From the NCBI GenBank assembly GCA_020438485.1, contig JAGQUM010000024.1, positions 1 to 40,837 of the forward strand: a stretch of DNA of 40,837 bases, in the 5' to 3' direction. Within the stretch, counting starts at the first letter, position 1. Each line of letters opens with the position of its first letter. Source of the DNA: Thermoleophilia bacterium (GTDB taxonomy: Bacteria; Actinomycetota; Thermoleophilia; Miltoncostaeales; Miltoncostaeaceae). The notes below the pieces were generated by a model. It saw only the letters and a list, made by a program, of their open reading frames with translations. It did not search any database and was not told the origin of the DNA. The translations under genes and the position numbers were made by a program. Positions 1-40,837 of the stretch are shown piece by piece.

Positions 1-120
1 CCTCCCCCGCGCACCCCCTCCCCCGCCCCGTGCTCATGCGCTTCTCGGGGAGGGGCTCGCCGTTGTGGTGACGTCGCGGGTCTATACGGCCGGGGAGGAC
101 CCACACGCGCGCGCGGCGGC

Positions 121-126
121 TAGGGT
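121..126 (+). promoter_or_regulatory. -10 box TAGGGT for a leaderless start
   Basis: TAGGGT ends 6 nt before the GTG at 133, with no purine-rich ribosome binding site between them. Transcription would begin at or next to the start codon. No convincing -35 box is visible. Confidence 0.4.
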
Positions 127-132
127 GGCCGC

Positions 133-1641
133 GTGAAGACCCCCCGCCTGCTCGTCGCCTCTGCCGCCGTCCTGGGACCCGCGGCCATCGCGTCTCCCGC
201 CGTGGCGGCGCCGCCCGCCCCGTTCGTCACGTGCGTGGCGCCTGACCCCGCCGTGGCCAACGGCCTCGTCGCCTACTGGGGGTACTCGAACACGGACCCC
301 GAGGTCACGTGGACGGTGCCCGGCGCCGGCGCGCAGCGCAACCGCTTCACCACCGCCCCGGCCGACCGCGGCCAGCCCACCACGTTCCCCACCAACGCCC
401 CGGGGGTGCCCGGCTACGGGGACACGGCCACCCAGATCGCCGTCTCCACCGCGTTCACCGGGAACCTGACGTGGCAACTGGACGGCAAGACCGCTCAGGC
501 GTCCTCATCCTCGCCGGCCTGCGGGTTCGATGCCGCGGTCGACCTGGTCCCCGACCGCGCCGCCGCCCGCCCGGGCGACGCCATCACGTGGACGGCCGTG
601 GTGCGCAACGCGGGCGCCACCCCGTTCCCGTGGAACGAGCGCGGGCTGGTCCTTTCCGCCACGGGCGGCCTCGCGCTGGAGGGCCCCGCCTCACCCGCCC
701 CGGACGAACTGATGTCCGGCGAGGCCGTGACGGTGCCCGCCGGCCGCACCACCGTCACCCCGGGGCAGTGTTTCGGTAGCGCGACGGCCTCGGTGAGCGC
801 CGCGTTCGTGACGTCCCTGATCCCCACCGCCGACGCGAACCCGGCCAACAACACGGCCACCGCCGGCGTGCCGGTGAACTGCACCGTCGACGTCCAGGTG
901 GTGGCCCCGTTCGACAAGGCCTCGTTCGCGCCCGGCACCGACGCGACCCGCACGGCGACGGTCAGCAACGTCGGGCAGGCGCCCCTCCCGTTGGGCGCCC
1001 TGTCGGTGCGCGATAGCGCGCTCGGCGCGTACGCCCCCGTGCCCGGCACGCCCGCCGTGATCCCGCCGGGCGGCGCGGCCACGTTCACGGTCAGCGCACC
1101 CGTGCCCGGAGGGGCTGCGGCGTGCGGAACCATGTGGGGCACGACGACCGTGGCGGTGGGCGACGCGTCGGGCCGATACGTCGACCAGGACACGTCGTCG
1201 AACACGTGGACCAGCAGCACCAGCATCGCCGGCGGCGCGTGCGGCACCGCCCAGACGACGAACACGCCCACGAACACGCCGACCGCCGCGCGGCTGATCA
1301 GCGCATCCATCTCGGCGCCCACCAAGGTCCGCCGCGGTGGTCGGGGCACGTACCGCGTGACGGTGCTGAACCCGGGCAAGACGCGCATGACCGCGCTGGC
1401 CGTGGCCCTCTCGGTGCCCAAGCGGGTCATCATCTCCCAGCGCCTGCCCGGCCGCGTGGTGCGCACGGGCAATACCGTGTGGTGGCGCACCGGCGCGCTG
1501 GCGCCGGGCAAGCGGTGGACCGTCTCGCTGAAGGTGCGGTATCCGCGCCAGTACGTGGGCAAGCGGCGCACGCTCGTGCGCGTGTTCGCCCGCGGTGCCC
1601 GCACCGTGCGCACGGTGCCAGTCACGCGCGTGCTGCGCTAG
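133..1641 (+). CDS. secreted protein with repeated CARDB/DUF11-like Ig-fold modules
   Basis: 502-residue exported protein of unknown role. Residues 1-26 form a Sec signal peptide: basic MKTPR, hydrophobic core, AxA-type end (SPAVAA). The rest is low in charge and reads as several Ig-like beta modules of the CARDB/DUF11 kind. One starts near residue 135 (AVDLVPDRAAARPGDAITW), a second near 250 (VDVQVVAPFDKASFAPGTD) and a third near 385 (ISAPTKVRRGGRGTYRVTVL). The C-terminal module resembles that of the thioester protein encoded at 31570-32934. A short Thr/Asn-rich linker near 372-383 precedes the last module. No sortase motif or C-terminal membrane anchor is seen, so the protein is probably released or loosely bound at the surface. 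The GTG start is chosen because the signal peptide follows at once. Confidence 0.8.
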   Translation: MKTPRLLVASAAVLGPAAIASPAVAAPPAPFVTCVAPDPAVANGLVAYWGYSNTDPEVTWTVPGAGAQRNRFTTAPADRGQPTTFPTNAPGVPGYGDTATQIAVSTAFTGNLTWQLDGKTAQASSSSPACGFDAAVDLVPDRAAARPGDAITWTAVVRNAGATPFPWNERGLVLSATGGLALEGPASPAPDELMSGEAVTVPAGRTTVTPGQCFGSATASVSAAFVTSLIPTADANPANNTATAGVPVNCTVDVQVVAPFDKASFAPGTDATRTATVSNVGQAPLPLGALSVRDSALGAYAPVPGTPAVIPPGGAATFTVSAPVPGGAAACGTMWGTTTVAVGDASGRYVDQDTSSNTWTSSTSIAGGACGTAQTTNTPTNTPTAARLISASISAPTKVRRGGRGTYRVTVLNPGKTRMTALAVALSVPKRVIISQRLPGRVVRTGNTVWWRTGALAPGKRWTVSLKVRYPRQYVGKRRTLVRVFARGARTVRTVPVTRVLR

Positions 1642-1785
1642 CCGCGCCCCCCGGCACGTCGAGCGGCGCCTCCGCGGCGACCGCCGGCGGCCGCGCCCGC
1701 GCGGGCCGTCCACGGCCGGGAGGCGGGCTCCGGGGCGGTGGTGCGGGCGGCGCTCACGGGGACTCCTCGGTCGCAGGGCCGCGGG

Positions 1786-1811
1786 GGGACGGTCGCGCGG
1801 ACGACCGTCCC
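1786..1811. terminator. bidirectional hairpin between convergent genes
   Basis: A perfect 10-bp stem, GGGACGGTCG/CGACCGTCCC, with a 6-nt loop lies between the convergent secreted-protein and MFS genes. There is no T-tract, so termination efficiency is uncertain. Confidence 0.5.
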
Positions 1812-1838
1812 GGGTGAACCGTCGCGCGTGCGGCGCGG

Positions 1839-3326
1839 CTACATGATCGGCGCGTGACCCGCGGCGGGGGCCTCGGTGTGGCGCGGGATCAGGATGAGCG
1901 CGGCCAGCAGGCCGATGACGGCCATGCCCGCGGCCACCCAGAACGCCGCGTGGAAGCCGTCCACCATCGATGTGGCCACCAGGTGTCCCATGGCCTGGTC
2001 GGGGTTGGCGCCGTTCTGAATGGCCTGCTGGGCGGCCGCCTGGCCGTCCTCGACCCTGTTGTCCTTCACCGTGAACGCGACGGTGGACAGCAGCGCCAGG
2101 CCCACGGCGCCGCCGATCTGCTGGGACGTGTTGATGAGTCCCGACGCCGCCCCGGCCAGCCGCGGCGGGACGCCCTGCAGCGCCGCGATCGAGACGGGGA
2201 TGAACGAGAAGCCCATCCCGATGCCGGCCACGATGAAGCCCGGCACGAGGTCGCGCGGGTACGTGCCGTTGACGCGGATGAACGCGAAGTACGCGAGTCC
2301 CGCGAGCAGCAGCGCCATGCCGATGGCGAGCACGGGCCGGACGCCGATCCTCGTGACGAGGGCCTGAGACGCGCCGGCCGCCAGGATGATGGTGACGGCG
2401 AACAGCAGGTAGCGGGTGCCGACGCCGACTGCGCTGTACCCCAGCACCTGCTGCATGTACAGGGACAGGAAGAAGAACATCGCGAAGATCGCGGCGCCCA
2501 GGAGGAAACCGACGACGTTGGCGCCCAACAGGCTGCGGTTGCGGAAGATCTCCAGTGGCAGCAGCGGCCCCTTCACGCTGCGCTCGATCACCAGGAACGA
2601 CAGCAGCAGCAGGACGGCGACCGCCAGACACGCGATGGTCAGTGGCCTGGTCCACCCGTGGGTCTGGGCGTGGACGAGGCCGTAGATGAACAGCGCCTGG
2701 CCGGCGGTGACCACCAGGGCCCCCAGCGCGTCCAGGTGGTGGTCGCCTTCGCCGACGCTCTCGTCGACGAAGCGGGGCACCAGCGCGAACACGATGAGGC
2801 ACACCGGCAGGTTGATCAGGAAGATCCAGTGCCACGACGCGTACTCGACCAGGTATCCGCCGGCCAGCACCCCGACGGCGCCGCCGATGCCGGCAATCGC
2901 GCCCCAGATGCCCAGCGCCTTGTTGCGCTCGGGCCCCTCCTCGAAGATGGTGGTCAGGATCGACAGGGCCACGGGCGACACGATCGCCGCGCCCGCTCCC
3001 TGCAGCCCGCGCGACAGGATGAGCATGACCTCGGTCTGCGCGAACCCGCACAGCGCGGAGCCCGCGGCGAACACCACCAGCCCGGTCAGGAACATGCGGC
3101 GACGGCCGAACAGGTCGCCCAAGCGCCCGCCCAGCAGCAGCAGGCCGCCGAACGCCAGCGTGTACGCGCTGAGGATCCACTGAAGGTTGGCCTCGCTGAA
3201 GTGGAGGTCCTCCTGGATGGTCGACAGGGCGACGTTGACGATGGAGACGTCGATCACGAGCATGAACTGCGTCAGGCTCAGCAGCACCAGCGCGATCCAG
3301 CGCCGGTTGTCGTGTGCGTCGGTCAC
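1839..3326 (-). CDS. MFS drug:H+ antiporter, DHA2 (EmrB/QacA-like, 14 TMS)
   Basis: 495-residue major facilitator protein. The first helix (ALVLLSLTQFMLVIDVSIVN) carries the acidic D of DHA2 drug exporters. The MFS motif A loop GGRLGDLFGRRR follows, and then a motif C-like helix (LQGAGAAIVSPVALSILTTI). The length and about 14 hydrophobic segments fit the EmrB/QacA family, which exports hydrophobic or cationic compounds using the proton gradient. The frame stays open upstream, but the GTG at 3324-3326 is chosen because it has a good ribosome binding site (AAGGGGAG) and gives the usual short cytoplasmic N-terminus. No TetR/MarR gene adjoins it and the substrate cannot be predicted. Confidence 0.9.
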   Translation of the reverse strand: MTDAHDNRRWIALVLLSLTQFMLVIDVSIVNVALSTIQEDLHFSEANLQWILSAYTLAFGGLLLLGGRLGDLFGRRRMFLTGLVVFAAGSALCGFAQTEVMLILSRGLQGAGAAIVSPVALSILTTIFEEGPERNKALGIWGAIAGIGGAVGVLAGGYLVEYASWHWIFLINLPVCLIVFALVPRFVDESVGEGDHHLDALGALVVTAGQALFIYGLVHAQTHGWTRPLTIACLAVAVLLLLSFLVIERSVKGPLLPLEIFRNRSLLGANVVGFLLGAAIFAMFFFLSLYMQQVLGYSAVGVGTRYLLFAVTIILAAGASQALVTRIGVRPVLAIGMALLLAGLAYFAFIRVNGTYPRDLVPGFIVAGIGMGFSFIPVSIAALQGVPPRLAGAASGLINTSQQIGGAVGLALLSTVAFTVKDNRVEDGQAAAQQAIQNGANPDQAMGHLVATSMVDGFHAAFWVAAGMAVIGLLAALILIPRHTEAPAAGHAPIM

Positions 3327-3553
3327 GCGGTTGCTCCCCTTCGGACGGTTCGGTGCGGCGAACGGCCGGGGAACGCTACTCCGGCCGCCGTCTGACCGCC
3401 CGGGTGGCGGTGACACGCCGGCGTCACGCCTCCCGGGCCCGCCTCCGGCGCCCCGGGCGGGCCTCCGACGACCCGGGCGGTGTGCGCCCGGCACGGGGGC
3501 GGTAGTCTGGGCGGACGGCGTCTCACGGCGCGCACACGACCCAAGGAGCTTCC

Positions 3554-3880
3554 GTGAGCACGAACCCACCGATGCCCCCCATCCCGCCCGCGGCGGGTGG
3601 CGCGCCGGCGGAGCCGAAGATCGAGACGTTCACCCAGCACGACACCGAGCGCGACCTGTTCCACTGCTCGTACGGCCCCATCCAGCCGGGACGGGCCGTG
3701 TGGGACCCCGAGCGCGAGGTTCAGGTGCGCCTCGACATGCACTCGCAGCGCGTCATCGGGTTCTCGATCCCCGAGTTCACGAAGTGGTACGAGAAGCACG
3801 CGGACCCCGAGGGGGGCTTCGAGATGGACCTGCCCGACTTCTGGCCGGAACCGGTCGAGGAGACGCCCGCCGAGGGGTGA
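3554..3880 (+). CDS. small conserved-looking hypothetical protein, 108 aa
   Basis: 108-residue soluble acidic protein with a good ribosome binding site (AAGGAG, 3542-3547) before the GTG start. A Pro/Ala-rich head (residues 1-20) leads into a compact core with aromatic and charged residues (VWDPEREVQVRLDMHSQRVI, then GFSIPEFTKWYEKH). The beta-strand/turn pattern vaguely recalls DUF2283/YuzE-type mini-proteins, but I do not recognise it with confidence. No signal peptide or membrane segment. A possible -10 box (TAGTCT) lies at 3503-3508. It converges on the SOS-box gene at 3894-4160 with only 13 bp between their stop codons. Confidence 0.75.
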   Translation: MSTNPPMPPIPPAAGGAPAEPKIETFTQHDTERDLFHCSYGPIQPGRAVWDPEREVQVRLDMHSQRVIGFSIPEFTKWYEKHADPEGGFEMDLPDFWPEPVEETPAEG

Positions 3881-3893
3881 GCGGCGCCGGGAA

Positions 3894-4160
3894 TCAGGCG
3901 GCCATGAGGGCCGCCACTCCCCCGGGCCCCGCCCGCAGGATCTGCGCCGAACGGCGCGCGTCGCGCGCCTGCTCGCGCGCCTTACGCTCGCCGACGGCAT
4001 CGCCCGCCAGGCGGCATTCCTCGGCCTCGCGCTCGGCGCGCGAGGCGAGGTCGTCGATGCGCTGGGCCATGCGCTCGGCGCGGCCCACACGGCGCCGGCG
4101 GCGGGGCGGGGACGACCCGGTGTCGGCGCCGGTGACGAAGAGCGTGAGCTGGGGCTCCAT
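3894..4160 (-). CDS. SOS-box-controlled small basic helical protein
   Basis: 88-residue protein I do not recognise. After MEPQLTLFVTGADTG come an Arg-rich patch (PPRRRRRVGRAER) and a long charged, Ala/Arg/Glu-rich helix (about residues 27-75) likely to form a coiled coil or helical hairpin. It is strongly basic, so binding to nucleic acid is possible; that is inference. The start is well supported: ATG at 4158-4160 is preceded by AGGAGG at 5-nt spacing. A perfect actinobacterial/Bacillus-type LexA palindrome (4172-4189) lies 11 nt upstream of the start codon, so induction by DNA damage is predicted. It stands alone and is not next to lexA, recA or imuB. Confidence 0.75.
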   Translation of the reverse strand: MEPQLTLFVTGADTGSSPPRRRRRVGRAERMAQRIDDLASRAEREAEECRLAGDAVGERKAREQARDARRSAQILRAGPGGVAALMAA

Positions 4161-4171
4161 CTGCGACCTCC

Positions 4172-4189
4172 TACGAACATGTGTTCGTA
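4172..4189. promoter_or_regulatory. LexA (SOS) box
   Basis: The sequence TACGAACATGTGTTCGTA consists of 7-bp inverted arms around a 4-bp spacer. It matches the CGAAC-N4-GTTCG consensus of Bacillus and actinobacterial LexA at every fixed base. It lies in the promoter/leader region of the leftward 88-residue gene, next to a -10-like TATCGT (minus strand, 4189-4194). Confidence 0.85.
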
Positions 4190-4364
4190 CGATAGTTCAC
4201 CCGTCGGATGTCACCCCCCGCGGCGCGAGGGGCGCGTGGTGACGCCGTGCCCCTCCATCGACGCGGCGCGGTCCTCACTTGAGCGGGACCACCACATGTG
4301 GGGTGTGACGCGCCGCCGGGGTCCGTCGGTGCCCCAGATGGCGTCCCCGGGGGCCGGCGGCCGA

Positions 4365-5060
4365 TCAGCGTCCCGTGCCGGTGACCCTCACGTCGCCCTT
4401 CCCGGAATACGCGTCGATCGAGCCCGGGGCCCCCGCGACCCGGGCGATTCCCGTGACCGCGCGGCCCCCGCGCAGCGACTGCGCCAGAAGCGCCCCCACC
4501 GTGGCGCGGGGCACGTTCACCCGCACGTCGCCGGTTTCGCTCTGGGCGGTGACCGACCGGGTCGCCGGGCCGCCGGCGACAGTCACGGCGTTTTCGACGG
4601 AGCGCGCAAGGACGGTCACCGGGTCGCCCGAGACGTCCACGGCGCCGCGGTCACTGCGCACCGCCACGGTGCCCGACGCGTCGCGCACGGTGATGGGGCC
4701 GCGGCCCGTCGTCACCGATACGTCTACCCCCTTGGGGACCGTGATGTCGAAGTCCGTGCTGCACGACGCGAACGCCCACCCGGGGCACGAGCTGTCGAGC
4801 ATCACGCCGCTCGAGATGGCGCGGGCCCGCACGCGGGGCTCGCTGAGGATGTAGGTCATCCGGGCGACGACGCGGGCGGGGCCGCGATGCACCACGACGG
4901 AGCCGCGATCGGCGTGCACGTCGAGGCGCTGCCCGGGCCGGACGGCCAGGTCCATCTCCTTCGTGGCGTCGCTCGACAGCAGCGGCACCAGCACCGCCCC
5001 CAGCAGGAACAGGCCGCCGACCGCGAGCAGCAGGGCGCGGATGGCGGTGCGGCGGCTCAC
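4365..5060 (-). CDS. membrane-anchored DUF4097-like (adhesin-type beta-solenoid) protein
   Basis: 231-residue protein with one N-terminal membrane segment (about residues 7-30, AIRALLLAVGGLFLLGAVLV) and an extracytoplasmic domain made of short repeated beta strands. Runs such as VDVHADRGSVVVH, VSVTTGRGPITVRDASGTV, VRSDRGAVDVSGDPVTV and VNAVTVAGGPATR-type turns are characteristic of DUF4097/'putative adhesin' proteins. Two cysteines (DSSCPGWAFASC) could form a disulfide outside the cell. Function is unknown; relatives are often near two-component or envelope-stress genes, but none is present here. The GTG start has a TAGTCT box 6 nt upstream and no Shine-Dalgarno sequence, suggesting a leaderless mRNA. 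Confidence 0.75.
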   Translation of the reverse strand: MSRRTAIRALLLAVGGLFLLGAVLVPLLSSDATKEMDLAVRPGQRLDVHADRGSVVVHRGPARVVARMTYILSEPRVRARAISSGVMLDSSCPGWAFASCSTDFDITVPKGVDVSVTTGRGPITVRDASGTVAVRSDRGAVDVSGDPVTVLARSVENAVTVAGGPATRSVTAQSETGDVRVNVPRATVGALLAQSLRGGRAVTGIARVAGAPGSIDAYSGKGDVRVTGTGR

Positions 5061-5066
5061 GCCCCG

Positions 5067-5072
5067 AGACTA
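5067..5072 (-). promoter_or_regulatory. -10 box TAGTCT for a leaderless start
   Basis: On the minus strand TAGTCT is followed by six bases and then the GTG start of the DUF4097-like gene. The spacing fits transcription starting at the start codon. Confidence 0.45.
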
Positions 5073-5119
5073 CGCGGCCCGGACGCGGGCCGGCCCCGCG
5101 GGGGCCGCGCGACGACAAC

Positions 5120-5151
5120 GGGGCGCCTGCCCCCTGGGGGGTGGGCGCCCC
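5120..5151. terminator. GC-rich hairpin downstream of cheW
   Basis: GGGGCGCC and GGCGCCCC form an 8-bp stem enclosing a C-run/G-run inner helix. Together with the hairpin at 5172-5191 it separates cheW from the downstream DUF4097-like gene. Confidence 0.4.
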
Positions 5152-5171
5152 GGAACGCCGGACGCGAGCGG

Positions 5172-5191
5172 GGCCGGGCGGTCGCCCGGCC
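5172..5191 (-). terminator. cheW terminator hairpin
   Basis: A perfect 8-bp stem GGCCGGGC/GCCCGGCC with a 4-nt loop starts 10 nt downstream of the cheW stop codon. No U-tract follows. Confidence 0.5.
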
Positions 5192-5200
5192 GAGACGGTT

Positions 5201-5656
5201 CTAGTAGAGGCCGGAGGCCGACGGGCCGAACAGCTTGGCCATGTCGAGCATCACCAGCAGGCGACCGTCGAGCTTGGCGACCGAGTCGAGGTACTCGGCG
5301 TCGCCTGCGCCCTCCGGCGGGGCCTCGCACTGGTCCGCGCTCACCGTCAGGACCTCCTTGACCTCGTCCACGGTCACGCCGATGGTCGAGTCGGGGAGCT
5401 CCACGATGACGATCTTCGCGTCGTCCGGGCGGTCACCGTAGGCGCCGAAACGCGAACGGAGGTCGACCACCGGGATGATGCGGCCACGGAGATTGATCAC
5501 GCCCTCGACGTGGGAGGGCGAACCCGGGATCGGGCGGGGGGTCGTGTAACGGATGATCTCCTGCACGAGGGTGATCGGCACCCCGTACTCCTCGGCGCCG
5601 AGCGTGAAGACCACCAGCTGACGCGCCTGCGGGTCGGCCGCGATGTCAGTGCTCAT
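5201..5656 (-). CDS. cheW: CheW-type chemotaxis coupling protein
   Basis: 151-residue single-domain CheW. It begins with the typical first strands (RQLVVFTLGAEEYGVPITLV), then QEIIRYTTPRPIPGSPSHVE and the signature GVINLRGRIIPVVDLRSRF. The second lobe (IVIVELPDSTIGVTVDEVKEVLTV) and the closing KLDGRLLVMLDMAKLF complete the fold. CheW joins chemoreceptors to the histidine kinase CheA at the inner face of the membrane. No cheA, receptor or flagellar gene lies in the window, so partners must be elsewhere. The frame is open far upstream, but the ATG at 5654-5656 gives the standard length; AAGGAG lies 11 nt before it. Divergent from thiL, with 135 bp between. Confidence 0.95.
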   Translation of the reverse strand: MSTDIAADPQARQLVVFTLGAEEYGVPITLVQEIIRYTTPRPIPGSPSHVEGVINLRGRIIPVVDLRSRFGAYGDRPDDAKIVIVELPDSTIGVTVDEVKEVLTVSADQCEAPPEGAGDAEYLDSVAKLDGRLLVMLDMAKLFGPSASGLY

Positions 5657-5791
5657 CCTTAGATCTGCTCCTTGTGGGGTGTGGCCACCCGTGGTCGGTA
5701 CGAGTAGGGGCCGTGCACCACGTATCGGCACCCCGCGGCGAATGTTGAGCCCCTGTGCCAGAGTCGCCCGGATCGAGGACGGGAGGCGGCG

Positions 5792-6742
5792 GTGGACGAG
5801 GACGAGCTGGTGCGGCTGATCGCCCGCCACGCGGGCGGCGTCGCCCCGGGCGACGTGGGCATCGGCGACGACGCGGCGGTCGTGGGCGACACCGCCGTCT
5901 GCCACGACATGCTCGTGCAGGACGTGCACTTCCGCTGGACGTGGACGTCCCCGGCGGACCTCGGCCACAAGGCGCTGGCGGTGAACCTGTCGGACCTCGC
6001 GGCGATGGGGGCCTCCCCCACGGCCGCCGTGGTGGGACTCGCCATGGGCCCCGGGCCGCTGGCCGAGCCGGGCGCCGTTGCCGCGATGTACGACGCGATG
6101 GCGGCCCTCGCGGCCGCGTGCGGGTGCGCCATCGTGGGGGGCGACACGTCCGCGTCGGCGGTGACGGTGGTGGGCGTGACCGCGCTGGGGCGCCTCCCGG
6201 CCTCCGGCGCGGTGCGCCGGGGCGGGGCCCGCGCCGGCGACGCCCTGTGCGTGACCGGCTCCGTCGGGGCGGCGGCGGCGGGGCTGGCCGTGCGGGAGGG
6301 CCACGCGCCGGCGGGCCTCGACCCGGACGGCAACCTGGAGACCGCGCTGCTCCGGCCCACGCCCCGCGTGGCCGAGGGCATCGCGCTGGCGAAAGCCGGG
6401 GTCCACGCGATGATCGATTGCTCGGACGGCCTCGCCCGCGACGCGGGCCGGCTGGCGGCCGCGTCGGGGCTCGGCGTGACGCTGGACCTCGACGCCGTGC
6501 CGCTGGCGCCGGGGGTCGCGGGGGTCGCCCGCGCCCTGGGGCGGGACCCGGCGGCGTTCGCCGCGTCGGGCGGTGAGGACTACGAGCTGATCGTGGCACT
6601 GCCCGGCGACGCGCCGGCACCGGACGGCGTGCCGCTGGTGCGGGTCGGGACGCTCACCGCCGAGCCGGGCGTGCGGGCCCAGCCCGCCGGGCGCCTCGAC
6701 CCGGCGCACCTGGGCTGGCGGCACCGTGTGGGCGACGCGTAG
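5792..6742 (+). CDS. thiL: thiamine-monophosphate kinase
   Basis: 316 residues, the usual ThiL length. It phosphorylates thiamine monophosphate with ATP to make thiamine diphosphate, the last step of cofactor synthesis. The N-terminus has the AIRS-family GIGDDAAVV motif, followed by DMLVQDVHFRWTWTSPADLG and KALAVNLSDLAAMGA, which bind Mg-ATP and substrate. The C-terminal lobe carries GGDTSAS, CSDGLARDAGRLA and ASGGEDYEL. The GTG start is preceded by GGGAGG at good spacing. No thi biosynthesis genes adjoin, so it is a solitary salvage/terminal step here. The cupin gene begins 26 nt downstream and may be cotranscribed. Confidence 0.95.
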   Translation: MDEDELVRLIARHAGGVAPGDVGIGDDAAVVGDTAVCHDMLVQDVHFRWTWTSPADLGHKALAVNLSDLAAMGASPTAAVVGLAMGPGPLAEPGAVAAMYDAMAALAAACGCAIVGGDTSASAVTVVGVTALGRLPASGAVRRGGARAGDALCVTGSVGAAAAGLAVREGHAPAGLDPDGNLETALLRPTPRVAEGIALAKAGVHAMIDCSDGLARDAGRLAAASGLGVTLDLDAVPLAPGVAGVARALGRDPAAFAASGGEDYELIVALPGDAPAPDGVPLVRVGTLTAEPGVRAQPAGRLDPAHLGWRHRVGDA

Positions 6743-6768
6743 GCTCGAGGCCCCGCGGAGGAGCCACC

Positions 6769-7173
6769 ATGGAGATCACACGCGCCTCGATCGCCACCCA
6801 GGCCGGACCCGCCGAGTGGTTCACGGGCACGGTCCACATCGACCCCGTGGCCGCGCCGTCCGCGTCGTCCACGGTGGCGTCCGCGTGGGTGCACTTCGCA
6901 CCCGGGGCACGCACGGCGTGGCATACCCACCCGCACGGGCAGACCATCTTCGTCACCGAGGGCGTGGGCCGCTGCCGTCGTCGGGGCGGGCCCATCGAGG
7001 AGATCCGCGCCGGCGACAGGGTGTTCTTCGCGCCCGGCGAGGACCACTGGCACGGGGCGGCGCCAAACCGCTTCATGGCGCACATCGCCATCCAGCAGGT
7101 CGACGAGACGGGCAGTGCCGTGACGTGGGGCCGCCACGTCACGGACGCCGAGTACGGCGGCCCTGAGGCCTAG
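6769..7173 (+). CDS. small cupin resembling Mn-dependent hydroxynitrile lyase (GtHNL type)
   Basis: 134-residue single-domain cupin. Metal ligands are readable as His52, His54 and Gln58 in WHTHPHGQTIFVTEG, and His93 in GEDHWHGAAP. Known family: small bacterial cupins of this pattern include the manganese hydroxynitrile lyase of Granulicella tundricola. From memory its ligands are H53/H55/Q59/H94, and A40, V42, H106 and Q110 line its pocket; here A39, V41, H105 and Q109 occupy the matching places. Many relatives are simply annotated 'cupin' or sit with carboxymuconolactone-decarboxylase-like enzymes, so the reaction is not certain. The ATG has a GGAGGAG ribosome binding site. Its stop codon overlaps the convergent ftsH stop in a shared CTAG. 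Confidence 0.85.
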   Translation: MEITRASIATQAGPAEWFTGTVHIDPVAAPSASSTVASAWVHFAPGARTAWHTHPHGQTIFVTEGVGRCRRRGGPIEEIRAGDRVFFAPGEDHWHGAAPNRFMAHIAIQQVDETGSAVTWGRHVTDAEYGGPEA

Positions 7174-9107
7174 CCCCGCCCCCCCGCGATGGGGTCCTCG
7201 GCCTGTCGCTCCGTGGGCGACAGACGCGACAGGATCGGCCGGGGGCCCAGCAGCGCTCGGATCTCCTCGCCGTCCAGCGCTTCCTTGGCCAGCAGTTCCT
7301 GAGACGCTCGCTCCAGCACGGCGCGGTGGCGCTCGAGCAGCTCGGTGGCGCGGTGGAACGCGTCGCGCACCAGCTTCTGGGCCGCGCGCTCGATGTCCTC
7401 CTGGCCGTGGACGCCGGGTGCACCGGGCAGCCCCACGAGCAGGCTCTCGTCGGTGCGGGCGCTCGACATGGCCACGTCGCGGGCCATCCACCGGGCCGTT
7501 GCGGCAGCCTTCTGCAGGTCGTCCGCCGCGCCGCTGGTGAACTCGCCGAACACCAGCTCCTCGGCGGCGCGGCCCGCCAGAGCCACCGCGAGGCGCTCGA
7601 TGCACTCCGTGCGGGTGCGCAGGAACCGGTCCTCGGTGGGCAGCATGATCGTCACGCCCAGGGCTTGGCCCTGCGGGATGACGGTGACGCGCTCGACCGG
7701 GTCGCACGTGGAGCTGAGGTGGCTCACCAGCGCGTGGCCGATCTCGTGGTAGGCCACGAGACGGCGCTCCTCCTCGGACAGGATGCGCGTGCGCTTCTCG
7801 GGACCGGCGGCCAGACGCATGAGGGCCTTGCGGAAGTGCGGCAGCTCCAGCGTGGGCGACCCGTGGCGGGCCGCCTCGAACGACGCCTCGTTGCAGAGGG
7901 CGGCCAGGTCCGCGCCGGCGAGGCCGGCGGTCATGGCGGCGACCCGCTCGTCGACGTCCGGCAGCGTCGTGGGCCGCTCGCGCAGGTGGACGGCCACGAT
8001 CTCGCGGCGGGCCTGGCGGTCTGGCAGTCCCACCGCGATCTTGCGGTCGAACCGCCCGGAGCGGGTCAGCGCGGGATCCAGCTCGTCGAGGCGGTTCGTG
8101 GAGGCCAGCACCACGACAGGGCGGTCCGGGTCGGTGCCGAAGCCGTCGATCTCGGTCAGCAGCTGGTCGAGGGTCTGCTCGCGCTCGCCGGACCCCGCCT
8201 CGCCCGTGCGCTTACCTCCCACCGCGTCGATCTCGTCGATGTAGACGACGGCGGGAGCGGCCTTGCGGGCCTGCTCGAACAGCTTGCGGATGCGGCGCGA
8301 GCCGAGGCCGGCGTACACCTCGACGAACTCGGAACCCGACACGCTGAAGAACGGCACGTCGGCCTCGCCGGCGACGGCGCGGGCGAGGAGCGTCTTGCCG
8401 GTGCCGGGGGGGCCGTGCAGGATCACGCCCTTCGGCAGCCGGGCCCCGACGGCGCGGTAGCGGTCGGGGTCGCGCAGGGCGTCGGAGATCTCGGCCACCT
8501 CGTCGCGGATCTCGTCGATGCCGGCGACGTCGTCGAAGCGCACGGGCGACTCCACCGGCTTCATCCGGTGGGCGAACCGGGCGCCGCCCATCATGCGCAG
8601 CGCGTAGGCCGTGACGCCGATCAGGCCCAGCATCAGCAGCATCGGTCCCCACGTCTGCAGCCAGCCCGACAGGTCGAACCCACCCGGCTCGGCGGGCGCG
8701 TCGAGGTGCGTCAGCACGACGTCTTCGCGCTCCACGGTCAGGGGGACCCCCCCGCGGCGGGCCGCGTCCAGCACCTGGGACGTCAGTTGCGGCAGCAGCG
8801 CGGCCTCCCGCGAGCCGGTCGCGGTGTCGAGGCGCAGCGTCGGCGACGACGTGGGCCCATAGATGACCGCGGCCTTCGCGCGGCCTCGCGCGAGGTCGGC
8901 GATGGCGCGCGACAGCGGCACCACCTGGACTGGCCGGACGACAGTGGCGGCCGCCGGGCCGGGCGCGGCCGCGGGGGCCGGCGCCGTGGAGGCCGGCGAC
9001 GCGGCGTTCGCGCCGCCGACCGGCAGCGCGAGAGCCAGTGAGGCCAGGAGGGCGCTGACGCGGCGAGTTCTCATGTGGAAAGGGAAGCGGTCGACACGGA
9101 CATCCAC
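7170..9107 (-). CDS. ftsH: FtsH-type membrane AAA+ zinc metalloprotease
   Basis: 645 residues from the GTG at 9105-9107; an in-frame ATG at 9072-9074 (634 residues) is equally plausible and begins right before the signal/anchor segment. An Ala/Pro-rich region and a small extracytoplasmic domain (about 60-165) follow. Then come the second membrane helix (MLLMLGLIGVTAYALRMM), the AAA module and the protease domain. The AAA module has VAGIDE, Walker A GPPGTGKT, Walker B VVYIDEIDA and SRH RSGRFDR. The protease has zinc motif HEIGH and third ligand Asp in ADDLQKA. It degrades unfolded membrane and regulatory proteins. The pore motif reads EVYAG, with Tyr replacing the usual Phe, so it may be a second, divergent FtsH. 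Function as a protease is secure. Confidence 0.93.
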   Translation of the reverse strand: MDVRVDRFPFHMRTRRVSALLASLALALPVGGANAASPASTAPAPAAAPGPAAATVVRPVQVVPLSRAIADLARGRAKAAVIYGPTSSPTLRLDTATGSREAALLPQLTSQVLDAARRGGVPLTVEREDVVLTHLDAPAEPGGFDLSGWLQTWGPMLLMLGLIGVTAYALRMMGGARFAHRMKPVESPVRFDDVAGIDEIRDEVAEISDALRDPDRYRAVGARLPKGVILHGPPGTGKTLLARAVAGEADVPFFSVSGSEFVEVYAGLGSRRIRKLFEQARKAAPAVVYIDEIDAVGGKRTGEAGSGEREQTLDQLLTEIDGFGTDPDRPVVVLASTNRLDELDPALTRSGRFDRKIAVGLPDRQARREIVAVHLRERPTTLPDVDERVAAMTAGLAGADLAALCNEASFEAARHGSPTLELPHFRKALMRLAAGPEKRTRILSEEERRLVAYHEIGHALVSHLSSTCDPVERVTVIPQGQALGVTIMLPTEDRFLRTRTECIERLAVALAGRAAEELVFGEFTSGAADDLQKAAATARWMARDVAMSSARTDESLLVGLPGAPGVHGQEDIERAAQKLVRDAFHRATELLERHRAVLERASQELLAKEALDGEEIRALLGPRPILSRLSPTERQAEDPIAGGRG

Positions 9108-9143
9108 ACCCCGCCTTTGGACGGTCGGGCCCCGGCGACCGGT

Positions 9144-9159
9144 TAGGGCGCCCTAGAAT
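9144..9159. promoter_or_regulatory. palindrome plus TAGAAT -10 box in the ftsH/zincin divergent region
   Basis: A perfect 12-bp palindrome TAGGGCGCCCTA (9144-9155) overlaps a near-consensus TAGAAT box (9154-9159) pointing rightward to the zincin gene. The spot is shared by two divergent genes and may be an operator or simply paired -10 elements. Confidence 0.35.
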
Positions 9160-9203
9160 GCGCTCAGTGTGGGCACACGCAACGGCCATTGGGATCGCGC
9201 ACG

Positions 9204-9569
9204 ATGAGTGACTTCGCGCCCGGCGGGATGACCCGCGACGCGTTCGAGGCGCTGGTGCTGCGCGCCATCGACGAGATCCCCGACGCGTTCCGCGACGCGC
9301 TGGACACGGTGGCGATCGTGGTGGAGGACGACTGCCCGCCCGGGTCGCGCCGCGCGTACGGGCTGTACCACGGCGTGCCGCGCACGGCGTTCGGTGGGTC
9401 GTGGCACGCCGCACCACCCGCCCGGATCAGCATCTACATGCGGCCGCTCGTGAGCGATTTCCCGGACCCCGGCGACCTGGTGCACCAGGTGCGCGTCACC
9501 GTTCTGCACGAGGTCGGCCATCACCTCGGAATGGACGAGGACCAGCTGGCCGACCTGGGCTACGGCTGA
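9204..9569 (+). CDS. small zinc metallopeptidase-like protein (zincin_1 family)
   Basis: 121-residue soluble protein of the minimal zincin family (PF06262-like). The zinc-binding helix HEVGHHLGMDED sits near the C-terminus, with His, His and the catalytic Glu of HExxH all present. The N-terminal part (FEALVLRAIDEIPDAFRDAL, then VAIVVEDDCPP) and GLYHGVP are typical of this family, which is widespread in actinobacteria. Its physiological substrate is unknown. I chose the ATG at 9204 because it gives the standard N-terminus; a TTG at 9189 is in frame. The ribosome binding site is weak. It converges on the allophanate hydrolase gene. Confidence 0.88.
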   Translation: MSDFAPGGMTRDAFEALVLRAIDEIPDAFRDALDTVAIVVEDDCPPGSRRAYGLYHGVPRTAFGGSWHAAPPARISIYMRPLVSDFPDPGDLVHQVRVTVLHEVGHHLGMDEDQLADLGYG

Positions 9570-9626
9570 CCCCGGGGGGCTGGTGCGTCGGAGAGGCGTG
9601 AGCTCGCGCCACGTCGCACCGCGCCC

Positions 9627-11267
9627 TCACGAGCCGCCCAGGTAGCGCCTCCAGCCGCCGAACCGGGTGATGTCCTCGGCCCCGCCGAGCGCCCACGGCT
9701 CGCAGATGAACCCCTTCACCACGGCGCCGTCGGCCAGCGCCACGTTCCCGATACCCAGAGGTGGGGGGACCTCCCGGCAGAACGCGCCGAACGCGGCCGC
9801 GTCGAGCCGCCACACCTCCACCTCGATGGCGGAGCCGCCGCCCGGGGCGCGCACCAGGCCGGGCTTCGGCGGCGTGGTGTCGGGCAGGCGGTACAGGCGG
9901 TAGTCGGCGGCGGTGGTCGTGCGCGCCTCCAGCCGGGCGCCGCGGGACGTCAGCTGGTGGTTGAGGGGCTGGCCCGACAGGTGTGCCCCCACCACCGCCA
10001 AAGCGATCGACCGGTCGGCCGCGGCCACCGCCGCGCGCCGGCCCACGTGGCACACCAGCGCATCGCCGAACGCGGGCGCCACCAGCTGCAGGCCGAACGG
10101 CGCGCCGCTGCCACGCGCGCCCGCCGGCACCGAGACGGCGCACAGGTCGAGCAGGTTCACGAAGTTCGTGTACGTGCCCAGACGGGCGTGGACGCCGTTC
10201 GGGTCGGCCAGCGTCTCGGCCAGCGTCGGCGCGATGGGCGTGGTGGGAAGCGCCATCACGTCCATTTCGGCCCAGCGGGCCGCCGTCTCGGCGCGCAGTT
10301 GGTCCAGGCGGTAGCGGCCGCGGAACGCGTCGGCCGCCCCGATGCCACGCGCGGCCAGCACCACGTCGCGCACGACGGGGTGCACATCGTCGGGGTGGGC
10401 CTCGATGAAGTCCCCGACGGCCGCGTACCGCTCGGCCACCCACGGCCCCTCGTACAGCAGGCGGGCCGTCTCCAGGAACGGGCCGACGTCGACCTCGACG
10501 ATGCGGGCACCGTCGCGGCGGAGTCCGTCGACGGCGTCCGCGAACAGGGCCGCGGCCTCGTGGTCGCCGTACCACTCCAGCCGGTCGGCGGCCGGCACGC
10601 CCACGCGGGGCGCCGCCGACGCCGCGGCCGGCACCGGACACGGGGGAGCGCCCGGGTCCGCGATGGCGCCGAGCGCGCGCCACGCCTCATCGACGGTGCG
10701 GGCGAACACCGACACGCAGTCCAGGCTGCGACACGCCGGCACGACGCCTTCGCGTGTGACAAGGGCCTGCGTGGGCTTCAGCCCGACGATGCCGTTCATG
10801 GCCGCGGGCACGCGGCCCGAGCCCGCCGTGTCGGTGCCCAGCGCCACGTCCACGAGCCCGGCGGCCACGGCCACGGCCGACCCGCTGCTGGATCCCCCGG
10901 CGATGAACCCCGGGGCGGGGACGGACTCCAGCGGGCCGTGGGGGGTGCGCGTGCCCACCAGGCCGGTCGCGAACTGGTCCATGTTCGTGGTGCCGACCAC
11001 CACGGCCCCTGCGGCCTCGAGGCGCCCGACGCACGGCGCGTCACGCGCGGGGGCGTACGCGAAGGCCGGGCAGGCCGCGGTGGTGGGCAGGCCGGCCACG
11101 TCGATGTTCCCCTTGACCGCGGCCAGCCAACCGGCAAGCGGCCCGGCCGCCGCGGCGGCGGCGGCGCGGGCGGCGACGTCCGCGCCGTCCCTGCGGTCGA
11201 TCCAGACGTTCGCGGGCGCGGCGGCGATGCGGGAGAGCGCGTCGTCGAGGCGGGCGCGGCCGCTCAC
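9627..11267 (-). CDS. atzF: allophanate hydrolase
   Basis: 546-residue amidase-signature enzyme that splits allophanate into two CO2 and two NH3. The catalytic triad can be read as Lys in AAVKGNIDVAG, the cis-Ser in GGSSSGSAVAVA and the nucleophile Ser in TDTAGSGRVPAA. After about residue 440 comes the small C-terminal domain of AtzF/DUR1,2-type enzymes (RLEARTTTAADYRLYRLPDT onward, ending in ITRFGGWRRYLGGS). The GTG start overlaps the carboxylase stop codon as GTGA, so it is the last gene of a translationally coupled operon. Together with the carboxylase it completes nitrogen release from urea or, more probably here, guanidine. Confidence 0.95.
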   Translation of the reverse strand: MSGRARLDDALSRIAAAPANVWIDRRDGADVAARAAAAAAAGPLAGWLAAVKGNIDVAGLPTTAACPAFAYAPARDAPCVGRLEAAGAVVVGTTNMDQFATGLVGTRTPHGPLESVPAPGFIAGGSSSGSAVAVAAGLVDVALGTDTAGSGRVPAAMNGIVGLKPTQALVTREGVVPACRSLDCVSVFARTVDEAWRALGAIADPGAPPCPVPAAASAAPRVGVPAADRLEWYGDHEAAALFADAVDGLRRDGARIVEVDVGPFLETARLLYEGPWVAERYAAVGDFIEAHPDDVHPVVRDVVLAARGIGAADAFRGRYRLDQLRAETAARWAEMDVMALPTTPIAPTLAETLADPNGVHARLGTYTNFVNLLDLCAVSVPAGARGSGAPFGLQLVAPAFGDALVCHVGRRAAVAAADRSIALAVVGAHLSGQPLNHQLTSRGARLEARTTTAADYRLYRLPDTTPPKPGLVRAPGGGSAIEVEVWRLDAAAFGAFCREVPPPLGIGNVALADGAVVKGFICEPWALGGAEDITRFGGWRRYLGGS

Positions 11268-14200
11268 GGCGCGTCCACGATGGTCACCAGCGCCTGGCCC
11301 GGCGTCACGAGGTCGCCCGGCCGGCAGCACACCTCACCCACGGTGCCGTCGCGCGTCGCGGTGACGTCAACCTCCATCTTCATCGCCTCGAGCACCACCA
11401 CGACGTCTCCCTCCCTGACGGGGGTCCCGGGTTCGACCTCGACCCTCCACACATTGGCCGCCAGATGCGCATCCACGCGGTCTCCCACGGGGCCGGTGCC
11501 GTTCGCACCGACCTCCGCCTCGGGCGCCGGCGCGGCGGGCGGCGGGGCGGCCGCCCACCGGGCGCGTTCCTCGGCGAACGCCGCCTGGCGACGTTCCACG
11601 AACGCGCCGGTCTCGTCGGCGATGCCGGCCAGGAACTCGCGGTACTCGCCGAAATCGAGCTCGGTCGCCGTGATGTCCAGGTGCCGCGTGCCGTCGCGCA
11701 CGCCCGCCCGCCACGCGGCGAGCTCGTCGGACGACACCTCCACGAAGCAGACCTGGTCGAACGGGCGCAGTAGCCACGGCACACCCTCCGCGAAGTCGCG
11801 GGTGACGCGGTACGTGTTCCACACCGGCACCGTCCGCCCCACCAGCTGGTAGCCGCCGGGCCCCTCCATGCCGTACACGCACATGTAGGCGCCCCCGATG
11901 CCCACGGCGTTCTCGGGCGTCCACGTGCGGGCGGGGTTGTACTTGGTCGTGACCAGCCGCTGACGAGGGTCGAGCGGGGTCGCCACCGGCGCGCCCAGGT
12001 ACACGTCCCCGAGGCCCATGACCAGGTAGTGGGCGCCGAACACGACGTCGCGCACCCGCTGGACGTCGTCCAGCCCGTTGACGCGCCGGATGAACTCCGT
12101 GTTGCTGGGGCACCAGGGGGCGTCCGGGCGCACGGAATGCATGTAGCGCTCGACGGCCAGCAGCGCGGCCCGGTCGTCCCACGCCAGCGGCAGCCGCACG
12201 ATGCGGCTGGGGACGGTCATGGCGGTGCCCGCAGGGAGAGTCGCCTCCACGTCGCGGGCCAGCTCGAGCGCGTTCTCCACCGTCATCGCGCGCGGGTCGA
12301 CGTGGATCTGCAGGGAGCGGATGCCCGGCGTCAGGTCGGTCACGCCCGGCACCGCCCGCGCCTCGAGCGCGGCGGCCAGCGCATGCACGCGCAGGCGCAA
12401 CGCCAGGTCCAGCTCCATGGGCCCGTACTCCACCAGCAGGCTCTCGCTGCCGCTGCGCCGGTACGTCACCGCCGGGGTGTCGTCGCCCTCCGGGATGCGC
12501 CCCATGACAGCGTCGCGCACCGGGGCGCGCGGCGCGGGCGGAACGGGCGGGGCGGCCAGGTCGGCGACGGCCCGGTCGCGGGCCTCCGCCGCGGCGTGCG
12601 CATCGTCGGGGTGCACCAGGCGCAGGCGGACGGTGTCGCCGGGCGACAGCTGGCCGAGCTTCCACAGCTCGTGGCGGGCGACGGTGACCGGGCACACGAA
12701 CCCGCCCAGGCTGGGCCCGTCGGGCCCCAGCACGACGGGCATGTCACCCGTGAAGTCCACGGCGCCGACGGCGTACGGCGTGTCGTGGATGTTGGACGGG
12801 TGAAGGCCCGCGTCGCCGCCGTCGGGGCGCACCCAGACAGGTGCGGGCCCCACAAGCCGCACGCCAGTGCGGTCGCTGTTGTGGTGGACCGTCCACGGCT
12901 CGGCCAGCATCGTGTCGATGTACTCGGGCGCGAAGAAGTCGGGCGCGCCGTGCGGGCCGTACAGCACGTCGATGGTCCACTCCGCGCCGATCGCGGGCCG
13001 CAGCGCGTGCGGGCACGCGGCGGGCGGTGCGGGCTCGTCCTGGGGGGCGGGGTCGACGTGGAGGGCGGGGTCGAGGCGCAGGACGTCGCCCGTGCGCAGC
13101 GCGCGGCCGCCGTGCCCCCCGAAGCCGCCCAGCGCGAACGTGGTGCGGCTGCCCAGGTAGCGGGGGGCCCGCCAGCCGCCACGCACGGCCAGGTACCCGC
13201 GGGCGCCCGGGCCCACCACCTGGCCCAGCCGCAGCTCGCCGCCCGCCGGCACGGCGCGCGGCTCCCACAGGGGCACGGCGAGGCCGTCGACCGTGGCGCC
13301 CATGTCCGCGCCGCCCAGGCAGATCACCGTCTCCACGGCGAATCGCAGCGTCGGGCCGATGCGGGTCATCTCCAGCACGGCCGCGTCGGACGGGTTGCCC
13401 AGGATTCGGTTGGTGAGGCGGTGCGAGAGGTCGTCCATGGGGCCCGACGGCGGCACCCCCACGGCCCAGTAGCCGAGGCGCCCGGGCCAGTCGTGCAGCG
13501 CGGACACGAGGCCCGGGGAGATCACCTCGGCGGTCGCCGTGCGGTGGTCAACGCCGGACAGCGCGGCCGTCACGGGGGCTCCCTCGGCGAACGGCCCGTG
13601 CCGCACGGCATCGCGCAGCAGCGGCAGGTTCGTCTCGACGCCCCACACCTCGGTGGCGTCCAGGGCGGAGGCCAGCAGGCGCAGCGCCTCCGGGCGGTCG
13701 GCGCCGTGCACGACGATCTTGGCCAGCAGCGGGTCGTAGTGGGGCGTGACCTCCGTCCCGGCCTCGATCCACCCGTCCACGCGGGCGTCGTCCGGCCACT
13801 CCACGGCCGTGATCGTGCCGACGCTGGGCCGGAAGTCGCGGGCCGGATCCTCGCTGTACACGCGGGCCTCGACGGCATGGCCCTCGGGTTCCCGGTCGTG
13901 CCAGCCCGCCAGCACGTCCTCGCCGCACGCCAGGCGCACCATCCACTCCACGAGGTCGATGCCGAGCACCGCCTCCGTGACGGGATGCTCCACCTGCAGG
14001 CGGGTGTTGACCTCGAGGAAGTAGGGCTCGTGCGTGTCGGCGTCGAGGAGGAACTCCACGGTGCCGGCCGAGCGATACGCGACGCGCTCACACAGCGCCA
14101 CCGCCGCGTCGCGCAGCCGCGCCCGCGTGGTGTCGGGCAGGTCGGGCGCCGGGGACTCCTCCAGCACCTTCTGGTTGCGCCGCTGCAGCGAGCAGTCGCG

Positions 14201-14881
14201 GTCGCCCAGCGCGACGACGCGGCCCCGCCCGTCGCCGAACACCTGCACCTCGACGTGGCGGGCGCGGGCGACGTAGCGCTCGAGGAAGACGTCGGCGGCG
14301 CCGAAGCTGGCCGCCGCCAGGTGCCCGACGCGGGCGAACTGGTCGCGCAGCGCGCCGGGCGTGTCGCAGATGGCCATGCCGATGCCGCCGCCACCCGCCG
14401 TGCTCTTGAGGATCACCGGGTAGCCGATGCGCTCCGCCTCGGCCGCGGCCTCGTCGGCATCGTCCAGCACGCCCGTGCCCGGCAGCAGCGGCACGCCGCA
14501 CTCCCGGGCGAGGTCGCGCGCGGTGTCCTTGCGCCCGAACGCGCGGATCTGGGCGGGCGTGGGCCCGCAGAACCCGATCCCGGCGGCCTCCACGGCCTCG
14601 GCGAACGCGGCGTTCTCGCTGAGGAACCCGTACCCCGGGTGCACGCACGCTGCCCGGTGGGCGCGCGCCGCGTGCACCACGGCGTCGGCCCTCAGGTAGC
14701 TGTCGGACGGAGCGGGACCGCCGATGCGCTCGGCGACGTCGGCCTCGCGCACGTGCGGCGCGGCCGCGTCGGCGTCGGAGTACACGGCGATGCCGGTGCC
14801 CCCCATCTCCCGGACGGTGCGCAGCACGCGCCGCGCGATCTCGCCGCGGTTCGCCACCAGCACGCGGGGGTCGCCGCTCAC
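11264..14881 (-). CDS. uca: biotin-dependent urea carboxylase, probably guanidine carboxylase
   Basis: 1205-residue multidomain enzyme. Order: biotin carboxylase (1 to about 450; RVLVANRGEIARRV, ATP loop STAGGGGIGM, RDCSLQRRNQKVLEE); KipA/AHS2-like carboxyltransferase half (about 470-780; HDWPGRLGYWAVGVPPSGPM); KipI/AHS1-like half (about 810-1090; SESLLVEYGPMELDLALRLR and YNPARTWTPENAVGIGG); and a biotin carrier domain at the end with the biotinyl Lys in LEAMKMEV. It carboxylates urea or guanidine with bicarbonate and ATP. Known: enzymes encoded with UAAP1/UAAP2 were shown to prefer guanidine (Schneider et al. 2020), and both UAAP genes lie directly upstream. The GTG start overlaps the UAAP2 stop (GTGA). 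Enzyme class is certain; guanidine preference is inferred. Confidence 0.95.
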   Translation of the reverse strand: MSGDPRVLVANRGEIARRVLRTVREMGGTGIAVYSDADAAAPHVREADVAERIGGPAPSDSYLRADAVVHAARAHRAACVHPGYGFLSENAAFAEAVEAAGIGFCGPTPAQIRAFGRKDTARDLARECGVPLLPGTGVLDDADEAAAEAERIGYPVILKSTAGGGGIGMAICDTPGALRDQFARVGHLAAASFGAADVFLERYVARARHVEVQVFGDGRGRVVALGDRDCSLQRRNQKVLEESPAPDLPDTTRARLRDAAVALCERVAYRSAGTVEFLLDADTHEPYFLEVNTRLQVEHPVTEAVLGIDLVEWMVRLACGEDVLAGWHDREPEGHAVEARVYSEDPARDFRPSVGTITAVEWPDDARVDGWIEAGTEVTPHYDPLLAKIVVHGADRPEALRLLASALDATEVWGVETNLPLLRDAVRHGPFAEGAPVTAALSGVDHRTATAEVISPGLVSALHDWPGRLGYWAVGVPPSGPMDDLSHRLTNRILGNPSDAAVLEMTRIGPTLRFAVETVICLGGADMGATVDGLAVPLWEPRAVPAGGELRLGQVVGPGARGYLAVRGGWRAPRYLGSRTTFALGGFGGHGGRALRTGDVLRLDPALHVDPAPQDEPAPPAACPHALRPAIGAEWTIDVLYGPHGAPDFFAPEYIDTMLAEPWTVHHNSDRTGVRLVGPAPVWVRPDGGDAGLHPSNIHDTPYAVGAVDFTGDMPVVLGPDGPSLGGFVCPVTVARHELWKLGQLSPGDTVRLRLVHPDDAHAAAEARDRAVADLAAPPVPPAPRAPVRDAVMGRIPEGDDTPAVTYRRSGSESLLVEYGPMELDLALRLRVHALAAALEARAVPGVTDLTPGIRSLQIHVDPRAMTVENALELARDVEATLPAGTAMTVPSRIVRLPLAWDDRAALLAVERYMHSVRPDAPWCPSNTEFIRRVNGLDDVQRVRDVVFGAHYLVMGLGDVYLGAPVATPLDPRQRLVTTKYNPARTWTPENAVGIGGAYMCVYGMEGPGGYQLVGRTVPVWNTYRVTRDFAEGVPWLLRPFDQVCFVEVSSDELAAWRAGVRDGTRHLDITATELDFGEYREFLAGIADETGAFVERRQAAFAEERARWAAAPPPAAPAPEAEVGANGTGPVGDRVDAHLAANVWRVEVEPGTPVREGDVVVVLEAMKMEVDVTATRDGTVGEVCCRPGDLVTPGQALVTIVDAP

Positions 14882-15489
14882 GCGTCGCACTCCCTGACGA
14901 TCAGGCGGATGGGCGTGGGGTCGAACCCGTTGCACGGGTTGTTGACCTGCGGGCAGTTCGAGATGACCACCAGCGTGTCCATCTCGGCGCGCAACTCCAC
15001 GTACAGGCCCGGCGACGAGATGCCGTCCACGATGCCCAGCGTGCCGTCGGGCTCCACCGGCACGTTCATGAACCAGTTGATGTTGCTCACCAGGTCGCGC
15101 TTACCCAGCCCGTGGCGCCCGGCGGCCTGCAGGAAGTTCTCGACGCACGCATGCTGGTGCTTGGTGTGGTGGCCGTAGCGCAGCGTGTTCGATTCCTGGC
15201 TGCACGCGCCGCCGATGGTGTCGTGGCGGCCGCACGTGTCGTCCACCACCGTCATCATGACGTTGCCCTCGCCCGAGATCAGCCGCGAGCCCGTGGTGAG
15301 GAAGATGTTGCGCTGCGCCGCGATGGTGTCGGGCGCGCTGTAGCGCTCGTCGGTGCGGTGGGCGTTGTACAGCAGGCAGTCGACGGCCTGGTTGCCGCCC
15401 TCGTCGACGATGCGCAGGGTCTGGCCGGCGCGCACGACGCCGCTCCACGGGGCCCGGGCGGGCACCACCTCGTCCAGGATCACGCTCAC
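14878..15489 (-). CDS. urea carboxylase-associated protein 2; carboxyguanidine deiminase subunit
   Basis: 203-residue DUF1989 protein (UAAP2 type). Conserved stretches include AGQTLRIVDEGGNQAVDCLLYN, TCGRHDTIGGACSQESNTLR, SNINWFMNVPV and the C-terminal SNCPQVNNPCNGFDPTP. The cysteines and histidines could hold a metal or form the active site. Known: UAAP1 and UAAP2 form a heteromeric carboxyguanidine deiminase that turns the carboxylase product into allophanate and ammonia. It is clearly a paralogue of the upstream UAAP1 protein and keeps more of the Cys residues. GTG start overlaps the UAAP1 stop as GTGA, so the two subunits should be made in equal amounts. Confidence 0.92.
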   Translation of the reverse strand: MSVILDEVVPARAPWSGVVRAGQTLRIVDEGGNQAVDCLLYNAHRTDERYSAPDTIAAQRNIFLTTGSRLISGEGNVMMTVVDDTCGRHDTIGGACSQESNTLRYGHHTKHQHACVENFLQAAGRHGLGKRDLVSNINWFMNVPVEPDGTLGIVDGISSPGLYVELRAEMDTLVVISNCPQVNNPCNGFDPTPIRLIVRECDA

Positions 15490-16331
15490 CGGGCGCCTCC
15501 CCGGGCCGCAACGGCCTCGTCGGTGTTGTCGTACGCGCGTCCGCGCTCCGGGCTGGAGCGCCGTACGGGATCATCGGGCCCGGCGGGATCCCCCGCCCAC
15601 GCGGTGAGGCGCACCGGCGTCGCCGCGTACTCGGCGCGGTCGTCCAGGCGGTGCGGGCAGTTGGCGAGGCACACCACGAGATCCATCTCGGCGCGCAGCG
15701 TCACGTGCGTCCCGGGGGCCGGCGCGCCGTCGAGGGTCAGGGCCCCGTCGGCGTCCACCGCGACGCGTTTGAACAGGGTGAGCGCGGGCGGCAGGTCGCG
15801 GGCGCCGAGGTCGTTCTTCGCCAGCGCCACCAGCAGCCGGTCGCGGGCGGCCGGCGCCGGCCCCCACACCTCCCCGCGGCCGTACCGCGCGGCGTTCTCG
15901 GCGGCCGTCGACGCCCCGCACAGCGCGTCGTGCCGGGCCGACGTGTCCTCCACCAGCGACGCCATCACGCGCCCCATGTCCGACAGCAGGACGGCCCCCG
16001 GCCCGAGGTACGCCTGCCACTGCACCTTCACGGTGTCGGCCACGTTGAGGCGCTCCTGCGGCGCGTCGCCGCGGTGCAGCACGAGCGACACGCACGCATC
16101 GCCCTCGACGTCCGCCAGGCGCAGGCGGGCGCCGCGCGGCAGACGGTGCGTGGCGTACCCGCCCGGGCCGAGCGTCTCCTCCCACAGCAGGTCGGCCGGG
16201 TCGACGCCGGCGGGCGGATCGGCCGCCAGGCGGGCGGGCACGGTGGGCTGGGTGGCCGCGCGTGCCCCCGCCTGCGCGCGGGCGTGGTCACGCGCGGCGT
16301 GGGTCGTGGCGGTGGCGGACGGTGTGCTCAC
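15486..16331 (-). CDS. urea carboxylase-associated protein 1; carboxyguanidine deiminase subunit
   Basis: 281-residue DUF1989 protein (UAAP1 type) and first gene of the leftward operon. An Ala/Arg-rich head of about 45 residues is followed by the family core: LLWEETLGPGGYATHRLPRG, EGDACVSLVLHRGDAPQERL, TSARHDALCGASTAAENAAR, FKRVAVDADGAL and VCLANCPHRLDD. It aligns motif for motif with UAAP2, as expected for two halves of one deiminase. The GTG at 16329-16331 is supported by a GGGAG ribosome binding site. A 19-bp palindrome (16358-16376) sits 26 nt upstream, between this operon and the divergent tetR gene, and probably governs it. Confidence 0.92.
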   Translation of the reverse strand: MSTPSATATTHAARDHARAQAGARAATQPTVPARLAADPPAGVDPADLLWEETLGPGGYATHRLPRGARLRLADVEGDACVSLVLHRGDAPQERLNVADTVKVQWQAYLGPGAVLLSDMGRVMASLVEDTSARHDALCGASTAAENAARYGRGEVWGPAPAARDRLLVALAKNDLGARDLPPALTLFKRVAVDADGALTLDGAPAPGTHVTLRAEMDLVVCLANCPHRLDDRAEYAATPVRLTAWAGDPAGPDDPVRRSSPERGRAYDNTDEAVAARGGAR

Positions 16332-16357
16332 GGGCGTCTCCCGGTCGGGTTGCCGGG

Positions 16358-16376
16358 TTTCTACACCATGTCGAAA
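16358..16376. promoter_or_regulatory. TetR operator copy 1 (carboxylase operon/tetR divergent region)
   Basis: TTTCTACACCATGTCGAAA has inverted arms TTTCnACA/TGTnGAAA around three bases. The same 19-mer pattern recurs at 17275-17293 and 19515-19533. It lies between the divergent UAAP1 and tetR genes, so the repressor may control itself too. Confidence 0.7.
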
Positions 16377-16465
16377 TAGGCCACCCTGGCCCGATGGCCA
16401 AACCGGCGCGACCCCGGCCACGGGGCGCCCCGCCGGCACGCGGCCCGTCTGGCATGCTGGCCCGC

Positions 16466-17191
16466 ATGTCGCCGCACGCCCAGACCCCCGACGGGACCCG
16501 CCCGGGCCGGGCGCGCGGGCGCATCGGGCGCCCCCGCGCGGACGGCAGCGCGCACGACGGCGACCCGCGCGACGAGATCACGGCCGCCGCCAGCCGTCTG
16601 TTCTCCGAGCGCGGCGTGGCGGGCACCACCATGAGTGAGATCGCCCGCCGCTCCGGCCTGCGCCAGTCGTCGGTCTACTACTACTTCCGCGACAAGGAGG
16701 CGATCCTGGCCGGGATCGTGGCGTCGGCGAACCGGGTGGTGCTGGACCACCTGGACGCCGTCAACGCCCACGGCGGCACGGCCGCCGAGCGCCTGTACCG
16801 CATGATCCGCTTCGACGCGCGGCAGATGTGCCGCTTTCCGTTCGACATCAACGAGATCTACCGGCTGCCCGCCCTGCAGGAGGACCGCTTCGCGCAGTTC
16901 TGGGCCGAGCGCACGGCCCTCACGCACGCCGTGGCCGCCATGGTCGCCGACGGCGTGGCCGAAGGCAACCTGGTGGACACCGACCCGACGCTGGCGTCGC
17001 TGGTGCTGCTGTCGAACGACGAGGGCACGCAGAACTGGTTCCGCGCCGTGGGCGAGTTCGGCCAGGGCGCCGGCGCGTACGACGCCGACCGCGTCGCGGT
17101 CTTCGTGGCCGACCTCGGCGTCGGCGCGCTGCTGCGCGATCGCGCGGCGCTACCGCGCCTGCGGGAGCGCGCGCAGACCCTGGATCCGTAA
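16466..17191 (+). CDS. TetR-family repressor of the nitrogen-scavenging locus
   Basis: 241-residue TetR/AcrR-type regulator. After a basic, disordered head (residues 1-35) the DNA-binding region reads DEITAAASRLFSERGVAGTT, MSEIARRSGLRQSSVYYYFR, DKEAIL: a typical TetR helix-turn-helix with the YYYF recognition end. The C-terminal ligand-binding part contains FDARQMCRFPFDINEIYRLP and several acidic and aromatic residues; its ligand is unknown, with guanidine or a pathway intermediate as candidates. The start at ATG 16466 is uncertain; an in-frame ATG at 16454 would add four residues. It sits between the two arms of the locus, and three matching palindromes nearby are the likely binding sites. 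Confidence 0.9.
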   Translation: MSPHAQTPDGTRPGRARGRIGRPRADGSAHDGDPRDEITAAASRLFSERGVAGTTMSEIARRSGLRQSSVYYYFRDKEAILAGIVASANRVVLDHLDAVNAHGGTAAERLYRMIRFDARQMCRFPFDINEIYRLPALQEDRFAQFWAERTALTHAVAAMVADGVAEGNLVDTDPTLASLVLLSNDEGTQNWFRAVGEFGQGAGAYDADRVAVFVADLGVGALLRDRAALPRLRERAQTLDP

Positions 17192-17274
17192 GCACCGAGG
17201 GCCACCCCCTCGCCCGGTGGCCGAACCCGGCGCGCGGATGTTGCGCCGCCGGTCCAACACGCCCCCGGCCGGAC

Positions 17275-17293
17275 TTTCAATACCGTCTCGAAT
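17275..17293. promoter_or_regulatory. TetR operator copy 2 with embedded -10 box (creatininase-glnT)
   Basis: TTTCAATACCGTCTCGAAT matches copy 1 at 13 of 19 positions. It includes a TACCGT -10-like box (17281-17286), and the creatininase ATG follows one base after the palindrome. Repressor bound here would cover the promoter and the start codon of a leaderless mRNA. Confidence 0.7.
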
Positions 17294-17294
17294 C

Positions 17295-18080
17295 ATGGAG
17301 ACGACACCACCCGACATCGCCGGGCGGGGCCCCGTGCTGTGGGACGAGCTGACATGGGAGCAGGTCGCCCGGCTTGTCGCCGACGGCATGGACATGGCGA
17401 TCCTGCCCGTCGGCGCCACAGAGCAGCACGGTCCCCACCTACCCCTGGGGATGGACACGCTGGCCGCCGTGACGGTGGCGCACGGCGTGTCGGCCCGCAC
17501 CGGCATCCCGGTACTGCCGGCGCTGCCCGTGGGCTGCTCCCTGGGCCACACCACCCGGTGGCCGGGGACGCTGTCGCTGCGCCCGGCCACGCTGGCCGCC
17601 GTCGTGACCGAGGTGGCGGCGTGGCTCCACGCCGCCGGCGTGCGCCGGCTGCTGCTGCTCAACGGCCACGTCACGAACGCCGCCCCGTTGCGCTGCGCGC
17701 TGGAGGTGACCCGTCACGACCTGCCCGGCATGCGGGTGGCCCTGAGGTCGCTGTGGGAGGCCTCCCCCGAGGCTCACCGCGTGTACCACGACGACGCCGC
17801 CAACTTCCACGCCAACCGGGCCGAGACGTCGCTGGTCCTCGCCGTCAGACCCGACCTCGTCCACATGGACCGGGCGGTGGACGAGCCCGACAGGGGTGCC
17901 GACCACTTCTTCGCCTACCCCGTGGACCACGAGACCCGCACCGGCACCGTCGGCGCCCCCACGGGCGCCACCGCCGACGAGGGCGCGCGCCTGATCGAGG
18001 AGTGCGTCGCGTCCCTCTCCGCCCAGCTCTCGGTCGCCCTGACCGAGGACCCACCGATCACCCCGGAGGACACCGCATGA
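17295..18080 (+). CDS. creatininase-family amidohydrolase
   Basis: 261-residue member of the creatininase/MftE family of metal-dependent amidohydrolases. The metal-binding motif is seen in ILPVGATEQHGPHLPLGMDT (Glu, His and Asp ligands), followed by PVGCSLGHTTRWPGTLSLR, LLLNGHVTNAAPLRCALE and FHANRAETSLVLAV. True creatininase opens creatinine to creatine, but family members act on varied cyclic amides and formamides, so the substrate is open. The second motif reads NGHVTN where many relatives have NGHGGN. The ATG at 17295 gives the standard N-terminus; there is no ribosome binding site and the TetR palindrome abuts it. The stop overlaps the glnT start as ATGA, so both are coexpressed. Confidence 0.88.
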   Translation: METTPPDIAGRGPVLWDELTWEQVARLVADGMDMAILPVGATEQHGPHLPLGMDTLAAVTVAHGVSARTGIPVLPALPVGCSLGHTTRWPGTLSLRPATLAAVVTEVAAWLHAAGVRRLLLLNGHVTNAAPLRCALEVTRHDLPGMRVALRSLWEASPEAHRVYHDDAANFHANRAETSLVLAVRPDLVHMDRAVDEPDRGADHFFAYPVDHETRTGTVGAPTGATADEGARLIEECVASLSAQLSVALTEDPPITPEDTA

Positions 18081-19435
18081 GCACCACGCACCCCGACACC
18101 GCGGGCGTCGCGGCCGAGTTGGAGGCCCGCGGCGTCCGACACGCGCTCGCGAGCTTCGTGGACGTGCACGGCATCTCGAAGGGCAAGGTCGTGCCCATCG
18201 CGCACGTGCCCCACTTCTTCGACGGCAGCGAGCTGTACACGGGCGCCGCCCTGGACGCCGTGCCCCAGAAGGTCAACGACGAGGAGGTGGCCGCCCACCC
18301 CGACCCCGCATCGGCCACCGTGCTGCCGTGGAACCCCGAGATCGCGTGGTTCGCCAGCGACCTGCACCTGGCCGGCGAGCCGTTCCCGGCGTGCAGCAGG
18401 GGCATCCTGAAGCGCGCGCTGGCCCGGGCGGCGGACATGGGCTACACGTTCAACCTGGGCGTGGAGACCGAGTTCTACGTGCTGCGCGACGACGGTCACG
18501 GCGGCGTGGCGCCCGCCTCCGACCGCGACACGCTGGACAAGCCCTGCTACGACATCCGCGGGATGCTCGACAACTACCCGTGGGTGTCGCGCATCGTCGA
18601 CGCGATGAACGAGCTGGGCTGGGACGTGTACTCGTGGGACCACGAGGACGGCAACGGCCAGTTCGAGACCGACTTCGCGTACGCCGACGCGCTGACGATG
18701 GCCGACCGGGTGGTGTTCTTCCGCCTCATGGCCAACGAGATCGTGCGCCCGTACGGCCTGTTCGCCACGTTCATGCCGAAGCCGTTCGGCAACCGCACCG
18801 GCAGCGGCGCGCACTTCAACATGTCGCTTGCCGACATCGACACGGGCGACAACCTGTTCGCCTGCGACGACGACCCGCGCGGGTGCGGCCTGTCGGAGCT
18901 GGGCTACGCGTTCATCGCCGGCATCCTGCGCCACGCGCCCGCCGTGTGCGCCGCCATCGCGCCGACCGTCAACAGCTACAAGCGGCTGGTGGCCCGGGGC
19001 AACATGAGCGGGCTGACGTGGGCACCCATCCAGGTGTCGTACGGCAACAACAACCGCACCAACATGCTGCGCATCCCGCTGGCCGGCGGCCGCGTGGAGT
19101 GCCGCGCGGCGGACATCAGCACGAACCCGTACCTGGGCGCGGCCATGATCCTGGCCGCCGGGCTCGAGGGCGTCCGCGAGGGCCTGGAGCCCGGCGAGCC
19201 GTTCCACGAGGACATGTACGCGCATACGCCCGCCGAGCTTGACGCCATGGGCATCCGCTTCCTGCCCCGCACGCTGGGCGAGGCCGTCGAGGGCTTCGCC
19301 GCGGACCCGCTGGCCCGCGAGGCGTTCGGGCCCCTGATGCATGACGCGTTCACCGAGTTCAAGCGCGCGGAGTGGACCGAGTACCACAACCACGTGTCCG
19401 ACTGGGAGCGCGACCGCTACCTGCGGATGTTCTAG
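18077..19435 (+). CDS. glnT: type III glutamine synthetase (GlnT-like)
   Basis: 452-residue glutamine synthetase of the GlnT type. The N-terminal beta-grasp part (HALASFVDVHGISKGKVVPI) is followed by the catalytic barrel: GVETEFYVL, WDHEDGNGQFETDFAYADAL, FGNRTGSGAHFNMSLAD, NSYKRLV, YGNNNRTNMLRIP and ECRAADISTNPYLGAAMILA. It should condense ammonia with glutamate using ATP; some GlnT-like proteins instead gamma-glutamylate amines, which cannot be ruled out. GGAGGA lies before the ATG, which overlaps the creatininase stop. In this locus it would capture ammonia released by the deiminase and allophanate hydrolase. Confidence 0.92.
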   Translation: MSTTHPDTAGVAAELEARGVRHALASFVDVHGISKGKVVPIAHVPHFFDGSELYTGAALDAVPQKVNDEEVAAHPDPASATVLPWNPEIAWFASDLHLAGEPFPACSRGILKRALARAADMGYTFNLGVETEFYVLRDDGHGGVAPASDRDTLDKPCYDIRGMLDNYPWVSRIVDAMNELGWDVYSWDHEDGNGQFETDFAYADALTMADRVVFFRLMANEIVRPYGLFATFMPKPFGNRTGSGAHFNMSLADIDTGDNLFACDDDPRGCGLSELGYAFIAGILRHAPAVCAAIAPTVNSYKRLVARGNMSGLTWAPIQVSYGNNNRTNMLRIPLAGGRVECRAADISTNPYLGAAMILAAGLEGVREGLEPGEPFHEDMYAHTPAELDAMGIRFLPRTLGEAVEGFAADPLAREAFGPLMHDAFTEFKRAEWTEYHNHVSDWERDRYLRMF

Positions 19436-19514
19436 GTCGCCACCCCGGCTTCGCCGCGTGGACAAGCGGCGCGCGAGCCACTTCCGCCCGCGGGCCCACG
19501 GCGCGCCGGCGTCC

Positions 19515-19533
19515 TTTCCATACGTTGTCAAAA
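19515..19533. promoter_or_regulatory. TetR operator copy 3 with embedded -10 box (ABC transporter)
   Basis: TTTCCATACGTTGTCAAAA is the third copy of the 19-bp pattern, in the 140-bp gap between glnT and the transporter genes. A TACGTT -10-like box lies inside it (19521-19526). It implies that the importer has its own repressor-controlled promoter. Confidence 0.65.
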
Positions 19534-19575
19534 GTCAGCCGGCACGCCCTGTGCCCGAGTCCCGGAGGTGCGCAC

Positions 19576-20601
19576 TTGCGCCCCATGCCACGCATCATCG
19601 CCGCCATCGCCGCGTCCGCGGCCCTCGTGCTCTCGGCCGCCGCGTGCGGCGGGGACGACTCATCCTCCGGGTCCGGAGGCTCGGGCGACCCCATCGTCAT
19701 CGGCTACAGCGCGTGGCCCGGCTGGTTCCCGCTGAAGGTCGCCGAGGAGAAGGGCTTCTTCGACAAGGCCGGCGTGAAGGTCGAGCTCAAGTACTTCAAC
19801 GACTACACGGCCTCCATCGACGCCCTCACCGCGGGCCAGACCGACGCCAACACGCAGACGCTCAACGACACGCTGGCCGGCGAGGCCGCGGGCGCCGACC
19901 TCAAGATCGTCGTCAACACGGACTTCTCGGCCGGCAACGACGCCGTGATCGTCGACAAGTCGATCACGAGCGTGAAGGACCTGAGGGGTAAGACCATCGC
20001 GGCGGAGGCCGGCGTGGTGGACCACTACCTGCTGCTGCAGGGCCTCGAGGCGAACGGGATGACCGAGAAGGACATCAACTTCCGCGGCTCTCCCACCGAC
20101 GCGGCGGCCGCCGGCTTCGCGTCCGGCCAGTTCGACGGCGTCGCGGTGTTCGCCCCGTTCACCCTCGAGGCGCTGAAGCGTCCCGGGTCGCACGTGCTGT
20201 TCTCCAGCAAGGACTACCCGGGCTCCATCCCCGACCACATCGTGTTCGACGCGAAGACCGTCGCCGAACGCCCCGAGGACGTGCAGAAGGTGGTCGACGC
20301 GTGGTACGAGACGGTCGCGTACCTGAAGTCCAACCCCGCCGACGCCAGGGCCATCATGGCCAAGCAGGCCGGCGTGTCGGCGGACGAGTACAAGACGCTC
20401 GACGAGGGCACGAACATCCTCGACGCGAAGGACGCGCTGGCCGCGTTCACGGACGACGCCAAGCCCACGTCGGTGCCGGCCACGGCGAAGAAGATCAACC
20501 CGTTCCTCGTGTCGTCCGGCCTCACCAAGGAGGAGGCGCCGCTGGACGGCCTGTTCGCCCCCGAGTTCACGCAGAAGGCCGTCGACGGGAACGGGGGCTG
20601 A
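19576..20601 (+). CDS. ABC importer substrate-binding lipoprotein (urea carboxylase-linked, SsuA/TauA type)
   Basis: 341-residue lipoprotein. The signal peptide (PRIIAAIAASAALVLSAAAC) ends in a lipobox with the acylated Cys followed by GGDDSSSGSGG, a flexible tether. The mature part is an NMT1/SsuA-like binding protein: IVIGYSAWPGWFPLKVAEEK, DALTAGQTDANTQTLNDTL, VKDLRGKTIAAEAGVVDHYL and SGQFDGVAVFAPFTLEAL. A recognised family of binding proteins encoded in urea carboxylase regions (TIGR03427) fits the context. The likely substrate is guanidine or a related compound. I chose TTG at 19576 because GGAGG lies 7 nt before it; ATG at 19585 is the alternative. Confidence 0.9.
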   Translation: MRPMPRIIAAIAASAALVLSAAACGGDDSSSGSGGSGDPIVIGYSAWPGWFPLKVAEEKGFFDKAGVKVELKYFNDYTASIDALTAGQTDANTQTLNDTLAGEAAGADLKIVVNTDFSAGNDAVIVDKSITSVKDLRGKTIAAEAGVVDHYLLLQGLEANGMTEKDINFRGSPTDAAAAGFASGQFDGVAVFAPFTLEALKRPGSHVLFSSKDYPGSIPDHIVFDAKTVAERPEDVQKVVDAWYETVAYLKSNPADARAIMAKQAGVSADEYKTLDEGTNILDAKDALAAFTDDAKPTSVPATAKKINPFLVSSGLTKEEAPLDGLFAPEFTQKAVDGNGG

Positions 20602-20606
20602 TCCCC

Positions 20607-21545
20607 GTGATCCCGCGACGCACGGTGTTCGTGCGGTCCGACGACCGGCCCGGAGGCGTGACGCCCCTGGAGCCGGTCGCCGAGGGCGCCGCGCACCCTG
20701 CCCACACCCTCGACTGGCGCAACTCGCTCGCGGGGCGCAACGCCCCCACGCGCGGCACGCGCCGCCACCCCCTATTCCGCATCCGCGACGAGCTGTCGGC
20801 GCCATGGCGCGTGGGCCTGATGATCGTGGGGATGCTGGCGCCGCTCGCCCTGTGGCTGTTCATGTCGACCAGCTCGTCGACATCGCTGTTGGTGCCGTCC
20901 CCGGCCCAGACGTGGGAGGGCGCGCGGACCCTGTGGCACGAGGGCGTGCTGACCGGGGATGTCTGGGCCTCCGGCAGGCGCATCCTGATCGGCTACGCGA
21001 TCAGCATGGCCATCGCGGTTGCGCTGGGCCTGCTCATGGGGTCCTTCCGATCGGCCGAGTCGTTCTTCGAGGCCCCCATCGCGTTCATGCGCTACATCCC
21101 GGCGACGGCCCTCGTGCCGCTCATGTTGTTCTGGCTGGGTATCGACGAGACGCCGAAGATCGCGCTGATCGTCATCGGCTCGGTGTTCTTCAACGTCCTC
21201 ATGGTGGCCGACGTCGCCCGCAACGTGCCGCGCGAGCTCATCAATGCGGCGTACACGCTCGGCGCCGGCCGCCTGCGCGTGCTGCGGCGGGTGATCCTCC
21301 CCCACTCGGTCCCAGGGATCATCGACGTCGCGCGGATCAACCTGGCCGCGGCGTGGGCGATCCTCGTGGTCGCCGAGTTGCTCGCCGCCGACCAGGGCCT
21401 GGCGTTCCGCATCACCCGGGCGCAGCGCTTTCGCCAGATCGACGAGATGTTCGCACTGCTGATCATCTTCGGGATCATCGGCATCGTCACCGACCTGTCC
21501 CTGCGGTGGCTGCGTAACCAGAGCGCGCCGTGGGCGAGGCCGTGA
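20607..21545 (+). CDS. ABC importer permease (SsuC/TauC type)
   Basis: 312-residue inner-membrane permease of the nitrate/sulfonate/taurine importer class. A hydrophilic N-terminus of about 65 residues precedes roughly six membrane helices, beginning VGLMIVGMLAPLALWLFMST. The EAA loop that contacts the ATPase is visible as AAYTLGAGRLRVLRRVILPH, followed by SVPGIIDVARINLAAAWAIL. GTG start with a G-rich ribosome binding site, 5 nt after the binding-protein stop. Its stop codon overlaps the ATPase start (TGATG). It forms the membrane channel for the substrate delivered by the lipoprotein. Confidence 0.92.
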   Translation: MIPRRTVFVRSDDRPGGVTPLEPVAEGAAHPAHTLDWRNSLAGRNAPTRGTRRHPLFRIRDELSAPWRVGLMIVGMLAPLALWLFMSTSSSTSLLVPSPAQTWEGARTLWHEGVLTGDVWASGRRILIGYAISMAIAVALGLLMGSFRSAESFFEAPIAFMRYIPATALVPLMLFWLGIDETPKIALIVIGSVFFNVLMVADVARNVPRELINAAYTLGAGRLRVLRRVILPHSVPGIIDVARINLAAAWAILVVAELLAADQGLAFRITRAQRFRQIDEMFALLIIFGIIGIVTDLSLRWLRNQSAPWARP

Positions 21546-22345
21546 TGGGCGAGAACACGATCATCCTGCGGCCCGAGAAGCTCGAGGTCCGCGGCCTCGT
21601 CAAGCGCTACGGCGGCGGCCGGCGACGGCCCGGCACGCTGGCCGTGGACGGTGTCGACATCACCGTCCGGGCGGGTGAGCTGGTGTGCATCGTCGGCGCA
21701 TCGGGCTGCGGCAAGTCCACGCTGCTCAACGTCGTCGGCGGCCTCGAGGACGCCACCGAGGGCGCGGCGGCCATCGACGGCGAACGCGTCGTGGGCCCGG
21801 GCCCCGACCGGGGCATGGTGTTCCAGGGGTACAGCCTCTTCCCGTGGAGGACCGTGCGCGAGAACGTCGCGTTCGGGCTCGAGGAGACGCGGATGCCGAA
21901 GGCCGACCGCGGCGCGCGCGTCGAGGCGTTGCTGGAGGTCATGGGCCTCACCGCGTGGGCCGACCGGCTGCCCAAAGAGCTGTCGGGCGGCATGCGGCAG
22001 CGCGTGGCGATCGCACGGGCCCTGGCGCCCGAGCCGGACGTGCTGCTGCTGGACGAGCCGTTCGGCGCCCTCGACACCCAGACCAAGCGCGTGATGCAGG
22101 ACCACCTGCTGGACGTGTGGCGCCGCACCGGCGCCACCATCCTCATGGTCACGCACGACGTGGAGGAGGCGGTGTACCTGTCGTCTCGCATCTACGTGCT
22201 GACGTCCCACCCGGGCCGGGTGGGGGCGGAGGTGCCCGTGCCGTTCCCCGACGACCGCACGCCGGAAATCAAGCGCACGGACCGCTTCCACGCCATCCGC
22301 GATGAGATCCAGGCGCTGCTCACCGGCGAGGTCGTCATGGAGTGA
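21545..22345 (+). CDS. ABC importer ATPase (SsuB/TauB type)
   Basis: 266-residue ATP-binding subunit. Walker A GASGCGKST, Q-loop VFQGYSLFPWRT, signature LSGGMRQRVAIARAL, Walker B VLLLDEPFGALD and the switch His in MVTHDVEEAVYLS are all intact. The sequence is typical of nitrate/sulfonate/taurine importers. The ATG at 21545 is preferred over an upstream GTG (21530) because it overlaps the permease stop as TGATG. Last gene of the rightward arm; a long gene-free stretch with a strong hairpin follows. Confidence 0.95.
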   Translation: MGENTIILRPEKLEVRGLVKRYGGGRRRPGTLAVDGVDITVRAGELVCIVGASGCGKSTLLNVVGGLEDATEGAAAIDGERVVGPGPDRGMVFQGYSLFPWRTVRENVAFGLEETRMPKADRGARVEALLEVMGLTAWADRLPKELSGGMRQRVAIARALAPEPDVLLLDEPFGALDTQTKRVMQDHLLDVWRRTGATILMVTHDVEEAVYLSSRIYVLTSHPGRVGAEVPVPFPDDRTPEIKRTDRFHAIRDEIQALLTGEVVME

Positions 22346-22447
22346 GCCCCGGGGGCACACGCGGGGGCCGTCCACGGGCGAATACGCCTGAGGGCTCACC
22401 CGATCGGTCATCCAGTCCGGACCCCGGGACCGGACGCCAGTCGAGGG

Positions 22448-22504
22448 CCGACGAGGTGGGCCCCTCGCGCGGGATTCCGAGGGGTCCCGGCCGGGCCTCG
22501 TCGG
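22448..22504. terminator. large compound hairpin downstream of the ABC transporter
   Basis: An outer 9-bp stem CCGACGAGG/CCTCGTCGG encloses an inner stem GGGCCCCTCG/CGAGGGG(T)CCC with one bulged base. It lies about 100 nt after the ATPase stop and could end the transporter transcript. Its two-tier shape is unusual for a simple terminator. Confidence 0.45.
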
Positions 22505-22940
22505 TCTATGCGCACCTCCTGCCACCCCCGAGGTGCCCCCGCTGGGCGACGTCGCGATCGGCACGGGCGTGACCGGCTCTGCCGCTGGCCGTCGTCGCCG
22601 TGGGCGCGGGCCCGACGGGGCGGCACGCTGACGATCCCCGGGGTGGTGCTGCACAACACCCCGAATGCGGGACGTGCCCGACCGGCAGCCTGCCCGACCC
22701 TCACCGTCGCCGCTTCACCGCCGCGCGCACGAGTCCCCCCGGAACCGAGGTCTCTGCCGCTTCGAAGCCGCGGCCAAGCGATTCCCACGCCGGTTTCCGG
22801 CATGGGCGTGCACGGGTGTCGTATGCAGGGCGAAGGACGACACCGCCGTGAGGTCGAGTGCGGTCGACACCGGAAGCCGTGTCCGTCAGCCATCTGACCG
22901 GCTCCGGATGATGTCGATGATCGGCTGTTTCATCGTGTGT

Positions 22941-22969
22941 TTGCGTCGGTGAGTTCACCGGCGTACCCT
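22941..22969 (+). promoter_or_regulatory. promoter TTGCGT-N17-TACCCT
   Basis: The -35 box TTGCGT (22941-22946) and the -10 box TACCCT (22964-22969) have the ideal 17-bp spacing. The -10 box ends 6 nt before the ATG at 22976, so a leaderless mRNA is predicted. Confidence 0.55.
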
Positions 22970-22975
22970 CACTCC

Positions 22976-23941
22976 ATGCCGATCCGTAAACTTCCACGCG
23001 CCGTGCCTCTTGCCTCAGGGCTGTTGGCCGTCCTGGCCCCCTCGCTCGCGCCGTCGATCGCCCACTCGGCCGTCTTCAAGGGCGTCCGCTACCCGGTGCA
23101 GGTCGACACCGACATCAACGTCCGCGTCGACTCGTCCTTCCGCGGGGACTCCAACGAATGCTCGTACGAGAACTCGCGGTCGAGGGTCTGGTTCACGATC
23201 GATCATCGCGCGTCCAGCAGGTCACGACAGCCGAACGCGGTGGCATCGTCCGGCAGGCTCGGCAGCCGAAACACCTTCGGCTTCACCAACTCGGTGGGAC
23301 AGACCAACAGCGTCACCGGGCTGTTCAGCGCCAACGTCGACGTCAGGAACCTCGACGACCCACGCTGCGTAACGGCGAACGCAGCGCCGATCTTCGCCCG
23401 TTGCAATGGAGTCGGCGACTATTCGCACATGACCATGATGAACGCGATCTCCGGCTCCGGCATCTCCCAGAACGACGGTGTGATCGTGATCGGCCGCAAC
23501 AAGCGCCGCACCCCGCCCACCGGCATCGCCGCGACGCCTCCGGGCACCGACATGGGCGAGCACTGCCTGCGCGCGATCCCGCGGATCGCGATGGCGGCGC
23601 CGCCGCGCGGCGAACGCAACGTCGAGGGGCTCACGGTCGAACGTAACAACCTCATCCTGGCGATCCCGGTCCGCAATGCGCGGCTCAAGCTGCGCTCCCT
23701 GGCGACGAAGCCGCGCATGACCTTTCCCATCGACATGACGGGGCCTTGCTGGGCCGTCGAGTCGCGACCCTCGATCCGGCTTGCCGACCGGAACAACGAG
23801 CGGGAACCCGGACCGATCCTGTGGCAGGACAAGCTTCCGTACCCCGCCTTCGGTGCCACCGAGAACGCGACGATCAACTGCACCGTGTCGGTCGACGGAA
23901 CGGTCACGGTCACGCGCGTCGGCCGCGCGCGACGCAGCTAG
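22976..23941 (+). CDS. orphan secreted cysteine-containing protein
   Basis: 321-residue protein I cannot assign to a family. Residues 1-32 are a Sec signal peptide (MPIRKLPRAVPLASGLLAVL, then APSLAPSIAHSA). The mature part has six cysteines (in NEC, RC, ARC, EHC, GPC and INC contexts), enough for three disulfides. It also has many Asn, Ser, Arg and beta-prone stretches (QVDTDINVRVDSSFRGDSNE; NATINCTVSVDGTVTVTRVG at the end). No lipobox, sortase signal or membrane anchor. Its base composition is visibly less G+C-rich than its neighbours, and gene-free stretches flank it on both sides. These point to a recently acquired or fast-evolving gene. The start is placed by the signal peptide and the -35/-10 pair upstream. 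Confidence 0.75.
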   Translation: MPIRKLPRAVPLASGLLAVLAPSLAPSIAHSAVFKGVRYPVQVDTDINVRVDSSFRGDSNECSYENSRSRVWFTIDHRASSRSRQPNAVASSGRLGSRNTFGFTNSVGQTNSVTGLFSANVDVRNLDDPRCVTANAAPIFARCNGVGDYSHMTMMNAISGSGISQNDGVIVIGRNKRRTPPTGIAATPPGTDMGEHCLRAIPRIAMAAPPRGERNVEGLTVERNNLILAIPVRNARLKLRSLATKPRMTFPIDMTGPCWAVESRPSIRLADRNNEREPGPILWQDKLPYPAFGATENATINCTVSVDGTVTVTRVGRARRS

Positions 23942-24273
23942 GCACTCGCGGCGAGGGGCCGGGCACGCGCAGGGTCGCGTGACGGGGCGCCCCGCCGTGC
24001 GCTTGGTGGACGAGCGCCGGGACGAGCGGGCCTTCGGTCGCCGCACCCGGCTCATCGCCCTGGGCGGCGCTATCGCGGCCGGCGACGGTGGCCACGGCCC
24101 CTGCGTGGCCCGTCCACGACGGCGACCCGGCACCACCCGCCGGCGTGACGCCCGTTTCGCGACGGAGTGGGACGCCGGGTTGATCGGACCGCACCTCGCC
24201 ACGAGGCCGCGGCGGTCGGCGGCCGGTCACGCCCGGACGCCGACGTCGGAACCGCCCCGTAGAATCCTCGCCG
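23942..24273. other. 332-bp gene-free stretch
   Basis: No supported gene is seen. Overlapping frames continue through it but have arginine/proline-rich shadow composition. It contains a weak 7-bp hairpin (GGCCACG/CGTGGCC, 24092-24112) and ends with the TAGAAT box for the next gene. Confidence 0.45.
24260..24265 (+). promoter_or_regulatory. -10 box TAGAAT for a leaderless start
   Basis: TAGAAT ends 8 nt before the ATG at 24274, with no ribosome binding site between them. Confidence 0.45.
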
Positions 24274-24972
24274 ATGCGCCGCAGCCACGACCGTCTGAAC
24301 GAAGCCGTGGCGGCCTATGCGCCCGTCGCCCAGGAGGGCCGCGATCGCCTTTTCGCCATCGCCGAGCGCACCGCGCCGTACGAGCTGAACCTCGACGAGG
24401 GGGCTCTCGTGCTGGACGGCCACCGATTCGCCGCGGCGCTGCTGGGGTCCCTGTCGCGCGCGTCGTACACGTGGCTGTGGGCGTGGGCGAACCCGGCTAT
24501 CGGCCCCGACCACCCCACGTCGGCCGCGTCGCTGCGCCTGCGGGACGAGATCGGGCCCGTCCGCGGCTGGTGGGAGCTGGAGGACGACGCCTTCCCGCTG
24601 GAGGGCGTCATCGACGCCGGGTACGGCCCCGGCGCCAGCGTCGCATCGGTCGCCGCCACGACCATCGGGGCGGGGGCGTACTTCGGTGTGGACTACGGCG
24701 ACGGCATCGCGTACCTGGCCATCACCGACCCCGCGGTGCGGCGCACCCCGCCGTCGGCGCTGACCCTGCCCCACCGGCTGCGGACCGCCGCCGCCGCCGT
24801 GCCCGGCCACGCGCGGGCGCAGGCGCTGACATACGCCCGCGAGCACGGCATCTCCGCCGACGACCACGGTCGCTCGGTCGTGCTGCCGCTGGCCGATGGC
24901 GTGGTGGTGCTGGAGATCGGCGCCGACGGCTCGCTCGGTGAGATCCACGCGGCCACCGAGCACTCGCACTGA
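24274..24972 (+). CDS. DUF6882-like protein
   Basis: 232-residue cytoplasmic protein. The hallmark is LLGSLSRASYTWLWAWANPA followed by a helical region, and then two similar beta-rich stretches: AGAYFGVDYGDGIAYLAITD and the C-terminal GRSVVLPLADGVVVLEIGAD. This matches what I know as the DUF6882 family, whose role is unknown. No signal peptide, membrane segment or metal-binding motif is apparent. The nitroreductase gene follows after 14 bp on the same strand, so the two are probably cotranscribed. The family call is from memory of the WxWAWAN motif. Confidence 0.8.
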   Translation: MRRSHDRLNEAVAAYAPVAQEGRDRLFAIAERTAPYELNLDEGALVLDGHRFAAALLGSLSRASYTWLWAWANPAIGPDHPTSAASLRLRDEIGPVRGWWELEDDAFPLEGVIDAGYGPGASVASVAATTIGAGAYFGVDYGDGIAYLAITDPAVRRTPPSALTLPHRLRTAAAAVPGHARAQALTYAREHGISADDHGRSVVLPLADGVVVLEIGADGSLGEIHAATEHSH

Positions 24973-24986
24973 CCCAGGGAGACCGA

Positions 24987-25553
24987 ATGGACACCGTACA
25001 ACGTGCGATCAGGGAGCGCCGCTCGGTCACACGCGTGGCCGACACGCCGGTGGAGCGCGCGCGGCTGAACGCGCTGATCGAGGCGGCCCTGTGGGCCCCC
25101 AACCACAAGCTCACCCTGCCCTGGCGGTTCGTGGTGGTCAGCGGCGACGCACGTGACGCCCTGGGCGACGCGCACGCGGACGCGCGGCGCCGCCTCGACC
25201 CAGGCCTCACCCCCGAGGGGGCCCTGGCGCAGCGGGCCCTCACGCGCCGCGCTCCGCACATCATCGTGTGCGCGGTGCGCCACCCCGGCGACGACCCCGT
25301 GGCGCGCCGTGAGGACCGCGACGCCGTCAGCGCCGGCATCCAGAACATGCTGCTGGCCGCGCACGCCGATGGGCTCGGCGCGGTGTGGCGCACCGGGCCG
25401 TTCGTCGACGAGCCCGAGGTGCGCGCGCACCTGGGTTGCGGCCCGGGCGAGGAGATCGTCGGGTTCGTGTACGTCGGCCTGCCCGACGGGGACGCGCCGC
25501 CCGCTCCGCCACGGCCGGCTACCGCCGACGTGGCGGAATGGCGCGACGGATAG
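24987..25553 (+). CDS. nitroreductase-family flavoprotein (YdjA-like)
   Basis: 188-residue FMN-dependent oxidoreductase of the nitroreductase fold. FMN contacts are expected at RERRSVTRVADTPV near the N-terminus. The region LIEAALWAPNHKLTLPWRFV and the helix ISAGIQNMLLAAHADGLGAV-type (here VSAGIQNMLLAAHADGLGAV) are typical, as is GEEIVGFVYVGLPDGD near the end. Short members like this resemble E. coli YdjA, whose natural substrate is not known. GGGAGA precedes the ATG. A hairpin lies just past the stop. Confidence 0.92.
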   Translation: MDTVQRAIRERRSVTRVADTPVERARLNALIEAALWAPNHKLTLPWRFVVVSGDARDALGDAHADARRRLDPGLTPEGALAQRALTRRAPHIIVCAVRHPGDDPVARREDRDAVSAGIQNMLLAAHADGLGAVWRTGPFVDEPEVRAHLGCGPGEEIVGFVYVGLPDGDAPPAPPRPATADVAEWRDG

Positions 25554-25561
25554 TGGCCCCC

Positions 25562-25580
25562 GGGCCCGTGCCCCGGGCCC
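25562..25580 (+). terminator. short GC hairpin after the nitroreductase gene
   Basis: A 7-bp stem GGGCCCG/CGGGCCC with a 5-nt loop starts 9 nt after the stop codon and ends 10 nt before the next -10 box. No U-tract. Confidence 0.35.
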
Positions 25581-25590
25581 CGCGGCGCGC

Positions 25591-25596
25591 TACCGT
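25591..25596 (+). promoter_or_regulatory. -10 box TACCGT for a leaderless start
   Basis: TACCGT ends 8 nt before the asparaginase ATG at 25605. No ribosome binding site is seen in the gap. Confidence 0.45.
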
Positions 25597-25604
25597 GCCC
25601 GACC

Positions 25605-26600
25605 ATGATCTCTGACGACGTTCGCCGCCCCGTGCGGCCGGTGCGGATCCTCACCACCGGCGGCACCATCGCCATGGGCGGTGCCGAGGGGGTGGCGCCC
25701 GAACTCGACGCGGACGGGCTGGTGGACGGCGTCGCCGGACTGTCACGGTTCAGCGGCCTCGAGGCCATCACGCTCATGAACAAGCCCAGCGCCCACCTGA
25801 CGCTGGACGATCAGCTGACCGTCTGCCGCACGGCCCGCGACCTGGCGCGCCAGGGCTTCGGCGTCGTCGTGACGCACGGAACGGACACGCTTGAGGAGAC
25901 GGCGATGCTGTGCGACGTGCTGCACGACGCGGACGCGCCCATCGTGTTCACGGGCGCCATCCGGCCGGCGTCCGCGGCCGGGGCCGACGGGCCCGCGAAC
26001 CTGCTGGACGCCGTCAGCGTGGCCGCGTCCGGCGACGGCGCCGGCCTCGGCTCGCTCGTGGTGTTCGGCGGGGAGATCCATCACGCCCGGTGCGTGCGCA
26101 AGACCGACACCACGTCGCTCGTGGCGTTCTCGTCGCCGCAGGTGGGGCCACTGGGTCGGGTCACGGAGGGGCACCCCACGATCTGGTCGCGCATCCCGCG
26201 AAACCTGCCGGTGGACCCGGAGGCGCTCGACCGGCGCGTCGTGATCCTGCCGACGTGCTCGGGTGACGACAGCCTGCTGGCACGGGCGGCGCTGGCCACG
26301 GAGCCACACGGCGTGGTCATCGGCACACTGGGAGGCGGCCACCTGGCCCCCGACCTGCTGGAGTTGTGGGCCACGCAGGCCGAGCGCATCCCGGTGGTGG
26401 CGTACTGCCGTCCCGAGCGCGGCACGTTGCTGACCACCACCTACGGATATCGCGCGTCCGAGCGAGACCTGCGCGACTCCGGCGTCATCCCCGCCGGCTT
26501 CCTGTCGCCCCAGGCCATCCGCATGAAGCTGCTGGCGTGCCTGTCGTCGGGCCTGGACATCGCCGCCATCCGCTACCGCTTCCGCCAGGACGACGGTTGA
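25605..26600 (+). CDS. ansA: L-asparaginase
   Basis: 331-residue asparaginase/glutaminase-type amidohydrolase that releases ammonia from L-asparagine. Both threonine motifs are intact: RILTTGGTIAMGG near the N-terminus, with the nucleophile Thr, and VVVTHGTDTLEETA with the second Thr-Lys/Asp network. FTGAIRPASAAGADGPANLL and GVVIGTLGGGHLAPDLLELW are also typical. No signal peptide, so a cytoplasmic enzyme. Probably transcribed alone from the box at 25591. Another nitrogen-releasing enzyme within 3.5 kb of the guanidine locus, but without a copy of the TetR palindrome. Confidence 0.94.
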   Translation: MISDDVRRPVRPVRILTTGGTIAMGGAEGVAPELDADGLVDGVAGLSRFSGLEAITLMNKPSAHLTLDDQLTVCRTARDLARQGFGVVVTHGTDTLEETAMLCDVLHDADAPIVFTGAIRPASAAGADGPANLLDAVSVAASGDGAGLGSLVVFGGEIHHARCVRKTDTTSLVAFSSPQVGPLGRVTEGHPTIWSRIPRNLPVDPEALDRRVVILPTCSGDDSLLARAALATEPHGVVIGTLGGGHLAPDLLELWATQAERIPVVAYCRPERGTLLTTTYGYRASERDLRDSGVIPAGFLSPQAIRMKLLACLSSGLDIAAIRYRFRQDDG

Positions 26601-26628
26601 CCGTCCCTTTGCCGTGCCGTGGCCGTCG

Positions 26629-26653
26629 CTAGGTAGCACGCCGATCTAGATAG
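26629..26653. promoter_or_regulatory. possible PadR operator: repeats CTAGGTAG and CTAGATAG
   Basis: Two near-identical octamers lie 17 bp apart start to start, each inside a small palindrome (GCTAGGTAGC-like and ATCTAGAT). They sit just before the padR gene, where autoregulation by PadR-family repressors is common. Confidence 0.35.
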
Positions 26654-26668
26654 GCAGACAATAGGGGC

Positions 26669-27022
26669 GTGACCGAGAACCCCTACCCCAGCGAGTGGCT
26701 CCGCGGCGTCCTCGGCCTCGCCGTGCTTCGAGTGATCGCCGACGGCCCCACGTACGGGTACGCGATCGCGCTGGCGCTGGCCGACCAGGGCTTCGGGGAG
26801 ATCAAGGGCGGCACCCTGTACCCCCTGCTGGGGCGCTTCGAGGAGTCGGGCGACGTGAGCGCCGAATGGCGCGAGGGCGACGGTGGCCCGGGCCGCAAGT
26901 ACTACCGGCTCACCGAGTCCGGGCGGCGCCTGCTGCACGACCGCGGGCGCATGTGGCACGGGTTCGCCCGACACATGTCGGGGTTCCTCACGACGATGCC
27001 GACGGAAAGGATCGAACGATGA
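26669..27022 (+). CDS. PadR-family transcriptional regulator
   Basis: 117-residue PadR-type winged-helix regulator. The N-terminal helices (WLRGVLGLAVLRVIADGPTYGYAIALAL) and the wing region (IKGGTLYPLLGRFEESGDVSAEWRE, GPGRKYYRLTESGRRLL) are diagnostic. The start is GTG at 26669, with the GACAAT-like box six bases before it and no separate ribosome binding site. Its stop overlaps the start of the HAAS-type membrane protein gene (ATGA). PadR with such a partner is a common actinobacterial and Firmicutes pair in which the regulator controls its own two-gene operon. Confidence 0.93.
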   Translation: MTENPYPSEWLRGVLGLAVLRVIADGPTYGYAIALALADQGFGEIKGGTLYPLLGRFEESGDVSAEWREGDGGPGRKYYRLTESGRRLLHDRGRMWHGFARHMSGFLTTMPTERIER

Positions 27023-27738
27023 GCGGGCGCACTGCAAGCGTGGGCATGACCAAGGCCTGGCGGGACCGAGCGGCCCTGGAGCTGCGCATACGGGGCGCGT
27101 CGGGCGGAACCATCGGCGACGCCCTGGCGGTCGTCGACGCGCACTGCGCCGACAGCGGCCAGGCGGCCGAGGAGGCGTTCGGCACGCCGCGCGCCTACGC
27201 CGAGTCGGTGCCCCTGTCCGACGACGAGCGCCGCCGCCTCTCCCCCGCGATGCTCGCGCGACACGCCGTGCCGAGCGTCGCGGGCCTGGCGGGCATGCTG
27301 CTGGCGTTCGCCGTGGTCGACGCGGTGCACGCGGGCGACCCGGTGGCGATCCGCGCCGGCGTAGCGCTGGCGATCGCGGTGATGCTGTGCGCGGCGGTCG
27401 CGCTCGTGGCGATGGGGCGGGTGTTCCTGCGGCACCTGTGGGCGGGCGCGCTGCTGGTGGCGACCGCGCTGGCGGCCACGATCGCGCTGGAGGCCGGCGT
27501 TCGCGGCACGCTGGCGAGGATGCCCGTGTGGGCCGCCGTCGCCGGCGCCGCGGCGCTGCTGGCCGCCTCCGTGGTGCTCCAGTACCGCGACAGGGATCTC
27601 GACCCCGTCTCCGACCCCCTGACGGGGGACCCGTCCCCGCGGTCCACGGCCATCGTGGCAGCGCTGACGCCCTGGCTGTTCCCGCTGATGACCGGCCTCG
27701 GCGTCGCCCTGATCGCGGCGATCAACGCCACGGCGTGA
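27019..27738 (+). CDS. HAAS/DUF1700-like membrane protein paired with PadR
   Basis: 239-residue membrane protein. The N-terminal 65 residues form a soluble helical domain like the HAAS domain (LELRIRGASGGTIGDALAVV, then AAEEAFGTPRAYAESVPLS). About five to six hydrophobic helices follow from residue 90 (VAGLAGMLLAFAVVDAVHAG onward), ending in LFPLMTGLGVALIAAINATA. Function is unknown; known pairs place the HAAS protein as the target or partner of PadR in membrane-stress signalling. Translationally coupled to padR by an ATGA overlap, with GGAAAGG upstream. A very strong hairpin follows the stop. Confidence 0.85.
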   Translation: MSGRTASVGMTKAWRDRAALELRIRGASGGTIGDALAVVDAHCADSGQAAEEAFGTPRAYAESVPLSDDERRRLSPAMLARHAVPSVAGLAGMLLAFAVVDAVHAGDPVAIRAGVALAIAVMLCAAVALVAMGRVFLRHLWAGALLVATALAATIALEAGVRGTLARMPVWAAVAGAAALLAASVVLQYRDRDLDPVSDPLTGDPSPRSTAIVAALTPWLFPLMTGLGVALIAAINATA

Positions 27739-27742
27739 ACCT

Positions 27743-27778
27743 CCGGGTGCCCGCCCCGGGCGCGGGGCGGGCACCCGG
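27743..27778. terminator. strong bidirectional terminator hairpin
   Basis: A perfect 15-bp stem (CCGGGTGCCCGCCCC and its complement) with a 6-nt loop lies between the convergent HAAS-protein and npdG genes, 5 nt past one stop and 8 nt past the other. It should stop transcription from both sides. Confidence 0.75.
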
Positions 27779-27786
27779 CAGCCGCG

Positions 27787-28482
27787 TCAGTGCTCCGGCA
27801 CCGCGGAGCGCTCGGGTGCGTTCTCCAGGCCCGTGAGGACGAGGCTGGCCTCGCCGCCATAGCGCTTGTTCAGGTTGATGATGAGCGCCGTGGAGCCCTC
27901 GATCACGATGGCGTTGGCCAGCGGCCCGGCGTCCAGGCCACGTGCGCCCGGCAGGTCCTTCGTGAGCTCGATGACGGCCTCGCGGGCCGCCTTGCTCTTG
28001 CCGCACACCATCACGTCGGCGTGCAGGTCGTGGCGGGCCTGCAGCGCCGCCGCGGGCAGGTTGTTGTACGCCACGACGACCTTGGCCTCGGGGGCGAGCT
28101 CCTGGATGCGGTGCGCGCAACTGGGGCCCCCTCCGGGCAGCTCGTCGCCCTGCACGGCCATGGCGCCGGACTTGCCGAACTTCAGGGCGTTCACCACCGA
28201 CACCACCACCTTGCCGGCCAGCGCGTCGGCCAGGGCGGGGATCGTCGAGTCGATGCCCTCCCACGGGATCGACACGATGGCCATCTCGCCCTCCGCGGCG
28301 GCCTCGGCGTTCTCCATGGGGACGAAGTTCCCCTCGGGATAGCCCTCGCGCAGGCCCGCGGCGGCCTGGTCGGCGCGCTCCTGGCTGCGGGAGCCGACGA
28401 CGATGTCGTGTCCGGCCGCCGCGAAGCAGATGGCAAGGCCGCGGCCCAGGTCGCCGGTGCCGCCGAAGATCGCGATCTTCAC
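27787..28482 (-). CDS. npdG: NADPH-dependent F420 reductase
   Basis: 231-residue Rossmann enzyme that moves hydride between NADP(H) and the deazaflavin coenzyme F420. The N-terminus IAIFGGTGDLGRGLA binds NADP; GSRSQERADQA includes the Ser/Arg pair that selects the 2'-phosphate. AIVSIPWEGID, SVVNALKF and VVAYNNLPAAALQA follow the NpdG/Fno pattern, and the length agrees. Its presence shows that the host makes F420. The GTG start has GGAG seven bases upstream. It is 22 bp downstream of folD, in one operon with pcrA, which places F420 and folate redox metabolism together. Confidence 0.94.
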   Translation of the reverse strand: MKIAIFGGTGDLGRGLAICFAAAGHDIVVGSRSQERADQAAAGLREGYPEGNFVPMENAEAAAEGEMAIVSIPWEGIDSTIPALADALAGKVVVSVVNALKFGKSGAMAVQGDELPGGGPSCAHRIQELAPEAKVVVAYNNLPAAALQARHDLHADVMVCGKSKAAREAVIELTKDLPGARGLDAGPLANAIVIEGSTALIINLNKRYGGEASLVLTGLENAPERSAVPEH

Positions 28483-28504
28483 GTGTTCTCCACCCTTGGT
28501 CGTG

Positions 28505-29362
28505 TTATTCGTCGCCCACCCGCCGCCGGGCGGCGAGGAGCGTGTTCGCCAGCAGGAAAGCGATGGTCATGGGGCCCACGCCCCCGGGCACGGGCGTGAT
28601 CCACCCGGCCACGTTCGACGCCTCGCCGAAATGGATGTCGCCGCGCAGGCCGTCGTCCGTGCGGTTGATGCCCACGTCGATGAGGGCCGCCCCGGGCTTG
28701 ATCCAATCGCCCCGGATCATCTCGGGGCGCCCGACGGCGGCCACCAGCACGTCGGCCGTGCGGCAGAGCCCGGGGAGGTCGCGCGTGCGCGAGTGCGCGA
28801 TGGTCACGGTGCAGTTGCGCTCGAGCAGCAGCATGGCCTGGGGCTTGCCGACGATGAGGCTACGGCCCACCACGACGGCGTTCGCGCCCTCCAGGGGCAC
28901 GCCGGCGTCGTCGAGCAGGCGCATCACCCCGGCGGGCGTGCACGGCACGTTGCCGGGCTCCCCGCGCATCAGGCGGCCCATGTTGCCGGGCCCGAAGCCG
29001 TCGACGTCCTTGTCGGGGTGGATGCGGGCGGCGATGAGGGGCTCGGAGAGCTGGTCGGGCACGGGCAACTGGACCAGCATGCCGTCCACGTCGCGCGCGT
29101 CGTTGAGCTCGTCGATGACCTGGTCCAGCTCAGCCTGCGACGTGTCGCCCGGCAGCGTGATGCGGCGCGAGAACATGCCACACTCATCGGCCTGGCGGGC
29201 CTTGTTGGCCTGGTAGATCTCGCTGGCCGGGTCGTCGCCCACCTGGATGCCCACCAGACCGGGCGGACGGCCGTGCGCGGCCAGGAACCGGGCGACGCCC
29301 TCCGCGACCTCGTGCCGCACGACGGCGGCCGCCGCCCGCCCGTCGATGATCGTCGCGCTCAT
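28505..29362 (-). CDS. folD: methylenetetrahydrofolate dehydrogenase / methenyl-THF cyclohydrolase
   Basis: 285-residue bifunctional FolD, which interconverts 5,10-methylene-, 5,10-methenyl- and 10-formyl-tetrahydrofolate with NADP. The cyclohydrolase residues Tyr50 and Lys54 lie in [17 protein letters not shown]. The signature [10 protein letters not shown], the substrate loop [15 protein letters not shown] and the nucleotide-binding [12 protein letters not shown] and [11 protein letters not shown] are complete. The ATG overlaps the pcrA stop (ATGA). The gene supplies one-carbon units for purine, formyl-methionine and methyl metabolism. Confidence 0.97.
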
Positions 29363-31527
29363 GCCGTCTCCACCTTTCGCATCGGGGCCGCCCCGGCCAT
29401 CAGCCGGCGCTCGGTGCCGTCGTTCGCGAACCTCACGCGCACAAGACTGCCACGCGATTCGACCCCCGTGACCACCCCCTCGCCGAACGTCGCGTGGACG
29501 ACGTTGTCGCCGGGGTCGAAACGCCCGCCCGGCTGGGTGCGTCCGGGGGCGGACGCGACCCGGTGGCCGAGCGTCGCGGCCGTCGCCCGCCGCGCCGGCC
29601 CGCGTGAGGTCGCCCGGGTTGCCGTGACGGGGATCTCTGCCAGGAACCGCGACGGCAGGCGGTACTCGCGCGACCCGCGAAAACCGCGCGTCTCGGCGTG
29701 CGTCAGGCCCAGGCGGCGCCGCGCGCGGGTCATGCCGACGTAACAGAGGCGCCGTTCCTCCTCGAGGGCCTCCGGTGTGTCGCTGCGCGAGTGCGGGAAC
29801 GTCCCGTCCTCCATACCGGTCATCATCACGACGTCGAACTCGAGGCCCTTCGCGTTGTGCACCGTCATCAGCGTGACGGCGCCCGTGTCCTGGTCCACCA
29901 GGTCGCCGTCCGACTGCAGCGCCACCTCGTCGAGGAACCCCTGCAGGCTCGGCTGGTCGGCTGTGGCCTGGTATTCGGCGGCGACGGAGACGAGCTCGTC
30001 CAGGTTCTCGAGGCGCCCCTGGGCCTCCAGCGTGCCGTCGGCCTCGAGCATGGCCCGCAGCCCCGAGCCGTCCACGGCCATCCGCACGAGCTGGTCGAAC
30101 GGCAGCCCGGCGCGAGCGGCCTGCGACAGTTCGGCGAACAGCGTCGCGACGGCCGCCAGGGAGCGGCGCTGGGCGGCGGTGAGGCCGTCGACCATGTCGG
30201 CCTGCGCCGGGGCCTCGCCGATGCCCATGCGGTGCGTGTCGGCGAACGCCTGCAGCTTCTGCACGGCGCCCGGGCCGATCCCGCGCCGGGGGGTGCCCAT
30301 GGCGCGGGTGAACGCGATGACATCCCCGGGGTTGGCGACGGCCCGCAGATAGGCCAGCGCGTCGCGCACCTCGGCGCGCTCATAGAACCGGGGTCCGCCC
30401 ACGACCGCGTACGGGATGCGCCGGCGCACCAGCTGGTCCTCGATGGCGCGGCTCTGTGCGTTGGTGCGGTAGAACACCGCGATCTGGTCCATCCGGACGC
30501 CCTCGGCCGCGGCGCGATCGATCTCGGACGCCACGGCGCGGGCCTCGTCGTGCTCGTCGCGGAACCCGGCGACGGTCAGCGGCTCACCGTCGCCGAGGTC
30601 GGTCCACAGCTTCTTGGGCCGGCGGCCGGTGTTGAGCGCCACCACGGCGTTCGCGGCGGCCAGGATGGTGCCCGTGGAGCGGTAGTTCTGCTCGAGGGCC
30701 ACGACGCGGGCGTCGGGGTAGTCGCGCTCGAAGTCCAGGATGTTGCGCACGTCGGCGCCGCGCCACGAGTAGATGCCCTGGTCGTCGTCACCCACGGCCA
30801 TCACGTTGTTCTGCGGCGCGGCGAGGATGCGCACCAGGCGGTACTGCGCGTGGTTCGTGTCCTGGTATTCGTCCACCATCACGTGCTGGAAGCGGCTCTG
30901 GTATCGATGGCGGGTGGCCTCGTCGTTCTCCAGCAGGCGCACCGTGACCATCAGCAGGTCGTCGAAGTCGAGGGCCCCCGCGGCCCGCAGGCGGTCGGCG
31001 TAGCGCCGGTACAGGCGCACGACGATGTCGTCCGTGAACGAGCCCGCCTGGGAGGCGAGATCCTCGGGGGCCAGCAGGCGGTTCTTGGCGTCCGAGATCT
31101 GGGCCAGCACGGCGCGGGGGGCGAACCGCTTGGGGTCGACGTCCTCGTCCACCAGGCACTGACGCATGAGGCGCGCCTGGTCGTCGGCGTCGTAGATCGT
31201 GAAGTCGCGCGGCAGGCCGGCCGCCTCGGCCTCGCGGCGCAGGATGCGCACGCACGCCGAGTGGAACGTGGACGCCCACACCTCGCGCCCCAGCGGGCCG
31301 ATGAGGCCGACGATGCGCTCGCGCATCTCCCCCGCGGCCTTGTTCGTGAAAGTGATCGCCAGGATCGCCCAGGGGGGAACGCCCCGCTCGGCCACGAGGC
31401 GCGCGATGCGGTGCGTCAGCACCCGCGTCTTGCCGCTTCCCGCCCCCGCCAGCACCAGAAGCGGCCCCTCGTCGTGAAGGACCGCTTCCGCCTGCGGGGG
31501 GTTGAGGTGGGCGACGAGGTCGGTCAC
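29359..31527 (-). CDS. pcrA: UvrD/PcrA-type DNA helicase
   Basis: 722-residue superfamily 1A 3'-5' helicase acting in nucleotide-excision repair and in clearing blocked forks. Motif Q (LNPPQAEAV), motif [14 protein letters not shown], motif Ia [13 protein letters not shown], motif [10 protein letters not shown], motif [16 protein letters not shown], motif [10 protein letters not shown], motif [11 protein letters not shown] and motif [12 protein letters not shown] are all present. The C-terminal tail ends in a Tudor-like segment ([20 protein letters not shown]) that binds RNA polymerase in known PcrA proteins. The GTG start follows TAGAGT by six bases, suggesting a leaderless mRNA. No LexA box is seen upstream. 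Confidence 0.96.
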
Positions 31528-31533
31528 CCCCTC

Positions 31534-31539
31534 ACTCTA
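31534..31539 (-). promoter_or_regulatory. -10 box TAGAGT for a leaderless start
   Basis: On the minus strand TAGAGT is followed by GAGGGG and then the pcrA GTG. GAGGGG is too close to act as a normal ribosome binding site, so a leaderless mRNA is likelier. Confidence 0.4.
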
Positions 31540-31541
31540 TC

Positions 31542-31557
31542 GGCGGCCGAGGCCGCC
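31542..31557 (-). terminator. short hairpin after the thioester-protein gene
   Basis: GGCGGCC and GGCCGCC pair across a very short loop, 12 nt past the stop codon and before the pcrA promoter. Weak evidence. Confidence 0.25.
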
Positions 31558-31569
31558 CCGGGATCTGCG

Positions 31570-32934
31570 TCAGCCGGTGACGGCGGGTCGGACGGCGGCC
31601 GGGCGCCGGCCGGCGAACAGCGTCGCGGCAGTGGCGCGGACCGTGCGGGTCCCGCTCGCCGTCGCCGTGGCCACGTTCACCCGGCGGCCCGACACGGTGG
31701 ACGCGGTGCGCACCGAGATCACGACCCGGCGGGACGCACCCGGGGCCAGGCGGCCGACGTTCCAGCGCACGGCGCCGGAGCGGGCCCGGGCGCCCGCGGC
31801 GCGCTCCACGGTCAGACCCGACGGCAGCCGGTCGGTGAGCGTCACGTTGCGGGCCTCGGTGGTGCCGCGGTTGGTCACCGTGATGACGTACCGCACGACG
31901 GCGCCGGCGGTGGCCCGGGCCGGACCGGTCTTGCGCAGCGCCAGGCGCGGTGCGCCGGCGGTCTGGGCGAGCACGGCCACCTGGGGGGCGGGCGTGGCGA
32001 CCGGGGCAGGCGTGGTCGTGCCGGACGGCGTCGCGTTCGACGGCGGCGTCACGACGGGCGTGGTGCCGGTGCTGGGGTTGGGGATCACCACCGGGGCGGC
32101 CGTGAACGCCACGCTGATGCCGGCGGTGATCGTGGACGGCTCGGCGATGACCGTCTTCTGCTGGGGGTAGTCGGTCGGAACGAGGGCCATCACGCGTCCG
32201 TCTCCCGCCGTCGCGGCGGTGACGCGGGCCGTGCCCGGCGTCAGACGCGTCAGGTTCACCCTGGCCGTCCCGTCGGACCCCAGCACCACGCTCGCGGCCG
32301 ACAGCGTGCCGTCGCCGGCCGGAATGGTGAGGTCCACCGCGGCGCCGGCCTTGCCGGTGACGGTGACGACGGCCTGGGTCGCGCCGGCGGCCGGGGCGGC
32401 GGCGGACAGGGCGATCGCCGTGGGCGTCGCCGCGGCCGCGCGGGCCTCGGCAACCAGGGCCGCCACCTCGGCGTTCAGCGCCGCGTTGGCGGTCGGGTTC
32501 GTGGCGCGCACGTCCCCGACGATGACCCACACGGCGATCTGTGCGACCTCCGCGCGGTGCGCGTCGGCGGCGGACGCCCCGGTGGCGGGCGCGACCCAAC
32601 GCGACGGCGTGGCCGTGTCGAGGATGTACCCGACGGCACGGTTGTCGGCGGCGGTCATGTCCTGAGGCACGACGTTCACAGGGTGGGTCCCGATGTCGTA
32701 CGTGTGGCCGAGGTCGACACAGAGCACGTTGCGCAGGTCACCCGCGTCGATGCGGGTGTGCACTGCGCCCGCCCAGGCGGCCTTCGCGGTGCCGTCGGGG
32801 AGGTACACCGTCACGTTCTGACCGGTGTAGCCGTCGTCCGTGCGGGTCGCGGCCGTTGCCGTGGCCGTGCCGGCGACGAGGGCGGCGGCCGTGAGGACGG
32901 CGATGGCGCGGCGGGAGCAGAGGTGGGGTGCCAT
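31570..32934 (-). CDS. secreted thioester-domain protein with C-terminal DUF11 module
   Basis: 454-residue exported protein. Signal peptide residues 1-29 (RAIAVLTAAALVAGTATATA). The next domain resembles Gram-positive thioester (TQXA/TED) domains: a Cys at 72 in RNVLCVDLGHTYDIG and a Gln at 132 in EVAQIAVWVIVGD, with NRAVGYILD between them. In known TEDs such a Cys and Gln form an internal thioester that bonds covalently to host or surface targets. Ig-like beta stretches (about 170-270), a Pro/Thr linker (PNPSTGTTPVVTPPSNATPS) and a DUF11 module (VVRYVITVTNRGTTEARNVT) follow. No sortase motif or C-terminal anchor, so attachment is unclear. The ATG has a GGAGG ribosome binding site. Confidence 0.82.
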   Translation of the reverse strand: MAPHLCSRRAIAVLTAAALVAGTATATAATRTDDGYTGQNVTVYLPDGTAKAAWAGAVHTRIDAGDLRNVLCVDLGHTYDIGTHPVNVVPQDMTAADNRAVGYILDTATPSRWVAPATGASAADAHRAEVAQIAVWVIVGDVRATNPTANAALNAEVAALVAEARAAAATPTAIALSAAAPAAGATQAVVTVTGKAGAAVDLTIPAGDGTLSAASVVLGSDGTARVNLTRLTPGTARVTAATAGDGRVMALVPTDYPQQKTVIAEPSTITAGISVAFTAAPVVIPNPSTGTTPVVTPPSNATPSGTTTPAPVATPAPQVAVLAQTAGAPRLALRKTGPARATAGAVVRYVITVTNRGTTEARNVTLTDRLPSGLTVERAAGARARSGAVRWNVGRLAPGASRRVVISVRTASTVSGRRVNVATATASGTRTVRATAATLFAGRRPAAVRPAVTG

Positions 32935-32950
32935 GGTGGCCCTCCTGTCC

Positions 32951-32978
32951 GTGGTGTGGGCGGTCCTGCCCACACCAC
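32951..32978 (-). other. perfect hairpin in the leader of the thioester-protein gene
   Basis: An 11-bp stem GTGGTGTGGGC/GCCCACACCAC with a 6-nt loop lies 16 nt upstream of the start codon and 7-8 nt from the ribosome binding site. It could be an mRNA leader structure affecting translation, or a protein-binding palindrome. Confidence 0.45.
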
Positions 32979-33012
32979 GAAGGGTGCCACCGCGGGCCCC
33001 CCGCACCGCGAG

Positions 33013-33042
33013 CCGAAAGACCAATTCGACCCGTACTTTCGG
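33013..33042 (-). terminator. inverted repeat after cysE
   Basis: CCGAAAG and CTTTCGG are separated by 16 bases, 11 nt past the cysE stop and about 80 bp upstream of the thioester gene. The AT-containing centre makes an operator or promoter element equally possible. Confidence 0.3.
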
Positions 33043-33052
33043 TCAGGTCGCG

Positions 33053-33847
33053 CTAGATGTGTGCCCCGTCTCCGTAGAACATGGGCTCATCCTGGGTGAG
33101 GGCCTTGACCTGGCGCTCGGCCCGTCCCATGCAGTCCGCCCCGGGGATGCGCGGCGGGGGCGTCCCGCCCTCGCGCAGCACCTTCACCTCGGCGTCGAGC
33201 CGCTCGATGCAGTCCATCAGCGAGCGGAACACGTCGGCCACCGGGTCGGGCAGCCGCTCGAGGCGGCCGTTCGCGTCGTCCGGGGCCACCTTGCGGCCGT
33301 CGATGATGACGGGGCGCCCCGGGTTGCCCACCACGGTCGAGCGCGGCGGCACGTCGCGCACCACGATGCTGCCCGCGCCGATCTTCGCGTCCTCGCCCAC
33401 CGTGATGGCGCCCAGCACCTGCGCCCCGGTGCCCACCACCACGCGGTCTCCGATGGTGGGATGGCGCTTTCCGCCCTGCTTGCCGGTGCCGCCCAGCGTG
33501 ACGCCCTGGTAGATGGTGACGTCGTCGCCGACCTCGGCCGTCTCGCCGATGACGACGCCCATGCCGTGATCGATGAACACGCCGTTGCCCAGCGTGGCGC
33601 CGGGGTGGATCTCGATGCCGGTGAGGAACCGCCCCACCTGCGACACCAGCCGGGCGCCGACCTTCATGTCGGCCCGGTACAGCGCGTGCCCCAACCGGTG
33701 GATCCAGACGGCGTGAAGTCCCTGGTACATCAGCAGCTCGAGCGGCGAGTGAAGCGCGGGGTCCCGCTCGCGGACGGCGCGGAAGTCGCGGGCGAGCGCG
33801 CTCCGCACGCGACTCAGCACACCTGACGTGGTGTTCTGGACGGTCAT
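33053..33847 (-). CDS. cysE: serine O-acetyltransferase
   Basis: 264-residue SAT of the short EpsC/CysE type. It acetylates serine with acetyl-CoA, the first step of cysteine synthesis. A helical N-terminus ([40 protein letters not shown]) leads to the left-handed beta-helix of hexapeptide repeats: [60 protein letters not shown]. The catalytic His/Asp are in FIDHGMG. The C-terminal tail (MFYGDGAHI) ends in Ile, the usual residue that docks into CysK. The ATG lies 7 nt after TATACT and lacks a ribosome binding site. cysK is 2 kb away on the same strand. Confidence 0.96.
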
Positions 33848-33854
33848 CCGGCCA

Positions 33855-33864
33855 AGTATAGGCT
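33855..33864. promoter_or_regulatory. overlapping divergent -10 boxes of cysE and the GNAT gene
   Basis: TATACT (minus strand, 33855-33860) and TAGGCT (plus strand, 33859-33864) share two bases. Each ends 7 nt before its start codon. The two start codons are only 24 bp apart, so polymerase bound for one gene must exclude the other. Confidence 0.5.
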
Positions 33865-33871
33865 TCGTGGC

Positions 33872-34579
33872 ATGAGCGACAGCCCACTCGGTCCGGTCGT
33901 CACCGCCCCCGGCGCGACGTGCCGGCTGCGGCCCTCCCCCACCGCCCTCGCCGTCCGCCTGGACGGCCTGCGCGCCCGTGACGCGGCCGCGCTCGACGCC
34001 CTGCTGGCCCAGCTCCCCGCGCCCCCCTGGGACGCCGATGTACCGGCCGGCGACCCACTGGCGGGGCTGCTGGCCGCCGCGGGTTTCGGCGAGTACGCGC
34101 GCGGCACCCTGTGGGCACGCCCCGTGGAGGGCATCCCTGGCGCCGCGCCCGCGGGGCTGCTGCAGGTGGAGGACTACCGCAACACCATGGCCGGCCACTT
34201 CCTGGCCGCCGAGCGCCGCGCCATGGAGGGCCTCGGCGCGTTCGCCGAGATGGGCAGCCCGTCGGGCTACGAGTGGGGCGAGGGCCAGGGCGTGTTCGTC
34301 GTGGCGTACCTGCGCGGCGAACTGGTGGGTTTCGCGCACGCGGACATGCCGGACGGCATCATCGACTGGATGGGCGTCATCCCCGCCGCACGCCGTAAGG
34401 GCGTGGGGACGGCGCTGGTGCGGGGGCTGGCCGACCGGGTGCGCGCCGCCCGGGGCACGCACCTGATGGCGTTCGCGGAGGACGGGTCCGCCGGGGCACC
34501 CTTCTTGGCCGCGATGGGGTTCGCGGCCAAGGGGGCGCGGACCCTGCTGATCCTCCGCGCGGCCCCGGCCGTCGGCTAG
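33872..34579 (+). CDS. GNAT-family N-acetyltransferase
   Basis: 235-residue protein with a C-terminal GNAT domain. The acetyl-CoA loop is [20 protein letters not shown] (motif A, RRKGVG), preceded by the strand [20 protein letters not shown] and followed by [20 protein letters not shown]. The N-terminal 100 residues look like a degenerate first GNAT lobe ([20 protein letters not shown] and [15 protein letters not shown]). The acceptor is not predictable. It diverges from cysE across a tiny shared promoter. Its stop codon shares CTAG with the convergent beta-helix gene. Confidence 0.88.
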
Positions 34580-35772
34580 CGGATCACCACCCTGGCCTTA
34601 CCGCGCGCGATGGCGCCGGTGGCCGCGGTCGCCATCAGCCGCACGGTGTAGACGCCGCGGGGCGCGGCGCGCCGGCCGATGCGGCGGTTCCACGCCACGG
34701 CCCGCGGGCCGGGGGCCACGCCCTGCAGGATGGTGGCCACACGGGTCCTGCCGCGGAACACGGTCGCCAAGACCGTGCCACGCGACGACAGCGCCACCGG
34801 CATGCGCACGCTGCGGCGGCCCACCACGGGCCGGCCCACCAACATCACCAGCCGCGACGCCGACGGGGCCGACGGGGCCGACGTCCCCTGGGGGCCCGTG
34901 GCGCCGGTGGCGCCCGTGGCTCCGTGCGCCCCGGTGGCGCCGGCCGACCCCGGCTCACCCCGCGGGCCCGCGGTGCCGGCGACGGCGATCGTGCGGGTGG
35001 GCTCGCCGTCCGACGCGTTGCCCATGAGGCGCACGTTGCCGGCGCTGACCAGCGTCCCGCCACCCGCGGGGGCGTACGCCAGCGCGTTCGAGGCCAGCGT
35101 GGAGTCGGCCACCGTGAGGCTGCCGCCGTTAACGGCGAGGGCGGCCGTCGAGGCGTTGGCCACCGTGGACCCGGTCACCAGCACGTCGGCCGACCCGCCG
35201 CCCGTGGGGGCCACCCGGATGCCCGTGCACGCGTTGAGGATCCGGCTGCGCGACACCGTGACATCCACGGCCGCCGCCGAGGGCGCCACGTCCACCCCGA
35301 CGGTCGCCTGCGCCACTGTCACGTCTTCGAGGGTCACGGAGCGGGCCTGGACGACCCGAACGCCCGCGGTGGCCGCCTGCGCCGACGTGGCGCCGCCGCA
35401 GTCGCCGCTTCCCCTGATCACCAGCGCCCGCAGCACCACGTCGTCCGTGGCGCCGGCGTTGACGATGACGCCGGGCGCCCCGCTCACGAGGATGCCGCCC
35501 GCCCCGTCGCCCGACACGTCCACGGTGAGGGCCTTCGTGATGGTGACCGATCCCCAGCCGCCGTGGTCGAGCGCGCCGATGGTCCCCCAGGCGGCGGTCT
35601 TGGACTGGGCGCCGGCCAACGTCTTGCACGGTGAGGTGCGGCTGCAGGGGTTGACGTCGTCGCCGACGCCGGACACCCAGGTCCGGGTGGCCTGGGCGTT
35701 CGCGGCGGCGGGCAGCGCGGCGCACACGGCGAGGGCGGAGAGCGCCGCGCGACTGCGGGCGTGACGGGGCAT
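34576..35772 (-). CDS. secreted beta-helix protein with a collagen-like segment
   Basis: 398-residue exported protein. Signal peptide to about residue 26 (ending AAANA). Residues 30-55 carry [20 protein letters not shown], a motif I know from secreted right-handed beta-helix proteins. Rungs follow to about 255 ([60 protein letters not shown]). Residues 266-296 are ten Gly-X-Y triplets ([20 protein letters not shown]), a short collagen-like stalk. A beta-rich C-terminal domain ([20 protein letters not shown]) resembles Ig-like 'FlgD-type' ends. No anchor is visible. Role unknown; surface adhesion or structure is a guess. GGAAGG precedes the ATG. Confidence 0.82.
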
Positions 35773-35878
35773 GTGGCGGCCTTCCGGTGGGTGGGCGCGG
35801 CGCGGGTGTGCGTCGCGCGCCCGTCCATCGGCAGCCGGCGCGCGAACTTGAGCCTCCGGGCACGCCCGCGCGGTGTCG

Positions 35879-35909
35879 GTCGGGCCCGCCGCGTGCTCGC
35901 GGGCCCGAC
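35879..35909 (-). terminator. cysK terminator hairpin
   Basis: A perfect 11-bp stem (GTCGGGCCCGC/GCGGGCCCGAC) with a 9-nt loop begins 8 nt after the cysK stop codon. It ends the rrf2-adoK-cysK transcription unit. Confidence 0.65.
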
Positions 35910-35917
35910 GGGTGCCG

Positions 35918-36865
35918 TTACGCGTCCGCGAAGAGCGCGGTGCTGAGGTACCGCTCGCCCGTGTCCGGGAGGATCACGACGATGGTCTTGCCCTGGAACT
36001 CGGGGCGCCCGGCCAGCTCGAGCGCCGCTTTCACGTTCGCGCCCGCCGAGATGCCCACGAGGATGCCCTCGGTGCGAGCCAGGGCCCGCGACGTCTCGAA
36101 CGCATCGTCGGACGAGACCTGGATGACCTCGTCGTACGAGTCCGTGGCGAGCACGTCGGGGACGAAGCCGGCCCCGATGCCCTGGATCTTGTGGGGGCCG
36201 GGCGAACCGCCGGAAAGCACCGGCGAGTCGACGGGCTCGACGGCGACCACGTGAACGTCGGCCTTGCGCTGCTTGAGCACCTCACCGACGCCGGTGACCG
36301 TGCCGCCCGTGCCCACCCCGGCGACGAAGCCGGCGATGTCCCCGCCGGTGTCGGCCCAGATCTCCTCGGCCGTGGTGTTGCGGTGCACCTCGGGGTTCGC
36401 CCCGTTCTTGAACTGCTGCGGCACGAAGCTGTTCTCGGTGGAGGCGGCGATCTCCTCGGCCTTCGCGATGGCGCCGCGCATGCCCTCCGGGCCGGGCGTC
36501 AGCACCAGCTCGGCGCCGTAGGCCTTCAGCAGCGAGCGGCGCTCCATGCTCATGGTCTCGGGCATGCACAGGATCAGGTCGTAGCCCTTCGCCGCGGCGA
36601 CGAACGCCAACGCGATGCCGGTGTTGCCCGACGTGGGCTCCACGATCACGCTCTTGCCGGGCTCGATGAGGCCACCGCGCTCGGCCGCCTCGATCATCGC
36701 CAGGCCGATGCGGTCCTTCACGCTCCCGGCGGGGTTGAACGACTCGAGCTTGCCGAGCACCGTCGCGCCCGTCGCGTCGCCGGCCCGCAGGCGCACCAGC
36801 GGGGTGCCCCCGATGAGGTCGGTGATGCGGTCCGCCACGCGGCGGCCCGTCGTTGCAGTGCTCAC
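35918..36865 (-). CDS. cysK: cysteine synthase (O-acetylserine sulfhydrylase)
   Basis: 315-residue PLP enzyme making cysteine from O-acetylserine and sulfide. The PLP lysine is in [17 protein letters not shown]. The substrate loop [20 protein letters not shown], the phosphate-binding [14 protein letters not shown] and [14 protein letters not shown] are complete, and the length is standard. The GTG start has GGAGGAG upstream and overlaps the adenosine kinase stop as GTGA, so expression is coupled to it. It works with CysE (33053-33847), with which CysK usually forms a complex through the CysE C-terminal Ile. Confidence 0.97.
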
Positions 36866-37878
36866 GTGTGCTCCTCCTGATGGATGGCTGCGGAAACGAG
36901 GGTGGTGATGTCGTCCTCCGGGCGGGCCCCGAAGTGCGAGATGACCTCGGCGGCCGCCGCGGACCCCGCGCGGGCGCACGCCGCCAGGTCCCAGCCGCGG
37001 GTGAGGCCGAAGAGAAAGCCCGACGCGAACAGATCGCCCGCCCCCGTGGTGTCGATCACGCGCTCGACGTGGTGCGCCGGCACGTCCAGCACCTCGTCGG
37101 GCGTCACCACCAGGCACCCCTGGTCGCTTCGTGTGACCACCACGACGGGGCAGCGGCCCCGCACGCGGTCGACCGCCTCCCACACGTCGGCACCCCCGAC
37201 CAGCGACAGGAGCTCGGCCTCGTTGGCGAACAGCAGGCCCAGGTCCGCGTCGAGCAGCTCGATGAACTCGTCGCGGTGCCGCTCCACGCAGAACGAATCG
37301 CTCAGCGTGAGCGCCACCGTGCGCCCGTGGGCCCGGGCAACGGCGATCGCCGCCCGCATGGCCTCCTTCGCCTTCGGCGGGTCCCACAGGTACCCCTCGA
37401 GGTAGGTGATGCCCGCGCCGGCGAACACGTCGTCGTCGATGTCGGCGGGCTGCAGCTCGGTGGATGCCCCGAGGTACGTGGCCATCGTGCGATGCGCGTC
37501 GGGCGTCACCATCACCATGCAGCGCGCGGTGGGCGCGCCGTCGTTCGCCGGGGGTACGCGGAAGTCGACGCCCGTCGCCCGGATGTCGTGGGCGAAGAAC
37601 TCCCCGAGCTGATCGTCGCGAACCTTGCCGACGTACGCCACCCGGGCGCCGAGGGCCGCCGCCCCGGCCATGGTGTTCGCGCAGGACCCGCCCGATACCT
37701 CCACGGCGGGACCCATGTCGCGGTAGATCTCCTCGGAGCGCTCGCCGTCGACCAGGGTCATGGACCCCTTCACCAGGCCATGGCGCTCCAGAAACGCCTC
37801 ATCGGCGTGCGTCAGCACGTCCACTATCGCGTTGCCGATGCCCGCGATGTCCCACCGCACGTCGTCCGTCTGGCTCAT
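36862..37878 (-). CDS. adenosine kinase-like PfkB sugar kinase
   Basis: 338-residue PfkB/ribokinase-family kinase. The N-terminal [20 protein letters not shown] and [20 protein letters not shown] bind the sugar; the C-terminal [20 protein letters not shown] holds the catalytic Asp and the ATP anion hole. Bacterial relatives of this length are usually adenosine kinases, salvaging adenosine to AMP. Its place between an Rrf2 regulator and cysK supports this: adenosine arises when S-adenosylhomocysteine is broken down in sulfur recycling. Another PfkB sugar substrate is possible. A G-rich ribosome binding site (GGGGGGA) precedes the ATG. Confidence 0.87.
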
Positions 37879-37945
37879 GCCGTCCCCCCGCCCGTTGCCG
37901 TCCGCGGCCGTCCGCGGCCACCGGTCAACCTAACGCGCGGGCCTC

Positions 37946-38356
37946 TCATATGTGGAACATGGGCGCGTTCTGGGCCTGCGCCTCGCGCTCGACCATGTCG
38001 GCGATCGTGAGCTCGGAGAGGCGTTCGGCCAGCGCCGCCGCGACGTCGCGCCAGACCTCGTCGACCGCCGACGGCGTGGCGGACAGGTCCTGCCCCAGCG
38101 GACCGTCGACCACCTCCACCACGTCCCGCAGCGTCACGGACGCCGGGGGGCGGCGGAACGAGTAGCCGCCCTTGACCCCGCGCTGGCTCTGGAGGATGCC
38201 GGCGCGGCGCAGCGGCACGAACAGGTGCTCCAGCACGTGAAGCGCGAGCCCGCGGGTCTCGGCGATGTCCTGGATGGGCACGGGCCCGCCGGAGCGGCAC
38301 GCCAGCTCGGCCAGCGCCCCCACGGCGGCGCGGCTCTTGTCGCTGACGACGATCAC
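37946..38356 (-). CDS. Rrf2-family regulator (CymR-like, without an Fe-S cysteine triad)
   Basis: 136-residue Rrf2 winged-helix regulator. It starts with VSDKSRAAVGALAELACRSG and continues with VPIQDIAETRGLALHVLEHL, the recognition helix and wing (LRRAGILQSQRGVKGGYSFR) and SVTLRDVVEVVDGPL. The three clustered cysteines of IscR/NsrR that hold an Fe-S cluster are missing; the region reads LSATPSAVDEVWRDV. It is therefore more like CymR, which senses cysteine status together with CysK. Position upstream of adoK-cysK agrees. The GTG start is preceded by an AT-rich region with an inverted repeat (38366-38399). Confidence 0.92.
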   Translation of the reverse strand: MIVVSDKSRAAVGALAELACRSGGPVPIQDIAETRGLALHVLEHLFVPLRRAGILQSQRGVKGGYSFRRPPASVTLRDVVEVVDGPLGQDLSATPSAVDEVWRDVAAALAERLSELTIADMVEREAQAQNAPMFHI

Positions 38357-38365
38357 GGCGTCCCT

Positions 38366-38399
38366 AAAACCAAGAAACCCTGCGGCATTCTTTGAGTTT
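38366..38399. promoter_or_regulatory. AT-rich inverted repeat upstream of rrf2
   Basis: AAAACCAAGAA and TTCTTTGAGTTT are imperfect inverted arms around 11 bases, in the only clearly AT-rich patch nearby. It starts 10 bp upstream of the rrf2 start codon, a natural place for the promoter and for autoregulation by an Rrf2 protein. Confidence 0.5.
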
Positions 38400-38434
38400 A
38401 CACCACGGGCGGGTCGCTGGCCGAGGTGCGGGTC

Positions 38435-38884
38435 CTACTCCTCGGCGAGCATGAAGTTCTCGACGCCCTCCCGCGTGAACGCGGGTACGTGGGCGTCGGG
38501 CCGCCGCATGCCGCGCAGCTGGTACACCTTCTCGACGGCGTCGAACCAGCCGTCGAGGTCGCCGACCATGAGCTCGTACACGCACTCGGGCGTGTGGATC
38601 AGCAGCCGCGGCCGCCGGCCGCCCACGGGGATGTCGCCCGGATGCTTGGGCCAGCGCTCGACCTCCGTGATGTCGTCGAGGCGCATCTCGTGGCGCCGCG
38701 CGCGCAGCAGCGTGTCGAGCGGTGTGGGCACGAAGACGAGGCGCTCGTCGCTGAGCGACAGCGTCCCGTGCCGTGCGTACCATCCGTTCTGCAGGTCGGC
38801 GCCGCCGGACTTCCGCACATGTTCGCCCGCGCGGGGCTTGTCGGGCTGGGGACGGCCTTTCGGCAGTCTGTGGTTCTCGGCCAC
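38435..38884 (-). CDS. PH/GRAM-like domain protein
   Basis: 149-residue soluble protein. After a basic head (residues 1-30) it shows GGADLQNGWYARHGTLSLSD, ERLVFVPTPLDTLLRARRHE and MRLDDITEVERWP, the strand pattern of bacterial PH/GRAM domains ('gives a signal, defines where a constant is stored'). The domain ends with the amphipathic helix LDGWFDAVEKVYQLRGMRRP. The biological role is unknown. The GTG at 38882-38884 has a GGGAG ribosome binding site and a TAGCCT box farther upstream. It lies upstream of rrf2 on the same strand, with the AT-rich region between. Confidence 0.75.
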   Translation of the reverse strand: MAENHRLPKGRPQPDKPRAGEHVRKSGGADLQNGWYARHGTLSLSDERLVFVPTPLDTLLRARRHEMRLDDITEVERWPKHPGDIPVGGRRPRLLIHTPECVYELMVGDLDGWFDAVEKVYQLRGMRRPDAHVPAFTREGVENFMLAEE

Positions 38885-38995
38885 GGTGCTCCCTCGGCAT
38901 GGATGCTCGGCGGAGGCTAGCAGCCGCCCTCCCTGGCCTCCGGCGTGCGCCTGTGGCACGCTGGTGTGCGTCCCCCGCCACCGACGGATCGCGTC

Positions 38996-39367
38996 ATGCC
39001 GGACCTCCCCCCCGCCTCAACCACGCTGTGGAACCGCGCGGTCTCGGACCGCGACTTCTGCGAGGCCCTCATCCGGGACCCGCTGCGGGCACTGGCCGAC
39101 ACGCCCGGCATCACGGCCACACCCGACCAGGTGCGGCGCCTCGAGGGGATGACGCTCGCCGAACGGGAGCGCGCGGTCCGTGAGCTGGTGACCGAGGTCG
39201 CCGCGCGGCGCGCCCGCGAGCAGTGGGGCGACCGCGCCTGGACCCCCGACGACGACGCCGAGTTCGACGTGATGTTCCACCTGCGTGACCCCCGAACGCC
39301 GCCCCCGCCGTCCCGCAAGGACGACGACGATGACGACGACGGCGACGAGGAGGCGTTCGTCTCGTAG
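38996..39367 (+). CDS. small protein with NHLP/Os1348-like helical region and acidic tail
   Basis: 123-residue protein. Residues 8-60 (TTLWNRAVSDRDFCEALIRD, PLRALADTPGITATPDQVRR, LEGMTLAERERAVREL) look like the helical leader fold of nitrile-hydratase-alpha-like (NHLP/Os1348 clan) peptides, with the typical 'F-x-x-x-L-x-x-D-P' pattern. The rest is charged, contains WGDRAWTPDDDAEFDVMFHL and ends in a run of aspartates (KDDDDDDDGDEEAFVS). Those leaders usually belong to modified peptides, but no maturase gene is near, so this may be only a shared fold. The ATG at 38996 is chosen over an upstream GTG-type start (38945). The ribosome binding site is weak. Confidence 0.7.
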   Translation: MPDLPPASTTLWNRAVSDRDFCEALIRDPLRALADTPGITATPDQVRRLEGMTLAERERAVRELVTEVAARRAREQWGDRAWTPDDDAEFDVMFHLRDPRTPPPPSRKDDDDDDDGDEEAFVS

Positions 39368-39370
39368 CCC

Positions 39371-39404
39371 GCGAGCCCGCCGCCCCGGAAGGCGGCGGGC
39401 TCGC
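39371..39404. terminator. strong bidirectional terminator hairpin
   Basis: A perfect 14-bp stem (GCGAGCCCGCCGCC and its complement) with a 6-nt loop sits between the convergent small acidic-tail gene and hppA, 3 nt after one stop and 11 nt from the other. Confidence 0.75.
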
Positions 39405-39415
39405 GCATGACGCTG

Positions 39416-40837
39416 CTACGTGAGGAACGGGATGAGCAGGATCGCCACGATGTTGGCGATCTTGATCATCGGGTTGATCGCGGGGCCGGCGGTGTCCTTG
39501 TAGGGATCACCGACGGTGTCGCCGGTCACGGCCGCCTTGTGGGCGTCCGAGCCCTTGCCGCCGTGCGCGCCGTCCTCGATCAGCTTCTTGGCGTTGTCCC
39601 ACGCGCCGCCGCCCGAGGTCATGGAGATGGCCACGAACAGGCCGGTCACGATCACGCCCAGCAGCAGGCCGCCCAGCATCTCGCGCCCGTTGGCCTTGCC
39701 GAACACGAAGGCCACGATGATGGGGAACACGATCGGGATGAGGCCCGGAATGAGCATCTCCCTCTGCGCGGACGATGTCACGATGCGCACGCAGCGCGCG
39801 TAGTCGGGCGTGTCCGTGCCCTCCATGATGCCCGGCTTCTCCTTGAACTGCCGGCGCACCTCGTTCACCACGGCGCCGCCGGCACGGCCCACGGCCTCCA
39901 TCGAGAACGCGGCGAACAGGAACGGCATCATGCCGCCCACGAGCAGGCCGATCACCACGAACGGGTTGGACAGCGAGAAGTTCACGGTGGCCACGTCGGG
40001 GCCCATCGCGTGCTTGAGCTCCTCGAAGTAGCTGACGAACAGCACGACGGCAGCCAGGCCGGCCGAACCGATGGCGTAGCCCTTCGTGACCGCCTTCGTG
40101 GTGTTGCCCACGGCGTCGAGCGGGTCCGTGATGCCACGGACCGCCTCGGGCATGTCGGCCATCTCGGCGATGCCGCCGGCGTTGTCGGTGATGGGGCCGA
40201 ACGCGTCCAGCGCCACGACGATGCCGGCCATCGACAGCATGGCCATGACGGCCGTGCCGACGCCGTAGAAGCCGCCCAGCTCGTACGCGCCCGCGATGCC
40301 GGCCACGATCACGATCACCGGCAGGGCGGTGGACTTCAGCGACACCGCGAGGCCCGCGATGATGTTCGTCGCGTGGCCCGTCTCGGACGCCTCCGCGACG
40401 CTCTTGACCGGGCGCCACGCGGTACCCGTGAAGTACTCGGTGATGGCCACGAGGCCCATGGTCACGCCGATGCCGATGAGCGCGCACCAGTAGTAGTCGC
40501 TCCACGAGCCCATCGGGCCGTTCTCGGGCTTCGCGATGGCCCCGTCCATGAGCCACTTCGTGACCGGCCAGAAACCGATGGCGGCCAGTACGGCCGCGAC
40601 GGCCAGGCCGCCGTACAGCGCGGCGGTGACGTTGCCGCCCTCCTTCACGCGCACGAACCACGTCCCGATGATCGACGCGATGATGGACACCGCACCGAGG
40701 GCCAGCGGGTAGATCACGGCGTTCGTCGTGAGCGTGGTGAAGAACAGCGAGCCCAGGAACATCACGGCGACCATGGTCACCGCGTACGTCTCGAACAGGT
40801 CGGCGGCCATGCCCGCGCAGTCGCCGACGTTGTCGCC
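39416..40837 (-). CDS. hppA: K+-independent membrane H+-translocating pyrophosphatase, partial (N-terminus missing)
   Basis: C-terminal 473 residues of the proton-pumping pyrophosphatase; the gene continues past the right edge, so the first 200 or so residues are absent. The fragment starts in the conserved [20 protein letters not shown] and includes [40 protein letters not shown] and the C-terminal [20 protein letters not shown]. About ten membrane helices are present. It couples hydrolysis of pyrophosphate to export of protons. Known: Lys in GNTTKA with Thr three residues later marks the K+-independent class. Leftward transcription ends at the hairpin 39371-39404. Confidence 0.97.

Follow-up and report, generated by a model that had tools for sequence, protein, structure and literature searches.

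An 88-codon gene in the 40,837-nt stretch of DNA analyzed here (the window) lies behind a perfect LexA box, which raises the questions of whether its product belongs to the DNA damage response and, if so, what it acts on. The gene occupies positions 3894 to 4160 of the minus strand and encodes a protein of 88 residues (P0001), as given by the open reading frame list and its translation. The sequence-only reading had described a palindrome with 7-bp arms and the consensus CGAAC-N4-GTTCG directly before a strong ribosome binding site and an ATG. Both observations were confirmed: on the minus strand, the box (TACGAAC-ACAT-GTTCGTA) spans 4172 to 4189, with its core CGAACATGTGTTCG at 4174 to 4187, and is followed by the ribosome binding site GGAGG at 4167 to 4171, 6 nt upstream of the ATG (4160 to 4158). 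On the other side of the box, a predicted promoter of the PafBC/P1 type (4189 to 4208, minus strand) consists of TCCG at 4208 to 4205, a gap of 10 nt, and the −10 element TATCGT at 4194 to 4189. The −10 element and the LexA box overlap by one base, and the box also overlaps the predicted transcription start; from 4208 to 3894, the minus strand thus reads TCCG-N10-TATCGT, TACGAACACATGTTCGTA, GGAGG, ATG, and the 88-codon gene. A convergent gene on the plus strand (3554 to 3880) encodes a conserved 108-residue protein of unknown function and stands beside the 88-codon gene in eight loci among those compared. Elsewhere in the window, the minus strand carries a gene for an FtsH-like AAA+/M41 protease (7170 to 9107) and a large gene for a biotin carboxylase fused to a carboxyltransferase (urea-carboxylase-like; 11264 to 14935).

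We searched the window and the whole source genome (G000; 2.58 Mb, 95% complete) for LexA operators. The perfect form CGAACN4GTTCG occurs only once in the window, at the 88-codon gene, and 18 times in the genome, compared with no occurrence of the reversed control pattern; the relaxed form GAACN4GTTC occurs 42 times in the genome, compared with 11 for its reversed control. The lexA gene (contig C87, 12030 to 12224) has its own box, GAACACCTGTTC, at 12245 to 12256, close to the coding start, and boxes also precede recA (C51), imuB and dnaE2 (both C4), and dinB (C67). The regulon lists given here for G000 are the product of pattern searches; recA, imuB, dnaE2, and dinB were named by translation, the last three also by Pfam or NCBIfam. 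The SOS circuit of this genome appears complete, and the 88-codon gene shares with recA, lexA, imuB, dnaE2, and dinB the CGAACN4GTTCG operator overlapping the promoter that is typical of the LexA regulon of Actinomycetota. It differs from that regulon in that its product could not be assigned to any protein family of the libraries searched. These bacteria, which live in soil and water, have received little study, and a literature search on the SOS response of Thermoleophilia gave nothing relevant.

Other boxes of the source genome lie near genes of various kinds. Another small gene, likewise without a known function (C51, approximately 3209 to 3490, minus strand; product MTAVPHVFPAPSPSRRPLARSIEQSL...) has two boxes upstream, at 3545 and 3588, 43 bp apart; the C-terminal 83 residues of its product gave no Pfam match. 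Two boxes at a contig end (C29, 8 to 45) are located upstream of mraZ/rsmH-like genes, and a P1-type element there faces the opposite direction, so that its gene would lie past the contig end. A further box (C59, 4245) falls within the end of an nrdR-like gene, approximately 150 bp upstream of a ribonucleotide reductase gene identified by eye.

Of 42 genomes from the same taxonomic family (Miltoncostaeales-like, Thermoleophilia), BLAST and profile searches recovered complete homologs in 36, covering 11 of 12 genera; a single genus contributes approximately 20 of these loci, which are not independent, so that 11 genera is the fairer count. Beyond the family, 399 genomes of the class searched with the profile yielded marginal matches only (E = 1e-4). 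A scan of named genomes with the P0001 sequence alone produced no match, and a query with the alignment of its relatives produced 23 named loci, labeled Thermoleophilia or Miltoncostaeales, among others. No recognizable homolog was detected in two genomes of one genus (G007 and G016; 94 and 90% complete), which indicates that the function is dispensable; the other genomes without a complete homolog are incomplete assemblies, one of which has a fragment. In nine homolog pairs, dN/dS ratios of 0.05 to 0.31 indicated purifying selection and hence a real, constrained gene. The family had no significant match in Pfam, NCBIfam, or PDB sequences, in agreement with the earlier description of the protein as uncharacterized and unlike known SOS proteins. 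In PHROGs, the only matches were weak (E of approximately 6e-4) and involved profiles without an assigned function; a tblastn search of phage records found nothing.

A GAACN4GTTC box is present at the gene start in all 36 homologs. Loss of the box from homologous loci, the outcome that the sequence-only reading had named as speaking against its proposal, was thus not seen in any of the 11 genera. The promoter accompanies the gene even where groups of genera differ in the neighboring genes, indicating that the box belongs to the P0001 gene. The box could in principle be a chance palindrome or serve another gene, and some of the 42 relaxed sites in the source genome probably do occur by chance; however, its constant place in the homologs despite changing neighbors, together with the absence of perfect sites from the control search, makes this explanation extremely improbable. 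LexA control of the gene, as predicted from established families, is well supported, and the gene is very probably regulated by DNA damage. The universal presence of the box, the boxed lexA and SOS regulon, and the blank searches of Pfam, NCBIfam, and PDB likewise support the earlier suggestion of an uncharacterized SOS effector.

The second promoter element is also shared among the homologs: TCCG-N10-YAnnnT directly abuts the LexA box in 35 of the 36, and its chance of occurring at the same spot in shuffled 60-nt upstream stretches was approximately 0.0004 per sequence. The P1 promoter of the RecA-independent PafBC regulon in mycobacteria has the consensus tTGTCRgtg-8nt-TannnT (PMC5656591). 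The distance from GTC to TAnnnT is 12 nt both there (PMC5656591) and here, whereas the published nonamer is kept only in part, the upstream half-site being (G)TCCG here and TTGTCRGTG in mycobacteria. In G000, GTCCG-N10-TAnnnT has 20 sites, compared with 9 for a control pattern, and the P1-type element precedes lexA and genes for RuvA, UDG, a UvrD-type helicase, HU, and a sigma-70 factor, among others. The composite of P1 element and LexA box was detected in 125 of 249 genomes of the class, compared with 2 control hits among the genomes listed; the loci read across Thermoleophilia place it before lexA, recA, dnaB, ssb, and LysM genes. The dnaB loci, in which the replicative helicase gene stands behind the composite promoter, belong to other families of the class (L186 to L192, L199, and L200). 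G000 also encodes a 692-residue fused WYL-WCX protein in which each of the two domains occurs twice, the architecture of known natural PafBC fusions (PMC6789036); its match to the PafC helix-turn-helix (29.4 bits) is just below the Pfam cut-off of 32. Judging from these established families, the 88-codon gene may be under PafBC-type control. The dual LexA and PafBC promoter predicted here would resemble that of the mycobacterial mutasome genes, which are under both SOS and PafBC control (PMC10421592).

The operator is unusual in a further respect. In 33 of the 36 homologs, an in-frame start codon lies in the spacer of the box or at the edge of its right arm, in the forms GAAC-ATG-CGTTC (Met-Arg-Ser) and GAACAC-ATG-TTC (Met-Phe). 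A start at this position, a few nucleotides past the −10 element, implies a leaderless mRNA; some of the 33 homologs also have a potential start farther downstream that is preceded by a ribosome binding site. In the window gene, the ATG inside the box is out of frame, and the ATG preceded by GGAGG is used. Such a start codon within the operator sets most P0001 homologs apart from the LexA regulon of Actinomycetota. The dnaE2 gene of G000 also appears to start within its LexA box, and the ATG lies within the box in LysM-domain genes at two loci (L195 and L196; possible SOS division inhibitors).

What the protein may act on is suggested by its N terminus. AlphaFold2, run with 31 homologs, predicted a disordered N terminus and a confident helical hairpin (residues 27 to 52 and 55 to 87; 3900 to 4082, minus strand), with pLDDT block means of 93 to 96 across residues 31 to 70. 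A fold search with the hairpin returned generic helical hairpins, at a best E value of 2. The disordered segment contains the predicted sliding-clamp-binding motif QLTLF (residues 4 to 8; codons at 4137 to 4151, minus strand), of which Q4 and L7 are the sole invariant residues in an otherwise variable N terminus. The pattern Q[LM]xL is present in 36 of 36 N termini, compared with 0.24 expected from shuffled N termini. The clamp-binding consensus is QL(S/D)LF with variants, in which Q matters most (PMC11139829), and the motif of P0001 is of this type, conserved, and located in a segment modeled as disordered. Position 5 is F in the clade of the window and V, I, A, or D in other genera, where clamp affinity could consequently be weaker; two genera have the hexapeptide-like forms QLHLDV and QLRLAV. 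A single DnaN is encoded (C-terminal end YLLMPIRLNG), and in the same genomes the motif of DnaE2 is QLALPL and that of DnaE1 is QESLF. The ImuB motifs of the same species group (QLSVL, QLTLE, QMTLV, QLTLV, and QLALV) drift in parallel with those of the P0001 family, and this parallel makes the strongest indirect case for a tail that reads the local DnaN. From its sequence, the N-terminal tail of P0001 likely binds the clamp. A diverged homolog (G010, contig C90; E = 1.5e-10) has neither the clamp motif nor a box nearby and is a possible paralog. The earlier description of the protein as basic holds for P0001 itself (pI 11.1) and does not extend to the family (pI 5.9 to 11.8), most members of which have a basic, proline- and arginine-rich linker without the charge being conserved. 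The sequence-only reading had mentioned neither the predicted clamp-binding motif nor the PafBC-type element, nor that most relatives have a start codon within the box.

A linear motif as short as four or five residues can be fortuitous or can bind a different partner. An SOS-regulated P0001 might accordingly use its Q-L-x-L tail to bind a partner other than the clamp, such as RNA polymerase or a nucleoid protein, with the hairpin acting on DNA or RNA. The basic linker of most members and the incomplete conservation of F at position 5 are in line with this. However, the charge of the family varies down to a pI of 5.9 whereas Q and L are invariant, and the drift of the motif mirrors that of ImuB, a known kind of clamp binder; we consider a different partner unlikely. 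A cell division inhibitor that stands in functionally for SulA, DivS, or the LysM inhibitors would fit a small, lineage-specific protein under predicted SOS control, and in another family of the class, a LysM gene that starts within the box lies behind the same composite promoter. This role appears improbable for P0001, as none of 31 members contains a LysM or other known domain and the clamp motif is found instead.

The likeness to ImuB, which is also SOS-boxed and whose clamp motifs in the same clade follow the pattern Q[LM]xLV, bears on a further alternative, namely that P0001 replaces ImuA' as an accessory part of the ImuB-DnaE2 mutasome and has no function apart from those proteins. Both imuB and dnaE2 are LexA-boxed in G000, no RecA-like imuA' was seen beside them or behind another perfect box in that genome, and the P0001 motif resembles that of ImuB. 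The co-occurrence of the genes argues otherwise. In G018 (98% complete), an apparent loss of the mutasome has left approximately 110 residues of imuB (locus L174, contig C5) and no dnaE2, yet the P0001 gene persists with its box and promoter and therefore does not encode an obligatory mutasome subunit. Conversely, G007 and G016 keep imuB (with dnaE2 found in G007) without the P0001 gene. We rejected an obligatory subunit on the strength of these three genomes, and a role tied to the mutasome seems quite improbable. Descent from the ImuB C terminus was also rejected, since the alignment of the family profile with that region was limited to the motif; P0001 lacks the Y-family polymerase fold.

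The operator, the second promoter element, their conservation, the motif, and the hairpin prediction can be read directly from the DNA and its translation. With these features in hand, we lean toward P0001 as a small, DNA damage-induced clamp ligand that would modulate replication or repair at forks. The gene would be held off by LexA sitting across its transcription start, and the PafBC-type activator site would provide a second damage input. Upon cleavage of LexA, P0001 would be made, and its disordered QLTLF tail would dock in the peptide pocket of DnaN. The attached hairpin would then block access of the replicative polymerase or bring a partner, and replication would be slowed or handed over at damaged forks. 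The choice between a brake and the recruitment of a repair factor is the part that we hold with the least certainty: the hairpin may be a replication brake or, with nearly the same probability, an adaptor carrying a partner, and we suggest either only tentatively. It is also conceivable, and put forward with similar caution, that P0001 represents a checkpoint protein, i.e., a DnaN-occupying ligand of 90 to 110 residues under LexA and PafBC-type control that slows or re-routes the replisome independently of translesion polymerases.

The P0001 family is new to the libraries searched, and clamp-binding regulators as a kind have precedents. Hda, a clamp-dependent regulator of initiation, also has its clamp-binding motif in a disordered N terminus (PMC11139829); in contrast, P0001 has no AAA+ domain, and its gene is located behind a predicted DNA damage promoter. 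SocB of Caulobacter is a clamp-binding motif protein that fills the DnaN cleft and inhibits elongation (PMC9690074). P0001 would resemble it in having such a motif, with no claim of sequence relation, and differs in that no antitoxin partner was seen adjoining the P0001 gene and a DNA damage promoter is predicted here. We found no precedent for a clamp-binding regulator under LexA and PafBC-type control.

In Thermoleophilia, promoters that join a LexA box to a PafBC-type element, a combination known from mycobacteria, are widespread. SOS genes whose function is unknown mostly offer no clue to their role; in this case, the sequence points to a specific target, the sliding clamp, and predicts the key residues. 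Whether bacteria actively gate their clamp during the SOS response is a question that this predicted target would make testable.
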